From Thermoanaerobacterium xylanolyticum LX-11 (GTDB lineage Bacteria > Bacillota > Thermoanaerobacteria > Thermoanaerobacterales > Thermoanaerobacteraceae), in assembly GCF_000189775.2 (NCBI RefSeq), contig NC_015555.1, forward strand, positions 206,501 through 270,500: 64,000 nucleotides of DNA, read 5' to 3'. Below, piece after piece: positions 1-64,000 of this stretch; within the stretch, counting starts at the first letter, position 1, and the number at the start of each line of letters is the position of its first letter. The notes under the pieces are model-generated. The model was not told the DNA's origin. It did not search any database and was given only the letters and a program-made list of their open reading frames with translations. The position numbers and the translations under genes were made by a program.

Positions 1-1
1 A

Positions 2-2002
2 AAGACGAAGATAAAGCATGACTGTATTTTAGTTAGGGACGAGGCTGCAGAAAAACGCATACTAGATATCTTTGAAAAGTGCGAATTTAAGGTAAAAGAT
101 AAATTGGTTTACTTAGATGATGAAGACTCCATATTTGACTTTGTATCAAATTATTTACCTGTGCTTCAAAAATACGCTGATGTGTATTATTCTGAATCAT
201 TTAAAAGGATGAAATTCTACAAAAGATCCTATAGCAGCAGCATTAGAATTCAGGACGATGATTTGTTGGGATTTAGCTTTTCTATTGATGATGTAGATAG
301 AGATCTCATTCCAAAGATATTTGATTCGATAAAAATGAAGAAGAAATTTTTCAAGTTGCCTGATGGATCTTTTTTGCCTATTGATGATGAATTGGTGAAA
401 ATCGCAAATTTCATTGATTCGTTGGATTTAAGCAGCAAAGATTTAAAGAAAGAAATTGTAAAAATTCCAAAATACAAAGCCCTTTATATTGACGAAAAAC
501 TTGAAAGTGATAGATTAAAGATTGATAAGGATGAAAAATTAAATAGTTTAGTCAAAGCCATAAAAAATCCAATGGATACTGAATTTGAAGTGCCTAAGAA
601 GTTAAATGGTGTCCTGAGAAAATATCAGGAAGTAGGGTTTAAATGGCTTAAAACATTGTCATCGTATGGTTTTGGCGGAATACTGGCAGATGACATGGGA
701 TTAGGAAAGACGATACAGACTATAGCATTTTTGCTGGATGAAAAAGAAAAGCATAAAGAACCTGCAATAGTCATCTGTCCGACAACTCTTATCTACAATT
801 GGGAAAGTGAGATACAAAAATTTGCGCCTTCTCTAAAGACTTTAGTGGTATCTGGCAGTAAAAGCGAAAGAGGAAGTCTTATTAAAAGCATAGAGGAATC
901 TGACGTCGTCATAACTTCATATCCATTGATTAGGAGGGACATAGAAAGTTATGAAAATATTGAATTTAGCTATTGCATTTTGGATGAAGCGCAGCATATA
1001 AAAAATCCAAAGTCTCAGAATGCAGAATCTGTCAAAAGGATAAAAGCCAAAGGATATTTTGCGCTTACTGGTACGCCCATAGAAAATTCTTTGACTGAAT
1101 TGTGGTCTATATTTGATTTCTTAATGCCTGGATACCTTTTGTCACACAGAAAATTTGTTGAGAAGTATGAGAAGCCAATTGTAAGATACAAAAATGAAGA
1201 GGCGCTTAATGACTTAAGCAAACATATAAGGCCATTTATATTGCGAAGGCTAAAAAAAGACGTTTTAAAGGAGTTACCAACTAAGATAGAAACCACATCA
1301 TTTGCTGAACTTACGAAAGAGCAAAAGGAGTTGTACATGGCGTATCTGGAGAATGCAAAGACTGAAATAGAGGAAGAGATACGAAATAAAGGCTTTGAAA
1401 GAAGCCAGATAAAGATAATAACGGCTTTAACGAGGTTAAGGCAGATATGCTGCCATCCATCAATGTTTGTAGAAAATTACAAAGGTACCAGTGGCAAGAT
1501 GGAGCTTTTGATGGAACTGATTCAAGAATTGAAAGAAAGCGGACACAGGGCTCTGATTTTTTCCCAATTTACGACAGCGCTTAAGCTTATAGAAGACAAC
1601 TTAAAGAAAGAAAAAATTTCATACTTGTATTTAGACGGAGATACAAAAACGAAAGAGAGAGGGGAATTAGTCAAAGCCTTCAACAAAGGTGACTCGGATG
1701 TCTTTTTGATTTCATTGAAAGCAGGTGGAACTGGACTAAATTTGATAGGTGCAGATACTGTAATACACTTTGACCCGTGGTGGAATCCAGCCATAGAAGA
1801 TCAGGCCACAGATAGAGCCCACAGGATTGGGCAGGTGAATACAGTACAAGTCATAAAGCTTATAACGCAAGGTACAATTGAAGAAAAAATTGTAAAACTG
1901 CAAGAGAAGAAAAAAGAAATGATAAATTCTGTCATAAACCCAGGTGAGACCTTTATAACTAAGTTAAGTGAAGAAGAAGTAAAAGAGCTTTTTGCAATGT
2001 GA
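2..2002 (+). CDS. SNF2-family DEAD/DEAH-like helicase (5' end outside window)
   Basis: The frame is open from base 2, so this is the C-terminal part (about 667 codons) of a longer protein; the TTG at 104 is internal. Visible Swi2/Snf2 ATPase motifs are the Walker A ADDMGLGKT, the DEAQ box (DEAQHIKN), motif III (ALTGTPIENS) and the C-terminal helicase motifs GGTGLNL and DRAHRIGQ. Family knowledge: bacterial SNF2 proteins are DNA-dependent ATPases, often with an N-terminal SWIM zinc finger, which would lie upstream of the window. The substrate and role of this branch are not known. A hairpin terminator follows. Confidence 0.93.
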   Translation, partial: KTKIKHDCILVRDEAAEKRILDIFEKCEFKVKDKLVYLDDEDSIFDFVSNYLPVLQKYADVYYSESFKRMKFYKRSYSSSIRIQDDDLLGFSFSIDDVDRDLIPKIFDSIKMKKKFFKLPDGSFLPIDDELVKIANFIDSLDLSSKDLKKEIVKIPKYKALYIDEKLESDRLKIDKDEKLNSLVKAIKNPMDTEFEVPKKLNGVLRKYQEVGFKWLKTLSSYGFGGILADDMGLGKTIQTIAFLLDEKEKHKEPAIVICPTTLIYNWESEIQKFAPSLKTLVVSGSKSERGSLIKSIEESDVVITSYPLIRRDIESYENIEFSYCILDEAQHIKNPKSQNAESVKRIKAKGYFALTGTPIENSLTELWSIFDFLMPGYLLSHRKFVEKYEKPIVRYKNEEALNDLSKHIRPFILRRLKKDVLKELPTKIETTSFAELTKEQKELYMAYLENAKTEIEEEIRNKGFERSQIKIITALTRLRQICCHPSMFVENYKGTSGKMELLMELIQELKESGHRALIFSQFTTALKLIEDNLKKEKISYLYLDGDTKTKERGELVKAFNKGDSDVFLISLKAGGTGLNLIGADTVIHFDPWWNPAIEDQATDRAHRIGQVNTVQVIKLITQGTIEEKIVKLQEKKKEMINSVINPGETFITKLSEEEVKELFAM

Positions 2003-2013
2003 TTAGATGATTT

Positions 2014-2044
2014 GCAATTGTCGATTAAGGCAGTTGCTTTTTTT
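2014..2044 (+). terminator. Rho-independent terminator of the SNF2 helicase gene
   Basis: A 7-bp stem, GCAATTG with CAGTTGC (one G-T pair), closes a 10-nt loop and is followed by seven T residues, 11 bases after the stop codon. Confidence 0.6.
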
Positions 2045-2327
2045 GCGAAAAAATTTTTCTACTGATTATGTTACAAGTTTGTAATAGAAAATTAAGGAAT
2101 AATTAATAAAATTTATAATTTTTAATTTTATAATAGAGGTGAGGTATGGGAGGTATAAAGTATAAAATGAAGCATAACATCGAAAGCGATAAAAATTAAT
2201 TTTATGGTGCGGAATATTTTAAGAAGAATTTAGTTTTTATATATGTAGAAGGGGAAATACAGAAAATGGAGGTAGGAAAGAGATTATGTAATATTTCAAT
2301 AAATAAATTGTAAAGGGGGGTTAACTA
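2045..2327. other. AT-rich intergenic region without a recognised gene
   Basis: This stretch between the helicase and the first lipoprotein is very AT-rich. It holds a 17-codon frame from about 2146 behind a GAGGTGAGGT sequence, but it is too short to support. I see no clear -35/-10 pair or structured RNA. The promoter of the following genes is presumably here. Confidence 0.4.
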
Positions 2328-2885
2328 ATGCTGTTTAAAAAAATTGTTTTGTGTTTTTTGATATTTTTTGCCTTGATTGTAGTCGGATGTTCGGTTCCAA
2401 ATAACAACATTGCCATTAAAGAAAAGGGAAATAGTTCAATAGCGCAAAAGTACTTTAATATGCTGACTAAGGAAGATAAAATTAAAATTTCAAAGGCGTC
2501 TCCGAAAGAAATAATAAATATCTATTATAATAGCATAAATGATAAGAATTATAATCTCGCTGTTGTTTGTGACTCCAATTTTTTAAATTATGTAGCAAAT
2601 AAATCATCTGAAGATATTAATTATGTGTATAAGCAACATATAGAGTATTTGAAAAATATAAAGAGGATTGATATTAAATCAATAGAAATATATCCAGATA
2701 CGATAAAAAAGAATGACAGTGAAAACATAGAAAAACCTTCTAAGCTTTACTGTGTTTATTATATGCAAAAATCGAATGATATTAAAAAATTTCCTGAGGA
2801 AGGGTACTTCACCAGATTTATTACAGTTTCTAAGTCGCCTTTATATGGTGGATGGTGTATAAGTTATATTGCTTCATCACCATAA
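2328..2885 (+). CDS. Putative lipoprotein with NTF2/DUF4829-like domain
   Basis: A 185-residue protein. The N-terminus has a charged start, a hydrophobic stretch (residues 6-19) and the lipobox VVGC, predicting lipidation at Cys21 and anchoring outside the membrane. The remainder contains the segment SPKEIINIYYNSINDKNY, which resembles the first helix of small NTF2-like folds (DUF4829 type). The same pattern occurs in the next gene, DPIAVIKGMIQAINDQDPY. The ATG follows GGGGGG at 2313-2319. It lies 40 bases upstream of the next secreted protein and is probably cotranscribed. The function is unknown; the fold is an inference from pattern only. Confidence 0.7.
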   Translation: MLFKKIVLCFLIFFALIVVGCSVPNNNIAIKEKGNSSIAQKYFNMLTKEDKIKISKASPKEIINIYYNSINDKNYNLAVVCDSNFLNYVANKSSEDINYVYKQHIEYLKNIKRIDIKSIEIYPDTIKKNDSENIEKPSKLYCVYYMQKSNDIKKFPEEGYFTRFITVSKSPLYGGWCISYIASSP

Positions 2886-2925
2886 ATTTTTTTAAAAAAA
2901 GTTATATAGGGGAGGGAGATCTTTT

Positions 2926-3606
2926 ATGAAACATCTAATAAGATTAACAGCAGTACTGCTTATAACGACGTTTTTAATAGGTATAGTGATTACAGGGTTT
3001 ACTTCAATACCGAAAGCAAGCGCAAAAGAATCGGTTAGTCTGAGTAATACAACAAATTTTGATGACCCTATTGCAGTAATTAAAGGGATGATTCAAGCAA
3101 TTAACGATCAAGATCCTTATGAGTATATGAACTATTTTACCAATTCTAATCGCACAGTCATGACACAATTTCTTTCAAGTAATAAATCAGAATCATTCTT
3201 TAAAGAGAAGGAAGCTAAGTTGATTCAAATTAAAGAGCTTCCAAAGGAAGTAGGTGTAGTAGCTGCAGGTATTTCATCTGGAGAAAACTTAAATTTGGAT
3301 GATACACGTATTTTTTATGCTGAAATTAACTTTAAAGTGGATAAAGAAGATAAATGGTTATATAATGGTACAAACCATCGTATTATTGTTGTTACAAAAG
3401 AAGATGGAAGCTGGAAAATAGTAAGGCTATCAGTTCCATCTATAGAATACTTAAAAGATACCGGCAATGGATTTAATTCAGAGGATGAAAATATCGCTGC
3501 TAAAATCGAAAGTACTCTTGATAAAAAAGGGCAAATAATGAATATGAAGGGTGTGGTTATTGATAATATTGCTGCAAGTGAAAAACAGCTAAAAAATGAA
3601 AAATAG
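2926..3606 (+). CDS. Secreted protein with NTF2/DUF4829-like domain
   Basis: A 226-residue protein with a Sec signal peptide (positive start, hydrophobic core at residues 9-27, likely cleavage near SIPKASAKES). The mature part starts with an NTF2-like helix (AVIKGMIQAINDQDPYEYM) and a predicted beta region (RIIVVTKEDGSWKIVRLS), as in small extracellular DUF4829/SnoaL-like domains. The ATG has a strong AGGGGAGGGAG site. It is probably a tandem relative of the preceding lipoprotein, with which it shares domain architecture. No catalytic residues can be named, and the function is unknown. Confidence 0.7.
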   Translation: MKHLIRLTAVLLITTFLIGIVITGFTSIPKASAKESVSLSNTTNFDDPIAVIKGMIQAINDQDPYEYMNYFTNSNRTVMTQFLSSNKSESFFKEKEAKLIQIKELPKEVGVVAAGISSGENLNLDDTRIFYAEINFKVDKEDKWLYNGTNHRIIVVTKEDGSWKIVRLSVPSIEYLKDTGNGFNSEDENIAAKIESTLDKKGQIMNMKGVVIDNIAASEKQLKNEK

Positions 3607-3863
3607 TTTTAATAAAAACAGCAGTTCAAGCTTAAGCTACAGCTATAAAAATGTATGGCTGGTACCATGTGAATCATCCAAAATGGAACTTTCGTATAAT
3701 TAGGGGATTATTTGAATGGTATCTGTTGTAAAAATATCAGAAGTAGTAGTCGCTTACAGTTAACATTCCTAAATTATTATGACATTTCTAAAATAAATTA
3801 CATGATATTTTATTTAAATTGGAGGAAAAGGAAAATAATTAATTCAAATAAGGAGAGATCTGA

Positions 3864-5012
3864 ATGAAAAGAATTTTAGTTACTATTATAATGTGCACTA
3901 TTTTGGTTTTTTCATCAACTATTGGCTTTGCAAATGTTGGTGATAATAAACTGAATAGTGTTTCTGCAATTGTGAATAAAAATGATGCGAAAAAGATTGC
4001 AGCAAATCATGTTATTAGAGAAAAGCATAATGCTGAATTTAAAGACTGGATTAATGGCGAAGTAGACGATGAAACAGAATTAGTCGATTTTAATAATAAT
4101 GTTATTGCTTATCTTTTTAATGTATATGACAAGACTGCATTATTAGGCTATATTATAGTAAGCGCTAATAAAAATATGCCGCCTATTTTAGAATATTCCC
4201 GAGCTAGTTCACCATATAGTATTGGCTTATCCAAGATAAAACAAAATCTTCAAAGAAATGAAACACTTAAAAAAACGACTTATGTATATTTTTTCCCTAA
4301 TACATATATGATAAAATTTATTATAAATAGAAACAATTATGATCAAGAGGAAGAATTATTTGATATTAGAAATTATAAAAAAATTATTTATAAAGACATA
4401 AATCAAAGTACAATAAATTCCTCAGATATTAACTTAGATGTTAATAATGTAAAAACATGGAACAAATTATTTGATTTTAATCCAATGAATAGTGGAACAA
4501 TAACTACGAAGAAAATAAGTGGTGTTCCAGATTTGGCTTGGTATAAAGGCTGTGCTCCTACATCAGCAGCTAATTTGATTTATTATTGGGATGCTCATGG
4601 ATATCCTAACCTTGTTATTAATGAAACTACTAATCAAGTAATAGAAAAATTGGCAATGAATATGGGAACAGATAGTAATGGTTCTACTAATGTTTTATTT
4701 ATTATGTCTGGTACTATTCAATATATAAAATCAAAAGGATATACAAATTTTGATGGTTATGATTTAAATCCTCCTAGCTATTATGATATAAGGAATGAAA
4801 TAAATAATTCAAGACCCTTATTATTATCGGTAATAGGACATCCAACTTATGAAAATCATACAATGGCATGTGTTGGATATGAATACGTAACAGAACTTGG
4901 AGAAATAACAGAAGAATATGTAATAGTACATGATACATGGGGTGAAACTCCTACAGATGTGTATATTGCATTTGATGGGACTTTCAAATATGCACATATA
5001 TTTATTCCATAA
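3864..5012 (+). CDS. Secreted C39-like papain-fold cysteine protease with propeptide
   Basis: A 382-residue protein with a signal peptide (residues 1-23). Residues about 36-115 resemble the streptopain/C10-type inhibitory propeptide (ALLGYIIVSANKNMPPILEY). The C-terminal half looks like a Peptidase_C39_2 domain: Cys230 in YKGCAPTSAANLIYYW, His332 in NHTMACVGYEY and Asp357 in VHDTWG form a plausible catalytic triad. No cleavage target or bacteriocin gene is adjacent, so a bacteriocin-processing role is not supported. A secreted zymogen-like protease is the best reading. SD AAGGAGAG precedes the ATG, and a small lipoprotein gene starts 13 bases downstream. Confidence 0.78.
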   Translation: MKRILVTIIMCTILVFSSTIGFANVGDNKLNSVSAIVNKNDAKKIAANHVIREKHNAEFKDWINGEVDDETELVDFNNNVIAYLFNVYDKTALLGYIIVSANKNMPPILEYSRASSPYSIGLSKIKQNLQRNETLKKTTYVYFFPNTYMIKFIINRNNYDQEEELFDIRNYKKIIYKDINQSTINSSDINLDVNNVKTWNKLFDFNPMNSGTITTKKISGVPDLAWYKGCAPTSAANLIYYWDAHGYPNLVINETTNQVIEKLAMNMGTDSNGSTNVLFIMSGTIQYIKSKGYTNFDGYDLNPPSYYDIRNEINNSRPLLLSVIGHPTYENHTMACVGYEYVTELGEITEEYVIVHDTWGETPTDVYIAFDGTFKYAHIFIP

Positions 5013-5025
5013 AAAGGTGATATTT

Positions 5026-5370
5026 ATGATATCAAAAAAATGGACAATGACAATGTTACTTATTTTGGCTCTCACAGGATGTTCAAATCTAAAAAAACAA
5101 GGAGATGTGGTTGGTGGAATATCTGATAATGAAGCTTTGAAAGTGGCTAAAGAAAAAGCGGAAATTACTAAAGTAAAATCAGAAGAGCTTAAAAATTTAG
5201 AAGTTGATCTAGATAAATTTTTTGATGATCCAAAACTTATGGAAAAATCTCCTTGTCCAGTTTACTGGATAATAAAGGGTATTGACAAAGAAGGAAAGTC
5301 CTTAACTGTATATGTAAATTATAAAAAACCCGACATTTATTATATTAAAAATCTAAAACTTCGCACATAA
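5026..5370 (+). CDS. Small lipoprotein whose C-terminus is rewritten by an IS insertion
   Basis: A 114-residue protein with lipobox LTGC (Cys at residue 19). The start is the ATG behind AAAGGTGA, 13 bases after the protease stop; earlier in-frame starts overlap the protease. The IS4-type element begins at 5353, inside the reading frame, so the last five residues (LKLRT) are encoded by the IS terminal repeat. Removing the IS and one target copy restores a frame ending GAA AAA TAG at 6949-6957, an original end of NEK instead of NLKLRT. The insertion therefore changes only the extreme C-terminus and separates the gene from its terminator. The function is unknown; it is possibly a partner of the upstream protease. 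Confidence 0.8.
   Translation: MISKKWTMTMLLILALTGCSNLKKQGDVVGGISDNEALKVAKEKAEITKVKSEELKNLEVDLDKFFDDPKLMEKSPCPVYWIIKGIDKEGKSLTVYVNYKKPDIYYIKNLKLRT
5345..5352. repeat. Left 8-bp target site duplication (TTAAAAAT)
   Basis: TTAAAAAT directly abuts the left terminal inverted repeat and is repeated exactly at 6941-6948 beside the right one. Confidence 0.9.
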
Positions 5371-5434
5371 ATAATTACTCTGTTCCTTGAAAACTTAATG
5401 CTTTGCCAGAAAAAAGTAATAGTAATTTACACAA

Positions 5435-6808
5435 TTATGCACACTTCGGAAGTCTTTCCTTAAGTTCTTTGGGAATCGCAGCCATAAAAGCATCAAGTAA
5501 TTGGTCCAGCTGTTCTGAAGATAACGATAGTTTATCTGTTATTGTATCTATGAATACTTGCATAAGTAGATGAAAAGCCTGAATCAGCGTAATATCGGAC
5601 ATTTCATCCTGTATGTAGTAAAATATCTCTCCCATTGTTCGTAAATCTGATGATCGACGGTTCTCTAGTGCAAGCATCATGTATCTGGTAAATACGATTG
5701 CTGTATGTGCTGTCATCGCATCGTAAGATAATGAATTGCATTCCTTGCTGAGCTTCAAGTATGATTTACACACTTTGAAAAAGACTTCTATATCCCAGCG
5801 CTTCCCGTATATACGAATGATTTCGTCCTCGTTAAGGTTTATATCCGTGGTAATAAGTGCCAGATAGTCTTTTCGATTATTCCTGTTTCTGACAAATACA
5901 ATTCGAGCAGGAATAGATTTTCCGTCTTTTTCAATGGAAACTTCCACGGATAACAGGTATCTAGACCTGCCTCTTCTTTTTCTGTTCTGCTTGTATATTT
6001 CTGTTAACGGCTGCATTATTCCATTATATAGGTAATGCATCTTTGATGTTTTCTTTGCCATTGCAATAACATCATAGCCTATTTCTTTAATAGCAATCAA
6101 AGAAGAGGGAGAACAGAACCAAGTGTCAAACAATACATAAGATGCTGGAATCATTGCTTTTTTAGCGGTCTTTATTAATTCCAGAGCTACGGCTGTTGCT
6201 TTAGTTTGGGATAGATTCCTTCTTAAATACCCGGCGGAACGCTTGTCCACAGGTATAGCTTCATTGATACGATTCTTTTGATTCTCAGTAGATAAAAGAC
6301 ATCCATTGACTGGGATAAAAGTATTTCCATCTGACCATCCGAGTGTAAGTAGGCGAAAGCCATATTTGTATGTTTTCTTAGCATGGTCATATACTTTTGC
6401 TAGTAGTTCTACTTTTTTAGAGCTAGAGCGTTCGAATAAAGAGTCATCAACAATAAGAACATTTACGCGTTTGTCACTTGTTAACCCAGTAATTGTCTCA
6501 TTTATAATCTGTGCACTAAGCCAAGTGGTAAACCGAATCCAATTAATATGAATAGAGTTTAAGAATCTGTAAACCGTGTCTTTCTTAAAACCAACCTGAT
6601 TTGTACCCATTAGCATATTCATATACATAGATCTATTGGTAAAGATCATACAGAATAAGTACTCGAAAATAGAAATAACGGGAATACCCTTGCTTTTGTA
6701 AGCATTCGATAACCTTAAAGCAGCCGAAATTCTATATTTTTTGAAGAAACTTTTAATCGAAGTAGAAACCTTATTATCAATTTGGTAATTTTGTGTTATA
6801 CTATTCAT
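5435..6808 (-). CDS. IS4-family DDE transposase
   Basis: A 457-residue transposase read from an ATG at 6808 preceded by GGAGG; an upstream in-frame TTG (6847) lacks a ribosome site. The DDE catalytic core is visible: the first Asp in NVLIVDDSLFERS, the second in SYVLFDTWFCSP, and the Glu in the IS4 YREK signature YGKRWDIEVFFKVCK. The length is normal for the family and the frame is intact. It catalyses cut-and-paste movement of its own element. Translation start and SD lie inside a long hairpin, so read-through transcripts should be translated poorly. Confidence 0.92.
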   Translation of the reverse strand: MNSITQNYQIDNKVSTSIKSFFKKYRISAALRLSNAYKSKGIPVISIFEYLFCMIFTNRSMYMNMLMGTNQVGFKKDTVYRFLNSIHINWIRFTTWLSAQIINETITGLTSDKRVNVLIVDDSLFERSSSKKVELLAKVYDHAKKTYKYGFRLLTLGWSDGNTFIPVNGCLLSTENQKNRINEAIPVDKRSAGYLRRNLSQTKATAVALELIKTAKKAMIPASYVLFDTWFCSPSSLIAIKEIGYDVIAMAKKTSKMHYLYNGIMQPLTEIYKQNRKRRGRSRYLLSVEVSIEKDGKSIPARIVFVRNRNNRKDYLALITTDINLNEDEIIRIYGKRWDIEVFFKVCKSYLKLSKECNSLSYDAMTAHTAIVFTRYMMLALENRRSSDLRTMGEIFYYIQDEMSDITLIQAFHLLMQVFIDTITDKLSLSSEQLDQLLDAFMAAIPKELKERLPKCA

Positions 6809-6876
6809 AGCATGAGCCTCCAATTGGTTTATTTTTTGATAATTCAATTATACCAAAAATGGAGGTCTCATGCTAT
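6807..6876 (-). promoter_or_regulatory. Hairpin masking transposase SD and start codon
   Basis: On the minus strand, bases 6876-6852 (ATAGCATGAG-A-CCTCC then TGGT) pair with 6828-6807 (ACCA then GGAGG-CTCATGCTAT). The stem buries the GGAGG site and the first bases of the ATG. Established parallel: IS10 and IS50 use such stems so that only transcripts starting inside the element, lacking the 5' arm, are translated. The internal promoter here would start within the 5' arm, as that model requires. Confidence 0.75.
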
Positions 6877-6905
6877 TTTATAGCCAAATAATATTGAATT
6901 ATCAA
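6877..6905 (-). promoter_or_regulatory. Transposase promoter (TTGATA-17-TATAAA)
   Basis: On the minus strand, TTGATA (6905-6900) and TATAAA (6882-6877) are separated by exactly 17 bases. They lie just inside the right inverted repeat. Confidence 0.75.
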
Positions 6906-6940
6906 GGTACAGAGCTACTTTTATAAGTGCGAAGTTTGAG

Positions 6941-6948
6941 TTAAAAAT
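6941..6948. repeat. Right 8-bp target site duplication (TTAAAAAT)
   Basis: Exact copy of 5345-5352, directly after the right inverted repeat. The stranded end of the interrupted lipoprotein frame (GAA AAA TAG, 6949-6957) follows at once. Confidence 0.9.
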
Positions 6949-7005
6949 GAAAAATAGACTAGATAGACAAGGGATGGAGCGGAACTCTGTCTAGTTGTTG
7001 TATTT

Positions 7006-7030
7006 GTCATGGCGTTTACCATGACTTTTT
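7006..7030 (+). terminator. Hairpin terminator formerly serving the lipoprotein operon
   Basis: GTCATGG, a 6-nt loop and CCATGAC are followed by TTTTT. A weaker imperfect stem (ACTAGATAGA with TCTGTCTAGT, 6958-6995) precedes it. Both follow the original stop codon of the IS-interrupted lipoprotein gene. Confidence 0.6.
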
Positions 7031-7161
7031 ATTTCATAACTTTCGTTTCATAATCCTTGAAATTCATTTCATTTTGTTTATAAGATATGCTATTTCTCTG
7101 TTTCTTTATGTTATATCTCGAAATGCTATTGTTACTATCTTTTGACAATCTTTTTGAATTA

Positions 7162-7371
7162 TCACTTAATATTTCTTTTGATATTTGTCTTCATATATGT
7201 TTTGATCAAGTTTATGAAGTACTTCTGTGCAGATTTCTCTCCCAAAAGAATTAAAAAGTTTTTTAGTTCCGATTCTTCAAATTCTGGATTGGTGAATTTA
7301 CCATTCAATAATTCGATTATTTTTTCTACGACAAGCAGTAATTCTTGCATTATATGTTGAATTATTTTCAT
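7162..7371 (-). pseudogene. N-terminal fragment of ISLre2/UPF0236-type transposase
   Basis: A 69-residue frame reading MKIIQHIMQELLLVVEKIIE, then a segment rich in Glu and Leu (FEESELKNFLILLGEKSAQ). The pattern matches the N-terminus of ISLre2-family (UPF0236) transposases, which are normally near 450 residues. Nothing downstream continues the family, so this looks like a decayed remnant. The SD (AAGG, four bases from the ATG) is poor. Identification is from memory of the family pattern, not a search. Confidence 0.45.
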
Positions 7372-7501
7372 ATAACCTTAATTGATTTTTGATGCTATAA
7401 ACTCGAACGTTATATATTTTTACAGCTATAAAAATATATACAAAGTTGTCTTATCTTGATCCGGATTAAGAAGGCTGAATCTATTTCAGTCTTTTTCAAT
7501 G

Positions 7502-8002
7502 CTATTTTCTCCGGCTTCTTATGACCAAAGCAAGTCCCAATAAGATTATCATGATTGAGATTATCAAGTTTGGATTTAGCCATATGATGGAAAATTGGTT
7601 GTACAAAATGGACACATAGCTTAATATTACAGCAGCGGTAATTACCATGACTAAGCCCATCAGTACAAAATCCCTGCTTACGATGTAAAGCTGAAAAAGA
7701 CCTATTGCAACAGATAGAATGTAAAGAGGCCATGTGTATTCAGAGTAAATCCAGTTTGTGAAGATGTCAAAGTAAAAAATGATGCCCATTGATGTAAGTA
7801 TTCCGCCTGGAACTAAGATTTCAGGATTTTTTCTTTGCTTTAAGTAGCTTACTTCCATCATGATTCCTGGTATCAATATGAAAAGAGGCCATATATTAGA
7901 CATATCCAATGTTATTCCGTATCTTGATAGTAAGCCCAGGTTGTCATTTAGATAGATAAGTCCTAACAATATAAGTACAATTCCGACTATTTTCTTTCCC
8001 AT
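7502..8002 (-). CDS. Small membrane protein with LiaI/LiaF-like (DUF5668) segments
   Basis: A 166-residue, strongly hydrophobic protein. Hydrophobic segments lie near residues 4-23, 37-52, 66-82, 90-108, 113-133 and 143-161, and the C-terminus is basic (RSRRK). The repeated pattern of a short helix followed by NIWPLFILIPGIMM is typical of the LiaI-LiaF-like transmembrane region in Firmicutes envelope-stress proteins. No LiaS/LiaR pair is adjacent. An AGGAGG site lies 8 bases before the ATG. It is monocistronic here, divergent from the arginine operon. Confidence 0.65.
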   Translation of the reverse strand: MGKKIVGIVLILLGLIYLNDNLGLLSRYGITLDMSNIWPLFILIPGIMMEVSYLKQRKNPEILVPGGILTSMGIIFYFDIFTNWIYSEYTWPLYILSVAIGLFQLYIVSRDFVLMGLVMVITAAVILSYVSILYNQFSIIWLNPNLIISIMIILLGLALVIRSRRK

Positions 8003-8097
8003 GATTAAACCTCCTGAAAAGTTTTGGCTTTCATTTATATTTTACTATAAATGGATGAAAATTTAACTATATTTTTGATATTTTTGCGAAAAAATAC

Positions 8098-8145
8098 TTG
8101 AAAAAATTTCAGAAGGTGATATAATAATAAAAACAACGAATAAAT
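8098..8145 (+). promoter_or_regulatory. Promoter of the arginine operon, with possible ArgR box
   Basis: TTGAAA (8098-8103) and TATAAT (8120-8125) are 16 bases apart. Just downstream, at the expected start site, GAATAAATATAAA resembles half of an ARG box (CATGAATAAAAATTCAAG type), and a second similar stretch, TGCATAAATATAAAT, lies near 8200. Control by ArgR is inferred from pathway and pattern. The leader is about 120 bases and shows no T-box. Confidence 0.5.
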
Positions 8146-8252
8146 ATAAAAAACAAATACTATTTATACATATTTCACATTATTTTTTTAATGTTTAATG
8201 CATAAATATAAATTAAAATTTATATATATAAAATATTGAAGGTGGGATCTCA

Positions 8253-9287
8253 ATGGTGAGGGTCGGCATATTAGGAGCTACAGGCTATACAGGTGTAGAG
8301 CTCATTAGAATCTTATCAAATCACGAAGATGTCCAGATAAAATACTTATCATCTCAAAATTTCAATGGTAAAAAAATTGAAGATGTGTATCACTCTTTAA
8401 AAGGATTTTGTAAAGTAGAGCTTCAGGAACTAAATATTGACGATATTGTTGAAAGCTGTGATGTGGTATTTACAGCACTTCCATCTGGATATGCAATGAA
8501 TATGGCTGAAAAATTATGCAAAAGTGGAGTAAAGCTAATTGACCTTGGTGCGGATTTTAGATTTGATGATTTCAAAACTTACAAGGAGTGGTATGGGGTA
8601 AGTAGCGATGTTTACGGCAGCGTAAGTAGAGTTTATGGGCTTCCAGAGATTCATAGGGATGTGATTAAAAATGCGATGATTGTTGGGAATCCGGGATGTT
8701 ATCCTACATCTGCAATTCTTGGTTTGGCGCCAGCTCTAAAAAGCGGAATAATAGAAAATCATATAATAATTGATTCCAAATCTGGTGTATCTGGCGCAGG
8801 CCACAGTCCAAAGCAGGGAAATATGTATGCAGAGTGCAATGAAAGCATAAAGCCTTACAACGTGGCAAAGCACAGACACATACCAGAAATAGAACAAGAG
8901 CTTTCAAAGTTAAATCACGAAGATACAAAAGTCGTTTTTACTCCCCATTTGACGCCTATGACAAGAGGAATATTAAGCACTATGTACTGCCGATTGAAAA
9001 AAGATATTTCGATAGAAAGCATTCACGAGATTTACAGTGAGTTCTATAAAGATGAATATTTTGTGAAAATATTGGATATCGGTGAATATCCATCTACAAA
9101 AAGCGTATATGGATCAAATTTTTGCCATATTGGATTAGAAATTGATAGGCATTCTAATACATTGATAATCATGTCTGTCATTGATAATTTGGTGAAAGGT
9201 GCATCTGGGCAGGCTGTCCAAAACATGAATATAATGTTTGGCATCAATGAAGCTAAAGGATTAAAGATGGTGCCAGTTTTTCCATAA
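8253..9287 (+). CDS. argC: N-acetyl-gamma-glutamyl-phosphate reductase
   Basis: A 344-residue enzyme. It reduces N-acetylglutamyl phosphate to the semialdehyde with NADPH, the third step of arginine/ornithine synthesis in the cytoplasm. The N-terminal NADP-binding motif [17 protein letters not shown] is clear, and the active-site Cys is in [17 protein letters not shown]. Conserved HTPHLTPM-like residues appear as [13 protein letters not shown]. Length is normal for the family. The ATG follows AGGTGGG. It is the first gene of the argCJBD-carAB-argGH operon. Confidence 0.97.
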
Positions 9288-9312
9288 TGATAAGCTTAAG
9301 GAGGATATGATA

Positions 9313-10533
9313 ATGGAGGATTTTGAGGTGATTGAAGGAAATGTTACATCGCCTAAAGGATTTTTAGCCTCAGGTGTGTTTGCAGGCATAAAGAAAGCGA
9401 AAAAGGATTTTGCCATGATATACTCTGAGAAAAAGGCCAATGTTGCTGCAGTATTTACTACAAATAAGGTGAAAGCAGCGCCAGTGATTTTAGACATGGA
9501 GAAAATAAAAAATGGTGAAGCGCAGGCAATAGTCGTAAATAGTGGCAATGCCAATGCGTGCACAGGACAGAAAGGATATGAAGATGCTTCATCTATGGCT
9601 AATATGGCGGCCAAGTATCTAAATATAGATATCAGCGATGTGCTTGTTTGCTCAACAGGTGTTATCGGTGTGACACTTCCTATGGACAAAATTGCCAAAG
9701 GAATAGAGTTGGCTTCTCAAAGACTGTCGAAGGATGGCGGAAAAGATGCTGCAGAAGCGATTCTTACCACAGATACATTTACAAAAGAAGTTGCTGTAAA
9801 GTTGAACATAAAAGGCTATGAAGTTTATATAGGTGGTATTGCTAAAGGGTCTGGCATGATTTCTCCAAATATGGCTACAATGCTGTCTTTTATCACTACA
9901 GATGCAGACATATCGAAAAAGGCTTTGGATAAGGCATTGAAAGAGACTGTAAAGAGGTCCTACAACATGATATCTGTCGATGGAGATATGAGCACAAATG
10001 ATACTGCCATAATGCTGGCTAACGGTATGGCAGGCAATCCTACGATAGAGGAAGATACACATGAGTATGAGATTTTTTACAACGCCCTTTTATATGTAAA
10101 TAAGCATTTGGCAAAGCAAATAGCCAAAGATGGCGAAGGTGCTACTAAGTTCATGGAGGTAAGTGTAGTCAATGCACCTACGGAAGATGATGCGATTTTA
10201 GCTTCTAAGTCTATTGTCAATTCAAATTTGGTTAAGACGGCTATATTTGGAGAAGACGCCAATTGGGGGAGAATCATTGCGGCTTTGGGTTATTCAGGAG
10301 CTAATTTTTCGCAAGATGCCGTTGATATATATTTGAAAAGCAACAAGGGAATTATAAAAGTTTGTGAAAATGGCGGTTATGTTCCTTTTAGCGAAGACAA
10401 AGCGAAAGAGATATTAAGTGAAAAAGAGATTTCAATAGTAGTTGATTTAAATGCCGGAAAATATGATGCTTTAGCGTGGGGCTGTGATTTAAGCTACGAT
10501 TATGTGAAGATAAACGGGAGCTACAGAACATGA
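9313..10533 (+). CDS. argJ: Bifunctional ornithine acetyltransferase/N-acetylglutamate synthase
   Basis: A 406-residue ArgJ, which moves the acetyl group from N-acetylornithine to glutamate and so recycles it; many homologues also use acetyl-CoA. The self-cleavage site with the catalytic Thr is visible in [15 protein letters not shown], so the product should mature into alpha and beta chains. The ATG at 9313 is preferred over 9307 because AAGGAGGA (9298-9305) is then 7 bases away. With ArgJ, an acetylornithine deacetylase is not needed. The last four bases overlap argB. Confidence 0.95.
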
Positions 10534-11429
10534 TTAAAAGGCAAAAATACGGCGATGAAATCGCAAAAGCTAAAATATTAATAGAGGCCCTACCTTATAT
10601 TAAAAAGTTTTCCGGTGCTACTGTCGTGATAAAATACGGTGGAAACGCCATGATAGATTCCGATATAAAGAAAATGGTAATGCAGGATATAGTTTTGCTG
10701 AAGTACGTTGGGCTGAATCCAGTTGTCGTACATGGCGGCGGTCCTGACATAAACAAGATGCTTGAAAGCCTCAATATTGAGTCAAAATTTATAAACGGCT
10801 TGAGGGTTACAGATGAGAAGACGATGGAAGTAGTTGAGATGGTTCTTACAGGCAAGATAAACAAAGAAATAGTTTCAATTTTAAATGAGATAGGTGGCAA
10901 AGCTATAGGGATAAGCGGAAAAGATGGGAAGCTTCTCGTAGCCGAGAAAGATACTGCAAATGGAGACATAGGTTTTGTTGGGAAAATTGAAGAAGTCAAT
11001 ATTGATGTTATAAAGATGATGCTTGAGAAGGGATTTATACCGGTTATCGCCCCGTGTGCTGTTGGCAAAGATGGGAAGACTTACAATGTAAATGCTGATA
11101 CAGCGGCAGGTAGAATAGCCGAAGCTTTAAAAGCTGAGAAATTCATACTTTTGACAGATGTGGAAGGCATACTGTCAGATGTGAATGACAAAAGCAGCGT
11201 TATATCGAGAATTGATTTAGATGCGGCTAAAGAACTTATGACGACAGAGAAGATTACAGGTGGCATGATACCTAAATTAAAATGCTGCATTCAAGCAGTA
11301 GAAAATGGAGTCAAGAGAGCCCACATAATCGATGGAAGATTGACACATTCGCTTCTTTTAGAGATTTTCACTGATGAAGGGATTGGCACTATGATAGGAA
11401 AGGAGTGTTTTGACGATGACAATCTCTGA
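10530..11429 (+). CDS. argB: Acetylglutamate kinase
   Basis: A 299-residue amino-acid kinase that phosphorylates N-acetylglutamate. The nucleotide/substrate loops VIKYGGNAM and VVHGGGPDI and the C-terminal [10 protein letters not shown] are typical. An N-terminal extension (residues 1-25, with [10 protein letters not shown]) is of the type seen in arginine-feedback-inhibited, hexameric enzymes, so feedback inhibition is likely (family inference). The start codon overlaps the argJ stop as ATGA, suggesting translational coupling. The end overlaps argD by 14 bases. Confidence 0.96.
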
Positions 11430-12600
11430 TGACAAAAAGTACGTGATGAATACTTACGGACGCTACCCTATTACATTATCAAAAGGCAGCGGCACAAAGG
11501 TTTGGGATACAGATGGAAATATGTACCTTGATTTTGTAGCAGGCATTGCTGTAAACGCATTTGGCCACTGCTACCCACCAATAGTAGATGCCATCAAAAG
11601 TCAAGCGGAGACTTTGATACACTGTTCAAATCTTTACTGGAACGAAAATCAGATTGAACTGGCCAAGATGATTGCGGAAAACTCGTTTGGTGACAAGGTG
11701 TTTTTCGCCAACAGCGGTGCAGAAGCTAATGAAGGTGCCATAAAGCTTGCAAGAAAATACGCATCGATTAAATACGGTGATAAAAGGTATAAGATAATAT
11801 CTGCAAAGAATTCATTTCATGGAAGGACTTTTGGCGCTCTTACAGCAACAGGACAAATAAAATATCACAAAGGCTTTGGACCATTGCTGGAAGGATTTAA
11901 GTACGTAAACTACAATGACATTGACGATATTTACGACGCTTTAGATGATGATGTATGTGCAATCATGATAGAAATTATTCAAGGGGAAGGCGGCATACAT
12001 GAGGGAAGCCTTGAATATTTAAAAAAGGTCAGGGAAGTATGTGATGAAAATGACATTATATTGATTGTGGATGAAGTCCAGACAGGTATTGGACGTACAG
12101 GAAAACTCTTTGCATATCAGCACATTGGAATAGAGCCGGATGTTATGACGTTGGCAAAGGCATTAGGAGGTGGAGTGCCAATAGGTGCAATTGTGGCAAA
12201 AGAAAATGTGGCAGTATTTAAACCTGGTGATCATGCATCGACGTTTGGAGGAAATCCGCTTGCATGTGCTGCTGGAATTGCAGTAATGAATGAAGTTACA
12301 AAGGAAGGTTTTCTTGATGATGTAGTGAAAAAAGGAGAATATTTTAAGGAAAAGCTTAATGGATTAAAAGATAGGTACAAAGTCATAAAAGATGTAAGAG
12401 GAAAAGGTCTCATGATAGGGTGTGAAGTTGATTTGGATGATGCAGGTGAGATAGTGCTAAAAGCCTTGGAAAAAGGTCTTCTCATAAATTGTGTAAACCA
12501 TAATGTTTTGAGGTTTGTACCGCCACTTATCGTTACTACTGATGAACTTGATACTGCTGCGATAATTCTTGATGATGTATTACATGAAATGGGGTTTTAA
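11416..12600 (+). CDS. argD: Acetylornithine aminotransferase
   Basis: A 394-residue class III PLP aminotransferase converting N-acetylglutamate semialdehyde to N-acetylornithine. The PLP lysine is in [14 protein letters not shown], with the conserved [13 protein letters not shown] and [13 protein letters not shown] motifs. The ATG at 11416 lies 10 bases after AGGAG and is preferred over a TTG at 11410. It overlaps the argB end, and carA begins one base after its stop, so these genes are translated as a coupled block. Confidence 0.95.
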
Positions 12601-12601
12601 G

Positions 12602-13672
12602 ATGAAAGGGTACTTGAAGCTGGAAGATGGCAGTATTTTTGAAGGCAATATTATAAGCAAGAATTTTCAAGGTTTTGGGGAAGTTGTCTTTAATACAGGC
12701 ATGACGGGATATCAGGAAATCATCACAGATCCGTCTTATGCTGGGCAGATCGTCGTCATGACATATCCGCTTATTGGAAATTACGGCATCAATAAGTACG
12801 ATTTTCAATCAGAAAAGCCACATATTAGAGGGTATGTTGTAAGAGAGTACTGTGATAGCCCCAGCAATTTTCTCTCAGATTCTTCATTGATTGACTATCT
12901 CGATAAAAATGGGATACCGGTATTATCAGGTGTTGATACGAGGGAATTGACTAAAAAGTTGAGATCAAATGGTACTATGAGAGGCATCATAACTGACGAT
13001 GCCAATGCTGTAGTGCCTGATATAAAAGTGGATTTGCTTAAAGAAGTGTCCACGAAAAAGCCGTATCACATACAAGGAGAAGGGCCGAAATTGGCGTTTA
13101 TAGATCTTGGCACCAAAAAGAACATTTTAAACATGCTGAGAAACGTAGGATTTGACATATACGTGTTTCCTTACGATGTTTGCGTAGAAGACGTAATGGC
13201 GATTGAGCCTGAAGCCGTATTTTTTTCGAATGGTCCAGGAGATCCCAAAGATGCAATTTCTGCCATAGAGCTGGCGAAGTTTTTTATAGGTAAGATACCA
13301 GTTTTAGGTATATGTTTAGGACATCAGATAATTGCACTTGCTATGGGGTGCAATACCATAAAGATGAAATTTGGTCACAGAGGATCAAATCAACCTGTGA
13401 AAGACTTGATGATAGGAAAGGCATTTGTAACATCGCAAAACCATGGATACGCTGTAGAAGAAAGCTCCATAAATAGCGATGAAATAGTGGTCACTCATGT
13501 AAACTTAAATGACAATACGGTGGAAGGAATAAAGCATAAGTATCTACCGGTATTTTCCGTCCAATATCATCCAGAAGCGTGTCCTGGCCCACATGATTCA
13601 ATGTACATTTTTGATAAATTCATGGATATAACTTGTGTTTATAGAAGGAGGTCTTATCTTGCCGAAATATGA
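12602..13672 (+). CDS. carA: Carbamoyl-phosphate synthase small (glutaminase) subunit
   Basis: A 356-residue protein. The N-terminal CPSase small-chain domain ([17 protein letters not shown]) is followed by a class I glutamine amidotransferase, with the nucleophile Cys in [11 protein letters not shown] and His/Glu in [12 protein letters not shown]. It releases ammonia from glutamine and channels it to CarB. The ATG starts one base after argD ends. The last residues ([10 protein letters not shown]) overlap the carB start by 14 bases. Its position in the arg operon suggests that this copy is mainly for arginine. Confidence 0.95.
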
Positions 13673-16600
13673 AGGAGTGAATAAAGTGCTTGTTATAGGC
13701 TCAGGGCCTATCGTAATAGGTCAAGCTGCAGAGTTTGACTATTCCGGAACACAAGCATGCAAATCATTGAAAGAAGAAGGATTAAAAGTTATCTTAGTGA
13801 ATAACAATCCTGCTACAATAATGACAGATACAGAGATCGCCGATGTGGTTTATATAGAAAATCCGGAAGTCGATGTGTTGGAAGCCATCATAGACAAAGA
13901 AAGGCCAGATGGAATATTAGGGACAATCGGTGGACAGACAGGGCTTAATGTGGTTGTAAAACTTAAGGAAAGCGGAATAATCGATAAGTACAATCTAAAG
14001 GTATTGGGAACTTCTATTGAATCAATAAAGACTGCTGAAGACAGGGAATTGTTTAAAAAGAAGATGGAAGAGATAGGAGAACCTATAGCAGAAAGCGCGA
14101 CCGTAAATAATGTAGATGATGCGATTAAATTTGCAGAAAAGTGCGGCTATCCACTTATAGTCAGGCCTGCCTTTACATTAGGTGGAACTGGAGGCGGTAT
14201 AGCAAACAATGAAGATGAGCTTAAGGTTATAGTTGATTTAGGCTTAAAGAAAAGCATGGCACATGAAGTGCTGATAGAAAAATCCCTTTACGGTTACAAA
14301 GAGATAGAATACGAAGTTATGAGGGACAGCAACGACAATTGTATAACCATATGCAATATGGAAAACTTTGATCCAGTTGGCGTCCACACAGGTGATAGCA
14401 TTGTTGTTGCGCCGTCACAGACATTGACAGATTACGAGTATCAAATGCTGAGGACTGCCAGTCTTAAAATCATAAAGGCATTGAAGATTGAAGGCGGATG
14501 CAATGTTCAGTTTGCATTGGACCCTAATAGCCATCAGTATTACGTTATAGAGGTAAATCCGAGGGTTAGCCGCTCAAGTGCTTTGGCATCAAAAGCTACA
14601 GGTTATCCTATAGCCAAGATAGCTGCTAAAATAGCTGTTGGCTATACACTTGATGAGATAAAAAACCCTGTCACGGAAAAGACTACAGCTTTGTTTGAGC
14701 CATCGCTTGACTACGTTGTTACAAAGATTCCAAGGTGGCCATTTGACAAATTCTATGAGACAGACAGAAAGATTGGTACTCAGATGAAAGCTACAGGAGA
14801 GACGATGGCAATAGACAGATGCTTTGAAGCATCCCTCTTAAAGGCTGTAAGGTCTTTAGAGATAAAAGCATATGGACTTACAAATGAAAGCATAAAAAAA
14901 TTAAGAGATGAGGAGATCATCGACAACATTAAAAAGCCAAATGACATGAGGCTATTTTATATAGCTGAGGCACTTCGCCGCGGTGTCACTGTGAATCATA
15001 TAAATGAAATATCCAACATAGATAAGTGGTTTATAAATAAACTCTTAGATATAGTAAATATGGAAAAAGAGATATTTATAAACGATTTGACAAAAGAGGT
15101 TTTAGAAAAAGCAAAGCGAATGGGCTTTTCAGATAAGGAAATTGCCAATATCAAAGGGATAGATGAAAAAGCTGTCAGGGAATTGAGGAAAAGCTACGGC
15201 ATATTCCCAGCTTATAAGATGGTTGACACATGTGCAGCGGAGTTTGAATCTGTTACGCAGTATATTTATTCAACGTACGGAGAATACGATGAAGTTCCTA
15301 TTCATCACGACATAAAGAAAGTCATAGTTTTAGGCTCAGGTCCTATTAGAATAGGGCAGGGCGTAGAATTTGATTATTGTTCAGTAAAAGCACTTTGGGC
15401 CCTTAAAAGCAAGGGAATCAAATCAATCATAATAAATAACAATCCTGAGACGGTAAGCACAGATTTTGATACAGGCGATAGGCTGTACTTCGAACCACTG
15501 ACGCTGGAAGATGTATTGAATATCATCGAAAAGGAAAAACCTCTTGGTGTTTTGGTGATGTTTGGAGGCCAAACAGCTATAAACTTGGCACAAGGACTGT
15601 CTGATAATGGTGTAAATATATTGGGCACTTCATTTGAAAGCATCGATGACAGTGAAGACAGAGAAAAGTTTTCTAAGCTTCTTAAGAAGCTAAATATAAA
15701 CCAGCCAAAAGGCGGATATGCGCTATCAGTAGGCGATGCAAAAGATGTAGCACTGACAATAGGATTCCCTCTTTTAGTGAGACCTTCATACGTAATAGGT
15801 GGCCAATCAATGGAAAAAGTAAACACACTTCAAGAGATAATAGACTATGTATCAAATGCCATGAAGGTATCTCCAGGGAAGCCTGTCTTGATTGATAAGT
15901 ACATTGAAGGAAGAGAAGTTGAAGTAGATGCTATATCCGATGGCACGGATGTATTGATTCCTGGGATAATGGAGCATATAGAAAGAGCAGGTGTCCATTC
16001 TGGTGACAGTTTCTCCATGTATCCTGCGAGAAATTTATCGGATCATGAAATATCTACAATTGTAGAGTACACAAAGAAAATATCGTGTGCCTTAAAAGTA
16101 AAAGGGCTTATCAATATTCAATTTGTAGTTAAAGATGGTGTTGTCTACGTCTTGGAGGTAAATCCGAGGGCTTCAAGGACAGTTCCTGTAATAAGCAAAG
16201 CAACAGGAGTACCTATGATAGACATAGCCGTAAAAATCGCATTAGGCGATACACTAAAGAGCTTAGGATATCATGATGTTTTATGGCCAAAGACGACCCA
16301 TACAATCGTAAAGGCACCTGTATTTTCAACAGAGAAGCTTACTAATGTGGAAGTGATGCTGGGACCGGAGATGAAGTCTACTGGAGAAATAATGGGCATA
16401 GATTTAAGCTACGAAGGGGCTCTTTACAAAGCTATGGCAGGAGCCAACTTAGATATACCTGTCAGTGGAAGGGTTTTAATTTCTATAGCAAGTAGAAGTA
16501 TAAACGATTCAATGAGTACGGTAAAAAAGTATCATGATGCTGGATATGAGTTATTTGGCACATCCGGTACAGCCAGACATTTTAATTCTGCTGGAATTAG

Positions 16601-16880
16601 TGTGAAACATGTAAATATAAAAGATGCCATAAGGCTATTAAAAGAAGGGTATTTTTCATTAGTCATCAATATACCGAATCGCGGCAAGAAAGTAGATAAT
16701 GATGGATTTATATTGAGGAGAACTGCATGTGAATACAGAGTTCCGCTGTTTACATCCCTTGATACGGCGAAGGCAGCGCTTCAAGCGGTGCAGAAGGTGA
16801 AAATAAGCGGACTTAACTACCTATCGTTAAATGAGTATCATGAGCTGCAGTCTAAAAACTTAAAGAAATCTGCTTTGTAA
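13659..16880 (+). CDS. carB: Carbamoyl-phosphate synthase large subunit
   Basis: A 1073-residue protein made of two homologous ATP-grasp halves: [20 protein letters not shown] starts the first, and [20 protein letters not shown] near residue 552 starts the second. A C-terminal MGS-like allosteric domain (residues about 935-1073) follows. It makes carbamoyl phosphate from bicarbonate, ammonia and two ATP. The start is the TTG at 13659, 7 bases after AAGGAGG; no ATG fits as well. Full length, no frameshift. Confidence 0.96.
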
Positions 16881-16903
16881 TTAAGTTAGAAAGGAAGATT
16901 TAT

Positions 16904-18142
16904 ATGTTAAAAGGAGAAAAAGTGGTTTTGGCGTATTCAGGCGGTTTAGATACGTCTGTCATAATACCATGGCTTAAAGAAAATTACGAATGTGAGATAA
17001 TAGCTGCGTGTATAGATGTAGGCCAGGGAAGCGAGCTTAGCAGCATAAAAGAAAAGGCATTATTAAGCGGTGCCAGCAAGATATACGTGGAAGATGTAAA
17101 AGATGAATTTGTGGAGGATTATATTTTTCCTACATTAAAAGCAGGAGCTGTGTATGAGGGCAAGTATCTATTAGGCACTTCATTTGCAAGGCCCCTTATT
17201 GCTAAAAAGCTTGTGGAGATAGCTCACAAGGAAGGTGCAAAGGCGATAGTGCACGGCGCTACTGGAAAAGGAAATGACCAAGTAAGGTTTGAAGTGTCAA
17301 TAAAGGCCCTTGATCCATCAATAGAGATAATAGCACCGTGGAGGATATGGGACTTTAAGTCAAGGGAACAGGAAATAGACTATGCTAAGAAAAAAGGCAT
17401 TCCTGTGCCTGTAACAAAGGAAAAGATATACAGTGTTGATAACAATTTATGGCACGTAAGCCATGAAGGCGGTGATTTGGAAGATCCGTGGAATGAGCCT
17501 AAAAACAGTTTGTACGATATGGTTGTTCCACCAGAGAATGCGCCGGATGAGCCAGAGTACGTTGTTTTAGAGTTTGAAAAGGGGATACCTGTAAAAGTAA
17601 ATGGAAAGTCATACGCAAGTCCTTCAAAGATGATAGAAGATCTTAATTTGATAGCCGGAAGAAATGGTATAGGCATAGCTGATATTGTAGAAAATAGGCT
17701 TGTAGGCATTAAGTCTCGCGGTGTATATGAAACGCCTGCAGGAACGGTTCTTTATGCAGCCCACAAAGAGTTGGAGTATTTGGTTTTGGATAAGGAAACC
17801 ATGAGGTTTAAAGATTTGGTAGCGCAAAAGTATGCAGACATTGTCTACAATGGATTATGGTTTTCTCCGCTTAGAGAGTCTTTAGATGCGTTTGTTGATG
17901 TGACACAGCAGAATGTGACTGGTACTGTAAGGCTTAAACTTTACAAAGGAAACTTGATAAATGCAGGTTCAAAGTCCCCATATTCACTATACAGTGAAGA
18001 GTTTGCTACATTTGGCGAAGATGAAGTTTACAATCAAAAGGATGCAGAAGGGTTTATAAACTTATTCGGATTGCCGCTTAAAATAAAAGCGCTTATGGAT
18101 ATAAGCAGAAAGGAAGATTTTAATGAAGCTGTGGGGCGGTAG
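16904..18142 (+). CDS. argG: Argininosuccinate synthase
   Basis: A 412-residue ATP-dependent ligase joining citrulline and aspartate. The N-type ATP pyrophosphatase loop is clear ([17 protein letters not shown]), as are [13 protein letters not shown] and the APWR segment. An AAGGAAG site precedes the ATG, 23 bases after carB. Its 3' end overlaps argH by 20 bases. Synthesis of citrulline needs ornithine carbamoyltransferase (argF), which is not in this operon or window. Confidence 0.96.
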
Positions 18143-19451
18143 GTTTAAAGGAGATACAGACAAACTTATGGAGGATTTTAATTCCTCCATTTCTTTCGAT
18201 ATGCGCCTTTTTAAATACGATGTAGAAGGTTCTATAGCCCATGCAAAAGGTTTAAATAAAGCGGGTGTATTAAAGGACGATGAGACAAAGCTCATTGTAG
18301 ATGGGCTAAATGAGATTTTAAAGGAAACTGAGACAGAATTTATACCTGATGATGAAGATGTGCATACTTATGTTGAAAGACTTTTAACTGAGAAGATAGG
18401 TGATGTAGGTAAAAAACTGCATACAGGAAGAAGCCGCAATGACCAAGTAGCAACAGATGTGAGGCTTTATTTAAGAGATGTTATAAATGAAATTGAAAGC
18501 GGCATTGAAATTTTAATTGACACTCTTAAAAGAAAAGCAGATGAATACAAGAATGCAATCATGCCTGGATATACCCATTTGCAAAGGGCTCAGCCTGTCA
18601 CTTTTGGACATCACATGATGGCGTATGTGGAGATGTTTAAAAGAGACTTATCAAGGCTTAATGATATGGTAAAAAGGGTAAATATAATGCCATTGGGATC
18701 AGGTGCATTAGCAGGTACATCGTACAATATAGATAGAATGTACGTGGCAAAGCTTCTTGGATTTGACGATATAACTAAAAATAGCCTCGATGCAGTTAGC
18801 GATAGGGATTTTGTGATAGAGTTTTTAAGCTTTTCTTCAATTTTAATGATGCACCTAAGCCGATTTTGTGAGGAAATAGTCCTTTGGTCCAGCAAGGAAT
18901 TTGATTTTATAGAGTTAGATGATAGGTATTCTACAGGAAGCAGCATGATGCCTCAGAAAAAAAATCCAGATGCTGCGGAGCTTATACGAGGTAAAACAGG
19001 AAGGGTGTATGGAGATTTAATGACTTTGCTTACAGTCATGAAGGGACTTCCTCTCGCTTATAACAAAGATATGCAAGAGGACAAAGAAGCGCTTTTTGAT
19101 GCAATAGACACTTTGAAAATGTCGATTGCGGTTTTTAATGGCATGGTAAAAACGATGAAGGTAAAAAGTGATAATATGGCAAATGCAGCAAAATACGGGT
19201 ATATGAATGCTACAGATTTTGCAGATTACCTTGTATCTAAGGGAATTCCATTTAGAAAAGCACATGAGATAACCGGGAAAGTCGTGTTGTACGCAATAGA
19301 TAAAAATTGTGCCATAGAAGAGCTATCAATTAAAGATTTAAAATCGTTTTGCGATGTGATAGATGTAGATGTTTATAAAGCAATTGATTTGAGGAACAGC
19401 ATAAAAAATAAGAAAACTATAGGCTCTCCGAAACTGTTTGATGAAGAATAG
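18123..19451 (+). CDS. argH: Argininosuccinate lyase
   Basis: A 442-residue member of the fumarase/aspartase superfamily that splits argininosuccinate into arginine and fumarate. The superfamily signature is [16 protein letters not shown]; other conserved blocks are [13 protein letters not shown] and TPGYTHLQ-like [12 protein letters not shown]. The ATG lies within the argG 3' end, 7 bases after AAGGAAG. It is the last gene of the operon, followed by a strong hairpin shared with the convergent ArsR gene. Confidence 0.96.
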
Positions 19452-19468
19452 TACAGTTAGGCGTAAAA

Positions 19469-19496
19469 AAGAGATAGGATCTTTTTCCTATCTCTT
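19469..19496. terminator. Bidirectional terminator between argH and the ArsR gene
   Basis: An 11-bp perfect stem, AAGAGATAGGA with TCCTATCTCTT, and a 6-nt T-rich loop. It lies 17 bases after the argH stop and touches the stop of the convergent gene. An A-run on its left gives the T tail for minus-strand transcripts. Confidence 0.8.
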
Positions 19497-19809
19497 AATC
19501 ATTAAATAAAAGCTTGACTAAATTTATTATGTCATTGTCTACAACTCGATAGCAGATTTCAAGTCCGTTTCGCTTTCCCTCTATTATGCCAGCAGATTTT
19601 AGCTTTGATATGTGCTGCGATACTGTGGATTGAGGCAAATTTAAGCATTCTTGTATCGTAGTCACGTTGCATTCTCCTGATAGAAGTCCTCTTACGATGC
19701 AAAGCCTGTACGGATGCGCTATGGCTTTTAATTTTTCTGCTATTGTTTCATACTTTTTAAAATCTTTTTCGATGTCTATAGCACTGTTTTTCAGCGGAAA
19801 TCCCTCCAA
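19495..19809 (-). CDS. ArsR/SmtB-family repressor, probably of sulfane-sulfur metabolism
   Basis: About 100 residues with a winged helix: AIAHPYRLCIVRGLLSGE, recognition helix QSTVSQHISKLKSAGII and wing KRNGLEICYRV. Cys residues in the LCIVRG, GECNV, QECLNL and EICYRV segments could act as thiol sensors (inference). The start is unclear: the TTG at 19809 has no SD, whereas GGAGGG stands 7 bases before a CTG at 19794, which may be the real start. It lies directly after the CoA-disulfide reductase fusion in the same transcript, so it probably represses that operon. Confidence 0.85.
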   Translation of the reverse strand: MEGFPLKNSAIDIEKDFKKYETIAEKLKAIAHPYRLCIVRGLLSGECNVTTIQECLNLPQSTVSQHISKLKSAGIIEGKRNGLEICYRVVDNDIINLVKLLFND

Positions 19810-19812
19810 ATT

Positions 19813-22281
19813 TTATATAAAGAGTGTAGTGTCTGACTGTTCTGCTGCACCTATAAATGATGCTACGCCGCCTAATTCAACACCATCTATAAGCTCATCT
19901 TTAGTTATACCCATTATGTCAGACGACATGTTACATGCCACAATCCTTACACCGTTTTTAAGTGCTTGCTGTATTAAATCTTCCAGTGAAGATACGTTTT
20001 TCTTGTTCATGATGTACCTTATCATTTTAGGTCCTATGCCAAACATATTCATCTTTGAAAGCTTTAGCTTTTTAGAACCCCTTGGCATCATCATGCCAAA
20101 CATCTTACTGAAGAAGTCTTTCTTGATTGACACTTTTTCTGGCTTTCTCAGTATATTAAGGCCCCAGAATGTGAAGAAGAGAGTTACCTTTCTTCCCATT
20201 GCAGCAGCACCATTTGCTATTATGAATGCGGCTATGGCTTTGTCTAAGTCTCCACTGAATACTATGATTGCCTTGTCGTTTTTATCAGAAGATGTCTTTG
20301 TTTCAACTGCTTTTGTAGCTGCATTTTTTCTTATATCTGCTACAATGATTTTTCCTTCATGATATAAGTTAAGAAGAGCATTTCCTGTTCTTTGACACCA
20401 TGTCTTAATGTCATTTTCAAATCCTGGGTCTGAAGCCTTTATCCTTAGTATGTCTCCATCTTTTAGATTTTTTATTGCGTTGAATGTCTGCATTATAGGA
20501 CCCGGACATTGAAGTCCACATGCATCGATCTCTAATGTTGCCGTTGCTACTGTGTCATCTGATTTTTTTTTATCTTTTACGCAGATGCCGCACTCTGTCT
20601 GTTCATCGTCGTATTTCACTGTTATATCGGTGAAATCTGATGTTGCGGTTTCGTATATTTTATAACCGCCACTTAGATTTTTGACAGATTTAAAGCCATT
20701 TTGCATCAGTATCCTACAAGCTATATATCCTCTTAAGCCTACTTGACAGTATACGTATAGATCTTTATCTTTTGGAATTTTGTGAAGATTTTCTCTTAGC
20801 TCATCTACAGGTATGTTTATAGAACCATTAATGTTTCCAAGTTGATACTCAAGATCCGTTCTTACGTCAAGTATTAAAGACTTAGACAAATCTATATCTT
20901 TAACTTCGTCCCAGTGGAATACGCTTATATCACCTTTTAATATATTGGAAGCTACAAAACCAGCCATGTTTACAGGGTCTTTTGCTGATGAGTATGGTGG
21001 AGCGTATGCCAACTCAAGTTCTTCTAAGTCATAAACTGTCATATTGCTGCGTATTGCAGTAGCGATGACATCTATTCTCTTATCAACACCGTCAAATCCA
21101 ACTATTTGAGCGCCTAAGATTTTTCCGTCATCTTTTTTGAATATGAGTTTAATGGTCATAGGCAGTGCATCAGGATAGTAGCTGGCATGTGAATTTGGAT
21201 GTATTATGACTTTTTCATAATATGTCCCAGATCTTTTTAAGATTGTTTCATTGTTTCCTGTTGCTGCCACGGTCAAGTCGAAAATTTTTGCAACAGAAGT
21301 ACCTTGTGTACCATCGTATTTGCTTTTTCTTCCGCAAATATTGTCTGCTGCGATACGGCCTTGTTTGTTTGCAGGTCCGGCTAATGGTATCAAAGTATTG
21401 CTTCCGTTTATATAATCTTTTACTTCTATAGCATCGCCTACAGCGTATATATCGGGATTTGATGTCTGCATGTATTCATTGACTTTTATGCCGCCTCTTT
21501 CGCCGATTGCAAGGCCTGCGTCTTTTGCTAATTTGGTATCTGGCCTTACGCCTATGCCTAATACGACCATGTCAGTGATTAACGTATTGCCGCTATTCAA
21601 TACGACAGTCGTTATGCCTTCTTTGTGGTGAAACTCTTTTACACCATCTTTTAATATGAGATTTACACCTTTATCTTTAAGGCGTTGATGTACAATTGCA
21701 GCCATTTCGTAATCAAGAGGTGCCATTACATGGTCAGCTAATTCTACGATTGTCACATCGAGTCCTGCTTCTTTTAAATTTTCTGCTACTTCAAGACCAA
21801 TAAAGCCTCCTCCTACTACAACGGCCTTTTTAGGTTTGTTGTTGTCGACAAAGTCTTTTATCCTGTAAGTATCTGGAATAGTTCTAAGTGTAAAAATATT
21901 TTTGCCATCTATGCCTGGCATCGGTGGCTTTATAGGTTCTGCGCCAGGTGACAGTATCAGTTTGTCGTAGCTTTCTGTATAGGTTCTGTCATTTTTTATA
22001 TCATGAACGACTACGGTTTTTTCATCAGGATTTATCTTTGTGACTTCTGATAGAGTCCTTATGTCGATGTTGAAGCGCTTTGACATAGCTTCTGGTGTTT
22101 GAACGACTAATTTTTCACGTTCTTTTATGACTTCGCCTATATAATACGGCAGACCGCAGTTGGCATAAGATATATATTCTCCCTTTTCAAAGAGTATTAT
22201 TTCAGCGTCTTCATCAAGTCTTCTTAACCTTGCTGCAGCAGATGCGCCGCCAGCAACGCCCCCGACAATTACAACTTTCAT
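19813..22281 (-). CDS. CoA-disulfide reductase-rhodanese-TusA-DsrE four-domain fusion
   Basis: An 822-residue protein. Residues 1-445 are an FAD/NAD(P)H disulfide reductase of CoA-disulfide reductase/NADH persulfide reductase type (GGVAGGASAAARLRR, redox Cys42 in YANCGLPYYIG). Residues about 452-550 form a rhodanese with Cys512 (VYCQVGLRG). Residues about 582-650 form a TusA domain with Cys588/Cys592 (DACGLQCPGP). Residues about 670-822 form a DsrE-like domain with Cys783 (VACNMSSDIMG). The chain suggests transfer of sulfane sulfur between cysteines with NAD(P)H-driven release. The ATG at 22281 follows AGGAGGAAG. Substrate (CoA persulfide, polysulfide) is inferred. Confidence 0.93.
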   Translation of the reverse strand: MKVVIVGGVAGGASAAARLRRLDEDAEIILFEKGEYISYANCGLPYYIGEVIKEREKLVVQTPEAMSKRFNIDIRTLSEVTKINPDEKTVVVHDIKNDRTYTESYDKLILSPGAEPIKPPMPGIDGKNIFTLRTIPDTYRIKDFVDNNKPKKAVVVGGGFIGLEVAENLKEAGLDVTIVELADHVMAPLDYEMAAIVHQRLKDKGVNLILKDGVKEFHHKEGITTVVLNSGNTLITDMVVLGIGVRPDTKLAKDAGLAIGERGGIKVNEYMQTSNPDIYAVGDAIEVKDYINGSNTLIPLAGPANKQGRIAADNICGRKSKYDGTQGTSVAKIFDLTVAATGNNETILKRSGTYYEKVIIHPNSHASYYPDALPMTIKLIFKKDDGKILGAQIVGFDGVDKRIDVIATAIRSNMTVYDLEELELAYAPPYSSAKDPVNMAGFVASNILKGDISVFHWDEVKDIDLSKSLILDVRTDLEYQLGNINGSINIPVDELRENLHKIPKDKDLYVYCQVGLRGYIACRILMQNGFKSVKNLSGGYKIYETATSDFTDITVKYDDEQTECGICVKDKKKSDDTVATATLEIDACGLQCPGPIMQTFNAIKNLKDGDILRIKASDPGFENDIKTWCQRTGNALLNLYHEGKIIVADIRKNAATKAVETKTSSDKNDKAIIVFSGDLDKAIAAFIIANGAAAMGRKVTLFFTFWGLNILRKPEKVSIKKDFFSKMFGMMMPRGSKKLKLSKMNMFGIGPKMIRYIMNKKNVSSLEDLIQQALKNGVRIVACNMSSDIMGITKDELIDGVELGGVASFIGAAEQSDTTLFI

Positions 22282-22314
22282 AACTCTTCCTCCTATTAAA
22301 AGCATTATTATATC

Positions 22315-22346
22315 TTAATATTACAATATATTAATTTTATTGTCAA
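22315..22346 (-). promoter_or_regulatory. Promoter with ArsR-type operator upstream of the reductase fusion
   Basis: On the minus strand, TTGACA (22346-22341) and TAATAT (22323-22318) are 17 bases apart. An imperfect palindrome, TTAATATTACAATATATTAA (22315-22334), covers the -10 box. That is the usual place and composition for an ArsR operator, so autoregulation by the downstream ArsR gene is likely. Confidence 0.6.
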
Positions 22347-22414
22347 TAATTTAACTAAAAATGTTTTTTAATTAAAGAATTATGATAAAGCCTTATCAAA
22401 TAAAGGTATAAAAA

Positions 22415-22435
22415 AAGCGAGATTATATCTCGCTT
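22415..22435 (-). terminator. Terminator of the dedA gene
   Basis: A 9-bp stem, AAGCGAGAT with ATCTCGCTT, and a 3-nt loop overlap the dedA stop codon. The adjoining A-run on the plus strand gives a T tail on the minus strand. Confidence 0.7.
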
Positions 22436-23063
22436 ACTTCTTTCTCAAGAAAGTTACTAAAGCAGGTATCAGAGAAATCACGATTATGGCTATTGTGACA
22501 AATCCAAAATGTGTTTTGACAACTTCAAGGTTTCCAAAGTAGTAACCACCAAATGAAAACAATGCTGCCCAGGCTACGCCGCCTAATGCATTGTAGGTGA
22601 GGAAGTGGATGTAATTCATCTCACCTATGCCTGCTACAAACGGTACAAACGTCCTTATGATAGGTATGAACCTTCCTAATACTATTGTCATACTACCGTA
22701 TTTATCATAGAAGTTTCTGGCTTCTAAAAGGTGTTCTTTCTTTATCAATTTTAAGTTTTCAGCTTCGTATATTTTTTCGCCTATAAATTTTCCTATGTGG
22801 TAGTTTACAGTGTCACCTAATATTGCAGCCAACGCGACTACTATAAATAAGGTGAATACATTTAGTGAACCTATAGCAGCGAAAGCACCTGCAGCAAATA
22901 TTAGCGAATCACCAGGCAAAAATGGCGTTATGACGATGCCTGTCTCAAAAAACAATATGAGGAATATAAGTAAATATGTGGCGGTACCATACGCTTGTAT
23001 TATGGTGCCTAAATACTTGTCAAGATGAAGAACTACATCAATTCCCAGTTTCAATAATGACAT
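22434..23063 (-). CDS. DedA-family membrane protein
   Basis: A 209-residue protein with the DedA/SNARE-associated domain: FFETGIVITPFLPGDSLIFAAG near residue 40-60 and GRFIPIIRTFVPFVAGIGEM in the second half, carrying the conserved Arg/Pro motif. Five or so membrane segments. Family knowledge: DedA proteins work as proton-linked flippases of undecaprenyl phosphate or phospholipids. The ATG at 23063 sits 6 bases after GGGG; upstream in-frame starts are weaker. The gene is alone between the reductase fusion and mntR. Confidence 0.85.
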   Translation of the reverse strand: MSLLKLGIDVVLHLDKYLGTIIQAYGTATYLLIFLILFFETGIVITPFLPGDSLIFAAGAFAAIGSLNVFTLFIVVALAAILGDTVNYHIGKFIGEKIYEAENLKLIKKEHLLEARNFYDKYGSMTIVLGRFIPIIRTFVPFVAGIGEMNYIHFLTYNALGGVAWAALFSFGGYYFGNLEVVKTHFGFVTIAIIVISLIPALVTFLRKK

Positions 23064-23159
23064 TAAAATCCCCATTCCTTTTTGCAAAATATTGTACATT
23101 TATAATTATAGCATATTAAAAATTGCAATTATTACGGAATTGTAAATTTTAATCCACTT

Positions 23160-23630
23160 TTAATCTCTTTTTGATTTCATGTACTGAGTTAATTTTTCTT
23201 TAATGTCGTTATTTTGTTCTAAAAAGTCCATAAAACGTAAGAAACAATTGAGCGTTTCTGTGCTTACAGTGTGTTCTATTTTTTCTGTTTCTTCAAGAAG
23301 ATTGTTTTCTTCTATTCCAAGTGTCTTTAGAAGTTCTAAGATTGTGTTATGCCTTTTTATAAGAGCTTCTCCGATTGATTTGCCTTCATTGCTTAAAGTT
23401 ATGACGCCGTATTTTTCATAGTCTATAAGATTAAGCTCAGAAAGTTTTTGAACCATCTTTGTGGCGGATGGTGGCTGGACATTCAATGCATTTGCCACTT
23501 CGTGCAGCCTTACATAGCCTGATTTGGCTGATAATCTACATATCATTTCGAGATAATCTTCCATAGATGCTGTCAATGAGTTATTCTCTTTCTTCATGTA
23601 TTCGCTGAAAGTGCGAAATTTGTCCTGCAA
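23160..23630 (-). CDS. mntR: Manganese-responsive repressor of the DtxR/MntR family
   Basis: About 156 residues. The N-terminal winged helix (RLHEVANALNVQPPSATKMV) carries MntR metal ligands: Asp/Glu in ASMEDYLEMI, the later IKRHN His, and Glu-x-x-Glu-His in EETEKIEHTVS, all matching MntR-type Mn2+ sites. No SH3-like third domain, as expected for MntR. Likely start is the TTG at 23630 with AAGGTG six bases upstream; the upstream ATG (23666) has no SD. It is divergent from an Nramp transporter, the classic MntR target. Confidence 0.88.
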   Translation of the reverse strand: MQDKFRTFSEYMKKENNSLTASMEDYLEMICRLSAKSGYVRLHEVANALNVQPPSATKMVQKLSELNLIDYEKYGVITLSNEGKSIGEALIKRHNTILELLKTLGIEENNLLEETEKIEHTVSTETLNCFLRFMDFLEQNNDIKEKLTQYMKSKRD

Positions 23631-23671
23631 TTTATTCACCTTCTTTTTAAATGTAACGAAATACATCCTTT

Positions 23672-23688
23672 TAACATATTCTATGTTA
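23672..23688. promoter_or_regulatory. Palindrome, candidate MntR operator
   Basis: TAACATA-TTC-TATGTTA is a perfect 7-3-7 inverted repeat between divergent mntR and mntH. A TTAACA overlapping it could be the -35 box of mntH. MntR binding is inferred from position. Confidence 0.5.
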
Positions 23689-23749
23689 GAATTTTAAATT
23701 TTAGGATTGGCTAAAAATGTTGCCAATGTGAAAAAGGATGTGACATATT

Positions 23750-25039
23750 ATGAAAGATTTAAATAGTGTGGCTGTGACAGATTTTGCTGAAAGAAGCAAA
23801 AAGGCTTTAGGAAATCTAATTGTAAAGAAGATCGCTGATTTTTTAAAGTATGTAGGTCCAGCGTTTGTAGTAAGCGTCGCTTATATAGATCCTGGCAATT
23901 TTGCTACAAATATAACTGGAGGTGCTAAATACAATTACAGTCTTTTGTGGGTCATCTTGTGGAGCAATATGATTGCAATCTTTCTACAATATTTATCGGC
24001 TAAGTTAGGAATAGCTACTGAAAAAAATCTATCTCAAATGTGTGGAGCCGTATTCTCAAAAAAGATTAATGTATTTCTATTTATCGTTTCTGAGATTGCA
24101 GCCATTGCAACCACGATGGCAGAATTTTTAGGCGGTGCTGTTGGCATATACCTTCTTTTTAAGATTCCATTGGCCTATGCAGGTGTCATAACTGGAATTG
24201 TGACGCTTTTCATAACTTATCTACAGAGATTTGGACAGAAGGCAGTTGAGCTAATAATTGAAATATTGATAGGTGTAATATGCTTATCGTATGGATTTGA
24301 AATGTTTTTAGCAAAGCCAGAATGGCTGAAGGTTGGACTTAGTACCTTGATGCCAACGATTGTCAATGAAGATGCCTTGTATATAGCAGTTGGTATGCTG
24401 GGAGCTACAGTAATGCCTCACGTAATATTTTTGCATTCTCAATTAGTTCAAAGTAGAAACAAGGGGTTAAGCTTAAAAGAGAAAAGGCACCACTTATCAA
24501 TGGAAAGGCTGGACATTGTGATAGCCATGAACATTGCTTTTATTGTCAATGCGGCCATGGTAATTGTGTCAGCGGCAGTTTTCTTTAAAAATGGTATTTA
24601 TGTTGATTCTATAGAAGATGCTCACAGATCATTAGAACCTTTATTGGGCTCTTTTTCAGGTATAGCTTTTGCATTAGCCCTTTTATCATCGGGATTTTCA
24701 TCGTCTGCAGTTGGGACTATGGCAGGTGAGACGGTTATGGATGGATTTTTAAATAAAACTTTTCCTCCACTTTTAAAAAGGATTATTACGATAATACCGT
24801 CAATGGCAGTGCTTTTCTTAGGTGTAAATCCAATGAATGCCCTCATATTAAGCCAAGTCGTTTTAAGTTTTGCCCTTCCATTTGCTATAATACCACTGTT
24901 GTTAATAACTTCTAAAAGAGAATACATGGGGGAATTAGTAAACAATTTGGCTGCCACAATTGTAGGATGGATAATTTCGATTTTTATAATACTTTTAAAC
25001 GGAATACTTTTGTATACTACCTTTCAAGGAATGTTTTGA
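23750..25039 (+). CDS. mntH: Nramp-family Mn2+/Fe2+ transporter
   Basis: A 429-residue membrane protein with about 11 helices. The Nramp metal-site motif DPGN in TM1 (AYIDPGNFATNITGGA) and the TM6 motif (GATVMPHVIFLHSQLVQ) are both intact. It imports Mn2+ (or Fe2+) with protons across the cell membrane. Adjacent to and divergent from mntR, so expression should fall when manganese is plentiful. AAAGGA stands about 11 bases before the ATG. A strong terminator follows. Confidence 0.94.
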   Translation: MKDLNSVAVTDFAERSKKALGNLIVKKIADFLKYVGPAFVVSVAYIDPGNFATNITGGAKYNYSLLWVILWSNMIAIFLQYLSAKLGIATEKNLSQMCGAVFSKKINVFLFIVSEIAAIATTMAEFLGGAVGIYLLFKIPLAYAGVITGIVTLFITYLQRFGQKAVELIIEILIGVICLSYGFEMFLAKPEWLKVGLSTLMPTIVNEDALYIAVGMLGATVMPHVIFLHSQLVQSRNKGLSLKEKRHHLSMERLDIVIAMNIAFIVNAAMVIVSAAVFFKNGIYVDSIEDAHRSLEPLLGSFSGIAFALALLSSGFSSSAVGTMAGETVMDGFLNKTFPPLLKRIITIIPSMAVLFLGVNPMNALILSQVVLSFALPFAIIPLLLITSKREYMGELVNNLAATIVGWIISIFIILLNGILLYTTFQGMF

Positions 25040-25047
25040 ACAAAGCA

Positions 25048-25075
25048 AAAAGATGTCCGCATAGGGACATCTTTT
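25048..25075. terminator. Bidirectional terminator between mntH and dfx
   Basis: An 11-bp stem, AAAAGATGTCC with GGACATCTTTT, and a 6-nt loop between two convergent genes. A/T runs are present on both sides. Confidence 0.8.
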
Positions 25076-25110
25076 ATACTAAACAAATGCAAAAATAGGA
25101 GGAGAAAATC

Positions 25111-25491
25111 TTAAAGCTCTGCAGTCCACAAGCCGTGCAAATTGCAATATGCCCAAGCTTGAATCTTCGCTGCATCTGTCTTGAATGTGGCCTCAGGTTT
25201 ATCGCCTGGTTTTAACATCTTTCTCATGTAAATTCCGTCAGCTAAAATTGAAATCCACTCTATGTAGTGTTTTTCCTCCATAGGATGTTCTACGCTGCCA
25301 ACTTTTACTGTTACTGTATCGCCGTCTTTTAGTATCACAGGAACGTGTTTTTCTTTGCTGGCATCAACTGTATTTACTATTTGCTCTTCCATTGGCTTTT
25401 CACAGCATGTCAATGTTCCATCACCGGCATTTAAAACTTCTACAACATTTCCGCATTCCTTGCATTTGTAAACTCCAAATAAATTTGTCAT
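25111..25491 (-). CDS. dfx: Desulfoferrodoxin / superoxide reductase
   Basis: A 126-residue two-domain protein. The N-terminal desulforedoxin-like site has Cys pairs (YKCKECGNVVEV and LTCCEKPM). The C-terminal superoxide reductase centre has EKHVPVI, EHPMEEKHYIEWI and AYCNLHGLW, giving the four-His/one-Cys iron site. It reduces superoxide to hydrogen peroxide without making oxygen, the typical anaerobe defence. An AAAAGGAGG site precedes the ATG. A Fur/PerR-like box lies just downstream of its promoter. Confidence 0.96.
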   Translation of the reverse strand: MTNLFGVYKCKECGNVVEVLNAGDGTLTCCEKPMEEQIVNTVDASKEKHVPVILKDGDTVTVKVGSVEHPMEEKHYIEWISILADGIYMRKMLKPGDKPEATFKTDAAKIQAWAYCNLHGLWTAEL

Positions 25492-25533
25492 AAGAAAAAA
25501 CCTCCTTTTAATTTAAAGATAATTTATTTCTTT

Positions 25534-25586
25534 TGATAAAAATTATCTTTTGTAAATATTATACACCTCGTATAAATTAAAATCAA
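25534..25586 (-). promoter_or_regulatory. dfx promoter with Fur/PerR-like box
   Basis: On the minus strand, TTGATT (25586-25581) and TATAAT (25563-25558) are 17 bases apart. TGATAAAAATTATCT (25534-25548) matches the TGATAATNATTATCA Fur-family 7-1-7 pattern at 13 of 15 positions. It lies at the start site, so peroxide or iron control is plausible. An overlapping larger inverted repeat, AAGATAATTT and AAATTATCTT (25516-25549), includes it. Confidence 0.6.
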
Positions 25587-25682
25587 GTAGTATTATAATA
25601 ATATATTTTTGATAAAAATATGCTAATATATTGTATGAAAGCTTTGATGTTTTTGGAATACATGTTAAGAAGGTGAAAAAAG

Positions 25683-27098
25683 ATGAGCTACAGGATAGAA
25701 CACGATATTTTAGGATATATGGAAGTGCCTAATGATGCTTATTATGGCATTCACAGTTTAAGAGCTCATGAAAATTTCAATTTGTCAGGTGAACCAATTC
25801 ACAGAGAGCTTATAATAGCACTGGCGCAAGTAAAAAAGGCGGCTGCTATAGCCAATAGAAACATAAAATTGCTTGATAAAAAAATTGCAGATGCTATAAT
25901 TATTGCATGTGATGAAATAATCGAAGGTAAATTTCACGACCAATTCATCGTTGATGCACTTCAGGGTGGAGCAGGTACATCTGCAAATATGAATATGAAT
26001 GAAGTCATAGCAAACAGGGCGATAGAGCTGCTTGGCGGCGAAAAAGGGAATTACGATTTAGTAAATCCCGTTGATCATGTAAACTTAAGCCAATCCACAA
26101 ACGATGTTTTTCCTACTGCTGTAAGAATAGCTGCTATTAAACTTTTAAAGCCTTTAAGTCAAAGCTTTGCTAATCTACAAGTAGCGCTTCAAGAAAAGGA
26201 AGATGAGTTTAAAGACGTAATTAAGATGGGCAGGACGGAACTGCAAGATGCTGTGCCTGTGATGCTGGGTCAGGAGTTTGGAGCATATGCACAGGCAATC
26301 GCAAGGGATAGGTGGAGGATATACAAAGTGGAGGAAAGGCTAAGGCAGGTGAATATAGGAGGGACTGCTGTCGGTACAGGGCTAAATGCTGACATAAGGT
26401 ATATCTATAGCGTCATTGAGATTTTAAGAGACATAACAGGAATTGGACTTGCCAGAGCTGAGTACATGATGGATCCTACTCAAAATAACGATGTTTTTGT
26501 GGAAGTATCAGGTATGTTGAAAGCTGCTGCTACAAACCTTATCAAGATATCTAATGATATTAGACTTATGTCATCAGGTCCAAGATGTGGACTTATGGAG
26601 ATAACCATACCGGAAGTACAAGCTGGTTCGTCTATAATGCCAGGCAAGATAAATCCAGTAATACCTGAGGCAGTAAAACAGGCAGCATATCAAGTATTGT
26701 CCTGCGATTATGCTATCACATTAGGAGTACAATCTGGTGAATTTGAGCTTAATTTCACATTGCCGCTTATTGCCTATAATCTTTTCAACGAAATTGATCT
26801 TCTTAAAAATGCAGTAGACATGTTTATATATAAATGCATAAAAGGTATAGAGGCTAATCGACATCACCTTGAAGAAATGGTGGAAAACAGCTTATCATAT
26901 GCGATTGTGTTAAGCCCTCATTTGGGATACGAAAAAGCATCTATGATAGCAAAAGAGGCTAAAGAGGAAGGAAAGACGATAAGAGAAGTTGCTAAAAAAT
27001 ATTTAAAAGAAGAACAGCTTGATGTCATACTTAATGAATATGAAATGACAAAACCGGGTATACCGGGATTAAAAAGATTGAGAGGGGAAAATAGATGA
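25683..27098 (+). CDS. aspA: Aspartate ammonia-lyase
   Basis: A 471-residue fumarase-superfamily enzyme that converts aspartate to fumarate and ammonia. The AspA-type start (RIEHDILGYMEVPNDAYYGIHS), the block NVNLSQSTNDVFPTA-like HVNLSQSTNDVFPTAVRIA and the loop signature GSSIMPGKINPVIPEA support it over fumarase. AAGGTG precedes the ATG. Its end overlaps the start of hydF by four bases. Family context: in several Clostridia an aspartase gene sits among hydrogenase-maturation genes, though the reason is not settled. Confidence 0.93.
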   Translation: MSYRIEHDILGYMEVPNDAYYGIHSLRAHENFNLSGEPIHRELIIALAQVKKAAAIANRNIKLLDKKIADAIIIACDEIIEGKFHDQFIVDALQGGAGTSANMNMNEVIANRAIELLGGEKGNYDLVNPVDHVNLSQSTNDVFPTAVRIAAIKLLKPLSQSFANLQVALQEKEDEFKDVIKMGRTELQDAVPVMLGQEFGAYAQAIARDRWRIYKVEERLRQVNIGGTAVGTGLNADIRYIYSVIEILRDITGIGLARAEYMMDPTQNNDVFVEVSGMLKAAATNLIKISNDIRLMSSGPRCGLMEITIPEVQAGSSIMPGKINPVIPEAVKQAAYQVLSCDYAITLGVQSGEFELNFTLPLIAYNLFNEIDLLKNAVDMFIYKCIKGIEANRHHLEEMVENSLSYAIVLSPHLGYEKASMIAKEAKEEGKTIREVAKKYLKEEQLDVILNEYEMTKPGIPGLKRLRGENR

Positions 27099-28330
27099 AT
27101 ACGACGCCAAATGCATCGAGATTGCATATATCAATATTTGGCAGAAGAAACGCGGGAAAATCAAGCATAATAAATGCACTTACAAATCAAAACATCGCTA
27201 TTGTTTCCGATGTAGCAGGTACTACAACAGATCCTGTGCATAAAGCGATGGAGATACTGCCAATAGGCCCTGTAGTGATAATAGATACTGCAGGACTTGA
27301 TGATACAGGAGAGCTGGGGGAACTAAGGGTCAAAAAAACGTATGAAGTACTAAATAGGACGGATCTTGCTTTGCTTGTAATAGATGGCATGGTTGGACCG
27401 TCGAAGTTTGAGGAGGAAATTTTAGATAAGATCAGAGAAAAAAACATTCCAGTTGTAGGTGTTTTAAACAAAGCTGATCTGGCTCAATTTAATTTCATTC
27501 AAAAAGCTGATTGGGAAAAGAGATTAAAATTAGAGCTTGTTGAGACGTCTGCCAATAGCGGTTATGGCATAGAAGAGCTTAAAAGGCAAATAATTAAAAA
27601 GGCCCCTTACGATGATAAAGAGCTTTCTTTGGTGTCTGATTTGATAAATCCTGGTGATTTTGTCGTACTTGTAGTTCCTATAGATAAGGCTGCACCTAAA
27701 GGGAGGCTTATACTACCGCAGCAGCAGGTGATAAGAGAAGTGATTGAAAGTGATGCTATAGCTATTGTCACAAAGGAATACGAGCTGAAAGAAACATTGG
27801 AGAATTTAGGGAAGAAACCGGCATTAGTTATTACTGACTCGCAGGTTTTCTTAAAAGTAAGTGCAGATACACCTCGAGACATACCTTTAACATCTTTTTC
27901 AATTCTCTTTGCAAGGTACAAAGGGGACCTTGACGAATTGACAAAAGGGCTTAAAGCATTAGAAAGGCTTAAACCTGGCGATAAGGTTCTTATAGCAGAA
28001 GGATGTACACACCACAGGCAGTCGGATGATATAGGAAAAGTAAAAATACCCAGGTGGATACGTCAAATTGTCGGAGGTGATATTCAATTTGATTTTTCAA
28101 GTGGCATGACATTTCCAGACAATCTTGAACAGTACAAGCTTATTGTTCATTGCGGTGGCTGTATGCTTAATAAGAGAGAAATGATGTACAGAATATCTTA
28201 CGCAAAAGGCAAAGAAATACCGATTGTAAATTATGGGCTTTTGATTGCGTACGTGCAAGGGATTTTGCCTCGGGCAATTGAGATGTTTCCGTCTGCAAAG
28301 CTTATTTACGATGATGACCAGCAATATTGA
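27095..28330 (+). CDS. hydF: [FeFe]-hydrogenase H-cluster maturation GTPase HydF
   Basis: A 411-residue protein. The N-terminal GTPase has P-loop GRRNAGKSS (residues 16-24), the G3 motif DTAG and NKAD. The C-terminal cluster-binding part has Cys304/His306-307 (GCTHHRQSDDIG) and Cys353/Cys356 (HCGGCMLNKRE). HydF is the scaffold on which the 2Fe subcluster is built before transfer to HydA. Its ATG overlaps the aspA stop, so they are cotranscribed. hydE, hydG and hydA are not in this window. Confidence 0.96.
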   Translation: MNTTPNASRLHISIFGRRNAGKSSIINALTNQNIAIVSDVAGTTTDPVHKAMEILPIGPVVIIDTAGLDDTGELGELRVKKTYEVLNRTDLALLVIDGMVGPSKFEEEILDKIREKNIPVVGVLNKADLAQFNFIQKADWEKRLKLELVETSANSGYGIEELKRQIIKKAPYDDKELSLVSDLINPGDFVVLVVPIDKAAPKGRLILPQQQVIREVIESDAIAIVTKEYELKETLENLGKKPALVITDSQVFLKVSADTPRDIPLTSFSILFARYKGDLDELTKGLKALERLKPGDKVLIAEGCTHHRQSDDIGKVKIPRWIRQIVGGDIQFDFSSGMTFPDNLEQYKLIVHCGGCMLNKREMMYRISYAKGKEIPIVNYGLLIAYVQGILPRAIEMFPSAKLIYDDDQQY

Positions 28331-28343
28331 AGCTGGTCATCAT
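28311..28343. terminator. Bidirectional terminator between hydF and MFS gene
   Basis: A perfect 12-bp stem, ATGATGACCAGC with GCTGGTCATCAT, and a 9-nt loop that contains the hydF stop codon. TTTTA follows on the plus strand. Confidence 0.8.
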
Positions 28344-28344
28344 T

Positions 28345-29610
28345 TTAGTCGTCTTCGGCAATATTTGAAGAAAAGCTCTTTTTATACTTAAATAATACTA
28401 CATACAGTATATATGAGATGCCTATAATGCCGCTTATTATAAATGTCATGTGTGCGCCTACTTTTTCTGCAAGGCTTCCTGCGTAAATGGCACCTATAGG
28501 TGTGACGCCTCCAAATACTAAAGAGTATACGCTCATGACTCTTCCTCTAAATCTGTTGCTGGAATTAAGCTGTACGGTGGTATTTGCCGATGCAGAGAAA
28601 GTAATCATAGAAAATCCAGATAAAGCGAGGAGAATCGTTGTAAGCCAATAGTAGCTTTGAAAACCGATTAAGATTTGGAAGACACATAAGCCACATCCAC
28701 CTAATATGAGATAGAATGGTTTTGCGCCTTTCTTGCTTAATGATGCCAGTATTAGAGCGCCTATTAATGCGCCAACACCCATTGATGACATGAGAAAGCC
28801 ATATCCTGTAGAATTTTGATTTAAGATGTTTTTTGCAAACACAGGTACCAAAACATTGAAATTTATGGCGAACGTGCTTAAAACTGCCATCATGAGTATA
28901 GTAGAGAATATTATCGGTGTATTTTTAATATACAAAAGCCCTTCCTTTATATCTGATATTACCTCTTCTTTTTTTAACATTGTTTTTGTTTTGCTTATTT
29001 TTACATCAATAAGGATTAACCCGGTGATTACTGCAATAAAGCTTAATGCATTGAGGTAAAAGCACAGTGCATAACCTAAAAGACCTATAAGCACGCCTGC
29101 TATGCCAGGTCCTATGATTCTGGCTGCATTGAATATGGAAGAATTAAGTGATATTGCATTCATCAAGTCTTCTTTGCCAACTAAATCGATTATAAATGAT
29201 TGCCTTGCAGGATTGTCTATGGTGTTTATGAAACCGACGATGGTTGCTAAAACGAGTATTTCCCAGTAGTTTATTGCGTTTAGTGCAGTTAGCGTTGCAA
29301 GAGCCAAAGCTGTCATCATTAGGCTTGTCTGAGTAAATATAAGGATTTTCCTCTTTGGAAATCTATCTATTACGACACCAGCAAACAGAGATAAAAAAAG
29401 CATAGGCAAAAATTGAAGGGCGCTGACGACACCCAACAAGAATGCAGAATTGGTCAATTTAAGGACTAACCAATCTTGACCAATATTTTGCATCCACGTG
29501 CCTATGAGGGATATCATTTGTCCAAACCAAAACAATCTGAAATTTCTATGCCTTAATGCAGGGAAAACACTGTCGGTCAGTTTTTCGAAAAAAATATAGA
29601 ATGAGTTCAA
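28345..29610 (-). CDS. MFS exporter of the MFS_3/EntS type
   Basis: A 421-residue transporter with about 12 membrane segments. It opens with FPALRHRNFRLFWFGQMISLIGTWMQ, the usual N-terminus of EntS-like drug/siderophore exporters, and has the loop motif DRFPKRKIL. The start is a TTG with GGAGG eight bases upstream. It lies 12 bases downstream of the XRE-TPR regulator in the same transcript, suggesting that the regulator controls it. The substrate is unknown; an exported peptide, drug or siderophore are all possible. Confidence 0.88.
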   Translation of the reverse strand: MNSFYIFFEKLTDSVFPALRHRNFRLFWFGQMISLIGTWMQNIGQDWLVLKLTNSAFLLGVVSALQFLPMLFLSLFAGVVIDRFPKRKILIFTQTSLMMTALALATLTALNAINYWEILVLATIVGFINTIDNPARQSFIIDLVGKEDLMNAISLNSSIFNAARIIGPGIAGVLIGLLGYALCFYLNALSFIAVITGLILIDVKISKTKTMLKKEEVISDIKEGLLYIKNTPIIFSTILMMAVLSTFAINFNVLVPVFAKNILNQNSTGYGFLMSSMGVGALIGALILASLSKKGAKPFYLILGGCGLCVFQILIGFQSYYWLTTILLALSGFSMITFSASANTTVQLNSSNRFRGRVMSVYSLVFGGVTPIGAIYAGSLAEKVGAHMTFIISGIIGISYILYVVLFKYKKSFSSNIAEDD

Positions 29611-29622
29611 TTAAAATGCCTC

Positions 29623-30939
29623 CTATTTGTAATAGTCACATAAAAGCTCAATGGATTTATTAAAATTTTCACTGGCTAAATCAGGCTTGCCAATCGATAT
29701 ATACAAGTTTCCTAAAGCTTTGTAAGCATCTGAAAGTTCTCTTTTAAGCCCCAGCTTTTTTAATATTTCCAATGATTTATTTAGTTCTGATGCAGATTGT
29801 TTAAAATCCTTGAGTTTTAAATGTATAGTGCCCAGCAAAGTGTACAACCTGCCAATCTCTTCTTCCGCATTCAGCTCTTTTAATATATTCATGGATGAAT
29901 TTATGTGTTCAAGAGCTTTATCATAATTTTCTAAGTAAAATTCTATTCTGCCTAATTCAGTCAGATTACATGCCATACCTGTTTTATTGCCTAAATCCTT
30001 GTACATAGCGTAACTTTTAAGGAAATATCTTTTTGCTATATCGTATTTCTTAAGGTCTGTATAGACAAATCCCAATAAGTTATATTCGCTGGCAATGTCG
30101 CCTTTTATGTTTAATGCCTTACTTATTACTAAAGACTTTCTTATGTAATTTAGTGCATCATTGTATTCTTTTAATTTGTAACTTATAAGTCCGAGGCCAT
30201 TGTTGCACTTTGCAATGTAGTCAACAGTGTTTGTCATTGTGGCATAGTTTAAACAGTTTAAGTAGTAATCCCTTGATTTTATGAGTTCTCCCAGCTTGTT
30301 GTAAAGATCGCCGATGCTATAAAGTATCTTGCATTTAACTTCATAATTTATTATACTGCTTTTTTCGAATTCGTCGATAGCTTTCAAATAAAAAATCAGC
30401 GAAGTATCAGGAATTTGTAATTTTTCATGACACAAACCTATGTTGTAGTATATTTCAACGAGGATTTCGTGTAAAGAATTTTGAGAAAAGTAATTTAAGC
30501 ATTTGTTAAGTGAGTCCAAAGCTGATTTGTAATCTTCAGTTTTGATGTACGTTCGACCTAAATAAAAACTTATAATATTTAAAGTATATTCATCTACATT
30601 AAGCTCTAAAGCTTTTTGATAGTAAGATATAGCTTCAGTTAAATTTCCACTGTCAAGCGACTTTCTTCCTTCGATTACTGATTTCAATACTTTTTTGTAA
30701 GTATTTATCTCATCTATAAGTTCTGCTTTGTCTTTGTAATCGTCATCAAGAAAGTACACCAGCGGTTTGTTCAATTTCTTTGCAATAAAATCTAAAGCTT
30801 TTAATGAAGGATTTATTTTGCCCTTTTCTATCAAACTTATATAACCTTTTGAAAATTCATCACCTGAAATATCACCCTGTTTTAAAAGGAGTTTTTTTCT
30901 TTCATCTCTGATTTTCTTTCCTAACTTAACTACATCCAT
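29623..30939 (-). CDS. XRE-type HTH regulator with long TPR array
   Basis: A 438-residue protein. Residues 1-60 form a Cro/C1-type HTH (LGKKIRDERKKLLLKQGDIS...GYISLIEKGKINPSL). Residues about 85-435 are tetratricopeptide repeats, at least seven, with recurring A-L-Y/F and G-x-Y patterns (IGDLYNKLGEL, GLISYKLKEY, LGTIHLKLKDF). This layout is that of RRNPP-like regulators and of growth-phase TPR regulators in Firmicutes. No signalling-peptide gene is visible next to it. The ATG follows GGGAGGGAGG. It is cotranscribed with the MFS exporter. Confidence 0.88.
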   Translation of the reverse strand: MDVVKLGKKIRDERKKLLLKQGDISGDEFSKGYISLIEKGKINPSLKALDFIAKKLNKPLVYFLDDDYKDKAELIDEINTYKKVLKSVIEGRKSLDSGNLTEAISYYQKALELNVDEYTLNIISFYLGRTYIKTEDYKSALDSLNKCLNYFSQNSLHEILVEIYYNIGLCHEKLQIPDTSLIFYLKAIDEFEKSSIINYEVKCKILYSIGDLYNKLGELIKSRDYYLNCLNYATMTNTVDYIAKCNNGLGLISYKLKEYNDALNYIRKSLVISKALNIKGDIASEYNLLGFVYTDLKKYDIAKRYFLKSYAMYKDLGNKTGMACNLTELGRIEFYLENYDKALEHINSSMNILKELNAEEEIGRLYTLLGTIHLKLKDFKQSASELNKSLEILKKLGLKRELSDAYKALGNLYISIGKPDLASENFNKSIELLCDYYK

Positions 30940-30978
30940 CAGAAATTGGCCTCCCTCCCCCTTTTTATTATAAAATAT

Positions 30979-31007
30979 ATTATAATTTAACTAGTTGAAA
31001 TTTTCAA
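30979..31007 (-). promoter_or_regulatory. Promoter of the XRE-TPR operon with palindrome at -35
   Basis: On the minus strand, TTGAAA (31007-31002) and TATAAT (30984-30979) are 17 bases apart. The -35 box is half of a perfect palindrome, TTGAAATTTTCAA (30995-31007), a plausible operator for autoregulation. Confidence 0.6.
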
Positions 31008-31135
31008 TCGCTTTTATTTGTGCTATTAATATATTTTAAGCAAAGTGAAATTTTTGCTGATTTAACATTGTAGAAATTTGTTTTTTTGTGTGAATTCAAT
31101 GGTATAATATTAATTAAATAGTCGGAGGTGTAAAA

Positions 31136-32623
31136 ATGGGCAAATTAACCATAGTAGGGCTTGGACCTGGAGAGTTTGAACACATGACAATTGAAACTAT
31201 TGAAAAGATGAAGAATGCAGACAAGTTGTATTTAAGGACGGAAAAGCATCCTGTTGTAAAATATTTAAAGGATATGGGATTGTCTTTTGAAACTTTCGAT
31301 AAAATTTATGAAATGGGCTCGACATTTGAGGAAGTTTATGATAATATTACTCGGGAAATAATAGAAATTGCCGAAAAATGCGATAATGTAGTCTATGCTG
31401 TTCCAGGCAATCCTTTAGTTGCAGAAAAAACTGTTGAGTATCTGTTAAAGTTTTTAAATGACAGTGACGATATAAAGGTAGAAGTTGTTCCTGCCATGAG
31501 CTTTGTGGATGTTGTCGTAAATGAATTAAAAATAGATCCTATTTATGGATTGAAAATCATCGATGGACTGTCTCTTGATAGTATAAAACCTGACAAAAGG
31601 TGCAATAATTTAGTAACACAGGTTTACAATAAAAGAGTAGCTTCAGAAGTAAAGCTTAAGCTTATGGACATTTACGGCGACGAATTTCTGGTAACGGTTG
31701 TAAAAAGTGCAGGTGTAAAAGGTGAACAGCGAATCGAAACCATGCCTTTGTATGAAATTGACATGATAGATTGGATCGATTACCTCACATCTATATTTAT
31801 ACCGCCTGCCAAAGGCACTTTTAAATCAAGGTACGATATAGATGACTTGCTGGACATAATGGCAAAGCTCAGGGGTGAAAATGGATGTCCTTGGGATAAA
31901 GAGCAGGATCACAGCACATTAAAAAAATATTTGATTGAAGAATGCTATGAAGTAATCGATGCAATAGAGAACAATTCAGACGAAAGTTTATTGGAAGAGC
32001 TTGGAGACGTTTTGCTGCAAGTGGTTTTTCACTCTCAAATAGCTGATGAGAGAAAGGCATTCGACTTTCATGATGTATGTGATGCCGAGTGCAAAAAGAT
32101 GATTTACAGGCATCCTCATGTGTTTGGAGTGGAGGAAATAGCTACTTCAGCGGATGTTCTAAAAAGGTGGGATGAAATAAAGAAAGATGAAAAAGGCTTT
32201 AAATCCCACACAAATGAGTTAAAAAGTGTTCCAAGGTCTATGCCAGCATTGATTAGGGGTTATAAAGTTCAAGAAAAAGCGGCTAAAGTAGGATTTGACT
32301 GGGACAATGTAGACGACGCAATGGCAAAAGTCTATGAAGAATTAAATGAATTTAAGGAGGTGTATAAAGGGGAAGACGAAAATGATAAAATAGAAGAATT
32401 AGGTGATTTGATTTTTGCTGTCGTAAATGTTGCTAGATTTTTGAAAATTGATCCCGAAATTGCTGTCCATAAGACCATTGAAAAATTCATCCAAAGGTTT
32501 AATTACATAGAAGATGCAGCAGAGAAATCTGGACATAAATTGGAAGACATGACATTATCTGAGATGGATAGCCTTTGGAACGAGGCAAAAATGAATAAAT
32601 TTAATAAAAAAGCACAAAAATAA
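31136..32623 (+). CDS. yabN: YabN: tetrapyrrole-methylase-like plus double MazG pyrophosphohydrolase
   Basis: A 495-residue fusion. Residues 1-220 are a SAM-dependent tetrapyrrole methylase fold (GLGPGEFEHMT, YAVPGNPLVAEKT). Residues about 240-365 form MazG domain 1 (GCPWDKEQDHSTLKKYLIEE, ECYEVIDAIE, EELGDVLLQVVFH). Residues about 375-490 form MazG domain 2 (EELNEFKEVYKG, EELGDLIFAVVNVARF). MazG hydrolyses NTPs, including oxidised ones; the methylase substrate is unknown. GGAGGTG precedes the ATG. It starts the conserved yab cluster that continues to hup, yabO, yabP, yabQ, divIC and yabR. Confidence 0.93.
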   Translation: MGKLTIVGLGPGEFEHMTIETIEKMKNADKLYLRTEKHPVVKYLKDMGLSFETFDKIYEMGSTFEEVYDNITREIIEIAEKCDNVVYAVPGNPLVAEKTVEYLLKFLNDSDDIKVEVVPAMSFVDVVVNELKIDPIYGLKIIDGLSLDSIKPDKRCNNLVTQVYNKRVASEVKLKLMDIYGDEFLVTVVKSAGVKGEQRIETMPLYEIDMIDWIDYLTSIFIPPAKGTFKSRYDIDDLLDIMAKLRGENGCPWDKEQDHSTLKKYLIEECYEVIDAIENNSDESLLEELGDVLLQVVFHSQIADERKAFDFHDVCDAECKKMIYRHPHVFGVEEIATSADVLKRWDEIKKDEKGFKSHTNELKSVPRSMPALIRGYKVQEKAAKVGFDWDNVDDAMAKVYEELNEFKEVYKGEDENDKIEELGDLIFAVVNVARFLKIDPEIAVHKTIEKFIQRFNYIEDAAEKSGHKLEDMTLSEMDSLWNEAKMNKFNKKAQK

Positions 32624-32694
32624 GCTTAAACTAGCAGGATTTTTAAGATTTGTGAAGAATAAATAAGTGTAGTATAAATTACTAAGGAGGTATT

Positions 32695-32973
32695 ATGGTG
32701 AATAAGGCAGATCTTGTTACTAAGATTGCAGAAAAAAGTGAGTTAACAAAAAAGGATGCAGAAAAGGCATTAAATGCATTTGTTGATGCAGTTCAAGAAG
32801 CTTTAAAACAAGGAGACAAGGTTCAGTTAGTAGGTTTTGGAACATTCGAAGTAAGGGAAAGAGCAGAAAGAAAGGGTAGAAATCCACAGACAAAAGAGGA
32901 AATTACGATTCCTGCTTCAAAAGCACCAGTGTTTAAAGCAGGAAAGGCATTAAAAGATTTAGTAAATGCATAA
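32695..32973 (+). CDS. hup: HU DNA-binding protein
   Basis: About 91-92 residues with the HU/IHF signature [20 protein letters not shown] and arms ending [14 protein letters not shown]. It is a histone-like dimer that bends DNA. The sequence is ATG GTG AAT AAG after AAGGAGG; the GTG at 32698 gives the classic start MNKADLV with better spacing (7 bases) than the ATG (4 bases). Terminated by a strong hairpin, so it is probably its own high-expression unit. Confidence 0.97.
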
Positions 32974-32974
32974 G

Positions 32975-33003
32975 ATCAGGTCGTATGACCTGATTGTTTT
33001 TTT
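32975..33003 (+). terminator. Terminator of hup
   Basis: Stem ATCAGGTC/GACCTGAT with a 4-nt loop directly after the stop, then a run of nine T after one G. Confidence 0.85.
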
Positions 33004-33017
33004 GGAGGACGATGGAC

Positions 33018-33257
33018 ATGAGGCTTGATAAGTTTTTGAAAGTGTCCAGGCTTATAAAAAGAAGGACAGTGGCAAAAGAAGCTTGTGACAAGGGAATGGT
33101 ATTTGTAAATGGAAAAGTTGCAAAAGCAGGCGATATTTTAAAAGTAGGAGATATTGTAGAGATTAATTTTGGGAGTAGAGTAATAAAAGCAGAAGTTTTA
33201 GATATAAAAGATCATGCCCTTAAAGATGATGCTGACAAAATGTACAGGTTACTATAA
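33018..33257 (+). CDS. S4-domain RNA-binding protein (YabO/RqcP/HslR-like)
   Basis: A 79-residue single S4 domain: MRLDKFLKVSRLIKRRTVAKEA, then GMVFVNGKVAKAGDILKVGDIVEI. In Bacillus the orthologue at this locus (YabO, now RqcP) binds stalled 50S subunits in ribosome quality control; the same role is inferred. The start is the ATG at 33018, eight bases after GGAGGA, rather than the ATG at 33012, only two bases away. It follows hup and precedes the SpoIID-like gene, as is common in this cluster. Confidence 0.9.
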   Translation: MRLDKFLKVSRLIKRRTVAKEACDKGMVFVNGKVAKAGDILKVGDIVEINFGSRVIKAEVLDIKDHALKDDADKMYRLL

Positions 33258-33326
33258 AAAAGAATTAAATACGACAATCCTTCCCATACTAAGAAAGGAA
33301 TGAATTTTGAATGGGAGGGATTTTTT

Positions 33327-34301
33327 ATGGTTAAAATGAAGTGGATTTTAGTTTTTCTTATATTTATGTTTGTTTCGACCTCATGTGGCACTCCAGCCAA
33401 AAAACCTATGCAGCCAACAAAGGAAAAAGCAATGCTTCCAAAAATACCCGATAAAATAAGTCGTGGATACAATAAAGAGCCTGTCTTGAAAGTCTACATT
33501 GCGCAGACAGGGAAAATAGAGACAATGCTTTTGGAACAATATGTCATGGGGACAGTCGCAGGTGAGATAAAAAATGATTGGCCACTTGAGGCTTTAAAGG
33601 CACAGGCAATATTGGCGAGAAGCTATGTTTTAAACTTTGTCAATAATGAAAAATCAAAATACACAGATGCTGATATATCTACTGATTTCGAAGAAGCGCA
33701 GGCGTGGAATCCATCAAATATCAATTCGAATATAAAAAAAGCAGTAAATGATACGAGGGGCTTAGTAGCCGTATACGATGGAAAATACATCGAAGCATGG
33801 TTTCATTCAGATGCTGCCGGTAGAACGGCATTGGCTAAAGAAGGGCTTAATTATAAAAAAAGTGAGCCACCGTATACAGAAAGTGTAAAATCAGACGATA
33901 TTAAAGTAGCTCCTCCCAATATAAAAAATTGGTCATATACTTTTACAAAGCAGGAAGTTTTAAGTGCTTTAAACAAGATGGGCATAGAAATAAGCGATTT
34001 TAAAACAGTGAAGATAGGAGCGAAAGGAATATCTGGCAGGACGGTACTTCTGGACTTTGATAAAATACCTGTAAATGCGCCAGATTTCAGGATTGCCATT
34101 GGAAGTGAAAAGATGAAGTCTACAATGTTAGACAGCGTCAAATACGATGGAAATAATCTTACAATAAAGGGAAGAGGCTTTGGGCACGGTGTTGGAATGT
34201 CTCAATGGGGTGCATATCAGATGGCTAAAAATGGAGCTAAAGCCAGTGACATAATAATGCATTATTTCAAAAATATAAATATTGTGAAACTCTGGAAGTA
34301 A
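33327..34301 (+). CDS. SpoIID/LytB-domain protein, secreted or lipidated
   Basis: A 324-residue protein with an N-terminal hydrophobic segment ending VSTSCG (weak lipobox) and a SpoIID domain. Family blocks are LEQYVMGTVAGEI, LKAQAILARSYVL, WFHSDAAGRT and GRGFGHGVGMSQWGAYQMA. SpoIID proteins are lytic transglycosylases or amidase enhancers used in engulfment or germination. This one lies between the S4 gene and yabP, so a spore-related role is likely. The ATG at 33327 follows GGGAGGG. It is a paralogue rather than clearly SpoIID itself. Confidence 0.88.
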   Translation: MVKMKWILVFLIFMFVSTSCGTPAKKPMQPTKEKAMLPKIPDKISRGYNKEPVLKVYIAQTGKIETMLLEQYVMGTVAGEIKNDWPLEALKAQAILARSYVLNFVNNEKSKYTDADISTDFEEAQAWNPSNINSNIKKAVNDTRGLVAVYDGKYIEAWFHSDAAGRTALAKEGLNYKKSEPPYTESVKSDDIKVAPPNIKNWSYTFTKQEVLSALNKMGIEISDFKTVKIGAKGISGRTVLLDFDKIPVNAPDFRIAIGSEKMKSTMLDSVKYDGNNLTIKGRGFGHGVGMSQWGAYQMAKNGAKASDIIMHYFKNINIVKLWK

Positions 34302-34326
34302 AGAGAGCCAAAAGCTCTCTTTTTTG
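34301..34326 (+). terminator. Terminator of the SpoIID-like gene
   Basis: AAGAGAGC/GCTCTCTT stem with a 5-nt loop and six T, overlapping the stop codon. Confidence 0.8.
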
Positions 34327-34332
34327 TTCTAA

Positions 34333-34354
34333 AAAATCGATGTGGACATAAAAT
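34333..34354 (+). promoter_or_regulatory. Candidate sigma-E promoter for yabP
   Basis: CATAAAAT at 34347-34354 matches the sporulation sigma-E -10 pattern CATANANT exactly. The -35 region is weak. yabP is a known sigma-E gene in Bacillus; use here is inferred. Confidence 0.35.
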
Positions 34355-34375
34355 TATTCTAAAAGAGGAGGTGTT

Positions 34376-34672
34376 ATGATGGATGATAGAAAAGGGACAA
34401 ACATAAATAAACCGCAAAATATCTCTGTGCAAAATAGGGAAAAGATGCAAATAACAGGTGTGGACAATGTTGTAAGTTTTGATGATGAAACTGTTGTGCT
34501 GGAAACATCAATGGGTATCCTTACGATTAAAGGTCAAGAACTTCACATAAATAAGCTGAATTTGGACGATGGAAATGTATCAATAGATGGCGAACTTATA
34601 AGTATTGTTTACAGCGATAGAAGCGGGTTAATGGGTAAATCTGGCGGCTTTTTAAGCAGGATGTTTAGATGA
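34376..34672 (+). CDS. yabP: Sporulation protein YabP
   Basis: A 98-residue YabP/YqfC-family protein: QITGVDNVVSFDDETVVLET, then GILTIKGQELHINKLNLDDG and a Phe/Arg-rich end. In Bacillus YabP and YabQ are made in the mother cell and YabQ is needed for the spore cortex. GAGGAGG precedes the ATG by four bases; the next ATG (34379) is seven bases away and may be the real start. Unlike in Bacillus, yabQ is not next: a HAD gene and a pyrophosphatase gene lie between. Confidence 0.93.
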   Translation: MMDDRKGTNINKPQNISVQNREKMQITGVDNVVSFDDETVVLETSMGILTIKGQELHINKLNLDDGNVSIDGELISIVYSDRSGLMGKSGGFLSRMFR

Positions 34673-34681
34673 ATTTGAGAA

Positions 34682-34710
34682 TTGATGTGTTCCCTTAAAT
34701 CATGTATTAT
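34682..34710 (+). promoter_or_regulatory. Promoter of the HAD phosphatase gene
   Basis: TTGATG (34682-34687) and TATTAT (34705-34710) with a 17-base spacer, about 32 bases before the start codon. Confidence 0.6.
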
Positions 34711-34741
34711 AATAATAGATGATTTAAAGGGGATATGCTTT

Positions 34742-35383
34742 ATGGATACTTATGTACTTGTAGACTTTGATGGAACAATAACAAAAGAAGATACGTGCTA
34801 TGCGATGGTAAAGGCTTTTGCTAAAGACGGCTGGCAAGAGATAGAGAAAGATTGGGAAGAAGGGAAGATAACTACAGAAGAATGTGCATTAGAGACATTT
34901 AAGATTATGGACATGGATGAAGAAAAATTGAAATCATTGCTTTTGACGATGGAAATAGATTTATATTTTAAAGATTTCATGGAGTTTTGCAAAGATAGAG
35001 GCTATAAAGTTATAATAGCCAGCGATGGTTATGACTTCAACATAAGGACTGTCCTAGATAAATACAATATTGACATGGAGTATTTTAGCAATAAGCTTGA
35101 TTTTCGAGACGGCAAAATTGTGGCGTCATTTAATACATCTGATGATTGCGATAAATGTGGTTCTTGCAAGTTGGATATCTTAAAAAAATATAAAAAGGAA
35201 AACACGCGGATTATCTATATTGGCGATGGTTACTCCGATATTTGCGTTTCAAAATATGCCGATTTGCTTTTTGCGAAAGGTGTGCTATTAAAATACTGTG
35301 AAGACAATGGCATTCCATCCATTCCATTTGAAGATTTTAAAGATATCATAGAATATTTAGAAAAAAGCGATAAACTATTTTAA
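34742..35383 (+). CDS. HAD-IB phosphatase, MtnX-like
   Basis: A 213-residue HAD hydrolase. Motif I is VDFDGTITKEDT, motif II VIIASDGYDFNI, motif III the lysine in CKLDILKKY, and motif IV YIGDGYSDICVSK. The cap and the DDCDKCGSCK segment match MtnX, the 2-hydroxy-3-keto-5-methylthiopentenyl-1-phosphate phosphatase of methionine salvage, and its relatives. No other mtn genes are near, so the substrate is uncertain. SD AAAGGGGAT precedes the ATG. It converges with the pyrophosphatase gene, overlapping it by nine bases. Confidence 0.82.
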   Translation: MDTYVLVDFDGTITKEDTCYAMVKAFAKDGWQEIEKDWEEGKITTEECALETFKIMDMDEEKLKSLLLTMEIDLYFKDFMEFCKDRGYKVIIASDGYDFNIRTVLDKYNIDMEYFSNKLDFRDGKIVASFNTSDDCDKCGSCKLDILKKYKKENTRIIYIGDGYSDICVSKYADLLFAKGVLLKYCEDNGIPSIPFEDFKDIIEYLEKSDKLF

Positions 35384-35396
35384 GTTTATCGCTTTT
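35363..35396. terminator. Bidirectional terminator inside convergent gene overlap
   Basis: A 14-bp stem, AAAAGCGATAAACT with AGTTTATCGCTTTT, and a 6-nt loop containing both stop codons. A single structure ends two overlapping convergent genes. Confidence 0.8.
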
Positions 35397-36994
35397 GCTA
35401 TTGGAGGTACAACTTGCTTTTTTCTTGATATGATGTATGGAAGGTAAAAATGGTTGTTGTCGATGTTTATGTTAAATGCTCTTTCCAACAGCTCTTTGTG
35501 ATTGCCTGCAAACAAGAACAATGATCCTTCATTTATTATATCTGTTAGCATTAGCAAAAGCATATCAAAGTTTTTGTTTTTTCTTTCTTCCTCCATGAAT
35601 TTAAGAAGATCATCTTTAAGATTTCCGATGCTCGACAATGTGTTGACTTGTCCTATGCCAACTCTTAAGTTGCCGATTAGAAATTCTTTAAAGTCGGTGT
35701 AAAATATCTCTTCAACTGTCTTGCCTTTTAAAGATGTGCCAGCTTCAAACATCTTTTTGCCAAAAGACTCTATGTCTATCCCAGCTATTTCAGCCAATTT
35801 TTTTGCTGCTCTTATATCTTCTGGTGTGCATGTTGGCGATTTGAATACAAGTGTGTCTGACAATATGGCCGCACACATGAGTCCTGCAATACGCTTATCT
35901 GGCGTTATACCTCTCTCTTCATAGATTTTATTGATTATTGTAGAAGAACAGCCTACGGGCTGATTTCTAAACAGTATAGGTTGATTTGTTTCAATGCCGC
36001 CAACTCGATGGTGGTCGATGATTTCAAGGATAGTAGCATCTTCTATCCCGTCAACGGCTTGAGATAATTCGTTGTGATCTACAAGTATTATTTTCTTTCT
36101 TTCATAGTCCAATATATGGCGTCTTGCCAATAACCCCAATACTTTTCCTTCATCATCAACCACAGGAAAATTTCTATATCTGTATTTTAACATCGTCTGT
36201 CTGACATCATCTATGTAATCACTGTCTTTAAATGTGACAATGTCATCTTTGATCATTATCAATGATACAGGCAAGCACTGATTTATAAGCTTTATGGTAT
36301 CAAAAGTGTCACAAGGCACTACTATCAAGGTGGAGCCAAACTTTTTTGCTTCTTCTATGACTGCATTCGATGGGTCTTCTCCGCCGGTGATTATTATAGT
36401 CTTTGCGCCTTTTTTTATTGATTCTAATTGTATGTTTTCTCTGTTTCCTACGATTAATGTCATGCCGGATTCTATTCTACTTACTACACTTTGTGTTTGC
36501 ATTGCGGCAACAATTATGTCACCTCTTACAAATTCCTCATTTTTTAAGATTAGCTTTCCGTTTAATGTCTTTATGATGTTTTCAACTGGAATAGTGTAAT
36601 TTGAAAGCTCATGTGATGATGTCAGGTATGCCTTTGCAAGGTCGCCCATAGTAGCGATGCCTTTTAATTTATTTTCATCGTCTACTACAACAATTGTCTT
36701 GGAATTGTTGTTTAATAAAATATTCCAAGCTTCATACATTGGTGCTTTTTCACTTATAGTAAGTGGCTTATCATAAGCAATATCGCCAACCTGAGTATAT
36801 ACATTGTCTATCAATAGTGGTTCATTTACATTAAAATAGTCTAAAACAAATTGCGTTTCTCTGTTAATAGGACCAAGCCTTACTGGAACCGCATTTATTT
36901 TGTCGGCTATTCTCTTTAAATTAGCGTATGCAATTGCTGAACAAATGGAATCAGTATCTGGATTTTTATGTCCTGAAACAAATACAACACTCAT
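35375..36994 (-). CDS. Mn-dependent inorganic pyrophosphatase with CBS-DRTGG-CBS insert
   Basis: A 539-residue family II pyrophosphatase. The DHH domain has GHKNPDTDSICSAIAY at the start and DHHRVGGIET in the middle, followed by the DHHA2 domain. Between them, residues about 70-250, are a CBS pair split by a DRTGG domain. In characterised clostridial enzymes this regulatory part binds AMP, ADP or Ap4A and tunes activity. Mn2+ dependence fits the nearby mntR/mntH theme but is a family property. The ATG at 36994 follows AAAGGAG. It sits inside the yab cluster between yabP and yabQ. Confidence 0.92.
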   Translation of the reverse strand: MSVVFVSGHKNPDTDSICSAIAYANLKRIADKINAVPVRLGPINRETQFVLDYFNVNEPLLIDNVYTQVGDIAYDKPLTISEKAPMYEAWNILLNNNSKTIVVVDDENKLKGIATMGDLAKAYLTSSHELSNYTIPVENIIKTLNGKLILKNEEFVRGDIIVAAMQTQSVVSRIESGMTLIVGNRENIQLESIKKGAKTIIITGGEDPSNAVIEEAKKFGSTLIVVPCDTFDTIKLINQCLPVSLIMIKDDIVTFKDSDYIDDVRQTMLKYRYRNFPVVDDEGKVLGLLARRHILDYERKKIILVDHNELSQAVDGIEDATILEIIDHHRVGGIETNQPILFRNQPVGCSSTIINKIYEERGITPDKRIAGLMCAAILSDTLVFKSPTCTPEDIRAAKKLAEIAGIDIESFGKKMFEAGTSLKGKTVEEIFYTDFKEFLIGNLRVGIGQVNTLSSIGNLKDDLLKFMEEERKNKNFDMLLLMLTDIINEGSLFLFAGNHKELLERAFNINIDNNHFYLPYIISRKKQVVPPIAKAINLK

Positions 36995-37093
36995 ATTCAA
37001 TTTCTCCTTTGTTTAGATTTTCGAACTTTGCAAATAGTTTAAAACTGAAGATTATGTAATATTGTCATGAATATCGGTTGGCGCATTAAATGA

Positions 37094-37118
37094 ATCATAT
37101 CAAATTCCCACATAAATA
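37094..37118 (+). promoter_or_regulatory. Candidate sigma-E promoter for yabQ
   Basis: CATAAATA (37111-37118) resembles the sigma-E -10 box, with ATCATAT upstream as a possible but closely spaced -35. A TATAAT-like AT run follows, so sigma-A use is also possible. Confidence 0.3.
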
Positions 37119-37146
37119 TAATATAATATGAGGAGGTATAATGTAA

Positions 37147-37623
37147 ATGGTAATGAATGTTGAAAGTCAGCTTTATTCTTTTTTTGTCATGTTATATGGT
37201 GGCATAATAATCGCTATTTTATACGATGTATATAAATTGTTTAGACTTATATTAAGGCCAAAGCGAATAGCTACTGACATAGGTGATATCATCTATTGGA
37301 TATTGGCAACGGTCGTATTTATATTTTTTTTATATGTGAGTAATTACGCTGAAATAAGGTTTTACTCATTCCTCGGCCTTTTGATTGGAATACTTTTGTA
37401 CAACATATTTCTAAGTCCCATTGTGATGAAACTACTTCTATTTTTTTATAAGGTCATAAGAAATACAGTGATATGGGTATATAAGATTGCATCATATCCA
37501 TTTGTTGCTATTTATAAAATTATATCAGTACCGGTAAGATATATTTCAAATGTACTGGGCATTCCTGGCAAGTTAATCAATAACACAATATCACATTTTA
37601 ATATTTTTAAGAGAAAAAAATAA
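37147..37623 (+). CDS. yabQ: Spore cortex biosynthesis protein YabQ
   Basis: A 158-residue membrane protein. It opens with QLYSFFVMLYGGIIIAILYDVYKLFRL, the usual YabQ start, and has hydrophobic segments near residues 8-30, 47-67, 72-95 and 96-112, then a basic tail (FKRKK). In Bacillus it sits in the mother cell membrane around the forespore and is needed for cortex formation. AGGAGG lies ten bases before the ATG. It is followed by divIC, as in Bacillus. Confidence 0.9.
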   Translation: MVMNVESQLYSFFVMLYGGIIIAILYDVYKLFRLILRPKRIATDIGDIIYWILATVVFIFFLYVSNYAEIRFYSFLGLLIGILLYNIFLSPIVMKLLLFFYKVIRNTVIWVYKIASYPFVAIYKIISVPVRYISNVLGIPGKLINNTISHFNIFKRKK

Positions 37624-37694
37624 AGGATTTTTCTAATAAATGTCGAATATATTTATATCCGAATGAATAAAAATGTGTGAGAGGTATATTGGAC

Positions 37695-37994
37695 ATGAAA
37701 CAAAGTAGAAAGATTAAGCTAAAACCGGTGCTTTTAATTCTTTTTGTCGTGTACATATTATTTACTCTTGTAAAGCAACAAATAACATTAAATGTGTTGG
37801 ATAAAAAATTGAATGCAGCTACTACACAAGTAAATGCTGCTGAAGAGGAGAATAAAAAATTAAACAATCAGATAAAATATATAAAGACAGATGAATTTAT
37901 CGAAAATGAAGCTAGGCAAAAATTAGGGCTTATCAAAAAAGGAGAGATTATGTTTATAGATACTGCTAAGGATGCACAAAATTCCTCGAATTAA
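37695..37994 (+). CDS. divIC: Septum formation initiator, DivIC/FtsB family
   Basis: A 99-residue single-pass protein. A basic N-terminus (KQSRKIKLK) leads to a transmembrane helix (VLLILFVVYILFTLV) and a coiled coil (about residues 35-65). The conserved end EARQKLGLIKKGEIMF follows. DivIC forms a divisome complex with FtsL and DivIB. The start is the ATG at 37695, with AGAGG upstream; a GTG at 37677 is less likely. Confidence 0.9.
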   Translation: MKQSRKIKLKPVLLILFVVYILFTLVKQQITLNVLDKKLNAATTQVNAAEEENKKLNNQIKYIKTDEFIENEARQKLGLIKKGEIMFIDTAKDAQNSSN

Positions 37995-38089
37995 GGCGAA
38001 TTTTTTTAATATGCTTGATAGAAATGACTTTTTAATATATAATTAAACATATTAGTAATCAAATAAGAAGAGGGAGGATAAACATTTAT

Positions 38090-38512
38090 ATGCCATTTCA
38101 GGTAGGAGAGGTAGTTGAAGGAACTGTTCTAAATATCACAGATTTTGGAGCGTTTGTTCAATTACCAGAAGGCAAAACAGGGCTAGTCCACATATCAGAA
38201 GTTGCTAACACGTATGTAAAAGACATAAACGAATTTTTGAAAGAAAACGACAAGGTGAAGGTAAAGATTCTTTCTATGGATAAGGGCGGAAGAATAAGCC
38301 TATCAATAAAAAAGGCTTTGCCAAAACCAAAACAGGTAAAAAGCAACAAAGGCTACGACAGTGATAATTATAGCAATCGGAATAATAATATATCTTTTGA
38401 AGAGAGAATATCAAAATTTTTAAAGGATTCTGATGAAAGGCAGCAGCAGCTTAAAAAGAATTTTGATTCAAAAAGAAGAGGCGGTGGCTACAAAAGAAAC
38501 GCTAGTTATTAA
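38090..38512 (+). CDS. yabR: S1 RNA-binding domain protein YabR
   Basis: A 140-residue protein. Residues 1-72 are an S1 domain (GEVVEGTVLNITDFGAFVQLPEGKTG begins at residue 6 and ends near RISLSIKKAL). The remainder is a charged, low-complexity tail rich in Asn, Arg and Lys (RRGGGYKRN). It likely binds RNA or ribosomes. The order divIC-yabR is conserved; spoIIE, usually next, has been displaced to 62.1 kb. GAGGGAGG precedes the ATG. Confidence 0.92.
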   Translation: MPFQVGEVVEGTVLNITDFGAFVQLPEGKTGLVHISEVANTYVKDINEFLKENDKVKVKILSMDKGGRISLSIKKALPKPKQVKSNKGYDSDNYSNRNNNISFEERISKFLKDSDERQQQLKKNFDSKRRGGGYKRNASY

Positions 38513-38527
38513 AACTTCGGGTTAAAA

Positions 38528-38552
38528 CTTCGGGCAAGCCCGAAGATTTTTT
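38528..38552 (+). terminator. Terminator of yabR
   Basis: CTTCGGG/CCCGAAG stem with a 4-nt loop, then ATTTTTT. It is preceded by a short tandem copy of AAAACTTCGGG. Confidence 0.75.
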
Positions 38553-38566
38553 ATGGGAGGATTATT

Positions 38567-39472
38567 ATGAGGTGTTCTGTTATCGATATAGGAACAAATT
38601 CTGTCCGCCATCTTGTGTGTGATGTAGATGGGAAAGAAATTAAACACATAAAGAAGGATGTTAAAGTAACGAGACTTGGTGATTCTGTATCGAAAAGTGG
38701 GAAATTGGCCAGTGATGCTATTGAGCGAACAGCAAGTGCAATACAAGCTTTTTTAGACGATGCTGAAAATCTCAAGGTACAAGATATATATGCTTTTGCT
38801 ACATCTGCAGTGAGAGATGCTAAAAATGCTGACAGCTTTATAAATGAACTTTCAAAATTTGGCATAAACGTTGATATAATAGATGGTGAAACTGAAAGTC
38901 TTTATGGATATATTGGTGCCTCATACGGAATAAAAAGAGAAAGTGTATTGGTTTTAGATGTTGGTGGAGGGAGTACAGAATTTTCTTATCTTAACGGAAA
39001 CCTTGTGAAAAAAAGCTTTGATATAGGTGCTTTAAGGCTTACAGAGAAATTTATAAAGAATGATCCTATTAAGCTCGATGAGTACAATAATATAAGCCTC
39101 TATATAACAGACATGCTTACGCCATTTATAAGTGAAAATCAAGAAATACCTACAGATGTAGTTGGCATAGGTGGTACAATAACAACACTTGCTGCCATGT
39201 CACAGGGTTTAGAAATCTACTCGAGAGAATTAGTTCATGGATATGTGCTTAGTAAAAGCGAAATAAAAAGGTTGCTGGACTTAATGATGTCGTTGAGCTT
39301 GAACGAGAGAAGACTTTTGAATGGTTTGCAGCCTGAAAGAGCTGATATTATCGTTGCAGGCACAATAATAGTCTATACAATTTTAAAGCTTTTGAACTGT
39401 GCATCTATAACTGTTAGCGAGTGGGATAATTTAGAGGGAGCTTTAGTGGGGAAGTTTATTAAGTGCATATAA
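38567..39472 (+). CDS. ppx: Ppx/GppA-family phosphatase
   Basis: A 301-residue member of the actin-like ATPase fold. The N-terminal SVIDIGTNSVRHLV and the phosphate-binding loop VLVLDVGGGSTEFSYLN are diagnostic, and GIGGTITTLAAM completes the core. It is the short, two-domain form. It hydrolyses polyphosphate or pppGpp; which one cannot be told. GGGAGG precedes the ATG. It is the last conserved gene before the tRNA cluster and the accessory stretch. Confidence 0.92.
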   Translation: MRCSVIDIGTNSVRHLVCDVDGKEIKHIKKDVKVTRLGDSVSKSGKLASDAIERTASAIQAFLDDAENLKVQDIYAFATSAVRDAKNADSFINELSKFGINVDIIDGETESLYGYIGASYGIKRESVLVLDVGGGSTEFSYLNGNLVKKSFDIGALRLTEKFIKNDPIKLDEYNNISLYITDMLTPFISENQEIPTDVVGIGGTITTLAAMSQGLEIYSRELVHGYVLSKSEIKRLLDLMMSLSLNERRLLNGLQPERADIIVAGTIIVYTILKLLNCASITVSEWDNLEGALVGKFIKCI

Positions 39473-39503
39473 ATAAATCTGTTGAATATTATTTATTGGG
39501 GTA

Positions 39504-39532
39504 TTGACTAATAGTCCTTTATGTAATATAAT
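39504..39532 (+). promoter_or_regulatory. Promoter of the tRNA-Leu/fMet/Met cluster
   Basis: TTGACT (39504-39509) and TATAAT (39527-39532) with a 17-base spacer, 26 bases before the first tRNA. Confidence 0.75.
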
Positions 39533-39558
39533 TAATGATGTCGCTGGTTGATGTGATT

Positions 39559-39648
39559 GCCGGAGTGGCGGAACTGGCAGACGCACAGGACTTAAAATCC
39601 TGCGGGCCTTTAAAGCCCGTACCGGTTCGATTCCGGTCTCCGGCACCA
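39559..39648 (+). tRNA. tRNA-Leu (TAA)
   Basis: Class II tRNA with acceptor GCCGGAG/CTCCGGC, a long variable arm, and an anticodon loop CTTAAAA giving TAA between CAGGA and TCCTG. CCA is encoded (39646-39648). Confidence 0.95.
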
Positions 39649-39662
39649 ATTGAATAGTGCAT

Positions 39663-39738
39663 CGCGGGGTGGAGCAGTTGGCAGCTCGTCGGGCTCATAA
39701 CCCGGAGGTCGCAGGTTCAAGTCCTGCCCCCGCAACCA
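39663..39738 (+). tRNA. Initiator tRNA-fMet (CAT)
   Basis: The acceptor has the unpaired C1 x A72 and the anticodon stem has three consecutive G-C pairs (GGG/CCC) around CTCATAA. Both are marks of initiator tRNA. CCA is encoded. Confidence 0.95.
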
Positions 39739-39743
39739 AACAT

Positions 39744-39817
39744 GGCGGCGTAGCTCAGTTGGCTAGAGCATGCGGTTCATACCCGCAGTGTCGGTGGTTC
39801 GACTCCACTCGCCGCTA
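39744..39817 (+). tRNA. Elongator tRNA-Met (CAT)
   Basis: Acceptor GGCGGCG with CGCCGCT (terminal G-U), anticodon loop TTCATAC. The sequence follows the Bacillus-type elongator Met pattern, unlike tRNA-Ile(CAT). The genome has CTA after the discriminator, so CCA must be added enzymatically. Confidence 0.9.
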
Positions 39818-39881
39818 CTAAACCAATAAAATCATGGTTTTAAGGATTTTTAAAAAACATATAGTCAAAACGAATGAGTAT

Positions 39882-39913
39882 AATCACTCACCAAAAAAGG
39901 TGGGTGATTTTTT
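39882..39913 (+). terminator. Terminator after the tRNA cluster
   Basis: AATCACTCACC/GGTGGGTGATT stem, a 6-nt A loop and a T tail. Confidence 0.75.
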
Positions 39914-40242
39914 GTGCGCCCGGCATGGGCGATAACTTGGCGCTGAAAGTCCGCTGTGGGCAAGTTCACGGAAACCACTGGCTGAACCGCTTAATACGTA
40001 AATACTTAGAATCAGGAGTAATGATAAACGTAATCAAAATAGCAACAGAAGAAGGGACACCACAAGGAGGACCTTTAAGTCTGCTATTAGCAAACATAAT
40101 GTTAGATGAACTAGACAAAGAACTAGAAAGAAGAGGGCATAAATTCTGTCGATACGCAGATGACTGCAACATATACGTAAAAAGCAGGTCAGCAGGAAAC
40201 AGAATAATGAAAAGCATAAAGAAATTCATAGAAACCCAATAG
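39914..40242 (+). pseudogene. Group II intron remnant: ribozyme piece fused to reverse-transcriptase fragment
   Basis: From about 39988 the frame reads LIRKYLESG, EEGTPQGGPLS and the RT catalytic motif FCRYADDCNIYVKS, then stops at 40240. That is the central part of an LtrA-type reverse transcriptase; both the N-terminal RT blocks and the maturase/endonuclease end are missing. The preceding bases (GATAACTTGGCGCTGAAAGT and on) look like group II intron domain I sequence, so an internal deletion fused ribozyme to ORF. It cannot splice or move. Confidence 0.75.
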
Positions 40243-40305
40243 ACGGAAAAAGAGAGCTTTATTTGGGAAGTTACTGTTTTAGAAACAGATTGTATAATTT
40301 TTATA

Positions 40306-40335
40306 TTGTAGATAATTATGTGATTGTGGTATTAT
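40306..40335 (+). promoter_or_regulatory. Candidate toxin mRNA promoter
   Basis: TTGTAG (40306-40311) and TATTAT (40330-40335), 18 bases apart. The mRNA would start near 40342 and carry the 5' segment that pairs with its own 3' end. Confidence 0.45.
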
Positions 40336-40401
40336 ATGGATAGAGTGATCGGATATAGCAGGGTGTGGTTGCCACTTTCCCTCGAAGGGAGGTGGTTGCA
40401 T

Positions 40402-40488
40402 ATGATGAATACATATGAAACATTATCTTTAATGATAATGTTTGGAATGTTCGTCATAGCAATTCTTAGTTTTAACAGAAAAAAATAA
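40402..40488 (+). CDS. Holin-like type I toxin peptide
   Basis: A 28-residue peptide starting MMNTYETLSLMIMFGMFVIA and ending in a basic tail (NRKK). One transmembrane helix spans residues 8-23. The pattern TYETLSLMI.FG is that of the small 'putative holin-like toxin' family of Firmicutes, which acts on the membrane. A strong GAAGGGAGGTGG site precedes the ATG. The 5' leader AGCAGGGTGTGGTT (40357-40370) can pair with AACCACCCTGCT (40487-40498), the kind of end-to-end folding that silences type I toxin mRNAs. A convergent antisense RNA covers its 3' end. Confidence 0.82.
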   Translation: MMNTYETLSLMIMFGMFVIAILSFNRKK

Positions 40489-40566
40489 CCACCCTGCTGC
40501 AACCAGAGTGGTTATAGCTTTATAACTTACGTTGGGCGACCGCACTTTGCGGTGCCGATTACTCTT
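40478..40566 (-). ncRNA. Antisense antitoxin RNA of the type I module
   Basis: On the minus strand, AGTAAA-16-ATTATA (plus-strand reading) gives -35 TTTACT at 40600-40595 and -10 TATAAT at 40578-40573. The RNA would start near 40566, form the hairpin GGCACCGCAAAGTGCGGTCGCC-like arms, and end at stem ATAACCAC/GTGGTTAT plus seven U (40515-40479). It overlaps the toxin mRNA 3' end by base pairing. About 88 nt, inferred from sequence signals only. Confidence 0.7.
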
Positions 40567-40624
40567 ACTTATATTATAACACGATACGAATAAAAGTAAA
40601 CAGCATTTAAGGGGGAATTTATAA

Positions 40625-40855
40625 TTGGTTTTGAAAAATCAGCTAAAAAATAGGAAACTCGGGTATTATTTTATTTTTGCAGGTGCTTTGATGATTTCTT
40701 TTGCAGAAATTATCATAAGATACATCTCAGTTGGAGATTTTACAGAAGGCCTTTTTATAGGTATAGGCATTGGCTTAGAAATATTAGGAGTTATTGCTAT
40801 TGGAAAGTACTATAATAGCCGAAAAGGTCCGATAAATGAAACAAAACATAAATAA
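40625..40855 (+). CDS. Small two-helix membrane protein, unknown function
   Basis: A 76-residue protein starting at a TTG nine bases after AAGGGGG. Two hydrophobic helices (YYFIFAGALMISFAEIIIR and LFIGIGIGLEILGVIAIG) flank a short loop. The ends are basic. No family is recognised. It lies in the accessory stretch, downstream of the toxin module. Confidence 0.5.
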   Translation: MVLKNQLKNRKLGYYFIFAGALMISFAEIIIRYISVGDFTEGLFIGIGIGLEILGVIAIGKYYNSRKGPINETKHK

Positions 40856-41114
40856 AATATAGCAGTACGGATTTTTCATTTTCGCTTTGCTCAAATCAAA
40901 AATCCAAATTTCTAACGCACCCCTGCTTATATTTGCAGAAGTGCTTTTATTTTTTCTGCATGTTTTTTGGGTCTTTGTCTGGAAAGTACTCTTACGAGTA
41001 CTTTTTTAAATTTGCCTCCCGCTTTTTGGATATATAAATTTCAATTCCCATTTTTAAAAAATTACATATTAATAGACACATTTTTGTTACAAAATTTACA
41101 TATTTTTAATATAT
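40856..41114. other. Intergenic DNA with terminator and unexplained hairpin
   Basis: It contains GGATTTTT...AAAAATCC (about 40870-40905) as an inverted repeat, and a good terminator at 40983-41008. The rest is AT-rich. Nothing coding is seen. Confidence 0.4.
40983..41008 (+). terminator. Rho-independent terminator
   Basis: AAAGTACTC/GAGTACTTT stem, 4-nt loop and six T. Probably ends the transcript of the small membrane protein gene. Confidence 0.7.
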
Positions 41115-41143
41115 TTGCAAATGGAATTTTGATATGGTATAAT
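41115..41143 (+). promoter_or_regulatory. Promoter of the riboswitch operon
   Basis: TTGCAA (41115-41120) and TATAAT (41138-41143) with a 17-base spacer, about 25 bases upstream of the aptamer. Confidence 0.7.
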
Positions 41144-41159
41144 TTAATTAATTTAATAA

Positions 41160-41285
41160 TATGCTATAACGCTGAATTCGTATGAAGCGGGGAAACCAAT
41201 TTTGGGGTGAATCCATTTGTGTGGAGGGGTTATCTTTCGACCCTAACCCGTCAGCTAACCTCGTAAGCGTTGAAAGAGGAGGAAA
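41160..41285 (+). ncRNA. Cyclic di-AMP riboswitch (ydaO/yuaA type)
   Basis: The conserved ydaO core is present in order: AACGCTGAATTC, GCGGGGAAACCAAT, TTGGGGTGAATC, a variable stem around GGAGGGGTTA/TCGACCCTAA, then ACCCGTCAGCTAACCTCGTA and AGCGTT closing P1 with AACGCT. The 3' GAAAGAGGAGG matches the family end. Ligand c-di-AMP is established for this class. Binding normally turns genes off by termination, and a terminator follows at 41335. Confidence 0.9.
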
Positions 41286-41334
41286 TAGCATGAATATATT
41301 CGGTACAACTACCTTCTATTAGTTGCCGGGTTTC

Positions 41335-41362
41335 AGCTATAGATTTTCTCTATGGCTTTTTT
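41335..41362 (+). terminator. Expression-platform terminator of the riboswitch
   Basis: AGCTATAGA/TCTATGGCT (one wobble pair), 5-nt loop and six T, 30 bases before the dehydrogenase start. Confidence 0.75.
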
Positions 41363-41391
41363 AATACCCTAAAATAGAAGGAGGTTTTTAA

Positions 41392-42492
41392 ATGAGATTA
41401 CCTATTTTTTCTGTCATTGGTGCTGGCAACGGCGGTCAGGCGATGGCGGCACATCTTTCGTTGATGGGTTTTATAGTCAATTTGTACAACAGATCTCGTG
41501 AGAAATTAGTTCCTATTTTAAATAATGGTGGTATTCATCTTGAAGGCGTTGTAGATGGATTTGCAAAGCTTAATATGGTCACTGACGATATGGAAGACGC
41601 TATAAAAGATGCAGACATAATCATGGTGACTGTTCCTGCGTCTGGACACAGTGACATAGCTTATGAAATGTTACCACACTTAAGAAATGATCAGATAATA
41701 GTTTTGAATCCGGGAAGAACTTTTGGCGCTATAGAGTTTTATAACATTGTTAAAATTAGAGACGATATAAATGTGGTAGTAGCAGAGACTGATACGTTTA
41801 TATATGCTTGCAGATCGAATAATGGCGTTTCAAAGATTTTCAGGATAAAAGATGTGGTCTCACTGGCATCTATACCGGCTTGGAAGGCTGATTATGTTGT
41901 TGATTTGTTGAGATTAGCTTATTCGCAGATAGTACCTGCTGAAAATGTTTTAGAGACTAGTTTAAATAATATAGGTTCTATCTTTCATCCAGCGCCTACA
42001 CTTTTGAACTCTGCAAGAATAGAGACTACAGAAGGTGATTTTCAATATTATTTGGAAGGCATATCACCGTCGGTGGCTAAAATATTGGAGAGAATGGACA
42101 GGGAGAGAATAGCAGTTGCCCACGCTTTAGGTGTCAATGCTGTTACAGCGCTTGATTGGCTTAAAGATGCATACGGCGTTATTGCAGACAATCTGTATGA
42201 TGCGATTCAAAAGACAGATGCTTATAGAGGCTTGCTTGCACCAAAAAATCTTGATTGCAGGTACATTTTTGAAGATGTGCCAATGGGTTTGGTGCCTATT
42301 TCATCGATTGGCAAACAATTAGGCATTCCTACTTATACTATAGATTCTATAATTCATTTGGCATCATGCATGCATGAAGTGAACTATTGGAAAATCGGGC
42401 GCACAGCAGGAAAATTAGGATTGGAAGGAAAAAGCGCAGCGGAGATAAAGGTAATGATAGAGGGGTTAAAGGAGGAGATCACTGTCGCATGA
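41392..42492 (+). CDS. Octopine/nopaline-type NAD(P) dehydrogenase
   Basis: A 366-residue opine-dehydrogenase family protein. The N-terminal Rossmann motif is SVIGAGNGGQAMAAHLSL, and the C-terminal octopine-dehydrogenase domain has the family's catalytic His in IGSIFHPAPTLLN (His199). Such enzymes couple a 2-oxo acid to an amino acid reductively, or do the reverse. Substrates here are unknown. An AGAAGGAGG site precedes the ATG. It lies directly behind a c-di-AMP riboswitch and overlaps the B12-binding gene by four bases, so the pair works together. Confidence 0.85.
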   Translation: MRLPIFSVIGAGNGGQAMAAHLSLMGFIVNLYNRSREKLVPILNNGGIHLEGVVDGFAKLNMVTDDMEDAIKDADIIMVTVPASGHSDIAYEMLPHLRNDQIIVLNPGRTFGAIEFYNIVKIRDDINVVVAETDTFIYACRSNNGVSKIFRIKDVVSLASIPAWKADYVVDLLRLAYSQIVPAENVLETSLNNIGSIFHPAPTLLNSARIETTEGDFQYYLEGISPSVAKILERMDRERIAVAHALGVNAVTALDWLKDAYGVIADNLYDAIQKTDAYRGLLAPKNLDCRYIFEDVPMGLVPISSIGKQLGIPTYTIDSIIHLASCMHEVNYWKIGRTAGKLGLEGKSAAEIKVMIEGLKEEITVA

Positions 42493-44141
42493 AAAAATAT
42501 ATTATTGCAGCTTCTATAGAAAATGATGTCCATGTTGCGGGAGCATATAGATTTTTGAAGATTGCAGAGCAGGAAGGGTATAAAGTGGATTTTTTAGGTC
42601 CTGCTACATCTATTGATAAGTTGGTAGATACAGTGCGTTTAAAGAAACCTGATATAGTAGGTGTAAGTTATAGACTGACTCCAGAAACACTGAAAACCAT
42701 ATTGAATGAGCTTAAAGATAAAATACGAAAATATGGTTTGAGCAATATTAGATGGATATTTGGAGGCACAGAGCCCAATTGCTTAGTTGCAAAAGAGTCA
42801 GGAATATTTGAGGAAATTTTTGATGGAACTTTTGGCGATGAGTACACAATTTCATACCTAAGAGGAAAGAAAGCTTCATATAGTGAAAAAGAATATGGTA
42901 GAGATGTGATTGAAAGGATTGAGAAAAGCTATCCGTATCCTATAATAAGGCATCACTTTGGATTGCCTTCGTATGATGATACACTTGAAGGTGTAAGGAG
43001 GATTGCGGAAGAAAAAATTCTCGATGTGATATCAATAGCGCCTGACCAAAATACACAAGAGCATTTTTTTGACAAAAAATATAAAGCATCACTTGATGGG
43101 GCAGGTGGCGTGCCTATAAGGACTGAAGAAGAATTCAAAAAACTTTACGATGAGTCAAGGCGTGGAAATTATCCGCTGCTTAGATGTTACAGTGGGACGA
43201 ATGATGTCTTTAAAATGGCTCAAATGCTTAAAAACACAATAAACAATGCATGGGCAGCTATACCCCTTTGCTGGTACAATGTACTAGATGGCAGGGGGCC
43301 AAGAGAAGTAGAAGAATCCATTAGAGAGAACCAGATGCTGATGAAGTGGCATGCTGACAGAAATATACCTGTTGAGGTAAATGAAGCACACCATTGGGGG
43401 CTTAGAGATGCACATGATGCCATATATGTGGCGGCAAGCTACATTGCAGCATACAATGCAAAGAAGATGGGTGTAAAAAACTATATAGCTCAGTTTATGT
43501 TCAATGTGCCGCCAGCTACATCGCCCAAAATGGATCTTGCAAAAATGCTGGCATCTATAGAGCTTGTGGAGAGTTTGCAGGATGATAACTTTAGAGTATA
43601 TAGACAGGCAAGGGCAGGGCTTGCAAGTATGCCGCAGGATCTTTTTGAAGCAAAAGGGCAGCTTGCTTCAAGTGCATATCTTTCAATGGCTATAAAACCT
43701 CACATATATCATGTTGTAGGTTTTTGTGAAGCACATCATGCAGCAACGCCAGATGATATAATAGAAAGTGTGAAAATCACAAAAGCCGTGATAAACAACA
43801 CTTTGCGTGGTATGGCGGATTTCACTAAAGATCTTGATATTTTAAAGAGGAAAGAGGAACTAATAAATGATGCGATGGTAATAATCAATGCCATAAATGA
43901 TCTTAATACACTATGCAGTGATCCGCTGTCAGATCCACATATACTATCATTGGCGATAAAATTGGGCATTTTAGACGCACCGCATTTAAAAGGAAATAAA
44001 AGCGCAAGTGGTTTGCTGACTACAAAGGTTATAAATGGTGCATGCTATGCCTATGACTATGAAAACAATAGGATTATTAAAGAAGAAGAAAGAATATATA
44101 ACATAATTCAAAATTACCAAAAACTCATAATCGTAGCTTAA
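42489..44141 (+). CDS. B12-binding protein with mutase-like C-terminal barrel
   Basis: A 550-residue protein. Residues 1-120 are a B12-binding Rossmann domain with Asp13-x-His15-x-x-Gly18 (NDVHVAG) for base-off binding, VGVSYRLTPET at the SxL position and WIFGGTEPN. The large C-terminal part (about 180-550) has conserved blocks YSGTNDVFKMAQML, EVNEAHHWGLRDAHDA and QFMFNVPPATSPKMDLAKML. It reminds one of glutamate-mutase-like barrels, but I cannot assign it. It starts at the ATG that overlaps the dehydrogenase stop. It may be a B12-dependent aminomutase feeding the opine-type enzyme (inference). Confidence 0.7.
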   Translation: MKKYIIAASIENDVHVAGAYRFLKIAEQEGYKVDFLGPATSIDKLVDTVRLKKPDIVGVSYRLTPETLKTILNELKDKIRKYGLSNIRWIFGGTEPNCLVAKESGIFEEIFDGTFGDEYTISYLRGKKASYSEKEYGRDVIERIEKSYPYPIIRHHFGLPSYDDTLEGVRRIAEEKILDVISIAPDQNTQEHFFDKKYKASLDGAGGVPIRTEEEFKKLYDESRRGNYPLLRCYSGTNDVFKMAQMLKNTINNAWAAIPLCWYNVLDGRGPREVEESIRENQMLMKWHADRNIPVEVNEAHHWGLRDAHDAIYVAASYIAAYNAKKMGVKNYIAQFMFNVPPATSPKMDLAKMLASIELVESLQDDNFRVYRQARAGLASMPQDLFEAKGQLASSAYLSMAIKPHIYHVVGFCEAHHAATPDDIIESVKITKAVINNTLRGMADFTKDLDILKRKEELINDAMVIINAINDLNTLCSDPLSDPHILSLAIKLGILDAPHLKGNKSASGLLTTKVINGACYAYDYENNRIIKEEERIYNIIQNYQKLIIVA

Positions 44142-44154
44142 AAAATAGTTATTA

Positions 44155-44189
44155 TCGGGTGTATACACAAAATATACATCCGATTTTTT
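44155..44189 (+). terminator. Terminator of the riboswitch operon
   Basis: TCGGGTGTATA/TATACATCCGA stem (one G-T pair), 7-nt loop and six T. Confidence 0.85.
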
Positions 44190-44264
44190 ATGTTTTCTAT
44201 ATAAATTTTTTTTGTGAAAAACATATTATAAGGAGAGGCAAATACAATAGGAGGTGATGAATAA

Positions 44265-44918
44265 TTGTTAATAGTTGTAGATCCTGGCCATGGTGGTTCT
44301 GACAGTGGCGCTATAGGATATGGCTATTTTGAAAAAGATATAAACTTAAGCGTATCTCTTAAATTGAGGAACGTCTTAGAAGCAAACAATGTAGATGTAA
44401 TTTTGACAAGAGATAAAGATGTAACATTGGGGCTTAGCGAAAGGTGCGATATTGCCAATAAAAACAATGCAGATTACTTTGTTTCAATTCACTGTAACAG
44501 CTTTAAAGATTCTTCTGCGAAGGGGACAGAAACTTATTCATATCCTGGAAGCACTTCTGGAGCAAAATTGGCAAAAAGCGTGCAGCAAGCTATTGTGACA
44601 AATTTAAAAACAGCGGATAGAGGTGTAAAAACAGCTAACTTCTATGTATTACATTATACAAATATGCCATCAATATTAGTTGAATTAGGATTTATAACAA
44701 ATAAGGATGATTTAGAGCTTCTTTTGAATAAACAAAATCTATATGCTGCATCTATTTCAAATGGAATATTAAATACTATAGGTTTAAAGCAGACAAATGA
44801 TTCCAATGATATAGAAAAACTTCATCAAATGGGCATAATCTCTGATTATTACGATCCTGAAAGTTATGTAAAGTGGAAAGATATTGCAGGTGCATTATTA
44901 AAAATTATAGGGGGTTAA
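44265..44918 (+). CDS. N-acetylmuramoyl-L-alanine amidase (Amidase_3), endolysin-like
   Basis: A 217-residue protein. Residues 1-175 are an Amidase_3 domain with zinc ligands His9 (DPGHGG), a Glu in YFEKDINLS and His in FVSIHCNSF, and the catalytic Glu in ILVELGFITN. A short C-terminal segment (DIEKLHQMGIISDYYDPESY) is of the type found at the end of endolysins. There is no signal peptide, consistent with holin-dependent release. The start is a TTG eight bases after AGGAGGTGAT. The adjacent holin gene makes a lysis cassette. Confidence 0.88.
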   Translation: MLIVVDPGHGGSDSGAIGYGYFEKDINLSVSLKLRNVLEANNVDVILTRDKDVTLGLSERCDIANKNNADYFVSIHCNSFKDSSAKGTETYSYPGSTSGAKLAKSVQQAIVTNLKTADRGVKTANFYVLHYTNMPSILVELGFITNKDDLELLLNKQNLYAASISNGILNTIGLKQTNDSNDIEKLHQMGIISDYYDPESYVKWKDIAGALLKIIGG

Positions 44919-44923
44919 AGGAA

Positions 44924-45259
44924 ATGAAAGACCTAATCATGACTATATTGACAGCAGGGCTGCAATTGGTGATACTTGCTACATTAGGCTATGTCATAAA
45001 TTATTTGTATTCAAAGATAGGCACTGAAAAGACAAAAAGGTATTTCGATATAGCGAAAATGATTGTAAGAGGAGTAGAGCAGGAATTTGGTGTGGGAAAT
45101 GGAGCTGATAAAAAAGCAGAAGCGGTAAACCTAATAAAGAAAATAGTGGGAAACAAGCTGACGGATGAAGAAATAGACAAATTAATTGAAGCCGCTGTAT
45201 TTGAAATGAACTACGTATTAAATCTAAAAGGACTTAGCACCACAAGCAAAAAAGTTTAA
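44924..45259 (+). CDS. Phage holin, LL-H-like family
   Basis: A 111-residue protein. One N-terminal membrane helix (MTILTAGLQLVILATLGYVINYLYS) is followed by a charged amphipathic region (EKTKRYFDIAKMIVRGVEQEFG) and a helical end. That pattern fits LL-H-type phage holins. The ATG lies five bases after the amidase stop, with AAAGG upstream. No other phage genes are near, so this is a lysis cassette remnant or a domesticated unit. Confidence 0.75.
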   Translation: MKDLIMTILTAGLQLVILATLGYVINYLYSKIGTEKTKRYFDIAKMIVRGVEQEFGVGNGADKKAEAVNLIKKIVGNKLTDEEIDKLIEAAVFEMNYVLNLKGLSTTSKKV

Positions 45260-45265
45260 AAAAAG

Positions 45266-45317
45266 AAGAAATGACTGTTGCAAGGCTACATAAAATAGCT
45301 TGCAACAGTCATTTCTT
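45266..45317. terminator. Long bidirectional terminator
   Basis: A perfect 19-bp stem, AAGAAATGACTGTTGCAAG with CTTGCAACAGTCATTTCTT, and a 14-nt loop. It separates the holin gene from the convergent permease gene. Confidence 0.8.
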
Positions 45318-46594
45318 TACGCTTGTGTGATGACACTGTCGTTTTTTACTTTCGATTTTTCGCCTTCTGGCTTTGTAAGTTTAATTTTAGGGAGAACTAA
45401 ATTTAGGATTATGCCTGCTAATGTTGCAGGACCGACGCCTTCAAACACGAAATTTCCTGATCCTATTTTGATGCCGCCAACACCGAGAGTTAAGATTACT
45501 GATGCTATTATCAAATTTCGACTGTCAGAAAAATCAACCTTATTTTCTACTAATGTTCTGATACCTGCGGCTGCAATCATTCCAAATAGGATTATGGTGA
45601 CACCACCCATTACTGCTTGTGGTATAACCTGTATAAGTGCTCCTATCTTTTGAATAAAGCTTAAAAGTATCGCTATGACAGCGGCACCTTCTATGACTCT
45701 TGAGCTGTATACTTTTGTCATGGCTAAAACACCTATATTTTCACCATACGTCGTGCTTGGTGGACCACCAAACAGTGCAGCTATTGACGTTGCTAGGCCG
45801 TTTCCCAGCATCACTCTATGAAAACCTGGATCTTTTATTAAATCTTTATCGACTATATTTCCTATTACAAGAACGTGACCTAAATCTTCGATTATTGCAA
45901 CTAATGCTAAAGGTGCAATCAATGTCACAGCACCCCATGCAAGCACAGGTGAATGACCAATAAGGAATGAAAATTTCGGTATAGCAATCCACGATGCTTT
46001 AGCGACGGGAGAAAAATCTACAAGACCTCTGAATATGGCGAAGATATAACCTCCGATAGTGCCTAATAGAATTGGTATAACTTTCATGAATCCTTTTCCA
46101 AACATGCTGAATATTATTACGAGAGCGGCTGTAACTAAAGCCGTAGGCAAATCTTTTTGTGCTTCTTGTATCGCTGTAGGTGCTAAGCTTAAGCCAATGA
46201 TCATTACGACAGGACCCACTACTACAGATGGAAGAATCTTTTCAATCCAGTCTATGCCGGTTAAGCTTATTAGTATGAAAACTGCCACGTACACAAGTCC
46301 CGCGGCTATCATACCTGTGAAAGCTCCTCTTACGCCGTAAGCTTTGGTTGCTGCGATTATAGGAGCGATAAATGCAAATGATGAACCTAAGTATGCAGGT
46401 ACTTTTCCTTTTGTCATTAGGTGAAATATTAATGTGCCAAGTCCTGATGTAAACAATGTTACGGCAGGGTCTAATCCTGTCAAAAGCGGTACAAGTATTG
46501 TTGCACCAAACATTGCAAATACATGCTGAAAGGACAGCGGAACAGCTTCGTTGATAGGCGGTACATCTTGTATACCGTAAAATTTGTTCTTCAT
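45317..46594 (-). CDS. uraA: Uracil permease (NCS2 family)
   Basis: A 425-residue transporter with about 14 membrane segments. It opens YGIQDVPPINEAVPLSFQHVFAMFGATILVP, the UraA/PyrP start, and contains the NCS2 motif in SSFAFIAPI and GGPPSTTYGENIGVLAMTKVYS. It imports uracil with protons. The start is the ATG at 46594 behind AAAGGAGG. Its leader contains a PyrR-binding attenuator, so expression should drop when UMP/UTP is high. This control strengthens the uracil assignment over xanthine. Confidence 0.93.
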   Translation of the reverse strand: MKNKFYGIQDVPPINEAVPLSFQHVFAMFGATILVPLLTGLDPAVTLFTSGLGTLIFHLMTKGKVPAYLGSSFAFIAPIIAATKAYGVRGAFTGMIAAGLVYVAVFILISLTGIDWIEKILPSVVVGPVVMIIGLSLAPTAIQEAQKDLPTALVTAALVIIFSMFGKGFMKVIPILLGTIGGYIFAIFRGLVDFSPVAKASWIAIPKFSFLIGHSPVLAWGAVTLIAPLALVAIIEDLGHVLVIGNIVDKDLIKDPGFHRVMLGNGLATSIAALFGGPPSTTYGENIGVLAMTKVYSSRVIEGAAVIAILLSFIQKIGALIQVIPQAVMGGVTIILFGMIAAAGIRTLVENKVDFSDSRNLIIASVILTLGVGGIKIGSGNFVFEGVGPATLAGIILNLVLPKIKLTKPEGEKSKVKNDSVITQA

Positions 46595-46621
46595 GACGAT
46601 TCCTCCTTTAATTTTTGGCAT

Positions 46622-46715
46622 AAAAAAACCCTCTCAAGGAGGATAAACATATAGATATGCAGAAATATCGTTCCTCCTTTTTAGCCTCACTGGACTAATT
46701 TTAAAGGGTCTTATT
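46622..46715 (-). promoter_or_regulatory. PyrR-dependent attenuator of uraA
   Basis: On the minus strand the leader contains AGTCCAGTGAGGCTAAAAAGG (46696-46676), the conserved PyrR-binding loop. AAAAAGGAGGAACG can pair with the later CCTCCTT as antiterminator. TCCTCCTTGAGAGGG followed by seven T is the terminator. UMP-bound PyrR favours termination in the Bacillus model. Confidence 0.85.
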
Positions 46716-46726
46716 AAACTACACAA

Positions 46727-46755
46727 ATTATAACATATAAAAATAAGATTGTCTA
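46727..46755 (-). promoter_or_regulatory. Promoter of uraA
   Basis: On the minus strand, TAGACA (46755-46750) and TATAAT (46732-46727) with a 17-base spacer. Confidence 0.65.
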
Positions 46756-46989
46756 CATGATATTTTAAAGATAATTGATATTGCAATTTGTGCTGTTAAA
46801 ACAAAAGCGTATTAAATGCCAAGGCTTACAAAAATCTTTTTTATTGAAATGGTTTGCAAAAAGTTTTATAATAAAAGTGTAGAGATTTCTTTTGGGATGT
46901 GGATATTTAATGATAGTTAAATTAAAAAATAGAAAGTTACTATATTTATTTTTTTTAAATATCCAATTAGATATTTGGAGGAGAATAAC

Positions 46990-47973
46990 ATGATTAAAAA
47001 TCAGTGGTATGCAGTTTTAGACTCTAAAGAGCTAAAGAAAAATAAACCTATAGGTGTAACAAGATTTTCTCAAAAATTAGTGTTTTGGAGAGATGAGTTA
47101 GATAATATAAGTTGCATTTTTGATAAGTGTTGTCATAGAGGAGCTAGTTTAGCTCTTGGGAAAGTTGCAAATAATCATATACAATGTCCTTTCCATGGTT
47201 TTAAATATGACTCATCTGGAAAAGTTACTAGTATACCTGCAAATGGGAAAGACAGGCCAGTACTTAGTAATTTTAAAGTGAATTCTTATATAGCTAAAGA
47301 AGCCTATGGTTTTATATGGGTTTGGTATGGTGAGCCAAGAGAAAATTTGCCTAAAATAAAATTTTTTGAGGAATTAAAAGAAGGTTTTTCTTATGGTGGT
47401 TTTTCAGAAATTTGGAGAGTCCATTATACAAGGGCTATAGAAAATCAATTAGATGTAGTTCATTTACCTTTTGTTCACAATACAACTATTGGCAGAGGTA
47501 ATAAAACTCTTGTCAATGGTCCTGTGGTAAAGTGGAATGAGGATTTAATGACATTTTATGTTAAAAATGAAGAGGATAATGGACAAACACCTCAAAAGCC
47601 CAATGAAATAGAAAACTATGAAAAACTTTTTAGTTTGCAGCTTCAAATGCCTAATCTGTGGCAAAATATAATATCTGATAAAGTTAGAATTGTAGCAGCT
47701 TTTGCACCGATAGATGAAGAAAATACTAAAATATATTTAAGATTTTATCAGAGTTTTATGAAACTGCCGGTTTTGAAACAAATTATAAACAATCTTAGTA
47801 GTATACCTAATAAAATTATTTTACATCAAGATAGAAGAGTTGTTTTAACCCAGCTACCAAAAAAAAGTGAACTTAAAATGGATGAGAATTTAATCCCTGG
47901 TGATTTGCCAATAATTGAGTTTAGAAGAAAAAGAGAAGAACTAAAAAAACAAGAAATAGAAAAAGAATCATAA
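46990..47973 (+). CDS. Rieske non-haem iron oxygenase-like protein
   Basis: A 327-residue protein. The Rieske [2Fe-2S] site is complete: Cys47-x-His49 (CCHRGASL) and Cys66-x-x-His69 (CPFHGFKYD). The mononuclear iron site of ring-hydroxylating oxygenase alpha subunits is also present: Asn152, Asp155, His158 and His163 in ENQLDVVHLPFVH. Family members use O2 and an external reductase; no reductase or ferredoxin gene is adjacent. The ATG follows GGAGGAG. The gene is more AT-rich in codon use than its neighbours, which suggests transfer. The substrate is unknown. Confidence 0.85.
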   Translation: MIKNQWYAVLDSKELKKNKPIGVTRFSQKLVFWRDELDNISCIFDKCCHRGASLALGKVANNHIQCPFHGFKYDSSGKVTSIPANGKDRPVLSNFKVNSYIAKEAYGFIWVWYGEPRENLPKIKFFEELKEGFSYGGFSEIWRVHYTRAIENQLDVVHLPFVHNTTIGRGNKTLVNGPVVKWNEDLMTFYVKNEEDNGQTPQKPNEIENYEKLFSLQLQMPNLWQNIISDKVRIVAAFAPIDEENTKIYLRFYQSFMKLPVLKQIINNLSSIPNKIILHQDRRVVLTQLPKKSELKMDENLIPGDLPIIEFRRKREELKKQEIEKES

Positions 47974-48155
47974 CGAAGGCTTGAAAGAAGTCTCCCATCC
48001 TTTATAAGTGGGAGATGAAACCTTATTTATATTTATTAATGAATCAAACTTTATAAATTTGAAATATTCAAGACTTGAAAGCGCATCAAAAATATACGAA
48101 GTTATGAATGATATTTCATCTAAGTTTGTTGATACCAAATAATGGATAAAGAGGC
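47974..48155. other. Intergenic debris with hairpin and short orphan frame
   Basis: TCTCCCA/TGGGAGA (47991-48015) forms a hairpin without a T tail, similar in look to IS200/IS605 ends. A frame through 48140 reads LKYSRLESASKIYEVMNDIS and stops in TAA, and looks like the end of a lost gene. Neither can be assigned. Confidence 0.35.
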
Positions 48156-48900
48156 TTAATCAAGCCTCTTTCTAAATCTTAGTACAGCGATTAAAAATAA
48201 CGCAAATCCAATAGATGTCATAATTATGATTTGGTTTAATAATATGTTTGTGTTGACTCCTTTTATTATTATTCCCCTCAATATGTCCAGGAAATATGTG
48301 AGTGGAATTACATCACTTATTGCTCTTATGACGGAAGGTATTTGCTCTCTTGAAAATATGAAACCTGATAAAATTATTGTGGGCAACAGCAACATAAAAG
48401 CTCCTTGCATTGCATGTGTCTGAGTCTTTGCTGCTGTCGATATAAGCATACCTATAGCGAGAGCACAAATTATGAAGTCAAAACCTAAAAGGAGCAGTAA
48501 AATAATGCTGCCATTTACAGGGATGCGGAACCAATAAATGCTTAAGGCAAAAACCATCATAAAATCTGTATATCCTATTTTTACCATCAGATTAGACAAA
48601 TCGTAAGTTGCTTGAGATTGTTCTACCTTGAGATTTGCAATGTCTGTTTGTTCCTTAGGTCCGTTTTTGATTTGATTATAATTTAGTTTTGCCATATCAA
48701 GAGCTGCTTTTGCTTCTTTTGCTTGTTATTCATATTGGTTGACATCAAGCAAAGCTATCTTGTCTCCCTTTTTAACTTGTTCACCTGTACTAACGTATAA
48801 ATCTAAGATACGTTTAGAAATTTCTGATTGAACGTTTACTGCTGTTGCTTCAATTGTCCCAGAATATTTATTTTCATTTAAAGCTGTATTCGACAAAGTG
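48156..48900 (-). pseudogene. Broken HlyD adaptor / ABC-2 permease gene pair
   Basis: Reading the minus strand, 48900-48590 encodes HlyD-like adaptor sequence (VNVQSEISKRILDLYVSTGE, then KKGDKIALLDVNQYE, a TAA stop, and AKEAKAALDMAKLNYNQIKN). From about residue 37 of the downstream frame it changes abruptly to the C-terminal part of an ABC-2 permease (GFDFIICALAIGMLISTAAK, GFIFSREQIPSVIRAISDVI). The ABC gene and both missing halves have been deleted. The 179-residue frame at 48695-48156 is a chimera and probably not functional. Confidence 0.8.
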
Positions 48901-49012
48901 CATTAAGCTTATAAGCAAACCAGAGTAATGTGTATGATAATCATTTTTTATGAAATACTAATTTTAGCAAAATTTAATATTGTTTTATTTGAACGAGGAG
49001 GGTTAAATATTT

Positions 49013-52000
49013 ATGACTGTCGAAATGAAATCTATGGATGGAAATACTGCTGCAGCGTACGCATCATACGCTTTTACAGAGGTTGCCGCTATATATCCCA
49101 TCACTCCATCATCTCCAATGGCGGAGAGTGTAGATGAATGGGCTGCACATGGCAAAAAAAATATCTTTGGAGATACTGTCAAAGTGGTAGAGATGCAATC
49201 AGAAGCGGGTGCTGCAGGTGCAGTACATGGATCGCTGCAAGGAGGTGCACTGACGACTACATACACAGCATCACAGGGACTTCTCCTTATGATACCAAAT
49301 ATGTACAAAATTGCAGGAGAGCTTTTGCCTGGTGTTTTTCACGTAAGTGCCCGAGCAGTTGCCGCACACGCTCTATCAATTTTTGGAGACCATCAGGATG
49401 TGATGGCATGTAGGCAAACAGGTTTTGCTCTTCTTGCATCAAACAGCGTTCAAGAAGTGATGGACTTAGGGTGTATTGCACATCTTAGCGCAATTAAGTC
49501 GAGAGTGCCATTTTTGCACTTCTTTGACGGTTTTAGGACATCCCACGAAATAAAAAAGATTGAAGTGATTGATTACGAGGATCTAAAGAAACTTGTAGAT
49601 TACAATGCAGTAAATGAATTCAGAAATAGAGCGTTAAACTCAGAACATCCTGTGATAAGAGGAACTGCTCAGAATCCCGATATATACTTTCAAGGAAGGG
49701 AAGCATCAAATAAGTTTTATGAAAAGGTACCAGATATAGTTGCGGAGTACATGGAAAAAATAAAAGAGCTGACAGGTAGAGAGTATCATTTGTTTGATTA
49801 CTACGGTGCAAAAGATGCTGAATACGTAATAGTAGCGATGGGCTCTGTATGTGAGACAATTGAGGAAACGATTGATTATCTTTTGGGGTTAGGCGAGAAA
49901 GTTGGTCTTGTAAAAGTTAGGTTTTACAGGCCATTCTCAGAAAAACACTTTTTAAATGTTATTCCAAGCACAGTCAAAAGAATAGCAGTGTTAGACAGGA
50001 CAAAAGAGCCTGGTTCTATCGGTGAGCCTTTATATCTTGATGTGGTAAAAGCATTTTTTGATAAACAAGATAAGCCTCTCATCGTAGGAGGCAGATACGG
50101 TTTAGGTTCAAAAGATACGACGCCGTCGCAAATCATAGCAGTGTATGAAAACCTTAAAAAATACAATCCGGTAGATAGGTTTACAATAGGTATAAAAGAT
50201 GATGTGACTATGACATCTTTAGATACAGGTAGATTAATAGAGACTGTGCCGCAGGGAACTGTAAGCTGCAAATTTTATGGCTTGGGCTCAGATGGAACTG
50301 TTGGCGCAAATAAATCTGCCATAAAGATAATAGGTAATAATACAAATCTTTATGTGCAAGGTTATTTTCAGTATGACAGCAAAAAATCTGGAGGAACTAC
50401 CATATCCCATTTGAGATTTGGCCAAAAACCTATAAAATCCAGCTATCTTGTGTATCATGCCGATTATATAGCATGCCATAACAAGTCTTTTATTTACAAC
50501 TACGACATTTTAAAAGGACTAAAAAACGGTGGAACCTTTGTCTTAAACTGCCCTTGGAGTGAATCAGAACTTGACGAAAAACTTCCAGCATCTATGAGAA
50601 GGTACATTGCAAGAAATAAGATAAATTTCTATACAATTGACGCCATATCTATTGCAAGAGAAGTAGGCTTAGGCGGTAGGATAAACATGATAATGCAGAC
50701 TGTGTTTTTTAGGCTTATCAATATAATACCATTTGAAGATGCCATTAGGTACTTAAAAGAATCTATACAAAAGACTTACGGCAGCAAAGGGCAAAACATA
50801 GTCGATATGAATATTAAAGCTGTTGACAGAAGTTTAGAATCATTAAGAAAAGTTAATGTTCCTGCTTCATGGGAAAATGCCATCGAAAATGAAGATTTTG
50901 TCAAGGATGAACCGGAATTTTTGACCAAAATACAAAAACCTATGGCAAGAAATGAAGGGGATGATCTGCCTGTAAGTGCTTTTTCAGGCATGGAAGACGG
51001 TACATTCCCATTGGGCACTACTGCATACGAGAAGCGTGGCATAGCTGTAATGATTCCTCAGTGGCAGATAGAAAAATGCATACAGTGCAATCAATGTTCA
51101 TTGGTATGTCCTCATGCTGTTATAAGACCGTTTTTACTAAACGATGAAGAGGTGAAAAATGCACCACCTACTTTTGAGACCAAAAAAGCGGTAGGTAGAG
51201 GGCTTGAAGCGTTTCAGTATCGCATTCAGGTAAGTCCCTTAGACTGTACAGGATGTGGCAACTGTGCGGATGTGTGCCCAGCACCTGGAAAGGCACTTGT
51301 GATGATGCCAGCAGAGGGAGAAATAGAAAATCAAGCTGACAATTGGGAGTTTGCTGTAAAGATTAAACCAAAAGATAATGTGATGGAAAAGACTACATTG
51401 AAAGGCAGCCAGTTTTCTAAGCCTCTCTTTGAATTTAATGGAGCGTGCCCTGGCTGTGGAGAGACTCCTTACATAAAGCTATTGACTCAGTTGTTTGGCG
51501 ATAGGATGATAATAGCAAATGCTACAGGGTGTTCTTCAATATACGGCGGAAGTGCACCATCAATACCATATACAACTAATGATTTAGGCAAAGGACCTGC
51601 GTGGGCAAATTCTCTTTTTGAGGACAATGCAGAGTACGGATATGGCATATATCTCGCAAACAAGAAAATAAGGCAGAGGCTTGGGGAATTAATCTCTGAA
51701 GCGCTTAAAACACAGATACCTGATGAATTGAAAAATGCTTTTGTAGAATGGCTAAACAATAAGGATGATGGTGAAGCATCTCAACTTGCATCCAGCAAAA
51801 TCATAAATATAATTAGCCGTGAAAATTTAAAATCTAATAAAATAGTACAGGAGATATACAGACTGAAAGATTACCTTGTCAAGAAGTCCCATTGGATAAT
51901 AGGTGGTGATGGATGGGCTTATGATATAGGTTTTGGAGGTCTGGATCATGTGTTGGCATCTGGAGAAGATGTAAATGTGCTTGTGCTGGATACTGAAGTT

Positions 52001-52531
52001 TACTCAAATACAGGAGGTCAGTCGTCAAAATCTACACCTACAGCGGCTATTGCAAAATTCGCAGCATCCGGCAAAAAAATAAAGAAGAAGGATTTAGGTT
52101 TGATGGCTATGAGCTATGGATACGTCTATGTGGCTCAGATTGCCTTGGGTGCAAATATGAATCATACGGTGAGGGCAATTGCTGAAGCTGAAAAGTATAA
52201 AGGTCCTTCACTTATAATTGCCTACTCTCCATGTATAAATCACGGTATAAAATCAGGAATGGGTACAAGCATTAAAGAAGAGAAAAAGGCAGTTGATGCG
52301 GGATATTGGCACCTTTATAGGTACAATCCGGAGCTTAAAGCCGAAGGGAAAAATCCATTTACATTGGATTCGAAAGAACCGACAGAGTCTTACATAGACT
52401 TCTTAAAAGGCGAAATAAGGTATTCATCATTGGAGACACTTTTCCCGGATTTGGCGCAAAAGCTGTATGATGAGTCTTCAAAAGACGCAAAAAAAAGATT
52501 TGAAATCTACAAGTCTCTTTCACAACTTTAA
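49013..52531 (+). CDS. nifJ: Pyruvate:ferredoxin oxidoreductase
   Basis: A 1172-residue single-chain PFOR. Domains in order: an N-terminal pyrimidine-binding TPP domain (YPITPSSPMAESVDEWAA), domain II, gamma domain, two [4Fe-4S] ferredoxin motifs (CIQCNQCSLVCPH and CTGCGNCADVCPAPGKAL), a further cluster Cys in FNGACPGCGETPY, and the TPP/Mg domain (GGDGWAYDIGFGGLDHV, SNTGGQSSKSTPTAA). It converts pyruvate to acetyl-CoA and CO2, reducing ferredoxin that feeds hydrogenase. GAGGAGGG precedes the ATG. It stands alone, with its own terminator. Confidence 0.97.
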   Translation: MTVEMKSMDGNTAAAYASYAFTEVAAIYPITPSSPMAESVDEWAAHGKKNIFGDTVKVVEMQSEAGAAGAVHGSLQGGALTTTYTASQGLLLMIPNMYKIAGELLPGVFHVSARAVAAHALSIFGDHQDVMACRQTGFALLASNSVQEVMDLGCIAHLSAIKSRVPFLHFFDGFRTSHEIKKIEVIDYEDLKKLVDYNAVNEFRNRALNSEHPVIRGTAQNPDIYFQGREASNKFYEKVPDIVAEYMEKIKELTGREYHLFDYYGAKDAEYVIVAMGSVCETIEETIDYLLGLGEKVGLVKVRFYRPFSEKHFLNVIPSTVKRIAVLDRTKEPGSIGEPLYLDVVKAFFDKQDKPLIVGGRYGLGSKDTTPSQIIAVYENLKKYNPVDRFTIGIKDDVTMTSLDTGRLIETVPQGTVSCKFYGLGSDGTVGANKSAIKIIGNNTNLYVQGYFQYDSKKSGGTTISHLRFGQKPIKSSYLVYHADYIACHNKSFIYNYDILKGLKNGGTFVLNCPWSESELDEKLPASMRRYIARNKINFYTIDAISIAREVGLGGRINMIMQTVFFRLINIIPFEDAIRYLKESIQKTYGSKGQNIVDMNIKAVDRSLESLRKVNVPASWENAIENEDFVKDEPEFLTKIQKPMARNEGDDLPVSAFSGMEDGTFPLGTTAYEKRGIAVMIPQWQIEKCIQCNQCSLVCPHAVIRPFLLNDEEVKNAPPTFETKKAVGRGLEAFQYRIQVSPLDCTGCGNCADVCPAPGKALVMMPAEGEIENQADNWEFAVKIKPKDNVMEKTTLKGSQFSKPLFEFNGACPGCGETPYIKLLTQLFGDRMIIANATGCSSIYGGSAPSIPYTTNDLGKGPAWANSLFEDNAEYGYGIYLANKKIRQRLGELISEALKTQIPDELKNAFVEWLNNKDDGEASQLASSKIINIISRENLKSNKIVQEIYRLKDYLVKKSHWIIGGDGWAYDIGFGGLDHVLASGEDVNVLVLDTEVYSNTGGQSSKSTPTAAIAKFAASGKKIKKKDLGLMAMSYGYVYVAQIALGANMNHTVRAIAEAEKYKGPSLIIAYSPCINHGIKSGMGTSIKEEKKAVDAGYWHLYRYNPELKAEGKNPFTLDSKEPTESYIDFLKGEIRYSSLETLFPDLAQKLYDESSKDAKKRFEIYKSLSQL

Positions 52532-52565
52532 AAAGTATGGCCTCGGTTGCTGAGGCCATACTTTT
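52532..52565. terminator. Bidirectional terminator after PFOR
   Basis: A 13-bp stem, AAAGTATGGCCTC with GAGGCCATACTTT, and a 7-nt loop, between PFOR and the convergent DUF3787 gene. Confidence 0.8.
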
Positions 52566-52725
52566 ACTTTTCGTTTTCATCTACCCATTCTTTTGCGTTT
52601 ATGACTTCTATCTCATTTGGGATAGGCACTTTTGCCTTGCTGGCGTTTTCTTTAATGTTTGCCCATGAGGCTGTTTCATGCTTTTCAATAGGTTCTTTAT
52701 AATATTTTTTGCTTTTTCTTATCAT
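52564..52725 (-). CDS. DUF3787-like small protein
   Basis: A 53-residue protein: MIRKSKKYYKEPIEKHETAS, then WANI, and a C-terminal block EIEVINAKEWVDENEK. The pattern PIEKHETAxWANI and INAKEWVDxNEK is that of DUF3787, small proteins of clostridial genomes with no known function. AAGGAG stands seven bases before the ATG. It is divergent from the DUF1284 gene. Confidence 0.75.
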   Translation of the reverse strand: MIRKSKKYYKEPIEKHETASWANIKENASKAKVPIPNEIEVINAKEWVDENEK

Positions 52726-52797
52726 AATATCAACTCCTTAAAATGTAGTATAATCATTGTGTACTATTTTATTATGCAAATTTTAGGGGGTTTTTAC

Positions 52798-53196
52798 ATG
52801 ATTATAAGAGGTCATCATTTTTTGTGTATGTTAGGCTTTAAAGGATTGGGATATGATGAGGAATTTATCAAAAACATGGATAAAGTCGTTGAAAAGCTTA
52901 AAAATGATGATGATGTGTTGATAAAGCTTGTGGATAGTGTGGATAACATTTGCGAGAAATGTCCCAATAATTTATCTGGCGTGTGCAAAAATGAACATCA
53001 TAGAGATAGCATTAAAGAGATGGATAATGCTGTACTCAAAGTCATTCAAACAAGACCCGGAGAATCCATGAAATATAGCGAGATTGCGACTAATATAAAG
53101 TTATTTATGACTGAAGATATTATGAATGATATATGCCGTAATTGTAGTTGGAAAGAATATGGGTATTGTGTGGATGGATTGAAAAATTTGAGATGA
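52798..53196 (+). CDS. DUF1284 cysteine-rich protein
   Basis: A 132-residue protein starting MIIRGHHFLCMLGFKGLGY, the DUF1284 signature. Seven further cysteines are grouped as CEKCPNN, GVCKNEHH and ICRNCSWKEYGYC, which suggests a bound metal or Fe-S cluster. The function is unknown. The ATG follows TAGGGGG. A longer N-terminal extension is open in frame but lacks a ribosome site, so this start is chosen. Confidence 0.8.
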   Translation: MIIRGHHFLCMLGFKGLGYDEEFIKNMDKVVEKLKNDDDVLIKLVDSVDNICEKCPNNLSGVCKNEHHRDSIKEMDNAVLKVIQTRPGESMKYSEIATNIKLFMTEDIMNDICRNCSWKEYGYCVDGLKNLR

Positions 53197-53276
53197 CTAG
53201 AAATGTTGGTATTTTTTTAATTGTGATTTGATGTTAAAATAAAATCAAAAGGGAAAAAGGAGGAAGTGGAAATAAT

Positions 53277-54221
53277 ATGACAGTAAGGAGCTTTTTAAAA
53301 TTAGTTGAGATACAGACGAAGGCTGCCAGCGTGACACCGTTTATGCTGGGGACTGTGTATGCATTGTATGCTTTTCATGAATTCAAAGTTGTTAATTTTT
53401 TAATTATGTTTATTTCCCTAATATCGTTTGACATGGTTACTACCGCAATTAATAATTATATGGATTATAAAAAGGCAAATAAAACTTACGGGTATAATTA
53501 TGAGAAGCACAATGCAATTGTAAGGGACAATCTATCTGAGACAACTGTTGTAATAACTATAGTTGTACTTCTTCTTGTAGCATCTGTGTCAGGATTTGCA
53601 CTGTATTTGCGTACAAACTTAGTGGTGCTTCTAATCGGCATGATGTCATTTGCAGTTGGTATTTTGTATTCATTTGGACCTATACCTATATCCAGGATGC
53701 CACTGGGAGAAATCTTTTCAGGATTTTTTATGGGCTTTGTAATTGTATTTTTATCTGTTTTTATCCATGTATACGACAAAAATATAGCTTATGTTACATA
53801 CAGCGATGGCATTTTAAATATATGGTTTAATGTGCTTGTTGTACTAAAAATTTTCTTCATGTCGTTACCGGCAGTGATGGGGATTGCCAATATCATGTTG
53901 GCAAACAACATATGCGATATTGAGGACGATTTAGAAAACAGGCGCTATACACTGCCTATATACATAGGAAAAGAAAAAGCCCTAAAATTATTTAAGGCTT
54001 TATACTATATTTCATACATCGACATAGTGGCTCTTGTGATTTTAAAGGTGCTGCCTTTATTGGGGCTTATTGTATTGTTGACATTTGCGCCTGTAAATAA
54101 AAATATGAGAAAATTTTACAAAGTCCAGACAAAGAAAGATACGTTTCCACTGTCTGTCAAAAACTTTTTAGTGATGAATATTGCTGAGATAATCGCATTA
54201 GGGCTGGGATTGATTTTATAG
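53277..54221 (+). CDS. UbiA-family prenyltransferase
   Basis: A 314-residue protein with eight or nine membrane helices. It resembles the MenA branch: FLKLVEIQTKAASVTPFMLG at the start and the first Asp-rich motif as TTAINNYMDYKKANKT; a second site is ANNICDIEDDLENRRYTLPIYIG. UbiA proteins attach polyprenyl chains to aromatic or quinone precursors. No menaquinone genes are adjacent, so the acceptor is uncertain. AAAAGGAGG lies some 13 bases before the ATG. Confidence 0.85.
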   Translation: MTVRSFLKLVEIQTKAASVTPFMLGTVYALYAFHEFKVVNFLIMFISLISFDMVTTAINNYMDYKKANKTYGYNYEKHNAIVRDNLSETTVVITIVVLLLVASVSGFALYLRTNLVVLLIGMMSFAVGILYSFGPIPISRMPLGEIFSGFFMGFVIVFLSVFIHVYDKNIAYVTYSDGILNIWFNVLVVLKIFFMSLPAVMGIANIMLANNICDIEDDLENRRYTLPIYIGKEKALKLFKALYYISYIDIVALVILKVLPLLGLIVLLTFAPVNKNMRKFYKVQTKKDTFPLSVKNFLVMNIAEIIALGLGLIL

Positions 54222-54308
54222 CCATCACAAATTCCTTTTTTCAAATTTTCTTGCTCCATAATACAGCAAAAAGCAAATATAAAAGGCAATGTATAAACAA
54301 CTGTGGCA

Positions 54309-54337
54309 CAAAAAGCATGAAAATTTATTTCATGCTT
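54309..54337 (-). terminator. Terminator of the DUF711 gene
   Basis: AAGCATGAAA/TTTCATGCTT stem with a 5-nt loop; the A-run to its left gives the minus-strand T tail. Confidence 0.7.
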
Positions 54338-54341
54338 ATCA

Positions 54342-55706
54342 CTAATTGTTTAAACTGTGAAGTGGTGCAGGGATTCTTCCGCCTCTTTCTATAAAATCTT
54401 TCGGTGAAAAGCTGTTTACTTTCATAACAGGTGCATGGCCTAAAAGTCCGCCAAATTCTACATGGTCACCTTCTTTTTTGCCTGGTGCTGGGATGATTCT
54501 TACGGCAGTTGTCTTTTTGTTTATCATGCCTATTGCCATTTCGTCTGCTATTATGGCTGATATGGTCTCATAAGGTGTGTCACCTGGAATTGCTATCATA
54601 TCAAGGCCAACTGAGCATACACATGTCATGGCTTCAAGTTTTTCTAATGATAAGGCGCCTGCTTCAACAGCTTCTATCATTCCAGCGTCTTCACTTACAG
54701 GTATAAATGCACCACTTAAACCTCCAACGTATGATGATGCCATCACACCGCCTTTTTTTACGGCGTCATTTAAAAGTGCTAGTGCAGCCGTTGTACCATG
54801 TGAACCGCATTTTGAAAGTCCCATTGATTCAAGTATGTTTGCTATGCTATCACCTGTTTCTGGCGTTGGAGCCAAAGATAGATCGAGTATTCCAAACGAA
54901 GTGTTTAGCCTTTGTGCCGCAAGACGCCCTATGAGTTCACCAGCTCTGGTAATCTTAAATGACGTCTTTTTTATTGTCTCCGAAATTTGGCCGAAATCGG
55001 CGGTTTTTGGAAGCTTTGAAAGTGCTGCCAATACCACACCTGGTCCGCTTACACCTACGTTTATGACGCATTCACCTTCACCGACGCCGTGAAAAGCCCC
55101 TGCCATGAATGGGTTGTCTTCTGGTGCGTTGCAAAATACTACAAGCTTTGCAGCACCTATGCCGTCGTTTTCTTTTGTTCGATACGCTGTATCTTTTATG
55201 ATTTTTCCCATCAAAGCTACTGCATCCATGTTTATACCTGCTTTAGTCGTTGCTACATTTACAGATGAACAAACTCTTTCTGTTTCACTGAGAACTTGAG
55301 GGATTGAATTTATAAGGTTTAGGTCTCCATCTGTAAATCCTTTATGTACTAAAGCAGAATATCCGCCTATAAAGTTTACCCCTACATTTTTTGCAGCTTT
55401 ATCAAGTGACGAAGCTATTTTAATAAACTCATCTTTTTCAATATTGTCTGCAACGATGGCGATAGGCGTCACAGATATGCGCTTATTGACAATAGGAATG
55501 CCAAATTCAGATTCTAATTCTTCGGCTACCTTTACGAGATTTTCGGCTTTTTTTGTGATTTTATCGTAGATCTTTTCAGCAATTGTGTCTGCATTGTCTC
55601 CTGAGCAATCTCTTAAACTTATGCCCATAGTTATTGTCCTTATATCAAGCTTTTCTGATTGGACCATCCTTATAGTTTCTTCTATTTCTTCAAAAGCAAA
55701 GCCCAT
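54342..55706 (-). CDS. UPF0210/DUF711 (PFL454) protein
   Basis: A 454-residue protein whose start [16 protein letters not shown] and length match the UPF0210 family almost exactly. It contains TMGISLRDC and [12 protein letters not shown]; a distant relation to pyruvate formate-lyase-like folds has been proposed, but no reaction is known. The ATG at 55706 follows AAAGGA by nine bases; two upstream in-frame starts are less likely. The ACT-domain gene lies just upstream in the same transcript, a pairing conserved in Firmicutes and other bacteria. Confidence 0.88.
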
Positions 55707-55737
55707 TTTAATCATTCCTTTCAATAAAACATCATGT

Positions 55738-56016
55738 CTATAATCTGTGCATTGCTCTAAATATGTCTTCTTTCTGAATGTCGATTTTGACTCCTAAATT
55801 TTCGCCTAAATTTTTAAGTTCTTCTTTTAAGTTGTTAAAGTCATTTGAAGAATTTTTTATATCAACTATCATGATCATTGTAAAGATGTCCTTTAATATC
55901 GTTTGGCTGATGTCTAAGATATTGATGTTGTTTTCGGCTAATAATTTTGATACATTGTAAATTATGCCTACTCTGTCGACACCGATTACGGATATAATGG
56001 CTTTTTGTTCACTCAT
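55738..56016 (-). CDS. ACT-domain regulatory protein (UPF0237)
   Basis: A 92-residue protein with an ACT fold: [31 protein letters not shown], then [13 protein letters not shown] domains bind amino acids. Its conserved partner is the DUF711 gene 31 bases downstream, so it may sense the ligand for that enzyme. The ATG at 56016 has GGAGGGAG upstream. The longer in-frame N-terminus has no ribosome site. Confidence 0.88.
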
Positions 56017-56107
56017 GATAAACACTCCCTCCATATTTGTACATAGTATACTATATGATGAATTTTCGTGCAATACATATATGATAATAAAATCTCAAAG
56101 AAATGAA

Positions 56108-56132
56108 GTGGGGAAATGAAGCATATCCCCAC
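56108..56132 (-). terminator. Hairpin after the 56.1-56.5 kb gene
   Basis: GTGGGGA/TCCCCAC stem, 11-nt loop; a TTCATTTCTTT stretch follows on the minus strand, giving a weak U tail. Confidence 0.5.
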
Positions 56133-56138
56133 CTTATA

Positions 56139-56459
56139 TCACTTTTGAATTATGTTTGTTGCACCGCATTGTTCCATTGTCTCTCTTATTTTAGACACTT
56201 CTTTCTTAGGTGCTTCGACTGTAATGAGTATTCCGGAGTCAGCGTCATCAATATAGAAGTCCGTATAAGGTCTTTTTTCACCTAAGCCTTCTCTTTCTGA
56301 CTTTATATCTATAGCATTGTCAACCATAAAATCCATATCCTGCACAGATTTTTTCATATTTGTTATGATCATGTCTTTTCGATCGAAACCCATCTTTTTT
56401 AAACTGTCGACTAATGCGCTTGCCATACCTTGAGTAGGGAATACGGCCGTTATTTTCAT
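56139..56459 (-). CDS. Conserved hypothetical protein, 106 residues
   Basis: A soluble protein opening MKITAVFPTQGMASALVDSL and KKMGFDRKDMIITNMKK, then an acidic linker and a second beta-alpha unit (SGILITVEAPKKEVSKIRETM, CGATNIIQ). The beginning and end look like a small ferredoxin-like or general-stress (YflT-like) fold, but I do not recognise the family. GGAGGTG precedes the ATG. It is divergent from the ArsM-like operon and separated from it by about 75 bases up to that promoter. Confidence 0.65.
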   Translation of the reverse strand: MKITAVFPTQGMASALVDSLKKMGFDRKDMIITNMKKSVQDMDFMVDNAIDIKSEREGLGEKRPYTDFYIDDADSGILITVEAPKKEVSKIRETMEQCGATNIIQK

Positions 56460-56534
56460 AAAAACACCTCCACATTCTAATATTCCACATAATAGATTTA
56501 ATTATAAAATGCGTTTTCTTTCTTTTGTTTTGTA

Positions 56535-56592
56535 TTTACTTTGTTAAATTATTGTGGTATACTATCATTTAGTACCACCCCCTATCTAGGGG
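56535..56592 (+). promoter_or_regulatory. Promoter plus CsoR-type operator of the rSAM/Cys-peptide operon
   Basis: TTTACT (56535-56540) and TATACT (56558-56563) are 17 bases apart. Fifteen bases downstream is CCCCC-TATCTA-GGGG (56578-56592), flanked by A/T. C-tract/spacer/G-tract sites of this kind are bound by CsoR/CstR/FrmR-family repressors that sense Cu(I), persulfide, Ni or aldehydes. The position overlaps the start of the transcript. No CsoR gene is in the window, so the regulator must be elsewhere. Confidence 0.55.
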
Positions 56593-56626
56593 ATATATGA
56601 TGCATTTAATAAAAGGTGGTGACGAG

Positions 56627-57256
56627 ATGGAAGCGAAAGAAAACATAATAAATAGATACGAAAAATTAGCTGAAGAAGATGACAATTTAAGCTGTGGCGG
56701 CAAGAATATCGTTTTGGCAGATTTAAAAGAAGGAGAAAATGTGCTTGATTTAGGATGTGGCAGAGGAAATGACGTTTTAAATGCTGCAAAGATAATAGGT
56801 GAAAGAGGAATTGCAGTAGGTCTCGATCTTACTGAAAAAATGATCGAAGAAGCTGAAAAAAACAGAAAGAAGCTTAATATAAAGAATGCTGAGTTTGTTG
56901 TAGGAGATGTTGAAAGCATACCACTTGAAAGTGAAAAGTTTGACGTTGTCATAAGCGATTGTGTGATAAATCATGCAAAAGACAAAGAGAGAGTTTATAA
57001 AGAAATTTACAGGGTTCTTAAAGCTGGTGGAAGATTTATTGTTTCAGACGTGGTGTCAAAAGATAGACTTCCAGATGAGATTGTAAATGACCCTGAAGCT
57101 TGGGCTGACTGCTTCGGCGGAGCTATTCCGGAGGAAGATTATATAAAAGCCATAAACAATGCAGGTTTTAAAGAAATAGAATATCTTAAAAAGCGTGAAT
57201 ACATGAAAAATGGATATCCAGTTGCAAGTATAACAATCAAAGGTATTAAAAGGTAG
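56627..57256 (+). CDS. ArsM-like SAM-dependent methyltransferase
   Basis: A 209-residue class I methyltransferase. SAM motif I is VLDLGCGRGNDVLNAAK. The arsenite methyltransferase pattern follows: VVISDCVINHAKDKERVYKE (the NCVIN-type Cys) and DPEAWADCFGGAIPEEDY (the second conserved Cys). The usual N-terminal Cys pair is reduced to one Cys (LSCGGKN). Methylation of As(III) or another soft element is plausible; a thiol or peptide substrate is possible given the neighbours. The ATG at 56627 follows AAAGGTGGTGA. First gene of the operon. Confidence 0.8.
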   Translation: MEAKENIINRYEKLAEEDDNLSCGGKNIVLADLKEGENVLDLGCGRGNDVLNAAKIIGERGIAVGLDLTEKMIEEAEKNRKKLNIKNAEFVVGDVESIPLESEKFDVVISDCVINHAKDKERVYKEIYRVLKAGGRFIVSDVVSKDRLPDEIVNDPEAWADCFGGAIPEEDYIKAINNAGFKEIEYLKKREYMKNGYPVASITIKGIKR

Positions 57257-57285
57257 ATATCTTGCATTAAAAGGAGGTGATTTAG

Positions 57286-57393
57286 GTGAAAGCTGTAACA
57301 AATAAGAATTCAAATTGCTGCACAACACAAAACAGCAGTGTTGCACAATGCTGCTCAAAGTCATCGAAGCTTGTTGTAGGCTGCCATGACTAA
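57286..57393 (+). CDS. Cysteine-rich 35-residue peptide, candidate rSAM substrate
   Basis: GTG start behind a near-perfect AAAAGGAGGTGA site, implying strong translation. The product is MKAVTNKNSNCCTTQNSSVA, then QCCSKSSKLVVGCHD. Cysteines fall at 11, 12, 22, 23 and 33, that is CC-x9-CC-x9-C with an 11-residue period. It sits between a methyltransferase gene and a radical SAM/SPASM gene, and a hairpin follows, the usual layout for a RiPP precursor. It could instead be a small metal-binding peptide. No homologue is recognised. Confidence 0.7.
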   Translation: MKAVTNKNSNCCTTQNSSVAQCCSKSSKLVVGCHD

Positions 57394-57397
57394 AAAA

Positions 57398-57420
57398 ATG
57401 CGGTAGAATTTCTACCGCAT
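57398..57420 (+). promoter_or_regulatory. Hairpin between peptide gene and radical SAM gene
   Basis: A perfect 10-bp stem, ATGCGGTAGA with TCTACCGCAT, and a 3-nt loop, without a T tail. It may stabilise the upstream mRNA or act as a partial terminator, giving more peptide than enzyme. Confidence 0.65.
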
Positions 57421-57439
57421 AAATTAAGGAGTGATTTTA

Positions 57440-58798
57440 TTGTACTTTAGTAAGTATAACATGATTCTACCTTTTAGTGAAGAGAAAAATGACTTTATTA
57501 TTTTAAATTTGCTATCAGGTAGTTCAGATATTGCTTCAAAAGATGAGGTAGATAAGCTTTATGATATAAAATCGGGTAAGGATGTTTACGACATCGATTT
57601 TCTCGATTACGTCATTGACAGAGGATATGTATATGAAGAAAAAGAGCATGAGGATATAAGGATAAAAGAAGCGTATGAAGAATTTAAGGAGATAATGGAT
57701 GAATCGCCAACACAGATATTGCTGGTGCCAACGTATGGATGTAATTTTTCTTGCATCTATTGCTACGAAAGAGGAATACCAACAAAGAAAGATTTAATAA
57801 CGAAAGAGGCTGTAGATGCCTTTTTTGATGATATAAATGATAGGTTTAAGTTGGAGAAGGTAAGGCCGTACATTACGCTCTTTGGTGGAGAGCCTTTTAT
57901 AGACACAGATGTTCAAAAAGACATTATTAATTATATTGTAGAAAAGAGCAAGCTGTACGGTTATGAGATAGCTGCAGTTACTAATGGTTACAATGTATTA
58001 GAGTATATAGACATCCTTAAAAAAGGGAATGTGAAAGAAATACAGGTAACTCTTGATGGGCCTAAGGAAGTCCACAACAGGCGAAGAAAGCTATTAGGCG
58101 GTGGAGATAGTTTTGAAAAGATTCTATTGGGAATTGACAGCCTAATCGAGAATGACATGCCTGTGAATTTAAGGGTTGTGGTTGATAAAGACAATTATTC
58201 TTATCTGCCGGAATTGGCAGAAATTCTTGATAAAAAAGGGTATCTCAATCTGGATGGTACTAAATTTAAGACGCAGATAGGCAGGAATTATGAGCTTTTC
58301 GAATGTTCCTTAAACCATCAAAGCCTTATGTCACAAGTGGAGCAGTGGGCTACATTTGTAGAGCTATCTAAAAAGTATTCAATACTTAAAAAATTTCATA
58401 AACCAGATTTTAAAGGCATGAGAAATGTGCTTGTTTCAGGTACTATGTATTCTCCTACATTTGATACATGTCCTGCTGGCAAAAAAGAATGGCTTTACGA
58501 TTTGTACGGCGATATATATGGATGTACTGCAAGCTGCGGTAGGAAAGATTATCGCTTAGGTACTTTTTATCCTGAGAGAAGGATTTTTGATGATAAAGTT
58601 TTGCCGTGGAAAGAGAGAAACGTCTTAAATATACCACAGTGCAAAGAATGCCCTGTAAGTTTAGTTTGCGGCGGTGGCTGTGGAGTCGTCGCGAATGAAA
58701 GAAATGGCAGTATATTATCTCCTGATTGTAGAGACATAAAAAAATTATATGAATTAGGTGTTGAGTATTACAGAGATGAAGTATTAATTCAAGATTAA
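57440..58798 (+). CDS. Radical SAM/SPASM peptide-modifying enzyme
   Basis: A 452-residue enzyme. It starts MYFSKYNMILPFSEEKNDFI, a typical N-terminus of peptide-maturase rSAM proteins with a RiPP-recognition-like region before residue 90. The [4Fe-4S] site is Cys101-x3-Cys105-x2-Cys108 (GCNFSCIYCYE). A C-terminal SPASM domain carries DTCPAGKKEW, GCTASCG and CKECPVSLVCGGGCGVV for extra clusters. The start is the TTG at 57440, eight bases after AAGGAG. Its likely substrate is the adjacent cysteine peptide. Thioether or epimer products cannot be predicted. Confidence 0.9.
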   Translation: MYFSKYNMILPFSEEKNDFIILNLLSGSSDIASKDEVDKLYDIKSGKDVYDIDFLDYVIDRGYVYEEKEHEDIRIKEAYEEFKEIMDESPTQILLVPTYGCNFSCIYCYERGIPTKKDLITKEAVDAFFDDINDRFKLEKVRPYITLFGGEPFIDTDVQKDIINYIVEKSKLYGYEIAAVTNGYNVLEYIDILKKGNVKEIQVTLDGPKEVHNRRRKLLGGGDSFEKILLGIDSLIENDMPVNLRVVVDKDNYSYLPELAEILDKKGYLNLDGTKFKTQIGRNYELFECSLNHQSLMSQVEQWATFVELSKKYSILKKFHKPDFKGMRNVLVSGTMYSPTFDTCPAGKKEWLYDLYGDIYGCTASCGRKDYRLGTFYPERRIFDDKVLPWKERNVLNIPQCKECPVSLVCGGGCGVVANERNGSILSPDCRDIKKLYELGVEYYRDEVLIQD

Positions 58799-58820
58799 AA
58801 ATTTTAAGGAGGATGTATTT

Positions 58821-60089
58821 ATGGTAAGAGAAATCAATGCTAATGAATTTGAAGAGGTTGTTTTAAATTCTAAAAAGCCAGTTGTAGTAGATTTTTATTC
58901 TACTGATTGTCCACCGTGTGCCCAACTAAAACCGATATTTCATAGATTAGCCGATGTATATAAAGATCACATGGAATTTGTTGAAATATACAGACAAGGC
59001 AATAAAGATTTAGCATTAAGCCTTGGCGTAAAAGGAAGCCCTACACTTTTGTTCTTTAGAGACGGTAAAGAAACTGGTGAGAGATTAAATGGATATATTT
59101 CAAAGCCAGATCTTCGCAAGGCAGTAGAAAAGGTGATAGGTTTTTCACTTTTGGACAAAGAGCCAGAGAAGGTTGAGTGCGATGTTCTAATAATGGGCGG
59201 AGGACCTGCAGGTCTTACGGCTGCTTTGTACTCAGCAAGGGCAAACTTGAAGACGGTTGTCATAGATGAAGCAACTACAGGCGGTCAAGCAGCAAACACA
59301 TATTATATAGAAAATTATCCTGGAACAGAAGGTCAGATCGAAGGAAAGAAATTGACGGAAAACATGAGAAAACAGGCAGAAAGCTTTGGTGCAATCATTG
59401 ATGATTTAAAAGAAGTATTTGAGATTAAGCTTACTGACGATGAGAAATTTGTAAGAACAGAGGACAAGATATACTATCCTAAAGCTGTTATAATAGCTAT
59501 GGGAGCGCAGCCAAGAAAGCTTCCTGCAGAAGGAGAAGCTGAATTCAGAGGAAAAGGCATTCACTATTGTGCAATATGCGATGGTGCAATGTATGAAGGA
59601 AAACACGTGGCTGTAATAGGTGGAGGCAATTCTGCCATTCAGGAAGCATTGTACCTTGCAAACATCGCTGACAAGGTAACGGTTATACACGAATTCGATA
59701 ATTTACAAGCTTCAAATGTGCTGCAAGAAAAAGCCTTTACCAATCCTAAGATAAACTTTATTTGGGAGTCTCACGTTGTAAAGGCAAATGGAGATGGAAT
59801 GCTTAAATCTCTGACGTACAAGAACCTAAAGACAGGTGAACTTAAAGATATAGAAGTTGATGGCGTATTTGTCTACATTGGTCTTACACCTAAGACAGAC
59901 ATATTCAAGGGAATACTTGAGTTAAATCAATATGGCTACATCAAAGCAGATGAGGATCTAATGACAAATGTGAAAGGCGTATTTGTTGCTGGTGATATAA
60001 GAGATAAAAAGATAAGGCAAGTTGTCACTGCAGCAGGAGATGGAGCCGTTGCTGCTGTAAGCGCAGAAAGGTATATACAGGAGCTGTGA
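58821..60089 (+). CDS. Thioredoxin-thioredoxin reductase fusion
   Basis: A 422-residue protein. Residues 1-105 are a thioredoxin domain with active site Cys30-Pro-Pro-Cys33 (STDCPPCAQLKP). Residues 118-422 are a TrxB-type flavoprotein: FAD motif MGGGPAGLTAAL, redox pair Cys250/Cys253 (CAICDG), NADPH motif GGGNSAIQEAL and the end GDIRDKKIRQVVTAAGDGA. The fusion passes NADPH electrons to a disulfide via its own Trx. In this operon it may keep the cysteine peptide or metalloid reduced. AAGGAGG precedes the ATG. Confidence 0.95.
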   Translation: MVREINANEFEEVVLNSKKPVVVDFYSTDCPPCAQLKPIFHRLADVYKDHMEFVEIYRQGNKDLALSLGVKGSPTLLFFRDGKETGERLNGYISKPDLRKAVEKVIGFSLLDKEPEKVECDVLIMGGGPAGLTAALYSARANLKTVVIDEATTGGQAANTYYIENYPGTEGQIEGKKLTENMRKQAESFGAIIDDLKEVFEIKLTDDEKFVRTEDKIYYPKAVIIAMGAQPRKLPAEGEAEFRGKGIHYCAICDGAMYEGKHVAVIGGGNSAIQEALYLANIADKVTVIHEFDNLQASNVLQEKAFTNPKINFIWESHVVKANGDGMLKSLTYKNLKTGELKDIEVDGVFVYIGLTPKTDIFKGILELNQYGYIKADEDLMTNVKGVFVAGDIRDKKIRQVVTAAGDGAVAAVSAERYIQEL

Positions 60090-60126
60090 TTTTGCATACT
60101 TTTAAAAAGTATGAAAGGAGATAATG

Positions 60127-60873
60127 ATGGAGTGCTGCGAGACAAAGTACATGGAAAATTGCATGATATGTGGGAAGCCGCTCATGTATTTAGAAAAGCC
60201 AGTATTGAAAAGATGCGAATACTGTGGTATAGAAGAATTAACTCTTGCCCACTGTACGGATGGGCACTACGTTTGCGACAAATGTCACGCAAAGGACGGC
60301 ATTGAGGTCATAAAGGATTATTGTCTGTCTACAGATTCTAAAGACCCTATGGAGATTGTGGAAAATATCATGTCAGACAGCAGGATACCAATGCATGGAC
60401 CAGAACATCATGCATTGGTTCCTGCAGCAATAGTCACGGCTTACAAAAATTTGACAGGAAAAGTTTCTGACGAGGATATCTTAGAGGCCGTAAACCGTGG
60501 GAAAGAGATTCCTGGCGGAGCATGTGGTTATTATGGTGCCTGTGGTGCGGGTATTGGAATCGGTGTTGCTATTTCCGTCATTTACAAAGCTACACCTCTT
60601 ACACCTCTTAAAAGGACTAAGGCACATTTAGCTGTTGCAAGTGCCCTTAAAAGCATCGGTGAAGCTGGTGGTGCCAGATGTTGTAAGAAATGTACAAGGA
60701 TATCAATAGAAGAAGCAGTAGAATTTTTTGAAAAAGAATTGAATGTCAAATTTCCTACAACTTTTGAAAGGACAGATGATTGTAATTACTCAAAGAGAAA
60801 CAGGGAATGCTATTATATGTGCAAGTACAGAGACGTGGAAAAGTCAGAAAGGAGTGTGAAATATGGGTCTTGA
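60127..60873 (+). CDS. Cysteine-rich DUF5714-like protein
   Basis: A 248-residue soluble protein with 18 cysteines. The N-terminal third carries three CxxC knuckles (CMICG, CEYCG, CDKCH) of zinc-ribbon type. The middle has GPEHHALVPAAIVTAY, and the core motif GGACGYYGACGAGIGIGVAI with Cys133/139 is followed by ARCCKKCT (185, 186, 189), reminiscent of C-GCAxxG-C-C redox proteins. The C-terminal cluster is DDCNYSKRNRECYYMC. A redox or metal-handling role is inferred. The ATG at 60127 fits AAAGGAG better than 60124. It overlaps the DUF302 gene by 11 bases. Confidence 0.75.
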   Translation: MECCETKYMENCMICGKPLMYLEKPVLKRCEYCGIEELTLAHCTDGHYVCDKCHAKDGIEVIKDYCLSTDSKDPMEIVENIMSDSRIPMHGPEHHALVPAAIVTAYKNLTGKVSDEDILEAVNRGKEIPGGACGYYGACGAGIGIGVAISVIYKATPLTPLKRTKAHLAVASALKSIGEAGGARCCKKCTRISIEEAVEFFEKELNVKFPTTFERTDDCNYSKRNRECYYMCKYRDVEKSERSVKYGS

Positions 60874-61246
60874 CATCACTAAAGAAGTGGCTTATTCATT
60901 TGCTGAAGCTGTGGAAAAGGTTAAAGAAGCTTTGAAAGGCGTAGGATTTGGAATATTAGTAGAGATTGACATGAAAGATACGATAAAAAAGAAAATAGGC
61001 AAGGATATGATGAACTACGTCATACTTGGTGCCTGCAATCCCACTTATGCTTACGAGGTATTAAACATTGACCCCGAAGTAGGGCTTTTGCTGCCTTGCA
61101 ATGTGATTGTGTACGAAAAAAGCGATGGCAGTGTAGTTGTATCGGCAATTGATCCTTTAAAGGCATTGCCTTCTAATGATGAAAAATTGTCTAAAATTGC
61201 AGAAGAAGTTGCTGATAAGTTGAAAAAAGCCATAGATGTGCTGTAG
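60863..61246 (+). CDS. DUF302 protein
   Basis: A 127-residue protein with the DUF302 fold: FAEAVEKVKEALKGVGFGIL, ILGACNPTYAYEVLNIDPE and GLLLPCNVIVYEK. The two conserved Cys (GACNP and LPCNV) are present. DUF302 proteins form small dimers of unknown function and often sit near sulfur or metal genes. AAAGGAG stands eight bases before the ATG, which lies inside the previous gene, so translation is coupled. Confidence 0.88.
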   Translation: MGLDITKEVAYSFAEAVEKVKEALKGVGFGILVEIDMKDTIKKKIGKDMMNYVILGACNPTYAYEVLNIDPEVGLLLPCNVIVYEKSDGSVVVSAIDPLKALPSNDEKLSKIAEEVADKLKKAIDVL

Positions 61247-61268
61247 AATAACATTAGAGGTGATACAG

Positions 61269-61808
61269 TTGGCAATTGATATTGAATCAGATTTGAAACG
61301 GGCTTTAGATCTATTGGGTGAAGGACATGTGTTTGCGCTGGACGTAGGTACTGGTAGAGCACGTATGGCTTACGCATTGGCCAGGTACGGCTATGATGTG
61401 GTGTCGTTAGAGTACAATATTGACACGCTAAAAAAAGCTAAAGAAATCATAAGCAATGAAGATGTGGAAGGCAAAATCTTGTTTGTGCATGGTGATGCAC
61501 ATAGGATGCCGTTTATTGATGAATCTTTTGAGGTTGTCGCATCTTACAATGCAATGCACCACATGAGCGACTATAATGTTGCCATTGATGAGATGGTGAG
61601 AGTACTGAGAAAAGGCGGCAAGATATTGATAACAGAGCTTAACGATGTAGGCAAGGAAAGAGTTGCCGAATCTCACAGGCAAAGAGGAAGCCATCATGAA
61701 GCAAAAATAGACATTTACGATGTAGTAAATTACCTTAAAGATAAGCACAATATTGTAGGTGAGATTTCTAAAGGAGAATTTATCGACATATTTTACGGAG
61801 TAAAATAA
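61269..61808 (+). CDS. Class I SAM-dependent methyltransferase
   Basis: A 179-residue methyltransferase. The SAM loop is ALDVGTGRARMAYALARYG, with acidic motif II in SLEYNIDTLKK and a motif-IV-like VVASYNAMHHMSDYN. It ends after LITELNDVGKERVAE and a His-rich segment (SHRQRGSHHEAK). The substrate is unknown. The start is a TTG at 61269 six bases after AGAGGTGAT. It is the last operon gene; no terminator follows before the tRNA-Glu promoter. Confidence 0.85.
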   Translation: MAIDIESDLKRALDLLGEGHVFALDVGTGRARMAYALARYGYDVVSLEYNIDTLKKAKEIISNEDVEGKILFVHGDAHRMPFIDESFEVVASYNAMHHMSDYNVAIDEMVRVLRKGGKILITELNDVGKERVAESHRQRGSHHEAKIDIYDVVNYLKDKHNIVGEISKGEFIDIFYGVK

Positions 61809-61827
61809 ATCAGGATAAATTTGGTTG

Positions 61828-61855
61828 TTGACAAATCTACAAAATATGATAAAAT
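61828..61855 (+). promoter_or_regulatory. Promoter of tRNA-Glu
   Basis: TTGACA (61828-61833) and TAAAAT (61850-61855), 16 bases apart, 13 bases before the tRNA. Confidence 0.75.
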
Positions 61856-61868
61856 ATGATATGTCTTA

Positions 61869-61943
61869 GGCCCCGTGGTCAAGTGGTTAAGACATCGCCC
61901 TTTCACGGCGGTAACATGGGTTCGAATCCCGTCGGGGTCACCA
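61869..61943 (+). tRNA. tRNA-Glu (TTC)
   Basis: Acceptor GGCCCCG/CGGGGTC (one G-U), anticodon loop CTTTCAC between TCGCC and GGCGG, T-loop GTTCGAATC. CCA is encoded. Confidence 0.95.
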
Positions 61944-61962
61944 AATTTGAATATTACGAAGG

Positions 61963-61987
61963 AAGCTACAAAATTGTAGCTTTTTTT
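61963..61987 (+). terminator. Terminator of tRNA-Glu
   Basis: AAGCTACA/TGTAGCTT stem, 4-nt loop, seven T in total. Confidence 0.85.
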
Positions 61988-62003
61988 ATTTTATTTATAT
62001 AAA

Positions 62004-62071
62004 ATGTCGTCAAAAAAATTTAAGCTACCACCATATATTTACAAATTTTACCTTATATTGGATGTTATAAT
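62004..62071 (+). promoter_or_regulatory. Candidate Spo0A-activated promoter of spoIIE
   Basis: TGTCGTCAAA (from 62005) resembles a 0A box (TGTCGAA). TTTACA/TTACAA (62038-62044) and TATAAT (62066-62071) have an abnormal 21-22 base spacer. The Bacillus spoIIE promoter likewise has over-long spacing and needs Spo0A, so the same control is inferred. Confidence 0.5.
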
Positions 62072-62098
62072 CATATCAAAAAAATGGTGGTGGTAAAT

Positions 62099-64000
62099 AT
62101 GCAGAGTGCTGATATTCTTCCTTACTCAAGGATAGGAAGAAAAGAAAGCAATGAAAAATTGCAAAAAGACAATGTAAAATTTATATTCAATGCTTTAATT
62201 TTTGCATTGATAGGTTTTGTCATAGGTCGTGCACAAATAATGGACAACCTTATTCCGTTTGGTGTGGCGTATTTTGCATCTCTCTTAATGCAAAAGAGAA
62301 AGTACTTTTTGTCAGGAATTGGAGTCTACCTTGGAGTATTGTCTTTACCCGGTATCAATAGCATCAAATATCTAATCGTTTTGGTTTTGATATTGGCTTT
62401 TGAATATCTATTAAAAGTTAAAAGCAAAAATATTTTTAAAGTGGCGTTGATAACATTTTTCTCGCTGCTTTTAGTAGACCTCATATACAGCAAAGCGTAT
62501 GGATTTTTGCTGTTTGACGTAATGACGTCTATTTACGAATCTGTCATAGCCATGTTAATGGTATTCATATTTAATCAGGCAATTTTACTCTTGGGTAGCT
62601 CAAACAGAAAAGTCATATCAAACGAAGAAATCATATCATTGTGTATATTGTTAAGTATTTTTATCTTAGGCCTTGATAATATAAAGGTGTGGAGATTTAA
62701 CTTAAATAGCTCATTTGGCATACTTACTATACTGATGAGTTCGTACATAGGTGGTGTAGGCACGGGTGCCAGCGTAGGAACTACCATTGGTCTTATTGGA
62801 AGCCTTGCTCTTACAAATACTCCTACATCTGTAGGATTATACGGGTTTACAGGACTTTTGTCTGGAAGCATGAAAAAACTTGGCAGATTGGGAATTACAT
62901 TGGGATTTTTTACTGCTGCTGCCATTATGACATTTTACGTCAATGGATTTGCAAATATGATTATCAGTCCTTACGATTTTGCTTTAGCTTCTTTAGTATT
63001 TTTATCTGTTCCTAAAAAAAGATTGGATCATCTTGTTTCAATTGTAAAAGGCGATAAAGGTTCATTGCAGCGAAGCTACAGTGTAAAACTTAAAGAAGTG
63101 GTGACTGATAAATTAAAAGAGTATGCCGAAGTGTTCGACGAGTTAGGGAAAAGCTTTAAAAAGGCAAATGAGAAGATCTTAGATCACAAGGATATATCAT
63201 ATCTTTTTGAAGAAATAGCCAATAAGACATGTACTGATTGTGCTATGTACAAAATGTGCTGGGATAAAGATTTTTATTTTACATATAAAAGCATGTTTGA
63301 TTTAGTAGAAAGTCTGGAAGGAACAGGAAATGTTGAAAGCAACAAGCTTTATAAAAAGTGCATAAGGTTTCCTGAGCTTCTTAATTGTACGAGGCATAAT
63401 CTCATGATTTACAAGATAAACATGCAGTGGAGGGAAAGGCTTAAAGATGCCAAGAATATTGTTTCAAACCAGTTAAAAGGCATTTCCTCAGTTATATCAA
63501 ACATGGCTGACGATATAAGCATGGACATCACTTTCAAAGATGATCTTGAACAGTATCTGCTTGTAGAATTGGATAAAAGAGGGATACCTGTAGACGACGC
63601 CATAGTTTACGATGCGGGAGACGGAAATGTGGTGATAAAGATATACAAGAAAGCCTGTTATGCAGCTAAAGAATGCGAGAAAAAAATTATTCCGGCTGTA
63701 TCAGAGATTATGGGGGAGAAGTACGAGCGGAAAAATACTTTGTGTTCTATAAATAATAAAGGGAGGTGCAGCTTGACTCTTACAAGAGCTGAAAGCTATC
63801 AAGTATCCACAGGCATTAGCAAAATCAGTAAAAGCGCCAATAAAATATCTGGTGACACATACTCTTTCATGGAACTGGAAGGCGGAAAGTACATGGCGGC
63901 TTTAAGCGATGGTATGGGATTTGGCTTAAGAGCAGCTTCTGAAAGCAGTACGACAATATCCTTGCTGGAAAGATTCATTGAGGCGGGATTCGATAAAGGC
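62099..64000 (+). CDS. spoIIE: Stage II sporulation protein E (3' end outside window)
   Basis: 634 codons open to the window edge. Residues 1-310 carry about ten membrane helices (FALIGFVIGRAQIMDNLIPFG opens the first). A cytoplasmic linker follows, and the PP2C phosphatase domain begins near residue 560 with KISGDTYSFMELEGGKYMAALSDGMGFG, whose SDGMG is the metal-binding motif. SpoIIE dephosphorylates SpoIIAA to activate sigma-F in the forespore. GGTGGTGG precedes the ATG. In Bacillus it directly follows yabR; here 23.6 kb intervene. Confidence 0.95.
   Translation, partial: MQSADILPYSRIGRKESNEKLQKDNVKFIFNALIFALIGFVIGRAQIMDNLIPFGVAYFASLLMQKRKYFLSGIGVYLGVLSLPGINSIKYLIVLVLILAFEYLLKVKSKNIFKVALITFFSLLLVDLIYSKAYGFLLFDVMTSIYESVIAMLMVFIFNQAILLLGSSNRKVISNEEIISLCILLSIFILGLDNIKVWRFNLNSSFGILTILMSSYIGGVGTGASVGTTIGLIGSLALTNTPTSVGLYGFTGLLSGSMKKLGRLGITLGFFTAAAIMTFYVNGFANMIISPYDFALASLVFLSVPKKRLDHLVSIVKGDKGSLQRSYSVKLKEVVTDKLKEYAEVFDELGKSFKKANEKILDHKDISYLFEEIANKTCTDCAMYKMCWDKDFYFTYKSMFDLVESLEGTGNVESNKLYKKCIRFPELLNCTRHNLMIYKINMQWRERLKDAKNIVSNQLKGISSVISNMADDISMDITFKDDLEQYLLVELDKRGIPVDDAIVYDAGDGNVVIKIYKKACYAAKECEKKIIPAVSEIMGEKYERKNTLCSINNKGRCSLTLTRAESYQVSTGISKISKSANKISGDTYSFMELEGGKYMAALSDGMGFGLRAASESSTTISLLERFIEAGFDKG

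Follow-up and report, generated by a model that had tools for sequence, protein, structure and literature searches.

A stretched C-run/G-run site as a candidate CsoR-family operator of a conserved peptide, radical SAM and thioredoxin reductase operon in Thermoanaerobacterium

Introduction

As a reference for known operators we used excerpts of three papers (PMC3902906, PMC10318464 and PMC4938975). In these excerpts, CsoR operators are pseudopalindromes of G/C tracts with TAC and GTA and two to four bases between the tracts (PMC3902906), and a C-run/G-run pseudopalindrome is the described hallmark of CsoR/RcnR sites (PMC3902906, PMC10318464). The type-2 operator, taken from S. lividans, B. subtilis, S. 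aureus and L. monocytogenes, places its two G/C tracts at the promoter (PMC3902906). The M. tuberculosis CsoR operator, as quoted in PMC10318464, has a long C-run and G-run with CCACCCCC and AGT between the tracts, and its targets are copper genes. T. thermophilus encodes two CsoR-family proteins, TtCsoR and TTHA1953, that differ in their DNA sites. The second paralogue controls sulfur genes and is encoded remote from its targets, and one base more or less in its site lowers affinity 10-15-fold (PMC10318464).

We analysed a 64-kb stretch (the window), positions 206501-270500 of the complete 2.53-Mb genome of Thermoanaerobacterium xylanolyticum LX-11 (G000), whose near named relatives are Thermoanaerobacterium butyriciformans and T. 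saccharolyticum. A sequence-only reading had proposed that a CsoR-family-type operator, C5-TATCTA-G4, overlaps the transcription start of a radical SAM operon that lacks a local regulator, and that it links this operon to metal or sulfur stress.

Results

A conserved peptide cassette behind a predicted promoter

The operon and its leader contain the following features, located by promoter scan, leader folding and Pfam/NCBIfam profile matches.

56535-56563, plus strand: predicted promoter, TTTACT (56535-56540), 17 nt, TATACT (56558-56563); TGTGGTATACT is invariant in nine congeners
56573-56597, plus strand: candidate CsoR-family operator with stretched C-run/G-run, region GTACCACCCCCTATCTAGGGGATAT, core at 56578-56592
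56574-56620, plus strand: leader segment in which ACCACC (56574-56579) could base-pair with GGTGGT of the ribosome site (56615-56620) around the C4/G4 hairpin
56627-57256, plus strand: ArsM-like methyltransferase, first gene of the operon
57286-57393, plus strand: 35-residue Cys-rich peptide MKAVTNKNSNCCTTQNSSVAQCCSKSSKLVVGCHD, between the ArsM-like and radical SAM genes
57440-58798, plus strand: radical SAM/SPASM protein, peptide-maturase-like, TTG start
58821-60089, plus strand: thioredoxin-thioredoxin reductase (Trx-TrxR) fusion
60124-60873, plus strand: DUF5714 protein
60863-61246, plus strand: DUF302 protein
61269-61808, plus strand: methyltransferase, the second of the run

The first gene product matched NCBIfam PRK11873 with 217.9 bits, below the cut-off of 263, so that it is related to ArsM arsenite methyltransferase but not assigned to it. 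The peptide matched no Pfam or NCBIfam family. Homologues of the radical SAM protein were found in 21 of 398 genomes of the phylum (E up to 1e-60), and in 25 of 26 related loci (L035-L046, L065-L077) the peptide ends in the near-invariant AQCCSKxxx(I/L/V)(I/V)xGCH(D/N). A distant relative with 31% identity (L078, genome G156) has no peptide and was excluded from the cassette counts. The NCBIfam maturases CefB, TIGR04463 and Clo7bot likewise pair a short Cys-rich peptide with a maturase-like radical SAM/SPASM protein, but the window protein scores far under their family cut-offs, and here the pair is coupled to an ArsM-like protein and a Trx-TrxR fusion while the peptide belongs to no family. 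Literature searches for this cassette and for a CsoR-thioredoxin regulon in Clostridia, judged by their listings, turned up nothing on either.

A divergent 106-residue gene on the minus strand (56139-56459), without a Pfam or NCBIfam family, shares the intergenic region and also adjoins the cassette in G001, G005 and G006.

The candidate site resembles a lengthened CsoR operator

The core CCCCCTATCTAGGGG lies exactly at 56578-56592, as had been read, 14 nt past the -10 box. The promoter predicts a start at about 56570 and therefore places the site at about +8 to +22. The proposed overlap with the transcription start was thus nearly right: the site lies just downstream of the predicted start. 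The promoter scan returned two promoter-like sites, compared with an average of 1.3 in shuffled sequence. A search of the window for CCCCCTATCTAGGGG with up to three mismatches gave only one further match, the same site read on the reverse strand; shuffled sequence predicts 0.32 matches per window. Both runs are flanked by A/T-rich bases, and flanking repeats are weak.

Like the type-2 operator, the site consists of two G/C tracts forming a pseudopalindrome over the promoter and start region. It differs in having six bases rather than two to four between the tracts and no GTA nine bases past TAC (PMC3902906); no TAC-X9-GTA inverted repeat occurs at 56570-56600. It shares the long C-run/G-run of the M. 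tuberculosis operator, with TATCTA where that operator has AGT (PMC10318464), and the genes behind stretched sites here are redox genes, in contrast to the copper genes of M. tuberculosis. An RLKTxxGH stretch is common to CsoR2, one of two host CsoR proteins described below, and M. tuberculosis CsoR; together with the long site, this likeness is only suggestive. The TTHA1953 site, as excerpted, is unlike the window site in lacking a G/C tract and in its target genes (PMC10318464).

The site is conserved in orthologous operons

The sequence-only reading had staked the operator on its presence in orthologous operons, and this expectation held. The site is kept in all nine Thermoanaerobacterium genomes (G000-G008) and, in altered form, in both genomes from another family of the order, as CCCCCTATACCATAGGGG (G022) and CCCCTCTACCCTGGGGG (G020). 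The core reads C5-TATATA-G4 in six Thermoanaerobacterium genomes, C5-TATAT-G5 in G001 and C4-TCCATAT-G5 in G005; TATCTA occurs solely in the window genome. In aligned congener promoters the TGTGGTATACT box and GTACCACCCC are invariant, and the leader downstream of the site diverges more.

Among 14 more distant peptide-bearing cassettes, six carry a clear site before the first gene. Four of these (G040, G086, G146, G306) have an exact TAC-X9-GTA at the operon start, matching the type-2 pattern; G260 has a canonical TAC/GTA site one base longer, and G203 has C5-TGGAGA-G4 shortly past a TATACT. The G121 match, TACCAATTAGGGGGTA, was treated as doubtful, given its overlap with the ribosome site. 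The other seven cassettes (G157, G083, G155, G145, G276, G115, G312) showed no site in these scans. In the clusters of G040 and G086, extra sites also precede TrxR, a rex-type gene and an unknown ORF. Across 20 loci, a site was found within 150 nt of 15 of 69 cassette genes and of 10 of 198 other genes, the latter including several sites shared with a divergent neighbour, and close relatives in these counts are not independent.

The rex-type gene adjoining the cassette in G086 and G040 has a canonical CsoR-type site, TACCCTAAGGGGGTA (L108 11457; L112 11442, reverse orientation).

Two host CsoR paralogues and their possibly different site geometries

The host has two PF02583 genes, at 1118875 and 1508160, both far from the window, and blastp with the two host CsoRs as queries found no csoR beside the cassette in 20 loci. 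A search for host CsoR/CstR genes, as the sequence-only reading had proposed, thus yielded two CsoR-family genes and agrees with its view that the operon has no local regulator of this family. CsoR2 matches PF02583 with 81.3 bits (curated cut-off 22.8).

The host csoR1 gene, followed directly by trxA, carries TACCTAATAGGGGTA just before the ribosome site. TACCT(A/G)ATAGGGGTA is found at csoR1 in all seven readable congener loci (G004 was unreadable). Elsewhere the csoR1 site is TACCCGT(A/G)AGGGGTA in G022 and G020, TACCTTATAGGGGTA in G009 and TAC-X9-GTT in all ten genomes of the next genus; the csoR1 loci of G021 and G023 have no such site. The host copA operon has the canonical site TACCCTTAAGGGGTA (L243 508-523). 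These csoR1 and copA sites fit the type-2 rule as excerpted (PMC3902906). The short TAC-X9-GTA at csoR1-trxA and copA therefore suggests that the copper branch uses a different geometry from the window site.

The host copA operon begins with a thioredoxin-like ORF. In G004 (L087) the csoR1 match carries an internal TAA, and the ArsM-operon site is intact in the same genome.

No such site lies near the host csoR2. Three of ten near csoR2 loci have a stretched C-run/G-run site no more than about 100 nt past the gene, preceding trxA (G022, G020) or a DUF1858 gene (G005); none of 13 csoR2-like loci of a further set has one. In G260 and G306 the csoR2-like genes are followed by short sites and then trxA.

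The DUF1858 gene of G005 (L090, minus strand, about 45-330 nt past csoR2) contains, in frame, the TGA of CFG-TGA-GGA, a possible selenocysteine codon.

Of the 66 CsoR-family loci read, all but the broken G004 csoR1 match and G157d encode both sensor cysteines. Of these 64, 16 have Tyr or Asn where the third copper ligand, His, would stand. In the persulfide sensor CstR the Cu(I)-site His is missing, and the 7mq1 chain has Asn in its place. Host CsoR1 and CsoR2 share the two conserved cysteines with CstR but retain the full C-H-C ligand set, while G040 and G086 have Asn. As CsoR2 keeps its His, metal sensing by this protein may remain.

Stretched sites precede other redox genes

The host ccdA-tlpA promoter carries a stretched site, GACCCCTCTATAGGGGGTA, which is kept with changes in nine of nine congeners. 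It is shorter in G020, G022 and the next genus, takes another stretched form in G021 and is absent from G040, G086, G306 and G260. An ahpD-like gene (CMD family) at 1816379 is preceded by GTACCCCATCATAGAGGGG, kept in all six genomes read; in G005, G007 and G008 the pattern was absent among the matches listed. NCBIfam contains ArsM-AhpD fusions, which fits a pathway common to the ArsM-like and ahpD-like genes. Measured from the start of the C-run to the end of the G-run, the window site spans 15 bases, and the ArsM class as a whole 15-18, the csoR2-linked sites 16-20 and the ahpD-like site 16. The csoR1 class spans 11, as do the TAC-X9-GTA sites of host copA and csoR1. The ccdA site spans 15-17 in Thermoanaerobacterium, 16 in G021 and 11 in G022 and G012.

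Genome-wide counts of C-run/G-run patterns

Listing the C-tract/G-tract sites of the genome, another check proposed from the sequence, did yield sites, but with no enrichment over the reversed control: two loose patterns gave 5+7 matches versus 9+3 and 18+18 versus 15+15. We therefore rejected the tally as proof of a regulon; number alone proves nothing, and the case is carried by conservation and context. Individual matches were discarded as a c-di-AMP riboswitch (1190529), a T-box (2110063), a position within a gene (2141590) and a hairpin before uppS (1363523).

In the frr-uppS gap (L028 1501-1516 and congeners) the hairpin is conserved in nine genomes as ACCCCCTC-N4-GAGGGGG with a varying centre. 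A long palindrome, TTTATCCCCTATTTAGGGGATAAAT, precedes rpsL (348585; L006 about 1495-1522) and ACCCCTTAAAAGGGGG precedes pfkA (676146; L024 1501-1515); both were left out of the target count.

Discussion

We consider that the window site is, on balance, probably the operator of a CsoR-family repressor, most likely CsoR2, released by thiol chemistry. The site, its conservation and sharing, the csoR linkage in some relatives and the near-invariant cysteines are observed; binding, repression, the choice of paralogue and the ligand are inferred. Reduced CsoR2 would occupy both runs (about +8 to +22) and block transcription of the ArsM-peptide-radical SAM-TrxR operon. Modification of its two conserved cysteines, as a disulfide, a persulfide or with a thiophilic metalloid such as As(III), would make the repressor let go, and the operon would be induced alongside the thiol-redox genes that carry a stretched site (ccdA-tlpA and the ahpD-like gene). 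That 64/66 loci encode the two cysteines supports sensing through them, while the His is replaced in 16/64. We favour CsoR2 over CsoR1, since the short site belongs to copper-type targets while csoR2-linked sites of near relatives are stretched. As in T. thermophilus, one genome encodes two CsoR-family proteins, here with probably different DNA sites, and as with TTHA1953 in the excerpts the host CsoR genes are remote from this target (PMC10318464).

Several observations count against this assignment. Linked stretched sites occur at 3/10 near and 0/13 further csoR2-like loci, and in G260 and G306 a short site follows the csoR2-like gene. Half of the distant cassettes show no site in these scans and one more is doubtful, and a CsoR reading does not account for the similar C/G hairpins upstream of uppS, pfkA and rpsL. 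The unenriched genome-wide counts, the C-H-C set of host CsoR2 and the possible leader hairpin also weigh against it. The variable spacing is a weak point given the spacing sensitivity of TTHA1953 in the excerpted data (PMC10318464), although two half-sites held by separate tetramers could perhaps tolerate it. The CsoR-family reading gains from conservation of the site in orthologues and from the canonical sites of distant ones, but the window site departs from the standard type-2 rule.

Repression by the copper-type CsoR1, or by both paralogues together, through the same kind of operator, with Cu(I) inducing the operon, seems unlikely. Distant genomes such as G146, which have one csoR gene of the CsoR1 type and a short canonical cassette site, are compatible with it, as is the position of csoR1 next to trxA in the host; the 15-base span of the window site, with no GTA at the 11-base distance of copA and csoR1, argues against it. 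We regard as somewhat less probable again that the element acts as RNA, a 5' leader hairpin that modulates translation or transcript stability, perhaps by covering the ribosome site, and resembles a CsoR site secondarily. The leader does fold, the ACCACC-GGTGGT pairing is possible in G000, G007 and G008, the spacing varies as a loop would, and the hairpin before uppS is comparable in its freely varying centre. But the ribosome-site pairing is altered in G001 and G006, and in a pattern-independent reading of orthologous promoters the C arm is left and the G arm right in all congeners with no flipped pairs. The leader has no Rfam match (L005), and distant orthologues have canonical CsoR sites at the same place.

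That an unrelated DNA-binding protein uses the site, or that it has no regulatory role, appears least probable of these. Such a reading would accommodate the variable spacing, and CsoR binding here is itself a prediction from sequence. It sits poorly with the hallmark C-run/G-run pseudopalindrome of CsoR/RcnR sites in the excerpts (PMC3902906, PMC10318464), with related motifs on csoR-linked promoters and with stronger conservation of the site than of the downstream leader.

The proposed link to metal or sulfur stress can be narrowed for the CsoR2 reading. The target set (thioredoxin, TrxR, CcdA, TlpA, AhpD-like, ArsM-like) suggests a response to thiol or metalloid stress. The different, short site at the promoters of host copA and csoR1 makes the copper branch less likely.

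More tentatively, a second, non-copper CsoR paralogue and its stretched operator may command a thiol-defence regulon of thermophilic Clostridia, centred on an undescribed ribosomal peptide system (CC...VAQCCSKSSKVVAGCHD, radical SAM, ArsM-like, Trx-TrxR) that could serve as an inducible trap or carrier for persulfide or metalloid. The site places a widely conserved, uncharacterised peptide, radical SAM, ArsM-like and TrxR cassette in a regulatory setting, probably the response to thiol or metalloid stress under a CsoR-family repressor. In such a setting the inducer of the peptide, and hence its function, becomes directly testable. The case of two paralogues, with a short site for copper and a stretched one for redox, also indicates how CsoR proteins may split DNA specificity.
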